Source of the DNA: Hymenobacter sp.
Lineage (GTDB): Bacteria > Bacteroidota > Bacteroidia > Cytophagales > Hymenobacteraceae
Reading direction: 5' to 3'
NCBI GenBank assembly: GCA_025353745.1
Contig: JANXOE010000088.1
Coordinates: 1-44,997 of the forward strand
DNA length: 44,997 nt
Shown: positions 1-44,997 of the stretch, one piece after another
Layout of the letters: each line of letters starts with the position of its first letter
Numbering within the stretch: position 1 is the first letter of the stretch
The notes under the pieces: generated by a model
Told to the model about the DNA's origin: nothing
Seen by the model: the letters and a program-made list of their open reading frames with translations, nothing else
Database searches by the model: none
Position numbers and translations under genes: made by a program

Positions 1-141
1 GCCCGCCACGTGGCCCGCATGCCCACCTTCCTGCCGCTGGAGCGCGAAGACCTGCAAGCCCTGAGCTTCTACGCCTGGCTGCGCGCCCGCATGCTGGGCC
101 GGCCCTACTACGACGTGCTGCTGGAAGTGGCCGCCGGCTGA
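1..141 (+). CDS. C-terminal end of an unrecognised protein (partial)
   Basis: An open frame enters from the left edge and ends at TGA 139-141, giving the last 46 residues of a protein that begins outside the window. The tail is Arg- and Leu-rich, contains LPLEREDLQALSFYAW and ends LLEVAAG. It looks like a soluble alpha-helical C-terminus, with no motif that names a family. Codon use is the same GC-rich style as the neighbours. A strong hairpin terminator follows within 25 bases, which supports this as a real gene end. Function unknown. Confidence 0.6.
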   Translation, partial: ARHVARMPTFLPLEREDLQALSFYAWLRARMLGRPYYDVLLEVAAG

Positions 142-162
142 TGGCCCCGGCCCCGGGGCCCT

Positions 163-200
163 AAAAAAGCCCGGGCCCCACCAGCGGGGCCCGGGCTTTT
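163..200. terminator. Bidirectional intrinsic terminator
   Basis: A GC-rich inverted repeat, arms about 168-179 and 186-197, has a six-base loop, an A-run on its left side and a T-run on its right. It lies between the end of the partial gene and the end of the convergent lipoprotein gene, so it can serve both strands. Confidence 0.85.
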
Positions 201-224
201 GGCGCGGCGGCGCGGGCCGTGGGC

Positions 225-647
225 TTAGTTTTTTGCGCCGTTTTTGAAGTTGGCTTTCGTGTCGGCGGCCGATTTGGCGGCGGCGTTGCCCAGGGCGTCG
301 AGGCGGTGGCCGGCGCGGTCGAGGGCCCCTTGGACTTTAACTTTGGCTTCGGCCGCTTTGGTGTCCATTCTGGCCCCGGCTTCGTCCAGTCTCGTGCCGG
401 CTTCGTCGAGCTTGGCCCCGGCCCGGTCGGCGGCGGCGCCGAGCTTATCGCCGGCTTCGTCCAGCTTCGCGCCGGCCCGGTCGGCGGCGGCGCTCGCATC
501 GGCCGAGGGCCCTACGGTGGTGGTTTTGGTGGTGGTCACCGTGGCGTCGGCGGGTTGCTCGGTGGTGCTGGTGGTGTGGCTGCTGCAGGCGGTGGCGGCC
601 AGGGCCACGGCTGCGGCGGCGAAAAGGTTTTTGAGGAACACTTGCAT
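225..647 (-). CDS. Small lipoprotein with LEA-like 11-residue repeats
   Basis: A 140-residue protein that begins with a lipoprotein signal peptide: MQVFLKNLFAAAAVALAATAC, lipobox Cys at about residue 21. A Ser/Thr-rich linker follows, with runs of Thr (residues 23-45). The rest is built of near-repeats of DRAGAKLDEAG, rich in Ala, Asp and Lys and predicted to form long amphipathic helices. Such repeats resemble late-embryogenesis-abundant or apolipoprotein-like segments. The likely location is a membrane-anchored periplasmic or outer-membrane lipoprotein. The repeats are also visible in DNA: a 19-base GC-rich word recurs at about 421 and 474. Role unknown; a stress or envelope-spacer role is only a guess. 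It is transcribed alone, with a terminator just past its stop. Confidence 0.75.
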   Translation of the reverse strand: MQVFLKNLFAAAAVALAATACSSHTTSTTEQPADATVTTTKTTTVGPSADASAAADRAGAKLDEAGDKLGAAADRAGAKLDEAGTRLDEAGARMDTKAAEAKVKVQGALDRAGHRLDALGNAAAKSAADTKANFKNGAKN

Positions 648-811
648 GGCAGGATGAAAATGAGGGTGAAAACGTGGCCCTTAATCAACCGCGCGGCCGA
701 AAGGTAACCCGCCGGCTGCCGGCCGCGTCGCTGGTCGGGGCGGGGGCTTTTCAACTTTTTTAGCGGCGGGCAAGTATAGTCGGTAATACTATTTAATAAC
801 CGGCCCATTCC

Positions 812-1213
812 ATGGATTCCACCGCTGCCACCCCGACCAACTCCGCCCAGCCCACCGTGCCCCTCGCCGTGAGCGACCAGCAAGCGAGTGCCCTGCTCGA
901 CGACACGCTCGCGCTGCTCGGCCAGGGCCTGACCGACAAGGCCAGCAACCACGGCGCGGCCGAGATCGAGCGCTGGGCCGCCGTGCTGGCCGCGTCCGAC
1001 CGCCCCGGCCTGGCCAAAATCACCCAGGAGCTGGGCCAGCTCGGCGAGCTGCTGAGCAGCCCGGGCCCCGCCGCGCACGAAATTGCCGAGCTGCTGGCCA
1101 GCCTCAGCGCCGAAACCATTAAGGTGGCCGAAAGCGCCCCCGGCGACTACGCCGCCCCGCTGGGCCACCTGGGGGCCCTGCTGCGCAAGGCCGCCAACTC
1201 GCTCTCGCGCTAG
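812..1213 (+). CDS. Unrecognised Ala/Leu-rich helical protein
   Basis: A 133-residue acidic, Ala- and Leu-rich protein starting MDSTAATPTNSAQP, with a disordered N-terminus of about 20 residues. Alpha-helical segments follow (LLDDTLALLGQGL, ITQELGQLGELL, EIAELLASLSAETIKVAE). There is no signal peptide and no transmembrane stretch, so it is probably cytoplasmic. No family is recognised. The helix pattern suggests a small helical bundle. The upstream 660-811 stretch is locally AT-rich (about 770-800) and may hold the promoter. The next gene on the same strand starts 72 bases after the stop, so co-transcription is possible. Confidence 0.6.
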   Translation: MDSTAATPTNSAQPTVPLAVSDQQASALLDDTLALLGQGLTDKASNHGAAEIERWAAVLAASDRPGLAKITQELGQLGELLSSPGPAAHEIAELLASLSAETIKVAESAPGDYAAPLGHLGALLRKAANSLSR

Positions 1214-1285
1214 GCTGCGCCCCATATCCGGCGCTGGGCGCGAACTTTGCCGCCCACCGCGGCAAGGTTCGCGCCCCTGCTATTT

Positions 1286-2290
1286 ATGTCCGCCCTCACC
1301 CCCGCCGCCCTCACGCCCTACGACCCGTTCGAGGGCATGCGCTTCGGCCCCGCTACCTGCTTTCTCAGCGGCCAGCCCGTGGGCCCGGCAGACACCGTGC
1401 CCGTGTTTGCTCACTGGCTACAAGCCCGTTACGGTCTGGCCGATCGGCCCATCCAGCTCCTCGACCACAGCACCGTGCGGTTTTGCGACCTGCGCCTGCC
1501 CGCCAGCCCGGCCGTGCGCCAACGCCTTGACGAGCTGGAAGCTGCCGTGGAAGCCGCCGCCGCCGGGGGCCCCGCGGCCCTGCGCGCCCTCGGCGACGAC
1601 ACCCTGTTTTTGTGGATGGGCAAGATGTTCTACGGCATCTTCATCACCGAGCTGCTCAACGAGTTCGAGCCCCTCATCAAGCCCCGCTACCCGCTGGCCG
1701 AAAACGCGGCGCTGCTGCGCAAGTTTCAGGCGTTTTTCCAGCTTTTGCAGGGCCTGCGCGTGCCCACCGAGTACGCCGATTTTGTGCCCGCGTCGGTGTT
1801 CGTACTGGAAGTGGACCCGGCCGACGACGTCGTGCCGTTTGAATACGACGACGACCTCAATACCCTGGTTTTCAGCATAAAGCTCGATGGGGCCGTGCTC
1901 GTGGCCTGCCTGGTTGATGTCGGCCTGATCGGCCAGGCCATGCGCCAGGTGTACGCCGATGCCCAGCGCCCGCTGCACCCGGTGCAGGTGGCCGAATTCA
2001 AGGCGCGGGTGTACTACGCGGCCCACTTGCTGCACGCCGTGCCCGACATCTACCCGCGCCACCCGCGCCCCGGCGACACCCGCCTCGTGCTCGACGCGCT
2101 GATCGACGACGTGGACGCCACCGTTTTCAACCCCTGGGAAAACAGCGCCTACGCCCAGGCCCTGGCCGAAATGTGGCACCGCTGGGGCATCGCCCCGGCC
2201 GAAATCAGCCGCGACCCCGCCCACCCCTTGAGCCTGCTCTACACCGCCGAGGGCCGGCCCCGGGCGCTGTCGCGCTGGCCACCGGTTTAG
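1286..2290 (+). CDS. Unrecognised conserved-looking cytoplasmic protein
   Basis: A 334-residue protein. The ATG at 1286 (MSALTPAALTPYDPFEG) is preferred over an in-frame start at 1247, because the extra 13 residues are low-complexity and MSALTP begins the plausible fold. The N-terminal part contains FGPATCFLSGQPV, which looks like the start of a small metal-binding or HNH-like knuckle, but no second Cys pair is seen. The rest is a mixed alpha/beta globular protein with no signal peptide or membrane segment and with acidic stretches (EYDDDLNT, LIDDVDATVF). I do not recognise the family. Base composition and length fit a real gene. It precedes sucA by 222 bases on the same strand. Confidence 0.65.
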   Translation: MSALTPAALTPYDPFEGMRFGPATCFLSGQPVGPADTVPVFAHWLQARYGLADRPIQLLDHSTVRFCDLRLPASPAVRQRLDELEAAVEAAAAGGPAALRALGDDTLFLWMGKMFYGIFITELLNEFEPLIKPRYPLAENAALLRKFQAFFQLLQGLRVPTEYADFVPASVFVLEVDPADDVVPFEYDDDLNTLVFSIKLDGAVLVACLVDVGLIGQAMRQVYADAQRPLHPVQVAEFKARVYYAAHLLHAVPDIYPRHPRPGDTRLVLDALIDDVDATVFNPWENSAYAQALAEMWHRWGIAPAEISRDPAHPLSLLYTAEGRPRALSRWPPV

Positions 2291-2398
2291 GCAGTGGGCT
2301 AATTATCAGCGCAAACCATTTCCAAGGGTTTGGGGCCCTCGTGCGGCGCACTGACATTTTTTTGATAGCTTGCCGGTGCAAAATTGGTGGCTGGGGAA

Positions 2399-2416
2399 AA
2401 TTATCATCAGATAATT
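2399..2416. promoter_or_regulatory. AT-rich inverted repeat upstream of sucA
   Basis: A perfect 7-base inverted repeat with a 4-base spacer (arms 2399-2405 and 2410-2416) lies in the AT-rich stretch about 100 bases before the sucA start. It could be an operator or part of the 5' leader. It is too short and lacks a T-run, so it is not a terminator. Only its symmetry and position support this. Confidence 0.3.
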
Positions 2417-2512
2417 AATTGGTTAACAAGGGAATTTGCAAAACCGGTTTCAGGTTTGCGCCTTGTTTTCAGAGCTTTTAATTTTACGCCGCCCAACCTA
2501 GCACCTTCGCCC

Positions 2513-5437
2513 ATGGACGCTTATTCTTATATCGCCAACGCCGACGCGGTGGCCATCGAAACGTTGTATCGGTCGTACCAGCAAAACCCCGATTCGGTGG
2601 ATTTTGGCTGGCGCAAGTTTTTCGAAGGGTTCGACTTTTCGCAGCAGTTCCCACCGGAGGGCCCCCCGCCCGCGAATGGCAGCGGCGCAGCCAGTGCCCC
2701 GGCGGCCTCTGTGGCGGCCCCCGCCGCTCCCGCGCCGCCCCAGGCCGACGACTACGGCGTGCTGAACACCGCGGCCTCGACCAACAACGCCCCCGCCAGC
2801 CTGGCCGGCGGCGAAACCATGCCCGGCGACAAGGAAACGGCCGTGCGCAACCTCATCCACGCCTACCGCAGCCGGGGCCACCTCCGGGCCAAAACCAACC
2901 CCGTGCGCGAGCGCAAAGACCGCCAGGCCCGCCTCGACCTGCCCGACTTTGGCCTGAGCGACGCCGACCTCGACACGTCTTTCCGCAACGGCGAGACGCT
3001 TGGCCTGGGGCCCCGGGCCAAGCTGCGCGACATCGTTGCGGCGCTGGAAAAAATCTATACCGGCACCGTCGGCTTCGAGTACATGTACATGCGCGACCCG
3101 CAGGTGCTCGACTGGTTCCGCGAGAAGGTGGAGCGCGAGGCGCTGGCCTTCAACCCCGGCGTGGAGTACAAAAAGCGCATCCTGAAGAAGCTCAACGAGG
3201 CCGTGGTGTTCGAGAACTTCCTGCACACCAAATTTTTGGGACAGAAGCGGTTTTCGCTCGAAGGCGGCGAGACGACCATCCCGGCCCTGGACGCCATCAT
3301 CGGCAAAGGCGCCGACCTGGGGGTAGAAGAAGTGATGATTGGCATGGCCCACCGCGGCCGGCTGAACGTGCTGGCCAACATCATGGGCAAAACGTACGAG
3401 CAGATTTTCTCGGAGTTTGAGGGCACGGCCGTGCCCGACCTGACCATGGGCGACGGCGACGTGAAGTACCACATGGGCTACTCGTCGGAGGTGAAAACGG
3501 CCAACGGCAAGAAAGTCAACCTCAAGCTGGCCCCCAACCCCTCGCACCTGGAGGCGGTGAACCCGGTGGTGGAAGGCTTTGTGCGCGCCAAAATCGAGCA
3601 CCAGTACGCCGACGACTACCACAAAATTCTGCCCATCCTCATCCACGGCGACGCGGCGCTGGCCGGCCAGGGCATCGGCTACGAGCTGATCCAGATGTCG
3701 CAGCTCGAAGGCTACAAAACCGGCGGCACGGTGCACTTCGTGATCAACAACCAGGTGGGCTTCACCACCGATTTTGAGGACGCCCGCTCCTCCATCTACT
3801 GCACCGACCTGGCCAAGATGATCGACGCGCCGGTGGTGCACGTGAACGGCGACGACCCGGAGGCGGTGGTGTTCGCGGCCCAGCTCGCCGCCGAGTACCG
3901 CCAGCAGTTCCACGCCGATATTTTCATCGACATGGTGTGCTACCGCCGCCACGGCCACAACGAGTCGGACGAGCCCAAGTTCACGCAGCCCACGCTCTAC
4001 AACCTGATCTCGAAGCACCAAAACCCGCGCGAGGTGTACAACGCCACGCTGGTGCAGCGCGGCGACGTGGACGCCGCGCTGGCCAGCCAGATGGACAAGG
4101 AGTTCCGCGACACCCTTCAGGCCCGCCTGGACATGGTGAAGCAAAAGGCGCTTCCTTATAAGTACCAGGCCCTGGAAAACGAGTGGCGCAGCCTGCGCCG
4201 CAGCACGCCGGAAGACTTCCACCAGTCGCCCGAAACCGGGATTTCGGCGGAAGCGGTGGAAAAGGTGGCCCGGGCCCTGACCACGATTCCCGACGGCTTC
4301 AAGCCCATCAAGCAGATCGACAACCTGCTGAAGGAGCGCCGCAAGATGTTTTACGAAACCCGCGTGCTGAACTGGGCCGCTGGCGAATTGCTGGCCTACG
4401 GCTCGCTGCTGGCCGAAAACCACATCGTGCGCGTGAGCGGGCAGGACTGCCAGCGCGGCACGTTCTCGCACCGCCACGCCGTGCTGCACGACGCCGAGAC
4501 GAGCGCCCCCTACAACTCCCTCAACCACCTGGAGGGCCCCCACGAAAACCTGCGCATCTTCAACTCCCTGCTCAGCGAGTACGCCGTGCTGGGCTTCGAG
4601 TTTGGCTACGGCATGGCCAACCCCACGGCCCTGGTGGTGTGGGAAGCCCAGTTCGGCGACTTCGCCAACGGCGCCCAAACCATGATCGACCAGTTCGTGG
4701 TGAGCAGCGAAAGCAAGTGGCAGCGCATGAACGGCCTGGTGATGCTGCTGCCCCACGGCTACGAAGGCCAGGGCCCCGAGCACTCCAACGCCCGCCCCGA
4801 GCGCTTTCTCCAGCTGGCGGCCGAGCACAACATCGTGGTGGCCAACCTGACCACGCCGGCCAACTTCTTCCACGCCCTGCGCCGGCAGCTGACGTGGAGC
4901 TTCCGCAAGCCGCTGGTGGTGATGGCCCCCAAGTCGATGCTGCGCCACCCGCTGTGCGTGTCGCCGGTGGAGGAGTTCACCAGCGGCAGCTTCCGCGAGG
5001 TGCTGGGCGACGACTTCGCCGAGGCCAAGAAAGTGAAGCGCGTGCTGCTGTGCTCGGGCAAGGTGTACTACGATTTGCTCGACGAGCAGCGCACCGCCGA
5101 CCGCAGGGACGTGGCCATCGTGCGCCTCGAACAGCTGCACCCCTTCCCGCAGCAGCAGTTGCAGGCCGAGCTGGCCAAGTACCCCAAGGCCAAGGTGTAC
5201 TGGGTGCAGGAGGAGCCCGAAAACATGGGCTCCTGGAACTACCTGCTGCGCTTCATGCGCCGCGAGCTCGAAGACGTGGTGGCCCGCAAGCCGTCGGCCT
5301 CGCCGGCCACGGGCTACAACAAAATCCACTTAAAAGAGCAAAAAGACCTCGTGGCCCGCGCCTTCAACAAGCCCAAGGAAGCGGTGGCCACCGGCAACAT
5401 CCAGGAAACCGCCGAAATTGCCAAAAAGCAGGACTAG
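2513..5437 (+). CDS. sucA: 2-oxoglutarate dehydrogenase E1 component
   Basis: A 974-residue thiamine-diphosphate-dependent E1 subunit of the TCA-cycle 2-oxoglutarate dehydrogenase complex. It decarboxylates 2-oxoglutarate and succinylates the lipoyl group of E2. The N-terminus (SYIANADAVAIETLYRSYQ, WRKFFEGFDF) is the usual E1o helix that docks to the complex. An Ala/Pro-rich linker follows, then the ThDP core with GMAHRGRLNVLANIMGK, HGDAALAGQG, NNQVGFTT and YRRHGHNESDEPKFTQP. The transketolase-like half contains SGQDCQRGTFSHRHAVLHD. Length is close to E. coli SucA (933). The ATG at 2513 is chosen because homologous sequence begins there; the frame is open upstream to 2384, but that part is unlike the family. 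sucB follows 184 bases later on the same strand. Confidence 0.97.
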   Translation: MDAYSYIANADAVAIETLYRSYQQNPDSVDFGWRKFFEGFDFSQQFPPEGPPPANGSGAASAPAASVAAPAAPAPPQADDYGVLNTAASTNNAPASLAGGETMPGDKETAVRNLIHAYRSRGHLRAKTNPVRERKDRQARLDLPDFGLSDADLDTSFRNGETLGLGPRAKLRDIVAALEKIYTGTVGFEYMYMRDPQVLDWFREKVEREALAFNPGVEYKKRILKKLNEAVVFENFLHTKFLGQKRFSLEGGETTIPALDAIIGKGADLGVEEVMIGMAHRGRLNVLANIMGKTYEQIFSEFEGTAVPDLTMGDGDVKYHMGYSSEVKTANGKKVNLKLAPNPSHLEAVNPVVEGFVRAKIEHQYADDYHKILPILIHGDAALAGQGIGYELIQMSQLEGYKTGGTVHFVINNQVGFTTDFEDARSSIYCTDLAKMIDAPVVHVNGDDPEAVVFAAQLAAEYRQQFHADIFIDMVCYRRHGHNESDEPKFTQPTLYNLISKHQNPREVYNATLVQRGDVDAALASQMDKEFRDTLQARLDMVKQKALPYKYQALENEWRSLRRSTPEDFHQSPETGISAEAVEKVARALTTIPDGFKPIKQIDNLLKERRKMFYETRVLNWAAGELLAYGSLLAENHIVRVSGQDCQRGTFSHRHAVLHDAETSAPYNSLNHLEGPHENLRIFNSLLSEYAVLGFEFGYGMANPTALVVWEAQFGDFANGAQTMIDQFVVSSESKWQRMNGLVMLLPHGYEGQGPEHSNARPERFLQLAAEHNIVVANLTTPANFFHALRRQLTWSFRKPLVVMAPKSMLRHPLCVSPVEEFTSGSFREVLGDDFAEAKKVKRVLLCSGKVYYDLLDEQRTADRRDVAIVRLEQLHPFPQQQLQAELAKYPKAKVYWVQEEPENMGSWNYLLRFMRRELEDVVARKPSASPATGYNKIHLKEQKDLVARAFNKPKEAVATGNIQETAEIAKKQD

Positions 5438-5621
5438 CCGTGATCAGCGAAGCGCAAATCCAAGCCGTGGTGCGGCGCATCGTTGAGGGCCCCGTTGCTG
5501 CGTGGCGGCTTTGGGGCCCCGCTGCGGGCCGGCGCGGCGGGCCGGTTTCGCGATAAGCTGCGCCTTTGGCCATTGCATTTTTACCTTAAATTCTTCCAGA
5601 CGCCTTTTTTGCCCGCTGCCC

Positions 5622-7271
5622 ATGCCCACTGAAATCAAAATCCCCGCCGTCGGCGAATCCATCACGGAAGTGACCATCGCCAAGTGGCTGAAAAAAGACG
5701 GCGAGGCCGTGAAGCGCGACGAAGTGATTGCCGAGCTGGAGTCCGACAAAGCCACCTTTGAGCTGCCCGCCGAAGCCGACGGCGTGCTGAAAATCCGGGT
5801 GGCCGAAGGCGAAACCATCGGCATCGGCACCGTCATCGCCGACCTCAGCGGCGAGGCGGGGGCCCCGGCCGCTCCCGCACCGGCCGCGGCCGCCGCCCCG
5901 GCCCCTACCGCCGACCCTTTGTCCCAAGGCGAAGAAAACCCCCAAGCCAGCGACTTGGCCGGCTACGGCGGCACGCCCGCCGACCGCCCCGGCGGCAGCC
6001 CGGGGGCCCCGGTCGCTACGCCCGCCGCCAGCGGCGGTGCGGTGGAAATGCGGATTCCAACCGTCGGCGAGTCCATCACGGAAGTGACCATCGCCAAGTG
6101 GCTGAAAAAAGACGGCGAGGCCGTGAAGCGCGACGAAGTGATTGCCGAGCTGGAGTCCGACAAAGCCACCTTCGAACTGCCCGCCGAGGCCGACGGCGTG
6201 CTGCGCCACGCCGCTCAGGAAGGCGAAACCATCGGCATCGGGGCCCTCATTGCGCGCATTGAAAGTGGGGCCGGGGCCACCGCCGCTGCGCCTGCGCCGC
6301 CCGCCGCCCCGGCCCTCGCCGTGCCGCTGGCCCAGGCCCCCGCCGCGGGGGCCGTCGCTACCTACGCCACGGGCGTGCCCTCGCCGGCCGCGGGTAAAAT
6401 CCTGGACGAGAAAGGCGTGGCTGCTGCCGACGTGGCCGGCTCGGGCCGCGACGGCCGCATTACCAAAGAAGACGCCCAGAATGCCCAGGCGCGGCCCGTG
6501 GCCCCCGCGCCCCCGGCCCCGGCTGCTGTGGCGGCCCCGGCCGCCGCGCCGCCGACGGCCCCGGCCGGCAGCCGCGGCCAGCGCCGCGAGCGGATGAGCA
6601 ACCTGCGCAAAACGGTGGCCCGCCGCCTGGTGGCCGTGAAAAACGAAACGGCCATGCTCACCACCTTCAACGAGGTGAACATGCAGCCTATCATGGACTT
6701 GCGCACCAAGTTCAAGGACAAGTTCAAGGAGAAAAACGGCGTGGGGCTGGGCTTTATGTCGTTCTTCACCAAGGCCGTGTGCGTGGCCCTGAAGGAGTGG
6801 CCGGCCGTGAACGCCCAAATCGACGGCACGGACCTGGTGTACAACGACTTCTGCGACATCAGCATCGCCGTGTCGGCCCCCAAGGGCCTGGTGGTGCCGG
6901 TGATCCGCAACGCCGAGCAGCTTTCGTTCGACGGCATCGAGAAGGAAGTGGTGCGCCTGGCCGGCCTGGCCCGCGACAACAAGCTGACCATCGAGCAGAT
7001 GACGGGCGGCACGTTCACCATCACCAACGGCGGCATTTTTGGCTCGATGCTGAGCACGCCCATCATCAATGCGCCGCAATCGGCCATTTTGGGCATGCAC
7101 AACATCATCCAGCGCCCGGTGGCCGAGAACGGCCAGGTGGTCATCCGCCCGATGATGTACCTGGCCCTGAGCTACGACCACCGCATCATCGACGGCCGCG
7201 AGTCCGTCAGCTTCCTGGTGCGGGTAAAGGAATTGCTCGAAGACCCCACGCGCCTGCTGCTGGGGGTGTAA
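5622..7271 (+). CDS. sucB: Dihydrolipoyl succinyltransferase (E2) with two lipoyl domains
   Basis: A 549-residue E2 core of the 2-oxoglutarate dehydrogenase complex; it moves the succinyl group from lipoamide to CoA. Order of domains: lipoyl domain 1 (about 2-78, lipoyl Lys43 in SDKATF), Ala/Pro linker, lipoyl domain 2 (about 140-215, Lys181 in the same context), Ala/Pro linker, E3-binding domain (about 250-288, [13 protein letters not shown] and [10 protein letters not shown]), linker, then the acyltransferase domain. The active site is H520 and D524 in [10 protein letters not shown] near the C-terminus. The E. coli protein has one lipoyl domain and 405 residues, so the extra domain accounts for the length. 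The two lipoyl domains are almost identical in DNA (see the repeat entry). The start is the ATG giving [13 protein letters not shown]. Assignment to oxoglutarate rather than pyruvate dehydrogenase rests on its place after sucA. Confidence 0.95.
5649..6203 (+). repeat. Pair of near-identical 141-bp direct repeats inside sucB
   Basis: Copies lie at 5649-5789 and 6063-6203, exactly 414 bases (138 codons) apart. Aligned by eye they differ at four positions, all synonymous third-base changes (GAA/GAG, TTT/TTC, GAG/GAA, GAA/GAG). Each encodes the core of a lipoyl domain. Beyond the repeats the linker sequences are unrelated. This points to recent duplication or ongoing gene conversion. Confidence 0.95.
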
Positions 7272-7320
7272 GGCGCGGGGCGATGAGCGGGAAACCGGCC
7301 GTCGGGCCACGGTTTTCGTT

Positions 7321-7359
7321 AAGGCTACAAGCCGGGCACGGCGCCCGGCTTGTAGCCTT
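7321..7359 (+). terminator. Hairpin after sucB
   Basis: A perfect 17-base stem (7321-7337 with 7343-7359) and 5-base loop lie 50 bases after the sucB stop. The stem ends in CTT and is followed by ATTTGTT, a weak T-rich tail. It probably ends the sucAB transcript. Because it sits only 10 bases before the next start codon, it could also be a leader structure for that gene. Confidence 0.65.
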
Positions 7360-7369
7360 ATTTGTTGCG

Positions 7370-7924
7370 ATGAAAGACAAAAAATCGAAAGCCGCCCGCG
7401 CCGAGCTCCGGAAAAACCCGCAGCCGTTCAAGCCGGCCCCCACGGCCCGGTTCTGGCCCGCGCTGGGCCTGGCCGCATTGACTGGAATGCGGGCCACCAG
7501 CGGCCCTACCTTTCTGAGCCATTACCTGAGCGGCCAGGCCCGCCCTGCCGGCCTGGCTAAGTCGCGCCTCAGCTTTTTGCAGAAGCCGGCCGTGGCCCGG
7601 GCATTCAAAGGGCTGCTGGTCGCCGAGCTGGTCGTCGATAAGAACCCAAAAGGCGGCAACCGCACCGACCCCGACCAGCTGGCCGTGCGGGCCGCGTCGG
7701 GGGCCCTCGTCGGGGCCACGCTCTACCGCGCCCGCGGCGGCCGCGGCCTCAGCGGGGCCCTGGTGGGCAGCCTGGGGGCCGTGGCAGTCGCGTTTGCCAG
7801 CTTCTGGCTGCGCAAAACCATCAGCGAGCAAACCCACACCCGCACCTCCGTGGTGGGCGCAGGCGAAGACGCGCTGGTGGTGGGCGGCGGCGCGCTCTGG
7901 GCGCGGGCGCAGGCGGCTAAGTAG
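7370..7924 (+). CDS. DUF4126-like membrane protein
   Basis: A 184-residue protein with a basic N-terminus (MKDKKSKAARAELRKN) and then hydrophobic segments: WPALGLAALTGMRATSGPTF at about 27-47, SGALVGATLYRA, and GALVGSLGAVAVAFASFWL. The motif TGMRATSGPTFLSHYLS and the Gly/Ala-rich C-terminal helices resemble the DUF4126 family of small inner-membrane proteins, whose function is unknown. Charged loops (VVDKNPKGGNRTDPDQLAVRA) separate the helices. The start at 7370 is the only ATG in a sensible position and follows a hairpin directly. It is not obviously linked in function to the dehydrogenase genes around it. Confidence 0.7.
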   Translation: MKDKKSKAARAELRKNPQPFKPAPTARFWPALGLAALTGMRATSGPTFLSHYLSGQARPAGLAKSRLSFLQKPAVARAFKGLLVAELVVDKNPKGGNRTDPDQLAVRAASGALVGATLYRARGGRGLSGALVGSLGAVAVAFASFWLRKTISEQTHTRTSVVGAGEDALVVGGGALWARAQAAK

Positions 7925-7928
7925 CGCG

Positions 7929-7992
7929 CTTCGCCCCAACACCACAAACCTTCGGCTTGCGGGCGGGCGGGATTTGTGGTGTTGGGGCGAAG
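7929..7992. repeat. Long inverted repeat with GC-rich loop
   Basis: Arms of 20 bases, perfectly complementary, lie at 7929-7948 and 7973-7992 around a 24-base GC-rich loop. It begins 5 bases after the stop of the DUF4126-like gene. There is no T-run on either side, so it is not a typical intrinsic terminator. A CTTCGG word in the loop and a CCGAAG word just after the right arm are also complementary, giving an alternative fold. It could be a dispersed REP-type element or a transcript-end hairpin. Confidence 0.7.
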
Positions 7993-8024
7993 CCGAAGCC
8001 AGGGGCCCTGGTTGGGTAAACCGC

Positions 8025-8960
8025 CTACGGAGCCGCCGGCCCCCGCCGGCCGCCGAGCACCACCAGCCCCACGGCCACCACCGTGACGGCCGCCCCGCCG
8101 AGCATGGCCGCGTTCAGGGTTTCGCCGGCGAAGGCCCAGCCGAGCAGCAGGGCCACCACCGGGTTCACGAACGCGTAGGTGCCGGCCAGCGCTGGCTCCA
8201 CCGCGCGCAGCAGCCAGACGTAGGCCGTGAAGGCCACGATGGAGCCCACGGTGACCAGGTACGCGTACGCCAGCCACGACTTGGCCGTGACCTGCGCCAG
8301 CGCGAAGCCGGTGGTTTCGCCACTCAACCAGCTGGCCGCCAGCATCACGGCCCCGCCGCACAGCATCTGCATGGCCCCGGACAGGAACGGCGAGGGGGCC
8401 GGCTGGTGGCTTTTGGAATACAGCGAACCCGCGGCCCACAGCAGCGAGGCCGCCAGCACCAGCGCCACGCCCACGGCCGGGTGGCCGGGCCGCGCCACCC
8501 CGGCCGCGCTCGGGTGGGCGGCCAACAAGCCCATGCCCACCAGGCCCAGCGCCAGGCCCAGCGCCACCCGCCCCGTGGGCCGGGCCGTGACCCCGCTGGC
8601 CCACCCCAGCACCGCCAGAAACATGGGCACCGTGGCCACCAGCAGCGCCGTGAGGCCGCTGGGCAGGTACTGCACCCCGAGCGTGGTGCCGCCGTTGCCC
8701 ACCGCCAGCAGGCAAAACCCGATGACCAGCGCCGGCCCCCAGCCGCTAAGGGCCGGCCGCGGCTCGCCCCGCCACCGCATCAGGCCGTAGAGCAGGGCCC
8801 CCGCCAGCGCGTAGCGCGTGCCGGCCATGAGCAGCGGCGGCATGCTGGCAATGGCAAACTTCACCACCAGGTAGGTGGATCCCCAGATGAGGTAGACGGC
8901 GGCAAACGCCGCGACGAGGGCCCCCCGCGAAGGGGCGGCCCCTGAATTGGAAGCAGGCAT
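8025..8960 (-). CDS. EamA/DMT-family transporter
   Basis: A 311-residue integral membrane protein of the drug/metabolite transporter superfamily (EamA, YedA-like), which exports metabolites or amino acids through the inner membrane. Two repeats of five helices are visible. The first starts with AAVYLIWGSTYLVVKFA (the usual IWGS motif) at about 17-33. The second starts at about 145 with VGVALVLAASLLWAAGSLYSK. The end of the second repeat has the conserved AGTYAFVNPVVALLLGW. The short C-terminal tail (GGRRGPAAP) is cytoplasmic. Length fits the family. The substrate cannot be told from sequence. It is transcribed away from lpdA, and the two starts are 121 bases apart, so the promoters are divergent. 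Confidence 0.9.
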   Translation of the reverse strand: MPASNSGAAPSRGALVAAFAAVYLIWGSTYLVVKFAIASMPPLLMAGTRYALAGALLYGLMRWRGEPRPALSGWGPALVIGFCLLAVGNGGTTLGVQYLPSGLTALLVATVPMFLAVLGWASGVTARPTGRVALGLALGLVGMGLLAAHPSAAGVARPGHPAVGVALVLAASLLWAAGSLYSKSHQPAPSPFLSGAMQMLCGGAVMLAASWLSGETTGFALAQVTAKSWLAYAYLVTVGSIVAFTAYVWLLRAVEPALAGTYAFVNPVVALLLGWAFAGETLNAAMLGGAAVTVVAVGLVVLGGRRGPAAP

Positions 8961-9030
8961 AAAAGCATTAAAACCACCGCGAAGCTACGCCGCCCGCCCC
9001 GCCGGCAGGGCCCGCAAGCGCCCCGGGCAG

Positions 9031-9038
9031 TACCTTTG
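9031..9038 (+). promoter_or_regulatory. Bacteroidota -7 element upstream of lpdA
   Basis: TACCTTTG matches the Bacteroidota TAnnTTTG consensus, 43 bases before the lpdA start. No TTG is seen at the expected distance upstream, so only the -7 half is supported. Confidence 0.5.
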
Positions 9039-9081
9039 GCGCCACTGGTTTTCATCGGCTGCGGCCGGCATTTGCTCTCCT

Positions 9082-10488
9082 ATGAATCAATACGACGTCA
9101 CGGTAATCGGTAGCGGCCCCGGCGGCTACGTGGCCGCCATTCGCTGCGCCCAATTGGGGCTGAAAACGGCCCTCATCGAAAAATACCCCACCCTGGGCGG
9201 CACCTGCCTCAACGTGGGCTGCATCCCCAGCAAGGCCCTGCTCGACTCGACCGAGCACTACCACAACGCGCACACCACCTTTCAAGAGCACGGCATCGAC
9301 CTGGAAAACCTGCGGGTGAACATGCCGCAGATGATCGACCGCAAAGCCGGCGTCGTGAAAGCCAACGTCGACGGCATCGCCTACCTGATGAAAAAGAACA
9401 AGATCGACGTGCTGCAAGGCCTTGGCTCGTTCGTCGATAAAAACCACATCAGCGTCGCGCCCACGGGCGGCGGCGAAGCCCAAACCATCGAAACCAAGAA
9501 CGTCATCATCGCCACCGGCTCGAAGCCGACGGCCCTGCCGTTCATTCAGCAAGACAAGCAGCGCATCATCACCAGCACCGAGGCCCTGAACATCCGCGAG
9601 GTGCCGGGCCGCCTGGTGGTGGTGGGCGGCGGCGTCATCGGCCTGGAGCTGGCCTCGGTGTACGCCCGCCTGGGCACGAAGGTGGCCATCGTGGAGTACA
9701 CCGACAGCATCATCCCGACCATGGACCTGAGCCTGGGCAAGGAACTCAAGCGCGTGCTGGGCAAAATTGGCATCCAGTTTTACCTCAGCCACAAGGTGAC
9801 CGGGGCCGTCCGCACCGGCGACACCGTGACCGTGACGGCCACCTCGCCCAAGGGCGAGGAAATCAAGCTCGAAGGCGACTACTGCCTGGTGGCCGTGGGC
9901 CGCTCGGCCTACACCCAGGGCCTCAACCTGGAGGCCGCCGGCGTGCAGCTGGAAGAGCGCGGCCGCGTGAACGTGGACGCCCACCTGCAAACCAACGTGC
10001 CGGGCATCTACGCCATCGGCGACGTGGTGCGCGGGGCCATGCTGGCCCACAAAGCCGAGGAGGAGGGCGTGTTCGTGGCCGAAACCATCGCCGGCCAAAA
10101 GCCCCATATCAACTATCTGCTCATCCCGGGCGTGGTGTACACCTGGCCCGAAGTGGCCGGCGTCGGCTACACAGAGGAGCAGCTCAAGGAGCAGGGCCGC
10201 GCCTACAAAACGGGCTCGTTTCCCTTCAAGGCCAGCGGCCGCGCCCGCGCCAGCATGGACACCGACGGCTTCGTGAAGGTGCTGGCCGACAAAACCACCG
10301 ACGAAATCCTGGGCGTCCACATGATCGGGCCGCGCATCGCCGACCTCATCGCCGAAGCCGTGACGGCCATGGAGTTCCGCGCCTCCGCCGAGGACGTGGC
10401 CCGCATGAGCCACGCCCACCCCACCTACGCCGAAGCCATGAAGGAAGCCTGCCTGGCCGCGACGGAGAACCGGGCCCTGCACATGTAG
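9082..10488 (+). CDS. lpdA: Dihydrolipoyl dehydrogenase (E3)
   Basis: A 468-residue flavoprotein disulfide oxidoreductase that reoxidises dihydrolipoamide with NAD+. It is the E3 subunit of 2-oxo-acid dehydrogenase complexes and possibly of glycine cleavage. An FAD-binding GSGPGGYVAA is at 10-19. The redox disulfide C42/C47 is in GGTCLNVGCIPSK. The NAD-binding VVVGGGVIGLELAS is near the middle, and YAIGDVVRGAMLAHKAEEEG contacts FAD. The catalytic pair H446/E451 is in HAHPTYAEA at the C-terminus. Length is as expected (about 470). The start is the ATG giving MNQYDVTVIG; the upstream in-frame stretch is unlike the family. With sucA and sucB nearby it completes the oxoglutarate complex, though two unrelated genes intervene. 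Confidence 0.96.
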   Translation: MNQYDVTVIGSGPGGYVAAIRCAQLGLKTALIEKYPTLGGTCLNVGCIPSKALLDSTEHYHNAHTTFQEHGIDLENLRVNMPQMIDRKAGVVKANVDGIAYLMKKNKIDVLQGLGSFVDKNHISVAPTGGGEAQTIETKNVIIATGSKPTALPFIQQDKQRIITSTEALNIREVPGRLVVVGGGVIGLELASVYARLGTKVAIVEYTDSIIPTMDLSLGKELKRVLGKIGIQFYLSHKVTGAVRTGDTVTVTATSPKGEEIKLEGDYCLVAVGRSAYTQGLNLEAAGVQLEERGRVNVDAHLQTNVPGIYAIGDVVRGAMLAHKAEEEGVFVAETIAGQKPHINYLLIPGVVYTWPEVAGVGYTEEQLKEQGRAYKTGSFPFKASGRARASMDTDGFVKVLADKTTDEILGVHMIGPRIADLIAEAVTAMEFRASAEDVARMSHAHPTYAEAMKEACLAATENRALHM

Positions 10489-10501
10489 CGCTGGCAACAT
10501 G

Positions 10502-10561
10502 CCAGGACGCAAAAAGCGGCGGCTGCTCCCAGAAGAGCAGCCGCCGCTTTTTGCGTCCTGG
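10502..10561. terminator. Bidirectional 26-bp-stem terminator
   Basis: A perfect 26-base inverted repeat (10502-10527 and 10536-10561) with an 8-base loop. An A5 run lies inside the left arm and a T5 run inside the right arm, giving a GC-rich inner stem with U-tracts in both directions. It separates the convergent lpdA and cold-shock genes. Confidence 0.9.
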
Positions 10562-10569
10562 CGTGCGGC

Positions 10570-11037
10570 TTAAGCGGCGGCCGTGGCGGCTTTCACGCGC
10601 ACGGCGGTGGGGCCCTTCTGGCCCATCTCCACCTCAAAAGTTACTCTGTCGCCTTCCTTGATGGGGCCCCCGGCCAAGCCGTTGGCGTGGACAAACACGC
10701 TTTCCTGGGTCTGCGAATCTTTAATAAAGCCGTAGCCCTTCGAGTCGTTGAAGAACGCCACGGTGCCGGTGCGGATCGGGTCTTCCTGGGGCAGGTCTTC
10801 CTGCCGGGCAATGCCGATGCGGATGTCCTCGGTCTTGATGGCCTTCTTTTTGGTCGGGTCGGGCGGGGTCGATGAGATGTTGCCGTTCTCGTCCACATAA
10901 GCCAGCATCTCGTCCAGGCTTTGGCCTTTTTTAGCGTTGGCCAAGCGTAGTTCGCGCTTTTCCTCTTTGTCGTTCTTTTTTTTCAGCCGCTTCTTTTCGT
11001 TCTCTTTTTTGCTGAATGTTTCTTGTGCTCTCGCCAT
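10570..11037 (-). CDS. Cold-shock-domain protein with long charged N-terminal extension
   Basis: A 155-residue nucleic-acid-binding protein. The C-terminal 65 residues form one cold-shock (OB-fold) domain: GTVAFFNDSKGYGFIK at 91-106 with RNP1 at 100-106, and RNP2 VFVH at 114-117. The N-terminal 40 residues are extremely Lys/Glu/Arg-rich and predicted to be a single charged helix. A linker (about 40-88) contains SLDEMLAYVDENGNISSTPPD. Typical CspA proteins are about 70 residues, so the extension doubles the size. Similar N-extended forms are common in Bacteroidota. A role as RNA chaperone is inferred from the fold. It is a single-gene unit with a strong shared terminator. Confidence 0.9.
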   Translation of the reverse strand: MARAQETFSKKENEKKRLKKKNDKEEKRELRLANAKKGQSLDEMLAYVDENGNISSTPPDPTKKKAIKTEDIRIGIARQEDLPQEDPIRTGTVAFFNDSKGYGFIKDSQTQESVFVHANGLAGGPIKEGDRVTFEVEMGQKGPTAVRVKAATAAA

Positions 11038-11312
11038 GGGTGGTTGGTAGTTGGGGGTAGCTGCTTCGCCAAATTAATACTAAAAGGATAAAACGGCTAA
11101 TTTGATTCCGCCGAAAGTACGAAAAACTCACCGGATGGCCCTGCAAGTCGCCACGAAGCCCGGTGAAGCCCGCACTTGTGCCGCCACTTGCCTTGGGTTA
11201 GGAAAGGGCCGTCAAATCGATGGGATTGGATAAAATCCAACGAATCCACTATGATTTGCCTACTTAGTTTGGAGGCAGACATTGGCCCTGGGTAAGCCCC
11301 TGCGCCGTCCGG

Positions 11313-12083
11313 CTAGGCGGTTTCCGGCTTGGCAGAGGTTTTCAAATCAACCGCTTCCGGGGCGGGCCCGTAATCGCCTTGGCTGTAGGCAATGGCCGCC
11401 AAGCCGTGGGCCAGGGCGCGTTGGCCGCGCTGGTTGAGGTGGAATGGATCGGCGAAGAGGGCGGGGTCGGGGCGGAGCAGGCGGTGGGCGTCGAGCCAGT
11501 GGCAGTTGGGCAGCGGGGCCAAGCCCCAGCGCAAGAGCCGGCCGCCGAGGCGGCGCAGGGCGTCGGTGGTGGGGTCGAGGCAGGGGAACGTCGAGAGGAA
11601 AATAAAGTCGGTGTCCGGGTGCTGGCCCATGAATTCGTTCAGGCCGCGGAAGGCGCGACGGTAGCGCGGCGAACATTGCCAGATCAGAATTGTAAGCAAA
11701 CCCAACCCGGCTATGCGGAAGCCGGTAGGCCAGATCGAAGGGGGCGGATGCGATGCAGTTGAGGACGAAGCTGCGCCCTCAGACGGTTTCACCATCTTTT
11801 TTATTGCCGGCTTTGCGCCTAAAGAGCGTTTAAGCTGGTAGATCAGTCCCCGCAGGCTGGCCGAAAATTCGTAGTTGCCGAGCTGAAGCACCACGTGCGA
11901 GGGCCTTTGGGTCCCGATGGTTGCAAAGTGCTCAGACAATCGAACGAACTGCAGATGACCTACTTGTGTCACCACTTCACCGCCGAGCAACTCGGCAAGC
12001 AGCGCAGGAAACGAATCGCAGAGGCCGAAGGGATAGCCAAGGGTGTGGCAGCCGCCTAATGCGGCAATCTCTACGCGTTTCAT
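11313..12083 (-). CDS. SGNH/GDSL-hydrolase-like protein with Cys at the nucleophile position
   Basis: A 256-residue protein with the block layout of SGNH hydrolases. Block I is GGCHTLGYPFG at 10-20, where the catalytic Ser of GDS is replaced by Cys12. The block III-like LQLGNYE includes N70. The block V DPFHLNQRG carries D212 and H215, the expected Asp-His pair. A hydrophobic stretch at about 126-140 (GFRIAGLGLLTILIW) may be buried or a membrane anchor. Such proteins act on esters or acylated sugars. With Cys in place of Ser, activity is uncertain. Base composition falls towards the 5' end (about 11670-12083), and AT-rich DNA follows, suggesting a locally acquired segment. The catalytic family call is moderately sure; the substrate is unknown. 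Confidence 0.65.
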   Translation of the reverse strand: MKRVEIAALGGCHTLGYPFGLCDSFPALLAELLGGEVVTQVGHLQFVRLSEHFATIGTQRPSHVVLQLGNYEFSASLRGLIYQLKRSLGAKPAIKKMVKPSEGAASSSTASHPPPSIWPTGFRIAGLGLLTILIWQCSPRYRRAFRGLNEFMGQHPDTDFIFLSTFPCLDPTTDALRRLGGRLLRWGLAPLPNCHWLDAHRLLRPDPALFADPFHLNQRGQRALAHGLAAIAYSQGDYGPAPEAVDLKTSAKPETA

Positions 12084-12622
12084 AGTCAGGTTGTTATGCT
12101 TTTTGGTTAGAAGTTTATCACGCTATGCTTATGATTTATAGTGCAATAAACATATTTGAAATTTGGGACGCAAGTGTCACAATAAAATCATTTATGTTTT
12201 GCCTGTGAATTAGGAGGCGTGCACAGCAATGACGGCTATGCATCACCCAACGTAAAACGCATACCGGGGCACGGCCGCGGTTGCAGAGTTGGAACGGAAC
12301 ATATAAACTGGCCTTTACCGTATAAATGTACAAAATATTATATATAAACCATCATTAATAATCTGTAATTAAATAATCTGTAATTAAATACGTTGGCATC
12401 GATTCGGCGTTGGTGTTTTGTAAAAACTTTTGGAATATACCCCTCGCGGGTTGCCAATACGCTGTTAGTTGATGATTTTATTGGTTTCGCTCGGTGGGCA
12501 GGAGGGTCGGTTGGTGCAGTTCCGACGCCCTGTGCAGCCGGGCCAGCAACTCTGGCCCGGCCCGGCCGTAACAGGCCCTGGAAGCCTTAGCAAAAGGTTT
12601 TTAAATTTTATTTCTTAAGTAT
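12084..12622. other. AT-rich gene-free stretch
   Basis: This 539-base gap between divergent genes is much richer in A+T than the rest of the window, above all at 12100-12180 and 12300-12480. It holds a short tandem repeat and several TATA-rich words. Open frames here are short and composition-driven, and none looks coding. It probably carries the promoters of the two flanking genes and may be a remnant of acquired DNA. Confidence 0.6.
12357..12386. repeat. Two-copy 15-bp tandem repeat
   Basis: The unit AATAATCTGTAATTA occurs twice, back to back (12357-12371 and 12372-12386), followed by the first bases of a third copy. It lies in the AT-rich gap upstream of a lipoprotein gene and could be a protein-binding site. 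Confidence 0.7.
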
Positions 12623-13282
12623 ATGAACGTCAAACTGCTGGGCCTGCTGGCCGCCGCGCTCGCCGCCGCCTCCTGCTCCCAAGAAAAAAAAACTGAGACC
12701 ACCGAGACCACGGCCGCCGTCCCTCAGGCAACGACCACCACTACCACAACCACCACCGTGGACACGGCCGCGTACCGCCCCGGGGCCGATGCCTTGGCTG
12801 CCCGCGTGGCCCAGGACCTGAAAATCACCGATCCCGCCGTGGTGACGCGCATTAAGAACGGCTACTATGCCCGGGGCCGTGCCTTGCAAGGCTACACTAC
12901 GCAGTACGCCACCGACACCACCGGCCAGTACGCCGCCATCAAGGCTGCCAACGACCGGGCCAGCCAAAACCTGAAGGCCGCCCTCTCCGCCGACCAGTAC
13001 AAGGCCTACGCCGCTGGCCAAGGGACTTACTACGAGGGCCCCTACACCGCGGTGACCACGGCGACGGCCCCGGCCCACAAGCCCAGCCTTGGTGCCCGCG
13101 TGGGCCAGGGCTCGGGCGTGAAAAAGGTGGAAAACGGCGACGAAAGCCACAAGGTAAAGTACGAGAACGGCGCCAAAATCAAGCGCAGCGACGACGGCTC
13201 GCTGAAAATCAAGCGCGCTGACGGCACCAAGATTAAAATCGACGAAGAAGGCCACCGCACCGTAAAGAAAAGCTTGCTCTAG
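12623..13282 (+). CDS. Thr-rich lipoprotein of unknown function
   Basis: A 219-residue protein with a lipoprotein signal (MNVKLLGLLAAALAAASC, lipobox Cys at 18). A Lys/Glu/Thr-rich linker follows, with a run of nine Thr (about 37-45). A helical middle domain (about 52-140) contains LAARVAQDLKITDPAVVTRIKNGYYARG and ALSADQYKAY. The C-terminus (about 170-219) consists of short Lys/Asp/Gly repeats (KVKYENGAKIKRSDDG, KIKRADGTKIKIDEEG) that look like beta-hairpin repeats. It is probably anchored in the envelope. The middle domain resembles that of the smaller lipoprotein at 16734, which also has a helix ending in a KY motif. Function unknown. A clear terminator follows 40 bases after the stop. Confidence 0.75.
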   Translation: MNVKLLGLLAAALAAASCSQEKKTETTETTAAVPQATTTTTTTTTVDTAAYRPGADALAARVAQDLKITDPAVVTRIKNGYYARGRALQGYTTQYATDTTGQYAAIKAANDRASQNLKAALSADQYKAYAAGQGTYYEGPYTAVTTATAPAHKPSLGARVGQGSGVKKVENGDESHKVKYENGAKIKRSDDGSLKIKRADGTKIKIDEEGHRTVKKSLL

Positions 13283-13321
13283 GGCCCCTGGCCCCGGTTG
13301 AACGGGCCGCGATGAATGCAA

Positions 13322-13355
13322 AAAAAGCCCTTTCCCGCACGGGAAAGGGCTTTTT
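13322..13355. terminator. Bidirectional intrinsic terminator
   Basis: A perfect 15-base stem (13322-13336 and 13341-13355) with a 4-base loop; the outer five pairs are A:T, giving T-runs on both strands. It lies between the convergent lipoprotein and DinB-like genes. Confidence 0.92.
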
Positions 13356-13372
13356 AAATGAATTGGCGGGGG

Positions 13373-13837
13373 CTACGTCTGGCCATGCTCGTGCACAATC
13401 TGCCGCACATGGTGCTCCAAATGCAGCACGTAGTCGTCGATGAGCCAGTTGAGCGTGACGGGATTGTTGTTGGAGGTGAAGCACTCCGTGGCCAGTGCCG
13501 ATTCTGGAATTTGGGATAGCAGCCTGATGATGAAATTGTTGTAGGCAGTCCAGAGCATGAGCAGCTCGTCGGGGGGCGAGTGCTGGTAAGCGGCCAGGCG
13601 CACCCAGGCATCCTGGTCGTAGGCCTGCAGCCGGAGGGGCGGGGGAGTTAGTTGCACCAGCACGAAGCGGGCGTGGTTGTTGGCCGCCGAATCGATGAGG
13701 TGTCCCAGGGTTTCTTTTTTGCTCCAGCGGCCGGGGCCGGCGCGGTGCAGCAGCTCAGCTTCCGAAAACCGGCCCCACTGCTGCGCCAACAGCGCCAGCT
13801 GGGCATCGAGGTGGGCAAGGGCTTCGGCTAGTATCAT
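13373..13837 (-). CDS. DinB-superfamily protein
   Basis: A 154-residue four-helix-bundle protein of the DinB/YfiT type, a family of putative metal-dependent enzymes that includes thiol S-transferases. Family signs are GPGRWSKKETLGHLIDSA (about 34-51), whose His46 is the usual first metal ligand, and the C-terminal DYVLHLEHHVRQI, whose His residues supply the others. The middle has the typical YDQDAWVRLAAYQ and LWTAYNNFIIRLL helices. There is no signal peptide, so it is cytoplasmic. It lies 42 bases downstream of the PAP2 gene on the same strand and may be co-transcribed. The substrate is unknown. Confidence 0.85.
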   Translation of the reverse strand: MILAEALAHLDAQLALLAQQWGRFSEAELLHRAGPGRWSKKETLGHLIDSAANNHARFVLVQLTPPPLRLQAYDQDAWVRLAAYQHSPPDELLMLWTAYNNFIIRLLSQIPESALATECFTSNNNPVTLNWLIDDYVLHLEHHVRQIVHEHGQT

Positions 13838-13879
13838 GCCCGTAAGGTACGGAGGTGGGTGGAAGGACAGGGCCCCGGC

Positions 13880-15013
13880 TCAGAGGGGCAGCGCGCAGCT
13901 CATGCCCGTGAAGGGGCCGTAGGTGAAGGGGGCCAGCTTCGCCCGGCGGTACCAGGGCTGCGGCCGGGGCGGGGCCGCGTGGCCGAGGCCCCCCGGGGCG
14001 GCCCCCACGCGGGTGCGGCCGTGGGCCACCGCCACTTTGGCAAAGGCGTAGCCCATGGCGATGCCCAGCGGGTAATCGGAAGCCCAGTGCACGCCGTTGT
14101 TGAGCATCGACAGCCCCAGCAAGGTCATCAGCCCGTAGCCCACGGGGCGAATGAAGTGGTATTCGGGGTAGTTGTCGGCGATGACCGTGACCGTGGCCAT
14201 GGCCGTGGCCAGGTGCCCGGTGGGAAAGGCGTCGTAGTTGGGCACGAAGTGCTGGTAGTCGTTGTACTTCGGAAACAAGTCCCACTCGCCCCGGGGCCGG
14301 GTGGAAACGTAGGGGCTCTGGCGGCCGGTGAGGTGCTTGAGCACCTGCACCACCACCCCCGTGCTGAGGATGGCCTCGCCCAGCTCGCTGGAAGTTTGCA
14401 GGGCCCGGTTGTCGCGCCCGATCAGGCCGTAAGCCCAGAAGCTGCTGGCGATGGTGAGGTGCGTCCAGCCGTCGCCGAGAAAATAAAACGCGCTGTTGAC
14501 GTTATCCGGCGCGTTGAATTCAATGGGCAAATTGACGCTGCCGATGTGAAACGGCAGCCGGAACAAGTTGCGCTGGGTGGCCGTGGGGTCCAGGCCCAGG
14601 GAGCGGCCGCCGCGCTGCACGGCGTCGAGCAGCGCCTGGTCGGCCAGGTAAAGCACGGCGGTGCTGCCCACGATGCCGGCCAGCACGGGCACGTTTTTCT
14701 TCCGAAACGCGTAGCCCGGTACCTCGCCGATGTCGCGCGGAATGTGGTAAAGCCATTGGAGCGGCCGGGGCCGGTCGTAATGCCAGGTCACGCCGGGGGC
14801 CACGGTGTAGTCGGAGGTACGGGCCCGGCGGGTGGGGAGCGAGTCAGCCGGGGCAGCGGCCACGGGCCGGGGGCGAACGGTGTCGGCCGGGGCCGTGCGG
14901 GCGGCGGTCGAATCGGGGGCCGGCGCGGCGGCAACACCCAAGGGAAGCAGCAAGGTCAACAGCAGCGCCAGGGGCTGCTTCGGCCACCGCCAATGCGGAT
15001 AGCTTGATAACAT
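13880..15013 (-). CDS. PAP2-family phosphatase
   Basis: A 377-residue exported or membrane-bound acid phosphatase-like protein. The start at 15013 gives MLSSYPHWRWPKQPLALLLTLLLPLGVAAA, a signal peptide or first membrane segment. A longer frame to 15100 adds residues without family character. An Ala/Pro-rich linker follows, then a catalytic domain with the three PAP2 signatures in order: KHLTGRQSP (KX6RP-like, with Ser before Pro), FPTGHLATA (PSGH-like), and NNGVHWASDYPLG (SRX5HX3D-like). Hydrophobic helices surround them. The first and third motifs are degenerate: an expected Arg is replaced by Asn-Gly near the catalytic His. Likely substrates are lipid phosphates such as undecaprenyl diphosphate or phosphatidate, by family knowledge. 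Confidence 0.85.
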   Translation of the reverse strand: MLSSYPHWRWPKQPLALLLTLLLPLGVAAAPAPDSTAARTAPADTVRPRPVAAAPADSLPTRRARTSDYTVAPGVTWHYDRPRPLQWLYHIPRDIGEVPGYAFRKKNVPVLAGIVGSTAVLYLADQALLDAVQRGGRSLGLDPTATQRNLFRLPFHIGSVNLPIEFNAPDNVNSAFYFLGDGWTHLTIASSFWAYGLIGRDNRALQTSSELGEAILSTGVVVQVLKHLTGRQSPYVSTRPRGEWDLFPKYNDYQHFVPNYDAFPTGHLATAMATVTVIADNYPEYHFIRPVGYGLMTLLGLSMLNNGVHWASDYPLGIAMGYAFAKVAVAHGRTRVGAAPGGLGHAAPPRPQPWYRRAKLAPFTYGPFTGMSCALPL

Positions 15014-15128
15014 AATAAGAATTAGAGCAATAGGATAAGCGGGCAAGTGGTGAGGCGCGGGTTGCGGCGGCCGATAACCCGCGGCTGCGCGAAACCGCAA
15101 CCCCAGCCCCGGGCCAGGGTTGCGGGCG

Positions 15129-15136
15129 CAAAGATA
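15129..15136 (-). promoter_or_regulatory. Possible -7 element for the PAP2 gene
   Basis: Read on the minus strand this is TATCTTTG, matching TAnnTTTG, about 116 bases before the PAP2 start. No TTG is seen at the right distance, so support is partial. Confidence 0.35.
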
Positions 15137-15252
15137 ACATTGCCGTCACGTTGGCCGAGGGCGGAGCCCGGTGTGCAGCGCGGCGCGTACCTTTCAGCAG
15201 GCCGGGGCCCTGCGTTGGGCCGGGCCCGTTTTCCACCCTACCCGTTGCCGTT

Positions 15253-16701
15253 ATGGACCCCACTGCCGCTACCCTGGCACCGCCGGCCGCCGCTGCCAAT
15301 TTGTTCCAAGCCCGGTTCGAGGCGCTGCGCCGCCGGGCCCCGGCCTTGCGCGACGAGGGCGTGCCCGCCCGCCGCGCCCGGCTGGCCCGGCTCGGGGCCT
15401 GGCTCACGGCCAACCGCACGGCCATCCAGGAGGCGCTGCACGCCGACTTTCGCAAGCCGGCGCCGGAAACCGACGTGACCGAGATCTGGCCTTCGCAGGT
15501 TGAAATCAAGCACACCGCGGCCCACCTCCACAAGTGGATGGCCCGCCGCCGCGTGGGCACGCCGCTGGCGCTGCTGGGCACCCGCTCGTGGGTGCAGGTC
15601 GAGCCCAAGGGCGTGGCGCTCATCATCGCCCCCTGGAACTACCCGTTTTACCTGGCCGTGGACCCGCTGGTGTCGGCCATTGCGGCGGGCAACGCGGTGG
15701 TTATCAAGCCCGCCGAGCAGACGCCCGCCACCTCGGCCCTGCTGCGCCGCCTGGCCGAGGAGCTGTTTCGGCCCGACGAAGTGCTGGTGCTCGAAGGCGG
15801 CAAGGACGTGGCCACCGAGCTGCTGCGCCTGCCCTGGGACCATATTTTCTTCACCGGCTCGCCGCAGATCGGCAAAATTGTGATGCGCGCCGCCGCCGAG
15901 CACCTCAGCGGCGTGACGCTGGAGCTGGGCGGCAAGAGCCCGGCCATCGTCGACGCCACCGCCAACCTGCGCGACGCGGCCGAGAAGCTCGTCTGGGGCA
16001 AGTTCCTCAACGCCGGCCAAACCTGCGTGGCCCCCGACTACGTGCTGGTGCAGCGCCCGGTGCAGGCCGCGCTCGTCGAGGAAATGAAGGCCGCCATCGG
16101 CCGCTACTACAACCCGGCGGGGGCCGGCATCAAGCAGTCCGATTCCTACGCCCGCGTCGTGAACGACCACCACTTCCAGCGCCTGGCCGCCCTGCTCGAA
16201 GACGCCCAGACGCGCGGCGCCACCGTGGCGGCCGGCGGGGCCCTCGACGCCGCCCAGCATTACTTCGAGCCCACCATCCTCACCGAGGTGCCCGCCGGGG
16301 CCGCCGTGCTGGAGGAGGAAATATTCGGGCCCCTGCTGCCCGTGCTCGCTTTTGACGAGCTGAGCGAAGCGGCGGCCTACGTCAACGCCCGCCCCAAGCC
16401 GCTGGCGCAGTACGTGTTCACGGCCAGCGCGGCCAGCCGCCGCTACTTGCTGGGCCACATCCCGGCCGGCGGCGCGGCCGTGAACGAAACCGTTGTTCAC
16501 CTGGCGCACCCCGATTTGCCCTTCGGCGGCGTGGGTAATTCCGGCGTGGGCAAGGCCCACGGGCACGCCGGCTTCCTGGCCTTCAGCAACGAAAAAGGCG
16601 TGCTGGCGCAGCGCGTGGGCCGCACCGGCATCAAAACCATGTACCCGCCCTACACCAGCAAAGCGAAGCAACTGATCGGCTGGCTGCTGGCGTATTTGTA
16701 G
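15253..16701 (+). CDS. Aldehyde dehydrogenase, class 3 / fatty-aldehyde type
   Basis: A 482-residue NAD(P)-dependent aldehyde dehydrogenase that oxidises aldehydes to acids. Catalytic residues: N129 in APWNYP, E224 in LELGGKSP and C258 in NAGQTCVAPDY. The NAD-binding region includes IKPAEQTPAT and FFTGSPQIGK. The short length (about 480) and the GGVGNSGVGKAHGHAGF block near the C-terminus match the class 3 fatty-aldehyde group (AldX/YwdH-like). The last ten residues are hydrophobic (LIGWLLAYL), compatible with membrane contact, as in mammalian fatty aldehyde dehydrogenase. A degenerate -7 element (TACCTTTC, 15188) lies about 60 bases upstream. The GMC oxidoreductase at 17265, which could supply aldehydes, faces it on the other strand. 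Confidence 0.93.
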   Translation: MDPTAATLAPPAAAANLFQARFEALRRRAPALRDEGVPARRARLARLGAWLTANRTAIQEALHADFRKPAPETDVTEIWPSQVEIKHTAAHLHKWMARRRVGTPLALLGTRSWVQVEPKGVALIIAPWNYPFYLAVDPLVSAIAAGNAVVIKPAEQTPATSALLRRLAEELFRPDEVLVLEGGKDVATELLRLPWDHIFFTGSPQIGKIVMRAAAEHLSGVTLELGGKSPAIVDATANLRDAAEKLVWGKFLNAGQTCVAPDYVLVQRPVQAALVEEMKAAIGRYYNPAGAGIKQSDSYARVVNDHHFQRLAALLEDAQTRGATVAAGGALDAAQHYFEPTILTEVPAGAAVLEEEIFGPLLPVLAFDELSEAAAYVNARPKPLAQYVFTASAASRRYLLGHIPAGGAAVNETVVHLAHPDLPFGGVGNSGVGKAHGHAGFLAFSNEKGVLAQRVGRTGIKTMYPPYTSKAKQLIGWLLAYL

Positions 16702-16733
16702 GACGGCCGGGGCCCCGGGCCCTTCCTAAGGCA

Positions 16734-17159
16734 TTACTTCTGCTGCATCTCGGCCTGCACCTGGGCTTGCTTGAGCTGAAACTCGTGGTACTTGGCGGGG
16801 CCCATTATTTTCTGAAGCTGGGCCTGGGAGGCGATGTTGATGCGCTTGAGGGCCCCCGCCAGCTCAGGCGATTGCGCGGGGTGCTGCTGGCGGGCGGCGT
16901 TGGCCTGCTCCACGGTGCCGTTGAGCACGGTGCGGATGCGGCCGGTTTGGTCGGCGGGCAGCTTGAGGACGGCGGTGATGGCGTCGGCCAGGTCGCGGGC
17001 GGCGGTGACGGGCGTGGGCGCGCTAGGCGTGCGCACGGTTTCGACCACCACCGGGGCCGTCGGCGCGGCGCGGTGCCGATGAAACACGGAGCAGCCCGCG
17101 CTGGCGAGCAAAAGCGCAGCCAGCAGGGGCCGCAGCGGAAGCGAAGGGGAAAAGGTCAT
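16734..17159 (-). CDS. Small lipoprotein of unknown function
   Basis: A 141-residue protein with signal peptide and lipobox (LLAALLLASAGC, Cys at about 23). A Pro/Thr/Val-rich linker follows. A helical domain contains LADAITAVLKLPADQTGRIRTVLNG and INIASQAQLQKIMGPAKYHEFQL. That helical part resembles the middle of the lipoprotein at 12623, with a similar helix-turn-helix ending in a KY motif, so both may belong to one envelope family. The last residues are Gln-rich. It lies 105 bases downstream of the GMC oxidoreductase gene on the same strand and may share its transcript. Function unknown. Confidence 0.7.
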   Translation of the reverse strand: MTFSPSLPLRPLLAALLLASAGCSVFHRHRAAPTAPVVVETVRTPSAPTPVTAARDLADAITAVLKLPADQTGRIRTVLNGTVEQANAARQQHPAQSPELAGALKRINIASQAQLQKIMGPAKYHEFQLKQAQVQAEMQQK

Positions 17160-17264
17160 AGCGGGAAAAACCGGGTGCGGTCAGTTTCCCTCCATACGCA
17201 AACCGGACGGTGGCGGCCAAGGCCGGGCCCCGCAGCCATGCGCAAACAGCCACGGCGTGGGGCC

Positions 17265-19289
17265 CTATGCCACGGCGTGCCGCCCCGCCCCGGCCGCCTG
17301 CCCCGCGCGGGCCGGTGGGGTGGCCTTCAGCCCTTGGGCCGTATAGTGGGCCAGGGCCATAATGGTCAGCATGGGGTTGACGCCGCTGCACGCCGGAAAG
17401 GCCGAGCCGTCGGCCACGAAGAGGTTTTGCACTTCCACGGTTTCGCCGTTGGGCCGGAGCGGGTGGGTGGCCGCGTCGCCGCCCGTGCGGCAGGTGCTCA
17501 TCTGGTGAGCGCTGTAGAGGCCGAACTGGTTGGGCTTCCAGCCCAGGTGGGGCAGGGCGGCGAGCACTTCGGGGTTGAGCAGCGCGCCGGCTTGCGCGTG
17601 GAGCGTGGGCAGCGAGTTGTGGGGCAGGTACACGGTGTGGGCCCCGGCGGCCACGTGGATGTGGGCGGCGGCGCGCACGCCTTCCAGCATGTTGGCCCGG
17701 TCGAAATCCGACAGCACGTAATCGATGAGCGGCGCGCCGTGCTTGTCGACGCGCACGCGGCCGCCGTCGCGGTCGCGGGTGAGCACGATGAACGAGCCGA
17801 GGTGGTCGGCGTCGCGCAGCAGCTCGTGGTGCTGGCGGCCCGAGAGCCAGGGCAGCACCGTGCTCAGCAGGCCGGGGTGGGTGGGGGGCGTTTCGAGCTT
17901 GGTGCCGTAGTTGGTGCCGTGCAGCCGGGTGTAGGTGTCGTTCACGACGCTCATGCTGGGGCCGTGCCACGAGTTCATGGCGTGGGGGTAGCGGGCCCCC
18001 ACCACCACGGTGGGGTGCAGGTGCAGGTGGTGGCCCAGGTGCGGGTGCTGAAGGCCGGAGCGCAGCAGCAGCGCGGGCGTTTGCACGGCCCCGCCGGCCA
18101 CCACCACGCGCTGGGCCCGCACCGTTACGCGCACCGCGCGCCCGTCGGCGGTGGTGTGCACGGCTTCGGCCCCGGTGGCGCGGCCGCCCGCGACGGTCAC
18201 GCGCTCCACCCGCGTATCGGCCAGGATGCGCGCCCCGTGCTCGAACGCCGCGAGCAGGTACGTATTCAGCGTGCCCTGCTTGAGGCCGTGGCCGTCGCCG
18301 AGCGTGGAGTAGCCCAGGGCCCGGAAGTGCGCCTCCGAGTCGGTGAGGCCCTTTTCGTTGCGCGGAATCAGCTTCACTTCCTGGCCCAGCCGGGTCGAGC
18401 CGTCCCACAGGGCCTGGTTCTGGCCGTTGTGGCGGGCGTAGTCGGTGTTCACGCCGATGGCGCGGGCCACGGCGTCGAGGCTTTGCCTGAATTCCGGCGA
18501 CGCGAAGTGGGGTGCGGCGTGCTCGCGGGCCCATTCGTGCAGCACGTAGTCGGGGGTGCGGAAGGCCCCGGCCCAGTTCACGGTGGTGCCGCCGCCGAGG
18601 CAGGAGCCGGCCAGGATGCCCACGCTGCCGTCCTGGGTGGCGAGGGCCCCCTTGGCGTCGTAGAGCCGGCCGAGCATGTCCACCTCGCGCTGGGTGAAGT
18701 CGCAGCCGTGGCAGTAGGGCCCCTTTTCGAGCACCAGCACGTCGTGCCCGGCCCGGGCCAGCTCGCCGGCCACCACGCCGCCACCCGCCCCGGAGCCGAT
18801 CACCAGCACGTCGCACGCGTAGTCGGCGTCCTGGGTGGGGCGCAGGGTGCGGATGGGCTTGGGCGTGTCCACGGGCCGCTCGGCGGGGCCGGGGTAGCCC
18901 AGGCGGCCCCAGGCGGCGGGCACCTCGGCCGTGCTGCCGCCGTAGTAGAGCAGGGCGCAAAGCTTGCGCAGGCCGTTGAAAGCCTTGCGCAGCGCCGGCA
19001 CGTTCGACGCCGCCCAGCTTTGCAGCAACTGCTCGCGCTGGGCGGGCCCCAGCCGGCGGAAGGGCTTCAGCGGCCCGAGCCAGGTGAGGCCCAGCAGGGG
19101 CTTTTCCATCAGGTCCAGGAGTTGGCCGAACTCGGCCTGCGCGCCCAGCGGCTGCGCCCGGATGGCGTCCTGCAACTTGTCCAGGCTCAGGCCGGTGGAG
19201 CCGGCCGGGGCCCCGTCGGGCAGGGCCGGGACGAAGGTGTCGGCCAGGGCCTGGAGCAGGACGGAGCGGGCGGGCGTGAGCGTGAACAT
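17265..19289 (-). CDS. GMC-family FAD oxidoreductase (alcohol oxidase/dehydrogenase-like)
   Basis: A 674-residue glucose-methanol-choline oxidoreductase. The first 155 residues form a helical N-terminal region typical of long-chain alcohol oxidases rather than small GMC enzymes. The FAD site VLVIGSGAGGGVVAGELARAG follows at about 161-181, and VLEKG at 186-190. A second flavin-contact stretch GSCLGGGTTVNWAGA and the C-terminal GMC block (VADGSAFPACSGVNPMLTIMALA) are present. The C-terminal HQMSTCRTGG is also family-typical. A Cys pair in PYCHGCDFTQRE is unusual. Substrates may be alcohols, sterols or sugars; the N-terminal extension favours a long-chain alcohol, by inference. No signal peptide is seen. 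Confidence 0.88.
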   Translation of the reverse strand: MFTLTPARSVLLQALADTFVPALPDGAPAGSTGLSLDKLQDAIRAQPLGAQAEFGQLLDLMEKPLLGLTWLGPLKPFRRLGPAQREQLLQSWAASNVPALRKAFNGLRKLCALLYYGGSTAEVPAAWGRLGYPGPAERPVDTPKPIRTLRPTQDADYACDVLVIGSGAGGGVVAGELARAGHDVLVLEKGPYCHGCDFTQREVDMLGRLYDAKGALATQDGSVGILAGSCLGGGTTVNWAGAFRTPDYVLHEWAREHAAPHFASPEFRQSLDAVARAIGVNTDYARHNGQNQALWDGSTRLGQEVKLIPRNEKGLTDSEAHFRALGYSTLGDGHGLKQGTLNTYLLAAFEHGARILADTRVERVTVAGGRATGAEAVHTTADGRAVRVTVRAQRVVVAGGAVQTPALLLRSGLQHPHLGHHLHLHPTVVVGARYPHAMNSWHGPSMSVVNDTYTRLHGTNYGTKLETPPTHPGLLSTVLPWLSGRQHHELLRDADHLGSFIVLTRDRDGGRVRVDKHGAPLIDYVLSDFDRANMLEGVRAAAHIHVAAGAHTVYLPHNSLPTLHAQAGALLNPEVLAALPHLGWKPNQFGLYSAHQMSTCRTGGDAATHPLRPNGETVEVQNLFVADGSAFPACSGVNPMLTIMALAHYTAQGLKATPPARAGQAAGAGRHAVA

Positions 19290-19435
19290 GGGCGGGATTT
19301 GGGGCGAAGAAAAGGGAGCAAAAGATAGGGGATTTTCGGGGATATGTTAGGCACGCCGAGTAAATAACGGGCCCCCGGCCGCGGTTTCCGGCCGCGCGGC
19401 CGACCTTTGCGGCCCCCGAAACTTCCCCGCTGCCT

Positions 19436-19957
19436 ATGCCCGCGCCCGTCCGCACCCCCGAAACCCCGCGCCTCGTCGAGGCCGCAGACTGCGACGCGCT
19501 GGGCCTGCTGCACCCCGCCCGCTACCTCGCCTACTTCCTTGAGGCCCGGGCGGCCCAGGTGGCCGCCCATTACGACCGGAACCTGGGCGCGCTGGCCCGC
19601 GCCCAGCAGGCCGAATGGGCGTTCACGAAGCAGCAGCTCGGCTACCACCGGCCGGCCCGGCAGGGCGCGCAGGTGCGCATCAGCAGCCAGCTCATCCACT
19701 TCGACAATTCCACTTTAGTGGTAGAAATGCAGATGCGCACGGCCGACGGCCAGCGCTTGCTGGCCCTGCTGTGGGCCGAAATGGCCTTCGTGCGCCGGCC
19801 CGCCGGCCCCCGCCTCGACCACGCCGACGCGCTGATGGACCTGCTCGACGAGCTCGACGTCGACGACGTGGCCTTCGAGCCCGACGGCTTCGACGACCGC
19901 CTCCGGGCCCTGCGCCGGCAGCTGAAGCAGCTGCGCCGCGTGGGCGGCGCAGCGTAA
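19436..19957 (+). CDS. Hotdog-fold acyl-CoA thioesterase-like protein
   Basis: A 173-residue protein of the 4-hydroxybenzoyl-CoA thioesterase/FadM type. The start of the fold is AADCDALGLLHPARYLAYFLEAR, the region that holds the active-site Asp in this family; here DCDALGLLHPARY matches the usual D-x-D-x-x-G-H-x-N-N pattern with Pro-Ala in place of the usual residues. The later strands (ISSQLIHFDNSTLVVEMQMRT, LLALLWAEMAFVRR) are typical. The C-terminal 40 residues are an acidic then basic tail (LLDELDVDDVAFEPDG). It hydrolyses acyl-CoA or acyl-ACP by family inference. It is divergent from the GMC gene, with start sites 147 bases apart. Confidence 0.8.
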   Translation: MPAPVRTPETPRLVEAADCDALGLLHPARYLAYFLEARAAQVAAHYDRNLGALARAQQAEWAFTKQQLGYHRPARQGAQVRISSQLIHFDNSTLVVEMQMRTADGQRLLALLWAEMAFVRRPAGPRLDHADALMDLLDELDVDDVAFEPDGFDDRLRALRRQLKQLRRVGGAA

Positions 19958-20082
19958 GGAAAGAATGAGGGGCCCCGGGCCGGGCTTCGCGGGGCTGCGG
20001 GTGGGGCTTTTTGCGGCGGCCGGCCGTACATTTCCCGTTCTCAGTTCCACGGCGCTTCTTTATAATTATAATACGTTACCTG

Positions 20083-22464
20083 GTGGTTTATCCCGTTATC
20101 ACGAATGCGCTGCGCCGGGCCCGGCGGCACGCTTTTACCCTCGAATGCCTGCTGGCGCTGCTGCTGGCCGCCGCGGGGGCCGCGGCCCAGCCCGGGGCCC
20201 CGCGGCCGAAAGCGGCGGCCGTGCCGGACACGGCCAGCCACGACGAGTCGCACCGGCTGGAGGTGGCCTACACCACGCTGAGCGAGATTTCGGGCGCGGC
20301 CCGCAACGTGTTCGACGCCCGCGGCGTGGCCGACGACCTGCCCGGCCTCGCCGAAAACCTGCACGCCATCCGCCACAGCGTGGAAGAAACTGGGGCCGTC
20401 ACCGACATCAAGCAGCTGCAGATGTGCCGGCTCATGCTGGGCACCATCCGCGAGCAGCTGGCCGAGTGGCGGACGGCCCTCGCCGCCACCCACGAGCAAA
20501 TGGAGGGCATGGAGGCCCAGCTGGGGGCCCTGGCGGCCCCGCCCGCCCGCGTGCCGCACCCCGACGACGCCTCCCTGGCCCTGGAGCGGGCCGACTCCGC
20601 GATGCTGGTGCGCAAGCAGCGCACGGGCCAGCTGCTGGCCCAGCGGTTCAAGCGCGTGCAGCAGCTGCAAACCCAGGTGGCCGCCGGCTACATCCAGGCC
20701 CTGGAGCTGCAAGACCAGGTGGACCAGCAAATGCACCGCTTCGAGCGCGCCGCCCTCGCCGCCGAGTACCCGCCGCTGTGGGCCGCACGGGCCACGCGGC
20801 GCGCCCCAATGGCCCCCGCCGACCCGCACCACGCCGAGGAGTACCGCCAGAAAATCGTTGCCTTCTACTTCGCCGACAACTGGGACAATTGGGCCTACAT
20901 GGCCCTGATCGGGCTAGTGTTTTACGGCTGGGTGGCCTTCAACTACCGCCGGGTGCAGCGGCGGGCGCTGGCCGTGGAGGAGCCCTTCGTGTACCTGCGG
21001 CCGGGGCCGGTGGCGGCCACGCTGGCCGTGGTGTTCAGCCTGGCGCCGGCCCTGGAGCTGCACCCGCCGCCCGTGTACCTCGACGTGCTGCAGGCGCTGC
21101 TGTTGGGGGCCCTCACGGCGGTGTTTGCGCGCAGCTGGTCGCGCCGCTCGTTTGGGTACTGGCTGGGGCTGGTGGCGTTTTTTGGGGTGCTGGCCGTGGC
21201 CAACGCCCATGGGGCCCCCGGCCTGCTGGCGCGCTGGGGCCTGCTGCTGCTCGACGCGCTGGCCGTGGGCATCGGGGCATTCCTGCTGCTGCGCATCCGG
21301 CGCCAGGTGGCCATGCCGCGCTTCGTGGTGGTGGTGGCGGCGGTGTTCACGGCCCTGAACGTGCTGGCCGTGGCCTGCAACGTATCGGGGCGCCTGAGCC
21401 TGGCCAAGATGCTGAGCACGGCCGCCATTTTCGGCCTCACCCAGGGCATCGGCCTGGCCGTGTTCATCGACCTGCTGACCGAAGCCTTTCACCTCCAGGT
21501 GCTGAGCAGCCGGCTGGCCGTGGGCAGCGCGGCGCACTTCGACTTTGCCAAAATCGAAACCCACCTGCTGCGCCTGCTCACGGCGGTGGCCGGGGGCCTG
21601 TGGCTGCTGGTGTTCGCCTCCAACCTGAACCTGCACGACACCCTTTACCGCGCCCTCGACCACCTGCTCACCGCCCCGCACCTGCTGGGCAGCACCGCCT
21701 TCACGCTGGGCAACGTGCTGCTGTTCTTTGTCATCCTCTTCCTTTCGGCGCAGGTGCAGCGCTACATCGGCTACTTTTTTGGCGAGGTGGGCGAAAGCGA
21801 CGGCCCCGACGCCCGCCACCGCGGCTCGTGGCTGGTGGCCCTGCGGCTGCTGCTGGTGGTGGTGGGCTTCGCGCTGGCCACGGCCGCCACGGGCCTGCCG
21901 CTCAGCAAAATCGCCATCGTGTTCGGGGCCCTCAGCGTGGGCATCGGCCTGGGCCTGCAAAGCATCGTCAACAACCTCGTGTCGGGCATCATCCTCATTT
22001 TCGAGCGGCCGTTCCACGTCGGCGATTTCATCGAAGTGGCCGGCAAGGCGGGCCGCGTGCAGGACATCGGCATCCGCTCCAGCAAGCTCACCTCCGTCAC
22101 GGGCTCCGAAATCATCGTGCCCAACGGCGATTTGCTCTCCGGCCACGTCATCAACTGGACCCGCACCAACGACCACATCCGCGTGGATTTGGTGCTGAAA
22201 GTGGCGCCCGGCACCGACCAGGAAACCGACATGGAAACCGCCCTGCGCACCGCCCGCGAGCAGATTCAGCAGGAAATCAAAAGCAGCCCCTACACCATGC
22301 CCGCCCCGACGCCCGAAATCCTGCTCAGCAACGTCAACGGCCAGATTTACGAGCTGAAAGTGCTGTTCTGGGTGAACAACATCCGCCAGCAGGAGCTGAC
22401 CAAGAGCGAAATTCTGGCGGGCATTTACCGGCGCTTCACCGCCCAGGGCTTGCAGCTGAACTGA
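20083..22464 (+). CDS. Large MscS-family mechanosensitive channel
   Basis: A 793-residue inner-membrane channel of the multi-domain MscS type, which opens under membrane tension to release solutes. A signal-like N-terminus (LECLLALLLAAAGAAA) precedes a periplasmic helical domain (about 40-260). Several transmembrane helices follow. The MscS core has LPLSKIAIVFGALSVGIGLG, QSIVNNLVSGIILIFERPF and GDFIEVAGKAGRVQDIGIRS, the usual pore helix and beta domain. The C-terminal cytoplasmic domain ends LLSNVNGQIYELKVLFWV and a coiled tail. The start is uncertain: GTG at 20083 is preferred because it sets up the signal peptide and follows an AT-rich leader. A TTG at 20011 would add 24 residues, but a TACATTTC promoter-like word overlaps that region. 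Confidence 0.88.
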   Translation: MVYPVITNALRRARRHAFTLECLLALLLAAAGAAAQPGAPRPKAAAVPDTASHDESHRLEVAYTTLSEISGAARNVFDARGVADDLPGLAENLHAIRHSVEETGAVTDIKQLQMCRLMLGTIREQLAEWRTALAATHEQMEGMEAQLGALAAPPARVPHPDDASLALERADSAMLVRKQRTGQLLAQRFKRVQQLQTQVAAGYIQALELQDQVDQQMHRFERAALAAEYPPLWAARATRRAPMAPADPHHAEEYRQKIVAFYFADNWDNWAYMALIGLVFYGWVAFNYRRVQRRALAVEEPFVYLRPGPVAATLAVVFSLAPALELHPPPVYLDVLQALLLGALTAVFARSWSRRSFGYWLGLVAFFGVLAVANAHGAPGLLARWGLLLLDALAVGIGAFLLLRIRRQVAMPRFVVVVAAVFTALNVLAVACNVSGRLSLAKMLSTAAIFGLTQGIGLAVFIDLLTEAFHLQVLSSRLAVGSAAHFDFAKIETHLLRLLTAVAGGLWLLVFASNLNLHDTLYRALDHLLTAPHLLGSTAFTLGNVLLFFVILFLSAQVQRYIGYFFGEVGESDGPDARHRGSWLVALRLLLVVVGFALATAATGLPLSKIAIVFGALSVGIGLGLQSIVNNLVSGIILIFERPFHVGDFIEVAGKAGRVQDIGIRSSKLTSVTGSEIIVPNGDLLSGHVINWTRTNDHIRVDLVLKVAPGTDQETDMETALRTAREQIQQEIKSSPYTMPAPTPEILLSNVNGQIYELKVLFWVNNIRQQELTKSEILAGIYRRFTAQGLQLN

Positions 22465-22557
22465 GCAGCAAAGGCCCGCCCATCGGCCGCGCGCCCAACC
22501 CGTTTTCCGGAGCGAAGCCCCGCGCCTGCGCCCGGGTTTTGGCGCTGAAACGGATTT

Positions 22558-23358
22558 TTACGGGTAGATGCCCAGCGCATGAAAAACCGTTTTGATGGCC
22601 ACTTCGTACCATCGCTGATAAAGTGGAGTGAGCGGGCCGGTTAAATCCCACTTATTGTCGCCGGCGTAATAGTTAAGGCAGTCCCTATCGAATATATACG
22701 AGTTGATGTTGCTGTCAACCGAGTACACGAAGCCCGGATGCCCGTGCCGCCGGGCCTCTGCCCGCACCGCCACCCGCATTTTTATTTGCTCAAGGGAGCG
22801 GAACTGGTAATGCTTGACTTTTATTCGGTTCGGGTGCATCACGCCCATGTGTTTGGGGCGGACCATGGCCGGGGTCCACTCCATGCCGTTGCGGTGGCGG
22901 AAAAACCGGGCTTCGCTCCACGTGTGTTTCTCGTGGTAGCGAATGTCTTCGATTCCCTGGGGGGAGATTCCGCCGGCCACGTCCTCGTGCGTCAGCCGGA
23001 AATGAATGGTATCCGTGACCACGAAATGATGGTTCTTGGGCACTTTGGCCAAAAATTCGCGCGGATTGTCCGCGTAAAATTCGTCCGCGTCCAAACGAAA
23101 GCACCACCAGTCGTCTTGGCTGGCCAGGTGCTTGAACGCGTGGTACACCTGCGCCCTTATTCCGTTGTAAAACGGGGTGGTGTCGCGTTTCCAGGGAATG
23201 ATTTTTTCAGATGCCAATGACTGGACAATTTCCCAGGTGCCGTCCGTGCTGCCGTTGTCCAGAACGAATATTTTATCTGCCCAACGCGTAGCATCCAGCA
23301 GGTTCTTCGCTATAATATCTACTTCATTCTTGACGACTGAAACGGCAAATATTTTCAT
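22558..23358 (-). CDS. Family 2-type glycosyltransferase
   Basis: A 266-residue cytoplasmic glycosyltransferase of the GT2 (GT-A fold) kind. Its start is MKIFAVSVVKNEVDIIAKNLL. The nucleotide-sugar motif is DNGSTDGT at about 34-41. The metal-binding DxD is RLDADEF (D90 and D92). The C-terminal half (GNEWTP-like GMEWTPAM, HYQFRSLEQIKMR) is typical of enzymes with a Glyco_tranf_2 core acting on polysaccharide or lipid-linked sugars. No membrane helices are seen. Codon use and base composition are clearly less GC-rich than the flanking genes, and the intergenic DNA next to it is AT-rich, suggesting acquisition by transfer. The acceptor is unknown. Confidence 0.85.
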   Translation of the reverse strand: MKIFAVSVVKNEVDIIAKNLLDATRWADKIFVLDNGSTDGTWEIVQSLASEKIIPWKRDTTPFYNGIRAQVYHAFKHLASQDDWWCFRLDADEFYADNPREFLAKVPKNHHFVVTDTIHFRLTHEDVAGGISPQGIEDIRYHEKHTWSEARFFRHRNGMEWTPAMVRPKHMGVMHPNRIKVKHYQFRSLEQIKMRVAVRAEARRHGHPGFVYSVDSNINSYIFDRDCLNYYAGDNKWDLTGPLTPLYQRWYEVAIKTVFHALGIYP

Positions 23359-23894
23359 TCAACGCTGTTTAGTTTAATTAAATACTGGTATAATATATAT
23401 TTATATAAAATATTATCCTGTATAGAATAAAGGTTAGTATCTTAAAATCTGGCTGTAGTCTGGTTCATAAAATACCGGCCAACGGTCAAAGATGAAGTTT
23501 ACATGTAGTAAAGGATGATTTCAAAAGTAGGCATTTGGGGCCACTTACGGCCGCGCGCCTTTGCCAGGGAACGGCCTGCTCGGAGGGAGTGAGGGCCCCG
23601 GCTAATTTTCAATAATCTGTTTTGTAGTGTTTTGTCAATCATGCAATCGTTGAATGAGCTGCGTGGCTGCGCTGGCCGCGTGGGTCGGCAGGGCTTGGCG
23701 TGATGACTGTTTTGTAGCCCGGCACCAAGGGTGGTCGGGGGGGGTGTCAGCGCCAAATATAGTGGCGTTGCGCGCACGGCTGGCGCTTGGGTTTGTTTTG
23801 CACCCAAATAACAGAAGGGAAACCCGTCCTTAAAAGCGGGCGTAAGAGAAAGGGCCGGGACTGCCCCCGGCCCTCTCACCAATCCACATCCGTC
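23359..23894. other. AT-rich intergenic region
   Basis: This 536-base gap is strongly AT-rich at 23370-23480 and then returns to higher GC. I see no convincing gene in it. The AT-rich part adjoins the start of the glycosyltransferase and probably holds its promoter. The part near 23830-23880 contains a hairpin before the DJ-1-like gene. Confidence 0.55.
23851..23874 (+). terminator. GC-rich hairpin before the DJ-1-like gene
   Basis: A 9-base perfect stem (23851-23859 and 23866-23874), extended weakly by GAG/CTC, lies 20 bases before the start codon at 23895. There is no T-run. It may be a leader structure rather than a terminator. Confidence 0.35.
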
Positions 23895-24473
23895 ATGTCC
23901 ATCTTCAGCAGCGATAAGCTCAAAGGCAAGAAAATCGCCATCATCGCCACCGACGGCTTCGAGCAAGCCGAGCTCGACGAGCCCAAAAAATTTCTGGAAG
24001 GCGAGGGCGCCGAAACCGACGTCATCTCCCTCAAAAGCGGCTCCATCAAGGGCTGGGACGGGCCCAGCAAAGACTGGGGCCGCCAGGTGAGCGTCGATAA
24101 AGTCATCACCGACGCGACGCCGGCCGACTACGACGCCCTGGTGCTGCCCGGCGGCCAGATGAACCCCGACGTGCTGCGCACCGACAAAGACGTGGTGGCC
24201 TTCGTGCGCGAGTTTGCCGCCTCGGGCAAGGTGGTGGCCGCCATCTGCCACGGCCCCTGGACGCTGATCGAGGCCGACGCGGTGCGCGGCAAGCGCGTGA
24301 CGAGCTGGCCCAGCCTGCGCACCGACCTCAAAAACGCCGGGGCCCACTGGGAAGACTCGGAAGTGGTGGCCGACCGCGGCCTCATCACCAGCCGCAAGCC
24401 GGCGGACATCCCGGCCTTTAACAAGAAAATCGTGGAGGAAATGCTGGAAGCCCAGCCCACCGCCCACAAGTAG
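23895..24473 (+). CDS. DJ-1/PfpI-family protein (type 1 glutamine amidotransferase fold)
   Basis: A 192-residue protein of the DJ-1/PfpI superfamily, which includes intracellular proteases, deglycases and chaperones. The nucleophile elbow is AAICHGPWTLIEA, with C118 followed by H119. The conserved acid E23 lies in TDGFEQAELDEP. YDALVLPGGQMNPDVLR and the PW after the elbow match the PfpI subgroup. The length fits. The ATG at 23895 is chosen because the family begins MSIFSSDKLKGKKIAI; a longer frame from 23787 adds a basic stretch unlike the family. It likely acts in the cytoplasm in stress response, by family inference. A perfect hairpin follows the stop. Confidence 0.92.
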   Translation: MSIFSSDKLKGKKIAIIATDGFEQAELDEPKKFLEGEGAETDVISLKSGSIKGWDGPSKDWGRQVSVDKVITDATPADYDALVLPGGQMNPDVLRTDKDVVAFVREFAASGKVVAAICHGPWTLIEADAVRGKRVTSWPSLRTDLKNAGAHWEDSEVVADRGLITSRKPADIPAFNKKIVEEMLEAQPTAHK

Positions 24474-24492
24474 GGCCCGCCGCCCACAACAC

Positions 24493-24526
24493 AAAAGGCC
24501 CGCTACTGCGCAGTAGCGGGCCTTTT
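24493..24526. terminator. Perfect 34-bp palindromic terminator
   Basis: A loop-free palindrome of 17+17 bases (24493-24509 and 24510-24526), with AAAA at one end and TTTT at the other. It works for both strands and separates the convergent DJ-1-like gene and the membrane-protein gene. Confidence 0.9.
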
Positions 24527-24551
24527 GCGTGCGATTGAGCCGATGGCTTCT

Positions 24552-25061
24552 CTACAGGCCCACGGCCCGCAGCGGCCCGCCCGTGGCGTAGAGCAGGGCC
24601 CCCATCGCCACGTCGAACGCCAGCAAAAAGCCGCCCTGCCACGCCAGCGAGCGGCCGTAGCCGGCCAGCCGGGCGGGGTTGCCGGCGGCGGGGGCCGCGG
24701 CCCGGTGGCGCAGCCAGCGCCCGGTGAGCAGGTACAGCCCGTCGAGCCCGGCGTTGAGCAGGAACAGGCGCTCGTCGTGGTGGTGCGCGGCGGCTTCGGC
24801 GGCCAGCGGCCAGCCGGCGGGCAGGGCGCGGTACAGGCCGAGGATGCCCCAGGTGGCGAGGCCGGCGTTCACCAGGGCCCAGGCCACGTTCATGAAATGG
24901 AAGTGGTGGGCGGCGGTGCGCCGGTCGGTGCGGCCCACGAAGTAGCCGCTCACCAGCACGTTGCCGAGCACCCAGGCGGCGAGCACCGCCAGGCCGCGCC
25001 CTTCGAGCAGCTCGCGGGCCTGGTGCAGGGCAAGGGGGTCGGGGGCCGTCATCGTCATCAT
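24552..25061 (-). CDS. Unrecognised integral membrane protein
   Basis: A 169-residue protein with four hydrophobic segments: LAVLAAWVLGNVLVSGYFVG at about 24-43, FMNVAWALVNAGLATWGILGLY, LFLLNAGLDGLYLLTG, and WQGGFLLAFDVAMGALLYATG. Charged and His-rich loops (AHHHDERL, RTDRRTAAHHFH) separate them, and could bind metal. The pattern of QGGFLL and FD near the C-terminus recalls a Bacteroidota-restricted DUF of small membrane proteins, but I cannot name it with confidence. The exact start is open among closely spaced Met codons. It is bracketed by two long palindromic terminators, so it is a single-gene unit. Confidence 0.65.
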   Translation of the reverse strand: MMTMTAPDPLALHQARELLEGRGLAVLAAWVLGNVLVSGYFVGRTDRRTAAHHFHFMNVAWALVNAGLATWGILGLYRALPAGWPLAAEAAAHHHDERLFLLNAGLDGLYLLTGRWLRHRAAAPAAGNPARLAGYGRSLAWQGGFLLAFDVAMGALLYATGGPLRAVGL

Positions 25062-25082
25062 ACCAGAAGCGAATTAACGCCA

Positions 25083-25128
25083 CCGCCCCTGAAAAAGGAA
25101 GCCGCGCGGCTTCCTTTTTCAGGGGCGG
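25083..25128. terminator. Perfect 46-bp palindromic terminator
   Basis: A loop-free palindrome of 23+23 bases (25083-25105 and 25106-25128), with an A5 run in the left arm and a T5 run in the right. It lies just before the end of the minus-strand PorT-like gene and just upstream of the membrane-protein gene, so its main role is to end the PorT-like transcript. Confidence 0.85.
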
Positions 25129-25146
25129 ATACTCAACAAACCGGTT

Positions 25147-25830
25147 TTATTGGGTGAAGCCCAGGCCCAGGTACACCTGGAAGGTTTGGTTGTGGATGTT
25201 GGTATTGGTGATGTCGACCACTTTGTTGCCGTCGTAGCGCACCGTCACGCCGTCTTTGTACACGTTGCCGAGGCCCAGGTCGTAGCGCACGCCCAGGCGC
25301 GCGGGGCCGATGCGGGCTTCGAGGCCGGCCACCCCGCCGAAGTCGAGGGTATTGAAGCCGCCTTCGGAGATGGCAATGTTCTGGTCGCCCAGCCGGGCGT
25401 TGGTGAGCAGCGCCACCTGCGGGCCGATGTGGAAGCTGAGGTTGTTGGTGAGGTTGCCCACGTACAGGACGGGCAGTTCCAGGTAGTCGAGGTGCGTGGT
25501 GCGCTGGCCGAAGGCGGGGAAGTGGGTGATGTAGCCCTTGCGCGAGTACAGCAGCTCGACCTGCACCGACGAGAACTGGCTGAGGCCGAACTGGCCGTAC
25601 ACGCCGCCGTGGAAAGCGTTGAGAGCGTCGGGGTTGAGCAGGTCCTTGCCCGAGCCGTAGACGTTCGACAGGTTGTAGCCGCCCTTGATGCCGAAGCCGG
25701 TGTTGCGCGTTTCGGTGACCGCGCCGCCGGTGTAGTCTTTCGAGCTAAGGTTGCCACCGGCGCGGGCCTGGGCCAGGGCCGCCGGGGCCGCCGCCGCCCC
25801 CAGCAAAAGCGTGAACAGAAGATTTTTCAT
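25147..25830 (-). CDS. PorT-like outer-membrane beta-barrel protein
   Basis: A 227-residue protein with a clean signal peptide (MKNLLFTLLLGAAAAPAALAQA, cleaved at about 21). After it come alternating hydrophobic/polar strands typical of an outer-membrane barrel: FGIKGGYNLSNVYG, FHGGVYGQFGLSQFSSVQVELLY, LELPVLYVGNLTNNLSFHIG, LGVRYDLGLGNVY. The last strand, FQVYLGLGFTQ, is aromatic near its C-terminus, as barrel-assembly signals are. This matches the porin-like PorT/outer-membrane beta-barrel group common in Bacteroidota, whose role is usually unknown. It could be a pore, adhesin or structural barrel. A TATCTTTT-like word upstream (about 25863) may belong to its promoter. Confidence 0.85.
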   Translation of the reverse strand: MKNLLFTLLLGAAAAPAALAQARAGGNLSSKDYTGGAVTETRNTGFGIKGGYNLSNVYGSGKDLLNPDALNAFHGGVYGQFGLSQFSSVQVELLYSRKGYITHFPAFGQRTTHLDYLELPVLYVGNLTNNLSFHIGPQVALLTNARLGDQNIAISEGGFNTLDFGGVAGLEARIGPARLGVRYDLGLGNVYKDGVTVRYDGNKVVDITNTNIHNQTFQVYLGLGFTQ

Positions 25831-26010
25831 AGTGTGGGAAGGAAATATAAAGTGGGAAGGAAAAAAGATAGGGTGAAAGCGGTTGCCCTACCGGGGCCCC
25901 GCGCCGGGTATCGACGGAGCCCTATACTTTGCCGCGCCCGGAAAGTTGCTGCCCGGGCGCGCCGGGCGCAAAAAAATGGCTGAGCCCTGCCAAATTGAAG
26001 CCGCCGGTGC

Positions 26011-26018
26011 TACCTTTG
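26011..26018 (+). promoter_or_regulatory. Bacteroidota -7 element upstream of tRNA-Val
   Basis: TACCTTTG matches TAnnTTTG, 37 bases before the tRNA 5' end. The nearest TTG upstream (25995) is only 13 bases away, shorter than the usual spacing, so the -33 part is not convincing. Confidence 0.5.
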
Positions 26019-26054
26019 CCCGGCCCGCCGCCGCTGGCCGCCGCGGGCACCTTT

Positions 26055-26129
26055 GGGGTATTAGCTCAGTTGGTTCAGAGTACCACCCTGACACGGTGGG
26101 GGTCGCTGGTTCGAGCCCAGCATGCCTCA
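26055..26129 (+). tRNA. tRNA-Val (anticodon GAC)
   Basis: A complete 75-base cloverleaf. The acceptor arm pairs GGGGTAT with ATGCCTC (one G:U). The D arm is GCTC/GAGT. The anticodon arm is CCACC-CTGACAC-GGTGG, giving anticodon GAC for valine. The T arm is GCTGG-TTCGAGC-CCAGC, with discriminator A at 26129. The 3' CCA is not encoded. Confidence 0.95.
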
Positions 26130-26130
26130 C

Positions 26131-26165
26131 AAACCGCCTCGCTGCCGTGTGCAGCGAGGCGGTTT
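26131..26165 (+). terminator. Terminator after tRNA-Val
   Basis: A perfect 15-base stem (26131-26145 and 26151-26165) with a 5-base loop, followed by GCTTTT. It starts two bases after the tRNA. Confidence 0.85.
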
Positions 26166-26246
26166 GCTTTTGGGGGGCCCCGGGGCCGGGCGGCTTTTCC
26201 GGCCCGCCGGCCCGCCTTGCCGCGGCGCTTTGCGTAGCTTGGGGCC

Positions 26247-28064
26247 ATGAAACACTTGTTCGTTGCCTTGGCCCTGGGGCTGCTCGGGGGCCGTGCCGCC
26301 GCCCAATCGCTGCCGCTCTTGCACGCCGAGGGCCCCCGCATCGTGGACGCCGCCGGCCGCGAAGTGCGCCTGCGCGGCGTGAACGTGGGCGGCTGGCTGC
26401 TCCAGGAAAGCTACATGCTCAACACGGACACGCTCAATTCGCAGGGCCGCATCAAGCGGGCGCTGCTGCGCACGATGCCCGAGGCCGACGAGGAAAAGTT
26501 TTATTCCGATTACCGCGCCAGCTACGTTGCCCAGGCCGACATCAACTTCATTGCCGACCAGGGCTTTAACTGCGTGCGGGTGCCGTTTCACTACGATTTG
26601 CTGCTGACGGCCGCCCAGCGCCATGCCCGCAACCAGGCCCTGGCCACCGGCGACGTGCCCGCCTACGTGCAGGCCCTGGCCGGCTGGTACGACCGCGACG
26701 AGCTGTTCACGAGCCCCGACCAGGCGCCGGGCTTTGCCATTCTGGATAAAGTAATTGAGTGGTGCGCGGCCCGCAACATGTACGTGGTGCTGGACCTGCA
26801 CGCGGCCCCCGGCGGCGAAGGCACCGACCGCAACATCAACGACAACCTGGTGCCGCTCGACCTCTGGAAGCGCCGCGACGCCCAGGGCCGGCTCCTCTAC
26901 CAGGACCTGACGGTGCGGCTGTGGGAAAAACTGGCCGCGCGCTACAAAAACAACCCGGCCGTGGCCATGTACGACCTCATCAACGAGCCCCACAACGTGG
27001 ACGCCGCCCACGGCCTCTCGCCCGACCACACCGAATTGAACGCCTTGTTCAGCCGCCTCATCGACGCGGTGCGGGCCCAGGGCGACCCGCACTTGCTGTT
27101 GCTGGAAGGCAACGGCTACGGCAACGACTACACCAACCTGACGCCGGCCGCGCTCCAAGCCAAGGACAAAACCAACCTCGTGTACAACGCCCACCACTAC
27201 TGGAGCACCAACGACCCGCAGGCCGCCGACGCCCACAACCCCAACCAGGTGTCGCTCATCGGGGGCATGGTGCGGTTCCGGGCCGCGCACCGCGTGCCGG
27301 TGTGGGTGGGCGAAACGGGCGAGAACTCCAACGAGTGGATCGCCGCCGCCTACCGCACCTACGACGCCCAGGGCATCGGCTGGTGCCACTGGACGCTCAA
27401 GCGCGTGGGCGGCCGCACCAGCCTGCTCGACGTGCCGCCCTACGGCAGCATCCTCGACGCCGCCGGCCGCGCCGCGCTGCTGCGCAACAGCCGGTTTGCC
27501 CACTGCCGCGTGAACCCCGACGTGGTGGACGCCCTCACCCGCGAGCTGCGCACCGACGCCACGCGGCCCTTCGCGGCCCTGGCGCTGCCCGGCTCCGTGC
27601 CCGCCGCCGACTACGACCTGGGCCGCAACGGCAAGGCGTACTTCGACACCTACGCCGAAAAAACCGGGGGCCTGCAAGCGCCCGCGCCCAACGCCGGCGG
27701 GGCCTACCGCAACGACGGGGTGGACCTCAGCCCCAACCCGGCCGGCCCCGGCTTCGTGGTGGACCACACCGCCGCCGGCGAGTGGCTGAATTACACGGTG
27801 CGCATCGGCCATGCGGGGCCCTATGCGGCCCGCCTGCGCGCTGCCAACCCCACGCCCCACGCCGCCCGCCTGGTCCTCGCGCTTGACGGCAAGCCGCTCG
27901 GCACCTTCGAGGTGCCCGCCAATGCCCCCGCCGCCGATTGGCCGCTGGTTGCCAAGGGCCCCGGCACGTTGCCGGCCGGGCAACATACGCTGCGCCTGAC
28001 GGTGCAGGACGCCGGGCCCGTGCTCAGCGGGTTGGATTTTAAGGCCGCGCCCGCCAGGAAATAA
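26247..28064 (+). CDS. Secreted GH5-family glycoside hydrolase with C-terminal carbohydrate-binding module
   Basis: A 605-residue exported enzyme that cleaves beta-glycosidic links. Signal peptide: MKHLFVALALGLLGGRAAAQ. The catalytic domain (about 25-440) has LRGVNVGGWLLQE, GFNCVRVPFHYD, and the acid/base E247 in YDLINEPHN. The nucleophile E356 is in VWVGETGENSNEW. This is the GH5 (cellulase/exo-glucanase-like) layout. The C-terminal ~150 residues contain DYDLGRNGKAYFDTYAEK, NDGVDLSPN and AGEWLNYTV, typical of a CBM6/CBM35 beta-sandwich. It is likely periplasmic or cell-surface. It acts on plant or microbial glucan or mannan; the exact substrate cannot be told. A TAGCTTGG word lies just before the start. 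The next gene begins 6 bases after its stop. Confidence 0.92.
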   Translation: MKHLFVALALGLLGGRAAAQSLPLLHAEGPRIVDAAGREVRLRGVNVGGWLLQESYMLNTDTLNSQGRIKRALLRTMPEADEEKFYSDYRASYVAQADINFIADQGFNCVRVPFHYDLLLTAAQRHARNQALATGDVPAYVQALAGWYDRDELFTSPDQAPGFAILDKVIEWCAARNMYVVLDLHAAPGGEGTDRNINDNLVPLDLWKRRDAQGRLLYQDLTVRLWEKLAARYKNNPAVAMYDLINEPHNVDAAHGLSPDHTELNALFSRLIDAVRAQGDPHLLLLEGNGYGNDYTNLTPAALQAKDKTNLVYNAHHYWSTNDPQAADAHNPNQVSLIGGMVRFRAAHRVPVWVGETGENSNEWIAAAYRTYDAQGIGWCHWTLKRVGGRTSLLDVPPYGSILDAAGRAALLRNSRFAHCRVNPDVVDALTRELRTDATRPFAALALPGSVPAADYDLGRNGKAYFDTYAEKTGGLQAPAPNAGGAYRNDGVDLSPNPAGPGFVVDHTAAGEWLNYTVRIGHAGPYAARLRAANPTPHAARLVLALDGKPLGTFEVPANAPAADWPLVAKGPGTLPAGQHTLRLTVQDAGPVLSGLDFKAAPARK

Positions 28065-28070
28065 GGCCGG

Positions 28071-28973
28071 ATGCTGTCCATCGCCTTCGCCCCCATTTAC
28101 GCCCACCCGCTGCCGGTCGCCCACCGCTTCCCGATGCTGAAGTACGAGCTGCTGCCCGAGCAGCTGCTGCGCGAAGGCACCGCCGCGCCCGCCGATTTTT
28201 TCGTGCCCACGGCCCCGCCCGCCGCCGATGTGCTGCGGGTCCACGACGCCGGGTATTTCGAACGCCTGCGCCGCGGCCAGCTTACGCGGCCGGAGGAGCG
28301 CGCCACCGGCTTTCCGTGGTCGGCGGCGCTGTTCGAGCGCGAAATCACCATCCTCGGCGGCACCATCGAGTGCGCCCGGCGGGCCCTGGCCCACGGCGTG
28401 GCCCTGAACATCGCCGGCGGCACCCACCACGCTTTTCGCGACCGGGGCGAGGGGTTCTGCCTGCTCAACGACCAGGCCGCCGCCGCCGCCTGGCTGCTGG
28501 CCAATGGGTTGGCTCAAAAAATATTGATTGTCGATCTGGACGTTCACCAAGGCAACGGCACGGCGGCCATCTTCCGGGCCGAGCCCCGCGTGTTCACGTT
28601 CTCCGTGCACGGCGCCCGCAACTACCCCGCCCGCAAGGAGGCGTCCGACCTCGACCTGCCCCTGCCCGACGGCACCGCCGACGCCGAATACCTCGCCCTG
28701 CTGGCCGAAACCCTGCCCCGCCTGCTGGCCGAGGTACGCCCCGATTTCGTGTTTTACCTGGCCGGCGTCGACGTGCTGGCCACCGACAAGCTCGGCCACC
28801 TGGCCCTCAGCCGCGACGGCTGCCGCCGGCGCGACGAGCTGGTGCTCAGCCTCTGCCACCGCCACGGCCTGCCGGTGGTGGTGTGCATGGGCGGCGGTTA
28901 CTCCGAGCGCATCGCCGACATCGTGGAGGCCCACGCCAACACGTTTCGAGTGGCCGCCGCGCTCTACCAGTGA
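28071..28973 (+). CDS. Histone-deacetylase-fold amidohydrolase
   Basis: A 300-residue zinc-dependent deacetylase of the AcuC/HDAC-like superfamily, which in bacteria acts on acetylpolyamines, acetoin-pathway or protein-lysine substrates. The active site is seen in AGGTHHAFRDRGEGF (H119, H120) and in VDLDVHQGNGT, where D157 and H159 bind zinc. A later GVDVLATDKLG supplies the third zinc Asp. VCMGGGYSERI is the conserved Gly loop near the C-terminus. The length (300) is normal for bacterial members. It starts 6 bases after the GH5 stop, so the two are very likely in one transcript, although no metabolic link is obvious. No signal peptide is seen, so it is cytoplasmic. Confidence 0.92.
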   Translation: MLSIAFAPIYAHPLPVAHRFPMLKYELLPEQLLREGTAAPADFFVPTAPPAADVLRVHDAGYFERLRRGQLTRPEERATGFPWSAALFEREITILGGTIECARRALAHGVALNIAGGTHHAFRDRGEGFCLLNDQAAAAAWLLANGLAQKILIVDLDVHQGNGTAAIFRAEPRVFTFSVHGARNYPARKEASDLDLPLPDGTADAEYLALLAETLPRLLAEVRPDFVFYLAGVDVLATDKLGHLALSRDGCRRRDELVLSLCHRHGLPVVVCMGGGYSERIADIVEAHANTFRVAAALYQ

Positions 28974-29004
28974 GCGGCGGGGCGGTGGGCGCGCCGGCGC
29001 CGGC

Positions 29005-29715
29005 TCAGTTCCCGCCGCCGGGGATGATCAGCTGCCAGCGAAACGCCCAGCGCCAGCGCAGCTCGTAGCGTGCGATGCCGGCGCGGGCCAGCAGCGGCCC
29101 CCAATCGGCGCGCCGGAAGGCGCGGGCCACCGACAGCGGCGCGTCGTGGCGCACCAGATAGGAGCCGCCCAGCAGCCGCGTGAGCCATTTGATGCCGTGG
29201 TAGGCCAGCCAGTGCCGGTGCAGGTCGTTGACGACGACGGCCACCCGCGCCTGCCCGGCCCACTGCCGGAGCAGGGCCCCCAGCTCGTCGTCGGTGAAGT
29301 GGTGGCAGAACAGGCTGGCCGTCAGCACGTCGTAGGTTTCGGCCTGGAATTTAGCCGAGAAGATGTCGGCCTGCTGGTAGCTGATTTCGGGGTAGTCGGC
29401 GCTTTTGGCGCGGGCGTAGTCCAGCATGAACGGGTTGGCGTCGACGCCGGTCAGCGCCACGGGCACGCCGTTGCGGCGGGCCCAGCGGGCCACGTGGCGC
29501 AGCGTGTCGCCGCCGCCACTGCCGAGGTCGGCCAGGCGCAGGGGCCGCCCGGCCGGAAACCGGCTTTTGAGCCGGTCCAGGGCGTTCAGCACCGGCTGGT
29601 AGCCGCCGAGCCACGTGTTGATGGTTTCCAACTCGTCGAGGTTTTGGCGCAGCGCGTCGTCGGCCAGCGTCAGGTCGTCCATCAGCTCGGGGCCGGGCGC
29701 TCGTTTATCCAACAT
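29005..29715 (-). CDS. SAM-dependent methyltransferase of the polyketide operon
   Basis: A 236-residue class I methyltransferase. Motif I is RLADLGSGGGDT (about 60-71), followed by LTGVDANPFMLDYAR and YDVLTASLFCHHF, as in UbiE/methyltransferase_25-type enzymes. The C-terminus carries a Trp/Arg-rich end (ELRWRWAFRWQ). The ATG at 29715 is chosen: it lies 10 bases after the polyketide synthase stop. An alternative at 29808 would overlap that gene. It is the third gene of a minus-strand operon after the flavoprotein and the type III synthase, so a role in O- or C-methylating the synthase product is inferred. SrsB of Streptomyces griseus is the functional analogue. Confidence 0.88.
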   Translation of the reverse strand: MLDKRAPGPELMDDLTLADDALRQNLDELETINTWLGGYQPVLNALDRLKSRFPAGRPLRLADLGSGGGDTLRHVARWARRNGVPVALTGVDANPFMLDYARAKSADYPEISYQQADIFSAKFQAETYDVLTASLFCHHFTDDELGALLRQWAGQARVAVVVNDLHRHWLAYHGIKWLTRLLGGSYLVRHDAPLSVARAFRRADWGPLLARAGIARYELRWRWAFRWQLIIPGGGN

Positions 29716-29725
29716 GAGCCGTCGA

Positions 29726-30964
29726 TCAGTTAGCCGCCGCCTCGGCTTCGGCGAAACTGCTTTCCGTGGCGTGAGCTGCCGTTTTGCTGGTTCTGGCCGC
29801 GTTTTCAACGGTTAGCTGGTCATCGTTGAAGGCAACCTCCAGCAGCATGGCCTCCATCGTCAGGCCCGGCCCGAAGGCGAAGCTGAGCACGGGGGCCCCG
29901 TGGTCGGCCGGGGTGGCGTGGGCCAGCACGTCGCGCAGCACAAACAGCACCGTGGCCGACGACATGTTGCCGTAGTCGCGCAGCACGCGGTAGGCGTGGC
30001 GGTTGTCGGCGCGGGTCAGGCCGAGCTCGCCCTCGATGGTTTCGAGGATTTTACGGCCCCCGGGGTGGATGGCGAAGTGGCGGATGTCGGCCAGCTGCAC
30101 GGGCAAGCTGTCGAGCAGCCCGTCGGTGAGGCGCCGGATGCCGCGCTGAATCAGCCGGGGCACGTAGGCGGAGAGCGTCATTTCAAACCCAAAGTCGTTG
30201 ATGTGCCACGCCATGTCGTCGTGGCCGTCGGGCTCCAGGCCGCAGTGAAACGCTTGCAGGGCCAGGCTGGGGGCCCCGTTGGGCAGCGGCGCGGCCTGCA
30301 CCAGCGCGGCCGCCGCGCCGTCGCCAAACAGGGCGTTGCTGACGAGGTGGTCTTCGGCCGCGCTTTTCTGGAAGTGGAGCGTGCACAGCTCCACGCTCAC
30401 CACGAGCACGCGGGCGCGGGCATCGGCCAGGCAAAAGGCGTCGGCCAGCTTCAGGGCGTTCACGGCGGCGTAGCAGCCCATGAAGTTCACGCAGGTGCGG
30501 CGCACGTCGGGCCGCAGGCCCAGGGCCTGCACCAGCTCAATGTCGAGGCCCGGCGCGTACATGCCCGTGCAGCTCACCGTGATGAGGTGCGTGACGCTGG
30601 CCGGGGCCACGTCGGGCACCTGGCGCAGGCAGTCGCGCACGGCTTCGGTGGCCAGGGGCAAGGCCGCGCGGCGGTACACGGCCATGCGCTGGCCCACGCC
30701 CGGGAACGGCTCCAGGCCGGGCGTGTTGGGGAAAAACGTGTACGCGCCGTTGGCCCGGCCGTAGTCGGGCAGCACCGAGTAGCGGTGCTCGATGCCCGAC
30801 ACCCGGTACAGCGCCCGCAGCTTGCGCGCGTCGTGCTCCCCGAATTCCAGGGCCTGGGCCATGAAATCGGCAATTTGCAGCTGGGCAATGCGGTGGACGG
30901 GGTTGGCAGTGCCGATGGCACCTAAATAGCTCGGCATTCCGGAGGGCGTTACGGATTCTGACAA
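29726..30964 (-). CDS. Type III polyketide synthase
   Basis: A 412-residue homodimeric ketosynthase that condenses malonyl-CoA units on an acyl starter. The catalytic triad is complete: C164 in CVNFMGCYAAV, H300 in FAIHPGG and N333 in YGNMSSATV. SCTGMYAPGLD, LFGDGAAAAL and the C-terminal FGPGLTMEAMLLE are family-typical. The N-terminal PSYLGAIGTANPVHRI is the usual start of the fold; an alternative Met at residue 10 is possible. The last 30 residues (AARTSKTAAHATESS) are an extra tail. The product type cannot be read from sequence. The neighbours (methyltransferase and FAD oxidoreductase) fit alkylresorcinol/alkylquinone-type phenolic lipids. A 164-base gap precedes the gene. Confidence 0.93.
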   Translation of the reverse strand: MSESVTPSGMPSYLGAIGTANPVHRIAQLQIADFMAQALEFGEHDARKLRALYRVSGIEHRYSVLPDYGRANGAYTFFPNTPGLEPFPGVGQRMAVYRRAALPLATEAVRDCLRQVPDVAPASVTHLITVSCTGMYAPGLDIELVQALGLRPDVRRTCVNFMGCYAAVNALKLADAFCLADARARVLVVSVELCTLHFQKSAAEDHLVSNALFGDGAAAALVQAAPLPNGAPSLALQAFHCGLEPDGHDDMAWHINDFGFEMTLSAYVPRLIQRGIRRLTDGLLDSLPVQLADIRHFAIHPGGRKILETIEGELGLTRADNRHAYRVLRDYGNMSSATVLFVLRDVLAHATPADHGAPVLSFAFGPGLTMEAMLLEVAFNDDQLTVENAARTSKTAAHATESSFAEAEAAAN

Positions 30965-31128
30965 TCAGGCGGTATACGGGTGTTGCGGCCGCTGAATGTA
31001 CAGGCCACCCCGGACATCGGCGCTGCTACTTACGGCAGAACCAACGGCTTTGCGCAATGCCTAGCTAAAATAACGCCAATAACATTCCGGCGTTCGGGGC
31101 CCTGCCGGCAGGTGCTGAGCGGGTTGCC

Positions 31129-32247
31129 CTAAAACGCCTGGCCGTGGGTGCGCCGCATCAGCGCCCGCACGGCCCCCGGCCAGTGGCGCAGGCCGCCCAC
31201 CACGGCCTCGCTCAGCACGGGGCCCCCGAACAGGCCCTGCACCGCACGCCCCACCCGCAGCCGCGCCCCAAACTGCGCCCGCCAGGCGTGGGCGTAGGCC
31301 GCTTCCATGGCGGGGCGCGAAGTTTTTTCGGCCAGGAAATCGTGGGCGGCGGCGGCGGCCAGGGCGGCCCCGTGCAGGGCCATGGCCATGCCGTTGCCGC
31401 ACAAAGGCGTGATGAGGCCGGCCGCGTCGCCGCACATCAGCACGTGCTGCTCCACGGGCTGCTTCGGGGCGAAGGAAATCTCGTTGATGACCTCCGGCTG
31501 CGGGTACAGAAATTCGGCGTCGCGGAAAACGGCGCGCAGGTGCGGGTTTTGGTGCAGCACGGCCGCCTCCATCGCCGGAATGCTGCCGTGGTCCTTTAGG
31601 TTCTGGCGGGCGGTGAGGTAGCAGAAGCACACTTTCCCGTCTTCGATGGCCGAAATCCCCGCGTAGCCGTTGCGGAAGTTGTGCAGCGCAATCACGTCGC
31701 GGGCCAGGCCCGGCAGGCGCAAATGGTACTTTACCCCGAGGTAGGGCGAGCGCTGCTGAAAAAACGGCCGCGCCAGCTGGCGGTCCAGGTTGGCGCGCTT
31801 GCCGTAGGCCCCCAGCACCACGCGCGGGGCCAGCGTGCGGCCGTCGGCCAGGGCCACCGCGTGGCGGCCCGCGGCAGCGTCGAAGGCCACGCCGGCCACC
31901 GTGGCGGGCAGATAGAACGCCACCCCCGCGGCCAGGGCCCGCCGGTACAAAAACTCGTCGAGCACGTAGCGGCTCACCCCGAAGCCGCCCGGGTCGAGGG
32001 GGCTGCGCAGCACCCGGCCGGCCGGCGACGAAAGCTCAAACCGCCGGATGTCGGCCGGGCCCAGCGGGGCAGGGTCGGCGCCGAGCCGGGCCAGGTAAGG
32101 GCGCACCTCGTTGCTCAGGTACTCGCCGCACACCCGGTGGAAGGGGTAGGCCCGGCGCTCCACCACGGCCACTTCGTGCCCGCGCCCGGCCAGGTCGAGG
32201 GCCCCCGCCAAACCGGCCAATCCGCCGCCAATAATGAGAACGTCCAC
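31129..32247 (-). CDS. FAD-dependent oxidoreductase (geranylgeranyl-reductase/hydroxylase-like)
   Basis: A 372-residue flavoprotein. The FAD-binding VLIIGGGLAGLAGALDLAGRG starts at residue 3 and ends in VVERR. The motif FHRVCGEYLSNEV (C40) resembles the conserved PxxxxCG of geranylgeranyl-reductase-type enzymes. The C-terminal FAD contact is MCGDAAGLITPLCGNGMAMAL. It is the first gene of the operon that continues with the type III synthase and methyltransferase. A role in hydroxylating or oxidising the polyketide ring (compare SrsC), or in reducing a prenyl chain, is inferred from family and context. The short gap to the synthase gene (30965-31128) contains a perfect 12-base palindrome at 31101-31112. 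Confidence 0.88.
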   Translation of the reverse strand: MDVLIIGGGLAGLAGALDLAGRGHEVAVVERRAYPFHRVCGEYLSNEVRPYLARLGADPAPLGPADIRRFELSSPAGRVLRSPLDPGGFGVSRYVLDEFLYRRALAAGVAFYLPATVAGVAFDAAAGRHAVALADGRTLAPRVVLGAYGKRANLDRQLARPFFQQRSPYLGVKYHLRLPGLARDVIALHNFRNGYAGISAIEDGKVCFCYLTARQNLKDHGSIPAMEAAVLHQNPHLRAVFRDAEFLYPQPEVINEISFAPKQPVEQHVLMCGDAAGLITPLCGNGMAMALHGAALAAAAAHDFLAEKTSRPAMEAAYAHAWRAQFGARLRVGRAVQGLFGGPVLSEAVVGGLRHWPGAVRALMRRTHGQAF

Positions 32248-32315
32248 TTAGTTGGTCGGTGTAAAGTGTTGAACAAACGGGAAAAGGTTGAATTTCGTCG
32301 ACAATAATAGCTTTT

Positions 32316-32349
32316 TTGTCAATAACATAGGTATTTAATATTACCTTTG
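32316..32349 (+). promoter_or_regulatory. Bacteroidota-type promoter for the T9SS-tail gene
   Basis: TTG at 32316-32318 and TACCTTTG at 32342-32349 are 23 bases apart, at the long end of the TTG-N17-23-TAnnTTTG consensus. They sit in an AT-rich stretch between divergent genes, 89 bases before the start at 32439. Confidence 0.65.
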
Positions 32350-32438
32350 CCAACCAAAACCGATTCCTCCCGTTAGTCCTAATCAGCCTTGCCCGTCTCA
32401 CACCGGCCGGGCCGGTTTTCTACTCCCTGAATTCCTGT

Positions 32439-32822
32439 ATGATGCCACGCCTACTCACGATTTCTTGTTGCATTGCCTTGGCTGCTAGCGGCCTTGCCAG
32501 CGCTGTGGCCCGCCCCGCTCCCGGAGAGGCCGGGCGTGCAACGTCGGTGCAAGTGCGCCCCGGCAACGACGACAAAACGCTGGTGATCTACCCCAACCCC
32601 AGCACCGGCATCGTGCACCTCACCATCAACGGCCAGGAGGGCCGCCGCGTCGAGCTGCAAGTGCTGAACGTCATCGGCTCGGTGATCTACCGCGAAACGA
32701 TGAGCGACCTGAACGACCGCGCGACCAAGGTGCTCGATTTGAGCCGCTTCGCCAACGGCCTGTATTACGTGAAGCTGGAAGGCGGCGGCACCAACCAAAT
32801 GAGTAAGCTCGTCATCCACTAA
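32439..32822 (+). CDS. Secreted mini-protein with only a T9SS C-terminal sorting domain
   Basis: A 127-residue protein consisting of a signal peptide (about 1-25, LLTISCCIALAASGLASAVA), a short linker, and one domain that matches the type IX secretion sorting tail. Its key features are VIYPNPSTGIVHLTI, RRVELQVLNVIGSVIY, LDLSRFANGLYYVKLEGGG and the final KLVIH. No catalytic or adhesive domain lies before the tail. Such tails are normally cleaved and used to anchor cargo at the cell surface in Bacteroidota. A tail alone is unusual: it could be a surface adapter, a decoy for the sorting machinery, or the remnant of a larger protein. A good promoter lies upstream and a terminator just after the stop. 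Confidence 0.85.
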   Translation: MMPRLLTISCCIALAASGLASAVARPAPGEAGRATSVQVRPGNDDKTLVIYPNPSTGIVHLTINGQEGRRVELQVLNVIGSVIYRETMSDLNDRATKVLDLSRFANGLYYVKLEGGGTNQMSKLVIH

Positions 32823-32871
32823 CGGCAACGGCCCAACGCCGGCCCGTTGGCTTCCGTACCGGCAAACCAAC

Positions 32872-32899
32872 AAAAAAGCAGCCCGCGGGCTGCTTTTTT
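32872..32899. terminator. Bidirectional intrinsic terminator
   Basis: A perfect palindrome of 14+14 bases (32872-32885 and 32886-32899), with A6 on one side and T-rich sequence on the other. It closes the T9SS-tail gene on the plus strand and the small peptide gene on the minus strand, whose stop overlaps its right end. Confidence 0.9.
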
Positions 32900-33012
32900 T
32901 ATTTGGACTTTGCGCGTACCGGCACGGGCACTAGTTCGGGGCGGGGCGCGCGGGCAGCGCGGCGGGCGAGCAGGGCAGCGGCGCCCAGCAAGCCGATCAA
33001 GAGGGGCAGCAT
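32899..33012 (-). CDS. Predicted 37-residue single-span membrane peptide
   Basis: Reading the minus strand from ATG 33012 gives MLPLLIGLLGAAALLARRAA, then a basic/Pro-rich tail ending in KSK, and TAA at 32899-32901. The first 15 residues form one hydrophobic span, and the RR after it would fix the tail in the cytoplasm. The stop falls exactly at the terminator, which supports real expression. It is too short for ordinary gene finders. No family is known to me. The function is unknown; small membrane peptides often regulate transporters or kinases, but nothing here shows that. Confidence 0.45.
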   Translation of the reverse strand: MLPLLIGLLGAAALLARRAARAPRPELVPVPVRAKSK

Positions 33013-33220
33013 AGCTAAGAAAGAATAAACCGTTCAAATAAATAACCGGGCCCCGCACGGGACCGGTTTGATTGGGTGTATAACTACTGGCCCGGCGTTA
33101 AGTTGCCCGGGGCCCTCATAAGATTAGGGCTTGGCACAAGATCGGGGCTTGGCGCGGCCAAGGCCGGCCGAAAGGCCCGCGGGGCGGCGCGGCGCAAGCT
33201 GCTGCCGGCCCGCCGCGTGC

Positions 33221-34031
33221 TCAGTGCACTTGCACCAGCCGTTGCTTTATCAGGCGGTACACGGTGAACTTGCCGACGCCCAGGCGGTCGGCGGCGGCCA
33301 GCACATCGCCGTTGGACTCATCCAGGCAGTCTTGCACGAGGCGAACGGTCTGCGCACGCAAGGTAAAGACCGGGGCCGCGCTGGCCGCCGGGGCCGTCGT
33401 CGCCCGCAGCGACAGGTCGGAGCTGCCAATCACGTCGCCCTCGGCCAGCACGGCGGCCCGCTCCACCACGGCCTTCAGCTCGCGCACGTTGCCGGGGAAG
33501 GCGTGGGCCAGCAGCCGCTGCTGGGCGTCGTCGCCGATGCGGCGCGGGGGCAGGTTGTTGCGCTGGGAAAACGTTTGTACGAAGGCCTCGGCCAGCAGCA
33601 GCACGTCGGAACCGCGCTCGCGCAGCGGCGGCAAATCGATGGGCAAGCCCAGCAGGCGGTAGTACAAGTCTTCGTGGAAGCGCCCCGCCCGCTCCGAGCG
33701 GGTGTGGATGGCCTGCGCCACAAGCCCCTTGCCGGTGCCGGTTTCGCCGCTCACGCTCACCGTGATGGTGGTGCGGGCCGCCTTGCCGATCAGCTCCTGC
33801 AGGTGCAGCGTGCAGGAGGCGTGCCCAGCAGGAACGAGTTGCTGCCGTGGCCGCGGCCGTCGAGCTGCAAGCGCAGGGCCTCGTTTTCGCGGCTCCGGCG
33901 CACCTGCTGGCGCACCTTGTCCAGCAGGCTCCACAGGTGCTCGCCGGTGGAAGCGTCTTTCACGAGGTAGTCGTGGGCCCCCAGGCGCAGCAGGGCCCCG
34001 GCCGTGGCCACGTCTTGCCCCGCAACCGGGC
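33221..34031 (-). pseudogene. Decayed sigma-54-dependent response regulator (NtrC type)
   Basis: Pieces of an NtrC-type response regulator are spread over two frames. The first (about 34030-33815) holds only the end of a receiver domain (LRLGAHDYLVKD, then LWSLLDKVRQQVRRSRENEAL); the phospho-acceptor part is absent. A frameshift near 33810-33830 then moves to a second frame with LHLQELIGKAART and the Walker A GETGTGKGLVAQAIH. Directly after it comes GRFHEDLYYRLLGLP, so about 100 residues that should carry GAFTGA and Walker B are deleted in frame. The AAA+ end (FPGNVRELKAVVERA) and a Fis-type helix-turn-helix (LAAADRLGVGKFTVYRLI) remain, with stop at 33221-33223. Three separate lesions (5' truncation, frameshift, internal deletion) show it is not a working activator. 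Its left end is approximate. Confidence 0.85.
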
Positions 34032-34218
34032 GGGGGAGGGAATAAAGAGCTAAAGTTACGGCACGTGCGCCCGGCCGCGCAACCGGCCCGGCGGTCCCAA
34101 AAAAAATGTTCGCCGGCCGCAAGCCCAAAACAAGGCCGGAATTAATCGATTACCCCGATTTTTACAGCCAAAGTTTTTTTGATTTTGGCGCATAGAAAAA
34201 TTTAACATTACCAAACCA

Positions 34219-34247
34219 TTGCCAGGAATAAAACTGTCGTAATTTTG
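34219..34247 (+). promoter_or_regulatory. Strong Bacteroidota promoter of the asparagine gene
   Basis: TTG (34219-34221), an 18-base spacer and TAATTTTG (34240-34247) match the TTG-N17-23-TAnnTTTG consensus. Transcription should begin about 34251-34255. The next gene start is at 34464, leaving a leader of about 210 bases. Confidence 0.8.
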
Positions 34248-34251
34248 CACC

Positions 34252-34434
34252 ATGATTCGCCCAAATCATCACCTGATGAAGCGCGGAACGATGCTGCAAG
34301 CCGTTCTGCGAGAAGACCAGCCGGTCGTCGCCTTTGGCGGTTTTGTTGATTTTTCTGGTTTTTGCCCCGCTGCCGTTTCGGTTTTCCGAAACGGTTTTTT
34401 TATGTCCAGGCGGGCCGGCTTCCAACTCCTGTAA
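34252..34434 (+). other. Possible leader open frame spanning the attenuator
   Basis: A 60-codon frame from ATG 34252 to TAA 34432-34434. Its start falls at or just after the predicted transcription start, so it would be leaderless. It has Asn codons at positions 5 and 47, and the second lies inside the terminator hairpin. The T-rich middle makes many Phe codons, so translation is not proven. An 8-base stem (34283-34290 with 34302-34309) lies within it. If translated, it could couple ribosome movement to the terminator. Confidence 0.35.
34373..34401 (+). terminator. Intrinsic terminator inside the leader (attenuator candidate)
   Basis: A perfect 9-base stem (34373-34381 and 34386-34394) with a TTTT loop, followed at once by a run of seven T (34395-34401). 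It sits between the promoter at 34219 and the gene start at 34464, where a constitutive terminator would block the gene. That position suggests conditional read-through. Confidence 0.8.
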
Positions 34435-34463
34435 TTCTCCTCACCCACTCATTTTCCGTTTTT

Positions 34464-35501
34464 ATGGATACCAACACGCTCGCCCCGAAAGTAGCCGCCG
34501 CTACCCTCGCCTCAGCCCACGCCGGCAACCGCAACCTGAGCACGGACGCCAAGCGCATGGCCGTGATTAAAGTATGGGACGCCATGATGCGCGGGGCCCG
34601 CAAGTACTGCGAGCTGGAAGGCTTCGTGACCGTGCACAACATGCCCCACATCGTGGGCGTGACCGGTGCTTGCGAAAACACCGATACCCTGTTCACCCTG
34701 GACTGGTACGACGGCAAGAAGATGTTCCTGCCCCAGAGCAACCAGCTCTACATTGAGATGCTGACCCAGGCCGTGGAAGGCGGCCGCGTGTGCGGCGAAA
34801 TCCAGAGCTTCCGCAAGGAGCTGAACGCCGACAACCGCCGCCTGGCGCAGTTCACGCTGTTTGAAATCGAGCACCTGGGCGACCTCGACGAGCTGCTGGG
34901 CCACCTGAGCGGCATCGTGCGCACGGCGGCCAATGAAGTAGCCGCCAAGTGCGCCAAGGAGCTGGCGCTGTTCGGCCGCAACGCGGCTGACCTGGTCGAC
35001 CTCACCTTCAAGCGCATGACCTACGCCGACGCCATCGAGCTGCTGAAGCCCAACGGCTTCCCCGACCTGCAGTGGGGCGACGACCTGGGCGCCGAAGAAG
35101 AAGGCCGCCTCACCGAGTTGGAGGGCCCCATCTTCATCACCCACTACCCGGCCGACATCAAGTTCTTCAACATGCGCAACAACGACGACGACCCGCGCGT
35201 GGTGAACTCGTCCGACCTGCTGCTGCCGCTGTCCGGCGAGTCGGCTGGTTCGGCCGAGCGCGAGTTCAACGGCGCCAAGCTGCGCCACAAGCTGGAAACC
35301 AGCTCGATGCTGGCCGGCCTCATCCGCCAGGGCATGAAGCTGGAAGACTTCGAGTGGTACCTGGGCTTCCACGAGGAGCACGACGTGAAGCTGCACTCGG
35401 GCGCCGGCGTGGGCATGGCCCGCGTGGCCCAGTTCATCCTCGGCCAGACCGACATCCGCGAGTGCGTGCCGTTCCTCATCAACCGCGACAACGTTATCTA
35501 G
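34464..35501 (+). CDS. Asparaginyl-tRNA-synthetase-like enzyme lacking the anticodon domain (predicted asparagine synthetase)
   Basis: A 345-residue class II synthetase catalytic core. QSNQLYIEMLTQ recalls the QSPQLYKQ of Asp/AsnRS. A motif 2-like SFRKEL is followed by RRLAQFTLFEIEHLG. GPIFITHYPADIKFFNMR and the motif 3-like GAGVGMARVAQFILG follow. There is no N-terminal OB-fold anticodon-binding domain. It is therefore not a full tRNA ligase; related truncated paralogues in archaea (AS-AR) make asparagine from aspartate. It does not resemble E. coli AsnA. The start is the ATG giving MDTNTLAPK; a longer frame from 34362 would pass through the leader terminator. It lies in its own transcript ahead of the pyrimidine/purine genes. 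Confidence 0.85.
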   Translation: MDTNTLAPKVAAATLASAHAGNRNLSTDAKRMAVIKVWDAMMRGARKYCELEGFVTVHNMPHIVGVTGACENTDTLFTLDWYDGKKMFLPQSNQLYIEMLTQAVEGGRVCGEIQSFRKELNADNRRLAQFTLFEIEHLGDLDELLGHLSGIVRTAANEVAAKCAKELALFGRNAADLVDLTFKRMTYADAIELLKPNGFPDLQWGDDLGAEEEGRLTELEGPIFITHYPADIKFFNMRNNDDDPRVVNSSDLLLPLSGESAGSAEREFNGAKLRHKLETSSMLAGLIRQGMKLEDFEWYLGFHEEHDVKLHSGAGVGMARVAQFILGQTDIRECVPFLINRDNVI

Positions 35502-35519
35502 CCAACCGCCAGAAGCCAG

Positions 35520-35550
35520 CCGCCCGGTGCAAGCCGGGCGGTTTTGCTTT
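35520..35550 (+). terminator. Terminator after the asparagine gene
   Basis: An 8-base GC stem (35520-35527 and 35534-35541) with a 6-base loop and a following TTTTGCTTTT tail, 19 bases after the stop. Confidence 0.85.
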
Positions 35551-35634
35551 TGGGGGCCCTGAGGTGTGGCGCGGACCCGGCGGGCCCGCGCGATTGAACG
35601 TTTTACCCGCGGATTCGCCGCGTCCTTGCTGCAT

Positions 35635-36393
35635 ATGCAAAAACTGCTGACCCGCATTCAAACGGCCCACTCGCTGCTCTGCGTGGGCCTCGACCCCGTG
35701 GGCGACGATGCCGCCGTGGCCGGCCGCCTGCGCGAAGTGGTGGCCCAGACCAGCGCCTTTGCCGCCGCGTTCAAGCCCAACCTGGCCTTTTTTCTGAGCC
35801 GGGAAAACGGCGTGGCGCTGCTCCAGGCCACCGTTCAAAGCGTGCCGAAAGACATTCCGGTGATTTTGGACGGCAAGTTCGGCGACATCGCCAACACGGC
35901 CGACCACTACGCCCGCTTCGCCTACGACGTGGTGGGGGCCGACGGCGTGACCGTGAACCCCTACATGGGCGACGACGCCGTGCGGCCCTTTGCCCGGCCC
36001 GGCAAGCTGGTGTTTTCGCTGGCCAAAACCTCCAACCACCCCCGCCACAGCCTGCAAGACGCCGCCCTGACCCGCGGCGGCTACCTAAGCGACTACGCGG
36101 CCCGCGTGGCCCGGCTGCTCGACGAGGAACTGACCGATTCCATCATCGGCCTCGTGGTGGGGGCCACCGAGCCGGCGGCCATGGCCCGCGTGCGGGCCGC
36201 CTGCCCGCACCAGTGGTTCCTGGTGCCCGGCATCGGGGCCCAGGGCGGCGACCTGGCCGCCACCCTGAAAGCCGGCCTGCGCACGGACGGGAGCGGGCTG
36301 CTCATCAACGCCTCGCGCAGCATTTGGCAAGCCGATGACGCCGGGGCCGCGGCGCGGGAGCTGCGCGACCAGATAAACGAACGCCGGCCGTAG
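35635..36393 (+). CDS. pyrF: Orotidine 5'-phosphate decarboxylase
   Basis: A 252-residue enzyme that makes UMP from OMP, the last step of de novo pyrimidine synthesis. The start SLLCVGLDPVGDD and the active-site cluster D79-K81-D84 in ILDGKFGDIANTA identify the longer PyrF subtype (about 250-280 residues). GVTVNPYMGDDAVRPF and VGATEPAAMARVR are typical, and FLVPGIGAQGGD is the phosphate-binding loop. The ATG at 35635 is preferred over an in-frame start at 35566, which would add an Arg-rich stretch. pyrE follows after 120 bases on the same strand. Confidence 0.95.
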   Translation: MQKLLTRIQTAHSLLCVGLDPVGDDAAVAGRLREVVAQTSAFAAAFKPNLAFFLSRENGVALLQATVQSVPKDIPVILDGKFGDIANTADHYARFAYDVVGADGVTVNPYMGDDAVRPFARPGKLVFSLAKTSNHPRHSLQDAALTRGGYLSDYAARVARLLDEELTDSIIGLVVGATEPAAMARVRAACPHQWFLVPGIGAQGGDLAATLKAGLRTDGSGLLINASRSIWQADDAGAAARELRDQINERRP

Positions 36394-36513
36394 GGCGCAC
36401 TTGGTAGGCCGCGCCGTTCGCTTCGGCCTGCCGTTAACCGTTGCGCGACGCGGCCTGCCAGGGCCGGGCCGCCGCATTTTCAAATAAAAACAGTACCAAC
36501 TTCCTTATCTACA

Positions 36514-37137
36514 ATGTCCGTCCTCACCCCCGACCTGCCCGCCGCCGAAATCGCCGCCATCCTGGAAGCGCAGTTGCGCCGGGAAGACGCGCTGCTCAGC
36601 GGCCACTTCAAGCTGTCGTCGGGCCTGCACTCGGACACGTACGTGCAGTGCGCCCGCTTTTTGCGGCGGCCGGAGCTGGCGGCCCCGGCCATGGCCGTGC
36701 TGGCCGCGCAGCTGCGGGCGGCTGGCCTGGTGCCCGATACGGTGGTGGGCCCCGCGATGGGCGGCGTGGTGGTGAGCTATGAATTGGCCCGGCAGCTGGG
36801 GGTGCCGTCACTTTTTACGGAGCGCGACGCGCACGGCGAAATGACGTTGCGGCGCGGGTTTAACCTGCGCCCCGGCGAGCGGGTAGTCATTGCAGAAGAC
36901 GTGGTTACGACCGGCAAGAGCACCCTGGAGGTGGCCCGCGTGCTGGCCGGGCTGGGGGTGGAGGTGTTGGCCGTCGCCTCTTTAATTGACCGCACCGGTG
37001 GTGCGGTGAAGCTTCCGTTCCCGAACTTTGCCCTGTTGGCGGTGAACGCGGCCGTGTTTGACGCCGACCACATCCCGGCCCACCTGGCCGGGATTCCGGC
37101 CGTGAAGCCGGGCAGCCGGCCCGAACAGGCTGCTTAG
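36514..37137 (+). CDS. pyrE: Orotate phosphoribosyltransferase
   Basis: A 207-residue enzyme that joins orotate and PRPP to give OMP, the substrate of the pyrF product. The PRPP-binding loop RVVIAEDVVTTGKST is clear. The N-terminal LLSGHFKLSSGLHSDTYVQC and the FTERDAHGEMTLRRGF segment (catalytic flexible loop) are family-typical. Length is normal. Together with pyrF it supplies the last two steps to UMP. purL starts 51 bases after its stop. Confidence 0.95.
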   Translation: MSVLTPDLPAAEIAAILEAQLRREDALLSGHFKLSSGLHSDTYVQCARFLRRPELAAPAMAVLAAQLRAAGLVPDTVVGPAMGGVVVSYELARQLGVPSLFTERDAHGEMTLRRGFNLRPGERVVIAEDVVTTGKSTLEVARVLAGLGVEVLAVASLIDRTGGAVKLPFPNFALLAVNAAVFDADHIPAHLAGIPAVKPGSRPEQAA

Positions 37138-37188
37138 CTGCCGTAGGAGGATGCGTTGATTGGGAGGGCAGATTTTTAGCGAGGACTT

Positions 37189-40100
37189 ATGATTTTGACG
37201 GATTTGGAACCGATTACCCACACCATCCAACTCACCCTCAAACCCGGCCAGCACGACGGCGACGGCCACCGGGTGGCGGCCGCTGCGGCGCGCCACCTGG
37301 GCCTGGCCACCGGCCGCGTGCGCACCGCCGCCCGCTACACGGTGCGCTACGGGGCCCTCGGCACCGCGCAGCTGCACGCCTTTGCCACCCGCTGCCTGGC
37401 CGACCCGGTTTTGCACGACGTAACCCTGAACGAAGCCGTGGCCCCTGTGCCCGGCTTCGCTGCTTATATCCTGGTGGCCCGGGGCCCCGGCGTGACCGAC
37501 GACGAGGGCACCAGCGCCCAGAACGCGCTGGCCGACTTCCTCAACGAGCCGCTCGACACGCACACCCAGCACATTTTCAGCAAGCGCCTGTACCTGCTCG
37601 AAAACGACTTGCCCGCCGCCGACCTCCGCCGCCTGGCCGAGGAGCTGCTGGGCAACAAGATGATCAACCGCTTCGAGGTGGGCCGCGTGGCCGACGGCAT
37701 CCGCGACTACACGCCCCGGCCCGGCGGCGGCGCGGAGGCCGTTACGGAGACGATTTCGCTCGACGGCCTCAGCGACGGGGCCCTGGTGCAGCTTTCCAAA
37801 GACAACATTTACGCGCTGAACCTGGAGGAGATGCGCGCCGTGCGCGACTACTACGGGGCCCCCGCCACGCAGGCCGCGCGCCGGGCCCAGGGCCTGCCCG
37901 CCGACCCCACCGACTGCGAGCTGGAAATCATCGCCCAAACCTGGTCGGAGCACTGCAAGCACAAGGAATTCAGCGCTATAATCAATTATAAGGATTTGGC
38001 GACGGGCGAGGAGAAGCAGATCGACTCGCTCTTCAAAACCTACATCAAAGACGCCACCGCCGAGGTGGACCGCCAGCTCCGCGCCAACGGCAACGACTGG
38101 CTGATCAAGGTGTTCAGCGACAACGCGGGGGCCGTGCGCATCAACCCGGAGTCGCTGTTTGTGTGGAAGGTGGAAACGCACAATTCGCCCTCGGCCATCG
38201 ACCCCTACGGCGGGGCCATCACCGGCATTTTGGGCAACAACCGCGACCCGCTGGCCACCGGCATCGGCGGGGCCCGGCTGCTGTTCAACACCAACGTGCT
38301 CTGCTTCGGCAACCCCGCCTACGACGGCCCCCTGCTGACCGGCCAGCTGCACCCGCGCCGCATTTTGGAGGGCGTGCGCAAGGGCATCGAGGACGGCGGC
38401 AACAAGTCGGGCGTGCCCACGGTGAACGGCGCCATCGTGTTCGACGACCGCTACCGCGGCAAGCCGCTCGTGTATTGCGGCACCGGGGCCGTGATGCCCA
38501 TGCAGTTCGCGGGCCTCGACTCGTGGGAGAAAAAGATTGACGCCGGCGACCGGATTGTGATGGCCGGGGGCCGCGTGGGCAAGGACGGGATCCACGGCGC
38601 TACCTTCTCCAGCATCGAACTGGACGAAAGCGCGCCCGCCACGGCCGTGCAAATCGGCTCGCCCATTACCCAGAAATTGGCGATGGATTTCCTGCTCCTC
38701 GCCGCCCGCCGGGGCCTGCTCAAGTGCAGCACCGACAACGGCGCGGGTGGCCTGTCTTCCTCCGTGGGCGAGCTGGCCGGCATCAGCGGCGGCGCGGTGG
38801 TGGAACTGGAAAAAGTGCCCCTGAAATACCCCGGCCTGCGGCCCTGGGAGATTTTTGTAAGCGAGTCGCAGGAGCGGTTTACGCTGGTGGTGGAGCCGGG
38901 CAAGATGGCTGAATTGATGGCCCTGGGCCAGGAAATGGAAGTGGAGCTGACCGACATCGGCCACTTCACCGCCGACGGCTCGCTCGACGTGAACTTCGAC
39001 GGGCAGCCCGTGGCGCGCCTGGCGCTGGAATTCCTGCACGACGGCGTGCCGCGCAAAACGCTGGAAGCCGCGTACGAAAAGCCGGTTGCCACCGAGCCCG
39101 AAATCCCGGCCCTGGCCGATTACACCGCCACGCTGCGCCAGCTGCTGGGGGCCCTCAACATCTGCTCGCGCGAGGCCGTCATCCGGCAGTACGACCACGA
39201 GGTGAAGGGCCGCACCATTGTGAAGCCGCTGATGGGCGCCACCGGCCAGGCCCCGCAGGACGCGGCCGTGGTGCGCTTCAACTTTGAAAGCTGGGAGGGC
39301 GTGGCCGTGAGCAACGGCATTTTGCCCCGCTACGGCGACCTGGACGCCTACCAGATGTCGGCCGGCTCGTTTGATGAGGCTGTGCGCCAGATTATTGCCG
39401 TGGGCGGCAAGCTGCCCAACCTGTCGCCCGGCGACAACATTTTTTGGTCGGTGAACGACAACTTCTGCGTGCCCGACTCGGTGTACGACCCCGCCATCAA
39501 CCCCGACGGCAAGCAAAAACTTGCCAAGCTGGTGCAGATGTGCGAGGCCCTGCGCGACGCCACGGCCGCCTACTGCATCCCGCTCACGAGCGGCAAGGAC
39601 AGCATGAAGAACGACTTCAAGGCCGACGGCGTGAAGATTTCCGTGCCGCCCACCGTGCTCTACTCGATGACGGCGAAGATGGAGGACGTGCGGCGCGCCA
39701 TCACCTCCGACTTCAAGCAGGCCGGCGACGTTATTTACCTATTGGGCGAAACCTACGACGAGCTGGGCGGCTCCGAATTCTACGCCCTGCACGGCGAGCT
39801 GGGGGCCCTGGTGCCCCGGGTGCGCTTCGCGGCAGCGAAGGAATTGTACGTCCTCGTCGGCCAGGCCAACGACCAGCACCTCATCCAATCCTGCCACGAC
39901 CTGAGCGACGGCGGCCTCGCCGTGGCGCTGGCCGAGGCCACGTTCGGCTACGGCTGCGGCGCTTCGGTGGAGCTGCCCGCAAGCGGGCTGGGCCTGGCGG
40001 CGCAGCTGTTTGCGGAGTCGCACTCGCGCTTCGTGGCCACCGTGGCCCCGGAAGACGTGGCGGCGTTTGAAAAGCTGCTGGCCGGCCGCGCCACGCGCCT

Positions 40101-40263
40101 GGGCACGGTAACGGACGACGGTCGGTTGACGGTGCGCCACGCGGACCAGACGGTAATAGGGGCCCCCACCAACGAGCTGCGGCACAGCTGGTCGAATGGG
40201 CCTGTCAACCAATTGCTTGGCGTGGACGAGCTGGCCGGCTTTGGCGAAACGGCCGGGCACTAA
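37189..40263 (+). CDS. purL: Formylglycinamidine ribonucleotide synthase, PurL with fused PurS-like N-terminus
   Basis: A 1024-residue ATP-dependent FGAM synthase subunit. The first ~85 residues (ITHTIQLTLKPGQHDGDGH, ATGRVRTAARYTVRYG) look like a PurS domain. The catalytic core has WSEHCKHKEFSA, VETHNSPSAIDPYGGA and TDNGAGGLSSSVGELA. A second half with HDLSDGGLAVALAEATFG mirrors it. The glutaminase domain of the large proteobacterial PurL (about 1300 residues) is missing and is supplied by purQ, 41 bases downstream. So the cell uses a PurSL + PurQ arrangement, an intermediate architecture. Product: FGAM for step 4 of purine synthesis. Confidence 0.94.
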   Translation: MILTDLEPITHTIQLTLKPGQHDGDGHRVAAAAARHLGLATGRVRTAARYTVRYGALGTAQLHAFATRCLADPVLHDVTLNEAVAPVPGFAAYILVARGPGVTDDEGTSAQNALADFLNEPLDTHTQHIFSKRLYLLENDLPAADLRRLAEELLGNKMINRFEVGRVADGIRDYTPRPGGGAEAVTETISLDGLSDGALVQLSKDNIYALNLEEMRAVRDYYGAPATQAARRAQGLPADPTDCELEIIAQTWSEHCKHKEFSAIINYKDLATGEEKQIDSLFKTYIKDATAEVDRQLRANGNDWLIKVFSDNAGAVRINPESLFVWKVETHNSPSAIDPYGGAITGILGNNRDPLATGIGGARLLFNTNVLCFGNPAYDGPLLTGQLHPRRILEGVRKGIEDGGNKSGVPTVNGAIVFDDRYRGKPLVYCGTGAVMPMQFAGLDSWEKKIDAGDRIVMAGGRVGKDGIHGATFSSIELDESAPATAVQIGSPITQKLAMDFLLLAARRGLLKCSTDNGAGGLSSSVGELAGISGGAVVELEKVPLKYPGLRPWEIFVSESQERFTLVVEPGKMAELMALGQEMEVELTDIGHFTADGSLDVNFDGQPVARLALEFLHDGVPRKTLEAAYEKPVATEPEIPALADYTATLRQLLGALNICSREAVIRQYDHEVKGRTIVKPLMGATGQAPQDAAVVRFNFESWEGVAVSNGILPRYGDLDAYQMSAGSFDEAVRQIIAVGGKLPNLSPGDNIFWSVNDNFCVPDSVYDPAINPDGKQKLAKLVQMCEALRDATAAYCIPLTSGKDSMKNDFKADGVKISVPPTVLYSMTAKMEDVRRAITSDFKQAGDVIYLLGETYDELGGSEFYALHGELGALVPRVRFAAAKELYVLVGQANDQHLIQSCHDLSDGGLAVALAEATFGYGCGASVELPASGLGLAAQLFAESHSRFVATVAPEDVAAFEKLLAGRATRLGTVTDDGRLTVRHADQTVIGAPTNELRHSWSNGPVNQLLGVDELAGFGETAGH

Positions 40264-40304
40264 TGGCACAAACCTTCGGCGCATCGGCTCAAAAATTTAA
40301 TTAG

Positions 40305-41198
40305 ATGGCACAAGACTCACAGGAGCTAGCACATAAAGTTCAATTGCCGGCACAAGGCGGCGTGGTGAGGGCCCTCGTGCTCACCGGGTTCGGCATCAAT
40401 TGCGAAGAAGAAATTGCGGCGGCCTACCGGCTGGCCGGGGCCCAGGCCACCATCGTGCACCTCAACCAGGTGCTGCACGGCGCGGTGAGCATCCACGATT
40501 TCGACGTGCTGACCTTTCCCGGCGGGTTCTCGTTTGGCGACGACCTGGGCTCGGGCGTGGTGCTGGCCAACAAGCTGCGCTACCGCCAGACGGGCCCCGG
40601 GGGCCGCACGCTGCTCGACGACATCAAGCAGTTCATCGCCGACGGCAAGTTCGTGCTCGGCATCTGCAACGGCTTCCAGGTGCTGGTGAAGCTCGGCTTG
40701 CTGCCCAACCTCGGCGGCGACGTGACGCCGGAAGTGACGCTGACGCACAACGCCTCGGGCCGCTACGAAGACCGCTGGGTGCGCCTGCGGGTGCACCCGC
40801 GCACCGCCACGCCCTTCCTCAAAGGTCTTGATGTGCTGGAAGTGCCGGTGCGCCACGGCGAAGGCCGCCTCGTGGTGCCCGACGCCGCCGCCCGCCGGGC
40901 CCTGGAAGCCGGCGGCTTCAACTGCCTCTCCTACATCGACGCGGCCGGCGACGGCACGAGCGAGTACCCGCACAACCCCAATGGGGCGGATTTGAATTGC
41001 GCTGGGTTGACGGACCCCACCGGGCAGGTGTTCGGCCTGATGCCGCACCCGGAAGCCTTCCTCTCGGCTTTCAACCACCCCGATTGGGCCCGCCGCCGCC
41101 GCCAAAACCCCGCCGCCCCGGACGAAGGCGCGGGGCTCCAAATCTTCAAAAACATCGTGGAGCACATTGCTCAAAAACATTCGGTTTTAGCTAATTAA
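40305..41198 (+). CDS. purQ: FGAM synthase glutaminase subunit
   Basis: A 297-residue class I glutamine amidotransferase that feeds ammonia to PurL. The nucleophile is C121 in LGICNGFQVLVKLG. The catalytic pair H248/E250 is in GLMPHPEAF. TFPGGFSFGDDLGSG is the PurQ hallmark. An N-terminal extension of about 20 residues precedes the fold (VVRALVLTGFGINC), making it longer than the minimal PurQ of about 230. It lies between purL and the PurC-PurE fusion, with only 6 bases to the latter, so the three form one operon. Confidence 0.95.
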   Translation: MAQDSQELAHKVQLPAQGGVVRALVLTGFGINCEEEIAAAYRLAGAQATIVHLNQVLHGAVSIHDFDVLTFPGGFSFGDDLGSGVVLANKLRYRQTGPGGRTLLDDIKQFIADGKFVLGICNGFQVLVKLGLLPNLGGDVTPEVTLTHNASGRYEDRWVRLRVHPRTATPFLKGLDVLEVPVRHGEGRLVVPDAAARRALEAGGFNCLSYIDAAGDGTSEYPHNPNGADLNCAGLTDPTGQVFGLMPHPEAFLSAFNHPDWARRRRQNPAAPDEGAGLQIFKNIVEHIAQKHSVLAN

Positions 41199-41204
41199 GT
41201 CCCC

Positions 41205-42605
41205 ATGAACACCCTTCCGCATTTCGCCACCCCCCAGCTCCAACTGCTGCACCGCGGCAAAGTCCGCGACAGCTACCGCATCGACGACAGCACGCGCCTC
41301 ATCGTGGTGTCGGACCGCCTGTCGGCCTTCGACTCGGTGCTCGATACCGCCGTGCCGCACAAAGGCGCGGTGCTCAACGGCTTGGCTAACTTCTGGTTCG
41401 AGAAAACGGCCCACATCATCCCCAACCACGTGAAGGCGATGATTGACGCCAATGCCATGCTGGTGAAGGAAGCGCAACCCATTAAGGTGGAGATGATTGT
41501 GCGTAATTATATCACCGGTTCGATGCTGCGCGGCTACCAGAAAGGCCAGCGCACGTTTTCGGGCGTGACCGTGCCCGATGGCCTCACCAAGCACCAGCAG
41601 TTCCCCGCGCCCATCGTGACGCCGACCACCAAGGAAGAGTCGGACCGTGAAATCACCCCCGAAAACCTCGTGAGCGAGGGCTGGGTGAGCCAGGAGCTGT
41701 ACGATAAGATGGCCGGGAAAGCGCTGGAGCTGTTCAAGGTAGGTTCCGACTTGCTGGCCTCGCAGGGCATCATCCTGGTGGATACCAAGTACGAGTTTGG
41801 CCTGCTGAACGGCGCGTTGATTCTGATTGACGAAATCCACACGCCCGATTCGTCGCGCTTCTGGAGCGCCGAGGACTACGCCAAGAACCCCGAAGGCGCC
41901 GAGCAGATGGACAAGGAGTACGTGCGCCAGTGGCTGATTGCCAACAAGGTGGACGGCAAATACCCCCGCGCCCTGACCCCCGAAGTAACCCAGGAAGCCA
42001 CCAACCGCTACCTCGACATCTACCAGCGCATCGTGGGCCAGCCCCTGGCCACGGCCGACGAAACCGCCACCGGCGGCAACGTGGCCAACCGCTTGGTTAG
42101 CAACCTGGTGAAAGCCGGCCTGATGAAGGACGCCTGGGTGAACATCGTGATGGGCTCGCCCGCCGACAAGGAGCATTGCCAGAAAATCCGCTCGTTCTTC
42201 GAAGGCTACGAGGTGTTCACGCAGCTCCGCGTGACCTCGGCCCACAAAAACGGCGAAGAAATCGGCCCGATGGCCGAAGTCTGGAACCGCTCCATCGAGC
42301 CCGGCGTGATTATCGCCGTGGCTGGCCTTAGCAACGGCCTCGGTGGGGCCCTGGCGGCCAACGTGAACGTGCCCGTCATCAGCTGCCCGCCGTGGAAGGA
42401 CTACGCCGAGCTGGCCATGAACCTGAACTCGTCGGTCGTCATGCCCTCGGGCACGCCCAACCTCACCGTGGTGCGCCCCGACAACGCCGCCCAGGCCGCG
42501 CTGCGGGCCCTCAACATCCCGCGCCTGCGCCAGCGGCTGAGCCAGGAAATCACTGCTACCAAAGCCAAGCTGAAAGCCGCCGACGCGGAGCTGCGCGCGC
42601 TGTAA
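41205..42605 (+). CDS. Bifunctional PurC-PurE fusion (SAICAR synthase + AIR carboxylase, PAICS-like)
   Basis: A 466-residue two-domain enzyme. Residues about 1-300 are SAICAR synthase (PurC): LLHRGKVRDSY, VVSDRLSAFD, VRNYITGSMLRGYQ, ILVDTKYEFG. Residues about 309-440 are a PurE domain: GSPADKEHC (317-325), RVTSAHK (342-348), AGLSNGLGG (373-381) and ISCPP (392-396). The last three match the class II (animal) AIR carboxylase, which uses CO2 directly and needs no PurK, rather than bacterial class I N5-CAIR mutase. The domain order and the helical C-terminal tail (LRQRLSQEITATKAKL) equal human PAICS. It would do steps 6 and 7 of purine synthesis in one chain. Confidence 0.92.
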   Translation: MNTLPHFATPQLQLLHRGKVRDSYRIDDSTRLIVVSDRLSAFDSVLDTAVPHKGAVLNGLANFWFEKTAHIIPNHVKAMIDANAMLVKEAQPIKVEMIVRNYITGSMLRGYQKGQRTFSGVTVPDGLTKHQQFPAPIVTPTTKEESDREITPENLVSEGWVSQELYDKMAGKALELFKVGSDLLASQGIILVDTKYEFGLLNGALILIDEIHTPDSSRFWSAEDYAKNPEGAEQMDKEYVRQWLIANKVDGKYPRALTPEVTQEATNRYLDIYQRIVGQPLATADETATGGNVANRLVSNLVKAGLMKDAWVNIVMGSPADKEHCQKIRSFFEGYEVFTQLRVTSAHKNGEEIGPMAEVWNRSIEPGVIIAVAGLSNGLGGALAANVNVPVISCPPWKDYAELAMNLNSSVVMPSGTPNLTVVRPDNAAQAALRALNIPRLRQRLSQEITATKAKLKAADAELRAL

Positions 42606-42626
42606 CATTGCCCCGCCCCTTTGCCC

Positions 42627-43010
42627 ATGGAAACCCGCACGCCGCAGCAACTGGTTGAAGCCTACATCGAAGCGTACAACCGCTTTGATGTAGCCGGCAT
42701 GGTGGGGCCCCTGCACGAGGAGGTGGTGTTCAGGAATATTTCCAGCGGCGAAGTGAATCTGACCACCGTTGGCAAAGAGCAGTTTCGGGCGCAGGCCGAG
42801 CAAGCCACCCCCTACTTTTCTGAGCGGGAGCAGCGCATTACGGAGTGGCAAACGGCCGGCGACGAAGTAACGGTGCTCATTGATTACCGCGCGGTTGCGG
42901 CCATAGAATTTCCGAATGGTTTGCAGCCGGGTGCTCTCCTCACTTTGCAGGGCAAGTCGGTTTTTCGGTTTGAAAGCGGCCAGATTATTTCCATCGAAGA
43001 TATCAGCTAA
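42627..43010 (+). CDS. NTF2/SnoaL-like protein
   Basis: A 127-residue cone-shaped alpha+beta protein of the NTF2-like superfamily. The opening helix is TPQQLVEAYIEAYNRFDVAGMV, the usual start of SnoaL-like proteins. The strands FRNISSGEVNLTTVG and VTVLIDYRAVAA and the end SVFRFESGQIISIEDIS complete the fold. The ATG at 42627 is used rather than a TTG at 42621. The fold often binds small hydrophobic ligands or acts as an isomerase; here the role is unknown. It is inserted in the purine operon, 21 bases after the PurC-PurE fusion and 63 before purD, which suggests co-expression. Confidence 0.85.
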   Translation: METRTPQQLVEAYIEAYNRFDVAGMVGPLHEEVVFRNISSGEVNLTTVGKEQFRAQAEQATPYFSEREQRITEWQTAGDEVTVLIDYRAVAAIEFPNGLQPGALLTLQGKSVFRFESGQIISIEDIS

Positions 43011-43073
43011 GACACGCCCGAGCTACCGGCAAGTGGCCCTTTCAGAGAGCCCGCCGGTAGTGGGATTGACCAT

Positions 43074-44354
43074 ATGAAACCCATCATTCTCCTCGGTTCC
43101 GGGGCCCGCGAGCACGCCATGGCCGCCAAGCTAACCCGCGACGGGGCTTCGGTGCAGGTTATTCCGGGCAACCCCGGCATTCCCAACAGCCACCCCGGGC
43201 TCGACCCGCTCGATTTTGAAAGCGTGGCGGCGTTTGCCCGGCACCAGGGCGTGCGGCTGATTGTGGTGGGCCCCGAAGCCCCGCTGGCGGCCGGCGTGGC
43301 CGACTTTTTTGCGGGCACCGACATCCAGGTGTTCGGGCCCACCAAGGCGGCGGCCATGCTGGAAAGCTCCAAGGTGTGGAGCAAGGATTTCATGCGCCGC
43401 CACGGCGTGGCCACGGCCCAGGCCTGGCAGTTTCGCAGCGACCAGGTGGCGGCGGCCCGCGCCAAGGCCGCCGAGCTGGGCGGCCAGGTGGTGGTGAAGT
43501 ACGACGGCCTGGCCGCCGGCAAGGGCGTGTACGTGTGCGCCTCGCCGGCCGAAGCCGAGGCGGCGCTGGATGATTTGCAGGCCCACTACACGGGCTGGTA
43601 CTCGTTTCTGCTGGAAGAAAAGCTGACGGGCCCCGAAATCAGCATCATCGGCCTCACCGACGGGCGCGAGATAAAATTGCTGGCCACCTCGCAGGACCAC
43701 AAGCAGCTGCTGGCCAACGACGAGGGCCCCAATACCGGCGGCATGGGCGCCTACTGCCCGGTGCCGTTTGCCGACGACAACGTGCTGGCCGAAATCCGGC
43801 GCGACATCATCGACCCCACGCTGCGCGGCCTGCAACACGAGCAGTTCGAGTTCCGGGGCTTCCTCTACTTCGGCATCATGCTGACGCCCGGCGGCCCCAA
43901 GCTGCTCGAATACAACGTGCGCCTCGGCGACCCCGAAGCCGAAGTGCTGCTGCCGGCCCTCGACAGCAGCCTGTTGCAGCTCATCGAAGCAACGCTCGAC
44001 GGCTCGTTGGCGCGCCAGGCGGTGCGCCAGCGGCCGGGGGCCTTCGTGGGCGTGGTGCTGGCCTCGGGCGGCTACCCGGCCGCCGGTTTCCCGACGGGCT
44101 TCCCCATCACCGGGCTCGACAAATTGCCGGCCGGGGTGCAGGCCTACCACGGCGCCACCCGCCGCAGTGCCGACGGCCCGCTGGTGACCAGCGGCGGCCG
44201 GGTGCTGGTGCTCGCGGCCCACGGCGCCACGCTGGAGGAGGCCACGGCCCGCGCCTACGAAGCCGCGGCCGGGGTTGACTTCCAGGGCAAGTACGTGCGC
44301 CCCGACATTGCCCAGCGCCCCGCGCCGGTGCTAACCCAACGCGTCGTAAATTGA
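43074..44354 (+). CDS. purD: Phosphoribosylamine-glycine ligase
   Basis: A 426-residue ATP-grasp enzyme that joins phosphoribosylamine and glycine to GAR (step 2 of purine synthesis). The start is ILLGSGAREHAMAAKL. IVVGPEAPLAAGVADFF, VVKYDGLAAGKGVYVC (ATP-grasp lysine), and GPNTGGMGAYCPVPF are hallmarks. YFGIMLTPGGPKLLEYNVRLGDPEAEVLLP is the metal-binding end. Length is normal. purN begins 17 bases after its stop on the same strand. Confidence 0.96.
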   Translation: MKPIILLGSGAREHAMAAKLTRDGASVQVIPGNPGIPNSHPGLDPLDFESVAAFARHQGVRLIVVGPEAPLAAGVADFFAGTDIQVFGPTKAAAMLESSKVWSKDFMRRHGVATAQAWQFRSDQVAAARAKAAELGGQVVVKYDGLAAGKGVYVCASPAEAEAALDDLQAHYTGWYSFLLEEKLTGPEISIIGLTDGREIKLLATSQDHKQLLANDEGPNTGGMGAYCPVPFADDNVLAEIRRDIIDPTLRGLQHEQFEFRGFLYFGIMLTPGGPKLLEYNVRLGDPEAEVLLPALDSSLLQLIEATLDGSLARQAVRQRPGAFVGVVLASGGYPAAGFPTGFPITGLDKLPAGVQAYHGATRRSADGPLVTSGGRVLVLAAHGATLEEATARAYEAAAGVDFQGKYVRPDIAQRPAPVLTQRVVN

Positions 44355-44371
44355 AGCTTGAACCGGTGCCG

Positions 44372-44997
44372 ATGCTGACTTCCCCACCCGATGCCCACCG
44401 CTGGGTTTCCCCCGAAAAGGGCGGGCCGGGGCCGGAAGCGCCCGCCAAAGCCCGGCTGGCCGTCCTGCTTTCGGGCCGCGGCTCCAACATGCTCGCCCTG
44501 GTGCGCGCCACCCAGGCCGGGGCCCTGCGCGGGCTGGCCGAGGTGGCCGTAGTGTTCAGCAACCAGCCCGACGCCCCGGGCCTCGCCGCCGCCGCTGCCC
44601 TGGGCTGCCCCACGGCGGCGCTGCCCAGCCAGGGCCGCAAGCGGGCCGAATTTGATGCCGAAGCCGCCGCGCTGCTCCAGCAGTACCGCCCCGACTGGGT
44701 GGTGCTGGCCGGCTACATGCGCATCCTGTCGCCGGCGTTCATCCAGCCGTTTGCGGGCCGGATCCTCAACATTCACCCCGCCGATACCCACCAGCACCAG
44801 GGCCTGCACGCCTACGAATGGGCGTTTGAAAACCGCCTGCCGGCCACCCAAATCACCGTGCACCTCGTCGACGAAGGCCTCGACACCGGCCCCATTGTGG
44901 CGCAGCAAGCGGTGGACTTGCGCGGGGCCGACACGCTGGCCGAAGTAGAGCGCCGCGGCCTGGCCGTGGAGCACGAGCTGTACGCCCGGGCCCTGGC
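44372..44997 (+). CDS. purN: Phosphoribosylglycinamide formyltransferase (cut by window edge)
   Basis: The first 208 codons of PurN run off the right edge; the enzyme formylates GAR (step 3). After an extra N-terminal stretch of about 28 residues comes RLAVLLSGRGSNMLAL, the usual start. The active-site region is ILNIHPADTHQHQGLHAYEW, which keeps Asn and His of the NIHP motif but has ADTHQHQG where most bacteria have SLLPxxxG. The conserved Asp is in LVDEGLDTGPIVAQ. It would complete the purine run with purD. No stop is in the window. Confidence 0.93.
   Translation, partial: MLTSPPDAHRWVSPEKGGPGPEAPAKARLAVLLSGRGSNMLALVRATQAGALRGLAEVAVVFSNQPDAPGLAAAAALGCPTAALPSQGRKRAEFDAEAAALLQQYRPDWVVLAGYMRILSPAFIQPFAGRILNIHPADTHQHQGLHAYEWAFENRLPATQITVHLVDEGLDTGPIVAQQAVDLRGADTLAEVERRGLAVEHELYARAL

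Follow-up and report, generated by a model that had tools for sequence, protein, structure and literature searches.

Gene content and conservation of the operon

The window, by which we mean the whole 44,997-nucleotide stretch of Hymenobacter sp. contig JANXOE010000088.1 that was analyzed, contains three minus-strand open reading frames (ORFs) at positions 29005 to 32247, and the ORF listing confirmed their order as OX, then PKS, then MT:

31129..32247, minus strand: OX, FAD-dependent oxidoreductase, first gene; 372 amino acids with a GTG start (ORF listing); its CGE motif is C40-G41-E42
30940..31128, minus strand: gap of 189 nt separating OX from the probable start of the PKS (sequence)
29726..30964, minus strand: PKS, type III polyketide synthase; ORF of 412 amino acids, likely start ATG at 30939 (ORF and Pfam)
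30473..30475, minus strand: codon of the PKS catalytic residue Cys164 (homologue alignment)
30206..30208, minus strand: codon of PKS Trp253, which aligns with PKS11 Trp230 and PKS18 Leu266 (the ArsB Trp281 position according to a portion of PMC5916927)
29005..29715, minus strand: MT, SAM-dependent methyltransferase; 236 amino acids, beginning 10 nt past the PKS stop

The initial annotation had read these genes as a three-gene operon of the phenolic-lipid type with a PKS, an MT and a flavoprotein, and both the ORFs and the Pfam matches agreed with this reading. Conservation of the gene order in Hymenobacter had been set beforehand as a test, and the OX-PKS tandem was present in 80/80 Hymenobacter/Solirubrum loci (the best 80 of 107 relatives); the operon is real, and the OX-PKS tandem is more than a chance arrangement. 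MT was the next gene on the same strand in 71 of these best 80 loci. It is possible that the PKS has its own promoter within the gap that follows OX. Elsewhere in the Bacteroidota the same gene set recurred, arranged in three different orders; loci L082 to L111 (3.4 kb each) were used in this gene-order survey and left out of the other neighborhood counts.

The polyketide synthase

The PKS matched PF00195 (1.8e-29; 103.2 bits) and PF02797 (9.6e-22; 78.1 bits) above a cut-off of 27, as a type III enzyme does. Aligned homologues begin close to the ATG at 30939; from this start the protein has 403 amino acids instead of 412. The catalytic residues Cys164, His300 and Asn333 are all present, and the triad, which had been called intact from the outset, is nearly invariant among relatives: all three residues were found in 81/81 Hymenobacter/Solirubrum rows (the best 80 of 107 loci plus the window), and in the other Bacteroidota rows the counts were 91/91 for Cys, 90/91 for His and 90/91 for Asn. 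The extra 30-residue tail fared less well as a special feature. Measured from FGPG to the end, the tail has 49 residues in the window, 34 to 53 in 42 of the best 80 of 107 loci and 15 to 22 in the other 38, and with a length that varies by lineage it was rejected as a special domain.

The position of Trp253 was mapped through PKS11 Trp230, and its equation with ArsB Trp281, the position at which alkylresorcinol synthases carry a Trp, rests on the portion of PMC5916927 that deals with it; a Trp there favors resorcinols. The residue was found in 81/81 Hymenobacter/Solirubrum rows (again the best 80 of 107 loci plus the window) and in 87/91 rows of other Bacteroidota. PKS11, which carries the same Trp, bears the name alpha-pyrone synthase, MMAR_2474 makes several ring types (PMC5916927, in part), and the best NCBIfam match of the PKS was DpgA, at 172 bits and below the cut-off of 425. 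These observations would fit an enzyme that yields pyrones or acylphloroglucinols rather than resorcinols, but the operon context and Trp253 argue against such products, which we consider improbable.

A UbiA-type prenyltransferase linked to the synthase

A gene for a UbiA-type membrane prenyltransferase, here called c4, lies in the same genome on a contig other than that of the operon (G000:C214). Its product belongs to the UbiA superfamily, with a PF01040 score of 67.5 bits (cut-off, 34.2; relatives, 54.9 to 61.8), and retains the motif residues of the c4 group. In that group the first motif, N..D.D, is kept, and the second reads QH..D in 50/50 main-group c4 proteins. The second UbiA motif, we presume, canonically starts with Asp, and with Gln in its place ordinary prenyl transfer by c4 is not certain. 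UbiA-type enzymes usually have an odd number of membrane helices and a cytosolic N end; if c4 had both, a PKS fused to it would face the wrong side, and a crude hydropathy count gave 6 to 7 segments. In Hymenobacter, the gene of about 260 to 300 amino acids upstream of c4 had no Pfam match.

Among 194 Cytophagales genomes, 139 held both c4 and the PKS, 4 held c4 only, 3 held the PKS only and 48 held neither (phi, 0.91), compared with a phi of 0.42 for a control gene, PF00850, which like the PKS is present in 142/194 genomes. The Fisher P value of 5.7e-37 for this co-occurrence overstates the evidence because the genomes are related. The exceptions included G459, with c4 and no PKS, and G531, with a PKS and no c4; among the genomes with c4 only, G544 has lost the c4 metal motif, and the genomes G504 and G514 reach 81% and 84% completeness. 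An OX match was missing in 10 and an MT match in 20 of the 142 PKS genomes of the order, and 12 of the 143 c4 genomes had no OX match, but the scoring took in a limited number of candidates per genome (c4: 12 in the order, 6 in the phylum; OX: 10), and these absences are therefore soft.

c4 adjoins the PKS in 63 of the 139 genomes holding both, across 11 of 15 families, and in four genomes of one genus (L198 to L201) the two form a single ORF of 652 residues. Among the Hymenobacteraceae c4 stood beside the PKS in 0/17 genomes, so the link in this family depends on relatives. The PKSs of c4-bearing genomes fell into one clade (97/97; 98% of bootstraps) in a tree of 77 rows, which comprised the window, 4 rows from named plasmids, 5 of the 80 Hymenobacter/Solirubrum loci and 67 other Bacteroidota; one row, L170, sits on a very long branch, and the genomes of family f24 were labeled as having no c4. 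The 34 divergent c4 matches of f24 (124 to 163 bits), all in PKS-bearing genomes, were not counted as support; the f24 UbiA genes that were fetched have a different context, with thioredoxin and aminotransferase genes. No relatives of c4 were found on named plasmids at 1e-5. Separately, a PKS was observed on a Streptomyces plasmid whose record is without annotation.

Co-occurrence, adjacency and fusion show that c4 and the PKS are functionally linked. Every one of the 26 strict c4 genomes in the phylum sample had a PF02797 match, compared with 190/395 genomes overall. The operon could nevertheless yield a methylated, oxidized alkylresorcinol of the hierridin or planctomycete kind, without prenylation, with c4 serving another pathway of the same distribution by chance. 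Paludisphaera, Deinococcus and Roseomonas have PKS, MT and OX without c4 (within the 9 to 11 kb examined), strict c4 was found in just 26 of the 190 PKS-bearing Bacteroidota sampled, and c4 is unlinked in Hymenobacter. However, such a coincidence would have to accommodate the gene fusion, the adjacency in 63/139 genomes, the excess of phi over the control and the confinement of c4 to one PKS clade, and we regard it as rather unlikely.

Comparison with known systems

The planctomycete Paludisphaera has an MT-OX-PKS operon in which all three genes are homologous to those of the window (OX, 88 bits; MT, 117 bits; PKS, 292 bits), and PKSs of such planctomycete operons made alkylresorcinols in C. 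glutamicum, as stated in part of PMC10896814. The order MT-OX-PKS given there differs from OX-PKS-MT here, as does that of the hierridin genes hidABC, for which the order hidC>hidA>hidB also exists (PMC8086630, in part), and the portions of both reports that describe these operons mention no UbiA. Neither MT-OX-PKS nor PKS-MT-OX was found in the window; gene order is, however, variable within Bacteroidota, and the window operon is therefore a relative, not a member, of the hid/planctomycete type.

The operon had originally been likened to srsABC of Streptomyces griseus. The srs operon and the pkq operons of Actinobacteria have, by their description in part of PMC9927152, the same set of a PKS, a methyltransferase and a hydroxylase or oxidoreductase; in S. 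griseus the PKS comes first, followed by methyltransferase and hydroxylase, in contrast to OX-PKS-MT here. Their products are alkylresorcinol-derived quinones, proposed as electron carriers in mycobacteria and Streptomyces, and that portion of the text mentions neither UbiA nor a prenyl group (PMC9927152). In the loseolamycin region of Micromonospora endolithica, a UbiA-family prenyltransferase and a methyltransferase lie 2 to 3 genes from the PKS gene losA (PMC7587189, Table 1), and the isolated products are described in the sections concerned as alkylresorcinols without prenyl groups, with no discussion of the UbiA gene. Ubi-297/EboC, a Bacteroidota prenyltransferase of UbiA type that farnesylates aromatic substrates, belongs to the ebo cluster (PMC9235831). 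The srs likeness holds for composition only; the order differs, and among the systems compared by sequence the nearest demonstrated relative is of the planctomycete type. What is new here is c4 as a fourth pathway gene, outside the window coordinates.

By description, the presence of a type III PKS, an MT, a flavoprotein and a UbiA-type prenyltransferase in one genome resembles agqABCD of Actinoplanes missouriensis, which reportedly goes back to Awakawa in 2011. In that system, as described in parts of PMC10896814, PMC4044012 and PMC7692728, agqB to agqD accompany agqA, and alkylresorcinols made by the type III PKS are then prenylated and hydroxylated; a membrane-bound prenyltransferase resembling UbiA/MenA carries out the O-prenylation, and the products bear a dihydrogeranyl chain. 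Differences are that the present system belongs to another phylum and that its c4 gene lies apart from the operon, with a c4-PKS fusion in one genus; a prenyltransferase in the same cluster, as in agq, was found in none of the 17 Hymenobacteraceae but in the 63 genomes of the order counted above.

The oxidoreductase and the methyltransferase

That the flavoprotein is of an unusual kind was borne out: OX matched several FAD-fold Pfam families, none of them over its full length, and the CGE motif is real and was invariant in 17 diverse homologues. Many tblastn matches started at residue 22, which raised the possibility of a frameshift, yet 12 translated loci showed an unbroken frame, and these starts are therefore a matching artifact. 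An AlphaFold model (pLDDT, 87.4) had a PHBH/halogenase/geranylgeranyl reductase-type fold and matched halogenases (Z, 35.7), aromatic hydroxylases (Z, 32.5) and 3oz2 (Z, 30.8); the fold does not separate hydroxylase, halogenase and reductase.

OX might reduce double bonds of the prenyl chain, like geranylgeranyl reductases, instead of oxidizing the ring. The CGE motif, the match to 3oz2 and the dihydrogeranyl chain described for the agq products point this way, and the score of 95.6 bits against the geranylgeranyl reductase family TIGR02032 is near the 100.4 bits against the flavin monooxygenase QhpG, but both lie below the curated cut-offs (158.8 and 240, respectively), and halogenases and aromatic hydroxylases fit the model at least equally well. 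Moreover, OX relatives are present in operons without a nearby c4, the 12 c4 genomes noted above have no OX match, and in Deinococcus and family f24 the OX slot is filled by a full-length FAD_binding_3 protein of the aromatic hydroxylase type. A reductase role is accordingly unlikely in our view.

MT matched PF13649 (4.8e-13); its longest ORF extends to 29808 and overlaps the PKS, while the ATG at 29715 (236 amino acids) agrees with the homologues.

Proposed pathway

A modified phenolic lipid is the probable product of OX, PKS and MT, and a UbiA partner elsewhere in the genome alters what the end product is likely to be. We put at about 55% the probability that the operon yields a phenolic lipid of the alkylresorcinol type, which the unlinked c4 helps to finish as a prenylated, methylated hydroquinone or quinone; the best reading would be a methylated, ring-oxidized, prenylated alkylresorcinol, similar to those of agq. 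Judging from the PKS family, Trp253 and the planctomycete enzymes, the PKS would load a long-chain acyl group on Cys164, add malonyl units and close the tetraketide by aldol reaction to a 5-alkylresorcinol. The ring would then be oxidized by OX, MT would methylate at O or C (relatives do either), and the phenol would be prenylated by the membrane enzyme c4, whose gene lies on another contig. The lipid would remain in the membrane, where a redox or antioxidant role is our guess; retention across almost the whole order may point to a housekeeping function there.

Of the sampled Bacteroidota genomes, the 190 of 395 noted above have type III PKS genes, and the literature searched assigns no Bacteroidota product to this operon. 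With a specific UbiA tied to one PKS clade through its profile, its position beside the PKS gene and the fusion, what was an open-ended "T3PKS cluster" becomes a four-enzyme pathway that can be tested, and chemists are pointed to prenylated rather than plain phenolic lipids. As a tentative and somewhat doubtful extension, most of the order might make an undescribed membrane meroterpenoid, a prenylated polyketide hydroquinone or quinone that would work alongside menaquinone as a second redox carrier or as an antioxidant, and in one genus a single UbiA-PKS fusion enzyme might run both steps. The natural fusion is itself an object for enzymology.

Operon structure and conservation

The three-gene operon described in the initial annotation was recovered on the minus strand, and its polyketide synthase has a complete C164/H300/N333 triad. 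Its genes are as follows.

31129-32247, minus strand: OX, FAD flavoprotein, first gene
29726-30964 (likely start 30939), minus strand: PKS, type III polyketide synthase by Pfam and NCBIfam, second gene
29005-29715, minus strand: MT, class I SAM methyltransferase by Pfam and NCBIfam, third gene

A convergent histone-deacetylase-like gene lies downstream of the operon and a divergent gene for a secretion-tail protein lies upstream. By NCBIfam, MT was PRK06202-like (151 bits versus a cut-off of 243), while OX fell between QhpG (100.4 of 240 bits) and the geranylgeranyl reductases (95.6 of 158.8), below both cut-offs. On the plus strand, 5' of the secretion-tail gene at 32439, positions 32342-32353 read TACCTTTGCCAA, resembling a Bacteroidota -7 promoter element; the same letters were also found upstream of OX at two loci (L003 and L007).

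Scanning genome contigs yielded 107 PKS relatives, and the best 80 were retained (79 titled Hymenobacter and 1 Solirubrum). Among these best 80 of 107, OX lay ahead of PKS on the same strand in every case, and MT came after PKS in the same orientation in 71 loci but was on the opposite strand in 7; in 2 loci, MT was absent from the fetched DNA. Thus, the gene order is conserved in Hymenobacter, which leaves no case against the operon from missing gene order. The extra tail noted on the synthase is present in the window's PKS, but 38 of the same 80 loci lack it and 42 carry it. The proposed analogy to the srs genes holds for composition (PKS, methyltransferase, and flavoprotein). More telling than this analogy is a UbiA partner, whose gene lies elsewhere in this genome, borders PKS in many relatives, and is fused to it in one genus.

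Association of PKS with a UbiA-type prenyltransferase

PF02797 matches were present in 190 of 395 genomes sampled from the phylum, and the surroundings were examined at 60 of these PKS places (L112-L171). PKS, MT, and OX occurred together repeatedly, as PKS-MT-OX, OX-PKS-MT, or OX-MT-PKS, and in 15 of the 60 places PKS was directly adjoined by c4, a gene encoding ~300 residues that was a UbiA prenyltransferase by Pfam in all three cases tested. The window's own genome contains one c4 (contig C214, 350 bits) among five PF01040 matches, four of which were above the cut-off.

Across 194 genomes of the order, c4 was found in 143, PKS in 142, OX in 134, and MT in 124. Both c4 and PKS were present in 139 genomes, c4 only in 4, PKS only in 3, and neither in 48 (phi 0.91), versus 120/22/22/30 (phi 0.42) when PKS was paired with the control PF00850, whose gene neighbours the operon in the window and whose prevalence of 142 equals that of PKS by chance. 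Of the four genomes with c4 only, two have completeness values of 81% and 84%, and a third (G544), without PKS, has a decayed c4 (L235 5405-6259) that has lost the N..D.D metal motif; G459 is a clean exception with c4 and no PKS. In two of the three PKS-only genomes the PKS is a distant one, scoring about 212 bits; the third, G531, has PKS and no c4 and is again a clean exception. The two genes lay within 3 kb of each other in 63 of the 139 genomes, representing 11 of 15 families; the family to which the window belongs keeps them apart (nearby in 0 of 17).

A tree was built from 77 PKSs. The 27 rows whose genomes have close (strict) c4 matches formed one side of a branch (97/97; 98% of 200 bootstrap trees), and the 46 rows without strict c4 fell outside this clade. 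The PKS of a Psychrobacter urativorans plasmid (L218; 48-49% identity), which has convergent OX and MT genes next to it, nested within the clade, probably through horizontal transfer without c4. In the phylum sample, all 26 strict-c4 genomes and all 34 genomes of family f24 with divergent c4 were PF02797 positive, the latter carrying no weight in the c4-PKS link because their gene context differs.

In four genomes of one genus (G564, G457, G507, and G539; L198-L201), the same open frame scored as both c4 and PKS. Its product has 652 residues; c4 spans about 2-288 and PKS 293-650, with no visible linker (Pfam was run on one of the four). MT and OX come after it. Two of the four are near-identical, leaving perhaps three independent instances. 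A fifth member of the genus (L202) has c4 and PKS as separate, adjacent genes.

The pairing of type III PKS and UbiA is already known in Actinobacteria. In Actinoplanes missouriensis, the type III PKS of the agq cluster makes alkylresorcinols that are subsequently hydroxylated and prenylated, the latter by a UbiA/MenA-type membrane prenyltransferase (PMC10896814, PMC4044012, and PMC7692728), and a UbiA gene near the loseolamycin PKS is listed in PMC7587189. A search of the open literature, with most subscription journals outside its reach, found no report joining the two in Bacteroidota.

Predicted product and role of the flavoprotein

The data show the genes and their conservation, the co-occurrence, adjacency, and fusion of c4 and PKS, and the PKS clade; we infer the starter unit, the type of ring, the sequence of steps, the prenyl group, and the function. 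Trp253 of PKS aligns with Trp230 of PKS11 (via L159) and Leu266 of PKS18, and it occupies the ArsB position described as essential for resorcinols (PMC5916927), where W281G yields pyrones (PMC6274091). Here, Trp occupied this position in all 81 Hymenobacter/Solirubrum PKS rows and in 87 of 91 rows from other Bacteroidota. Trp253 would thus point to a resorcinol product, as a pointer and not proof, because PKS11, with the same Trp, is itself named a pyrone synthase. Planctomycete PKSs encoded in operons ordered MT-OX-PKS have been shown to produce alkylresorcinols (PMC10896814), whereas the window has OX-PKS-MT; all three window proteins have recognisable relatives in the Paludisphaera operon. 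Polyketide quinones are described as electron carriers in Actinobacteria (PMC9927152), and by that model we would guess at a similar function here.

The AlphaFold model of OX (60 rows, mean pLDDT 87.4) was about equally similar to PltA halogenase (Z 35.7), 3-hydroxybenzoate 6-hydroxylase (32.5), PHBH (31.0), and a geranylgeranyl-reductase-like protein (30.8). The context favours OX as a putative ring oxidase, since a full-length FAD_binding_3 flavoprotein fills the same slot in two Deinococcus and three f24 operons and OX relatives also occur in operons without c4 nearby. OX may instead reduce the prenyl chain. The flavoprotein family serves another kind of cluster too: plasmid pHsw1 of Hymenobacter swuensis carries a paralogue of OX (L223 4869-6053; 40% identity) beside isonitrile synthase and TauD dioxygenase genes.

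Other PKS clades

Partners of the other PKS clades were an ICMT-type methyltransferase, FabG/FabA/ketosynthase genes, or a FAD_binding_3 monooxygenase together with a MatE transporter. At four loci of family f7 (L127, L129, L130, and L166), the cluster is ordered OX-MT-PKS and FabA-like and ketosynthase genes come next, with an SDR gene in between in L130 and L166; these PKSs have Phe rather than Trp at position 253 and therefore probably make a different product. A separate PKS clade (L152, L157, L159, L164, L165, and L171) was paired with the ICMT-type methyltransferase c12 (Pfam on one), an arrangement similar to bpsA-bpsB of Bacillus. In flavobacteria-like clusters (L132-L134, L137, L142, and L147), a MatE-type transporter gene lies immediately 5' of PKS.
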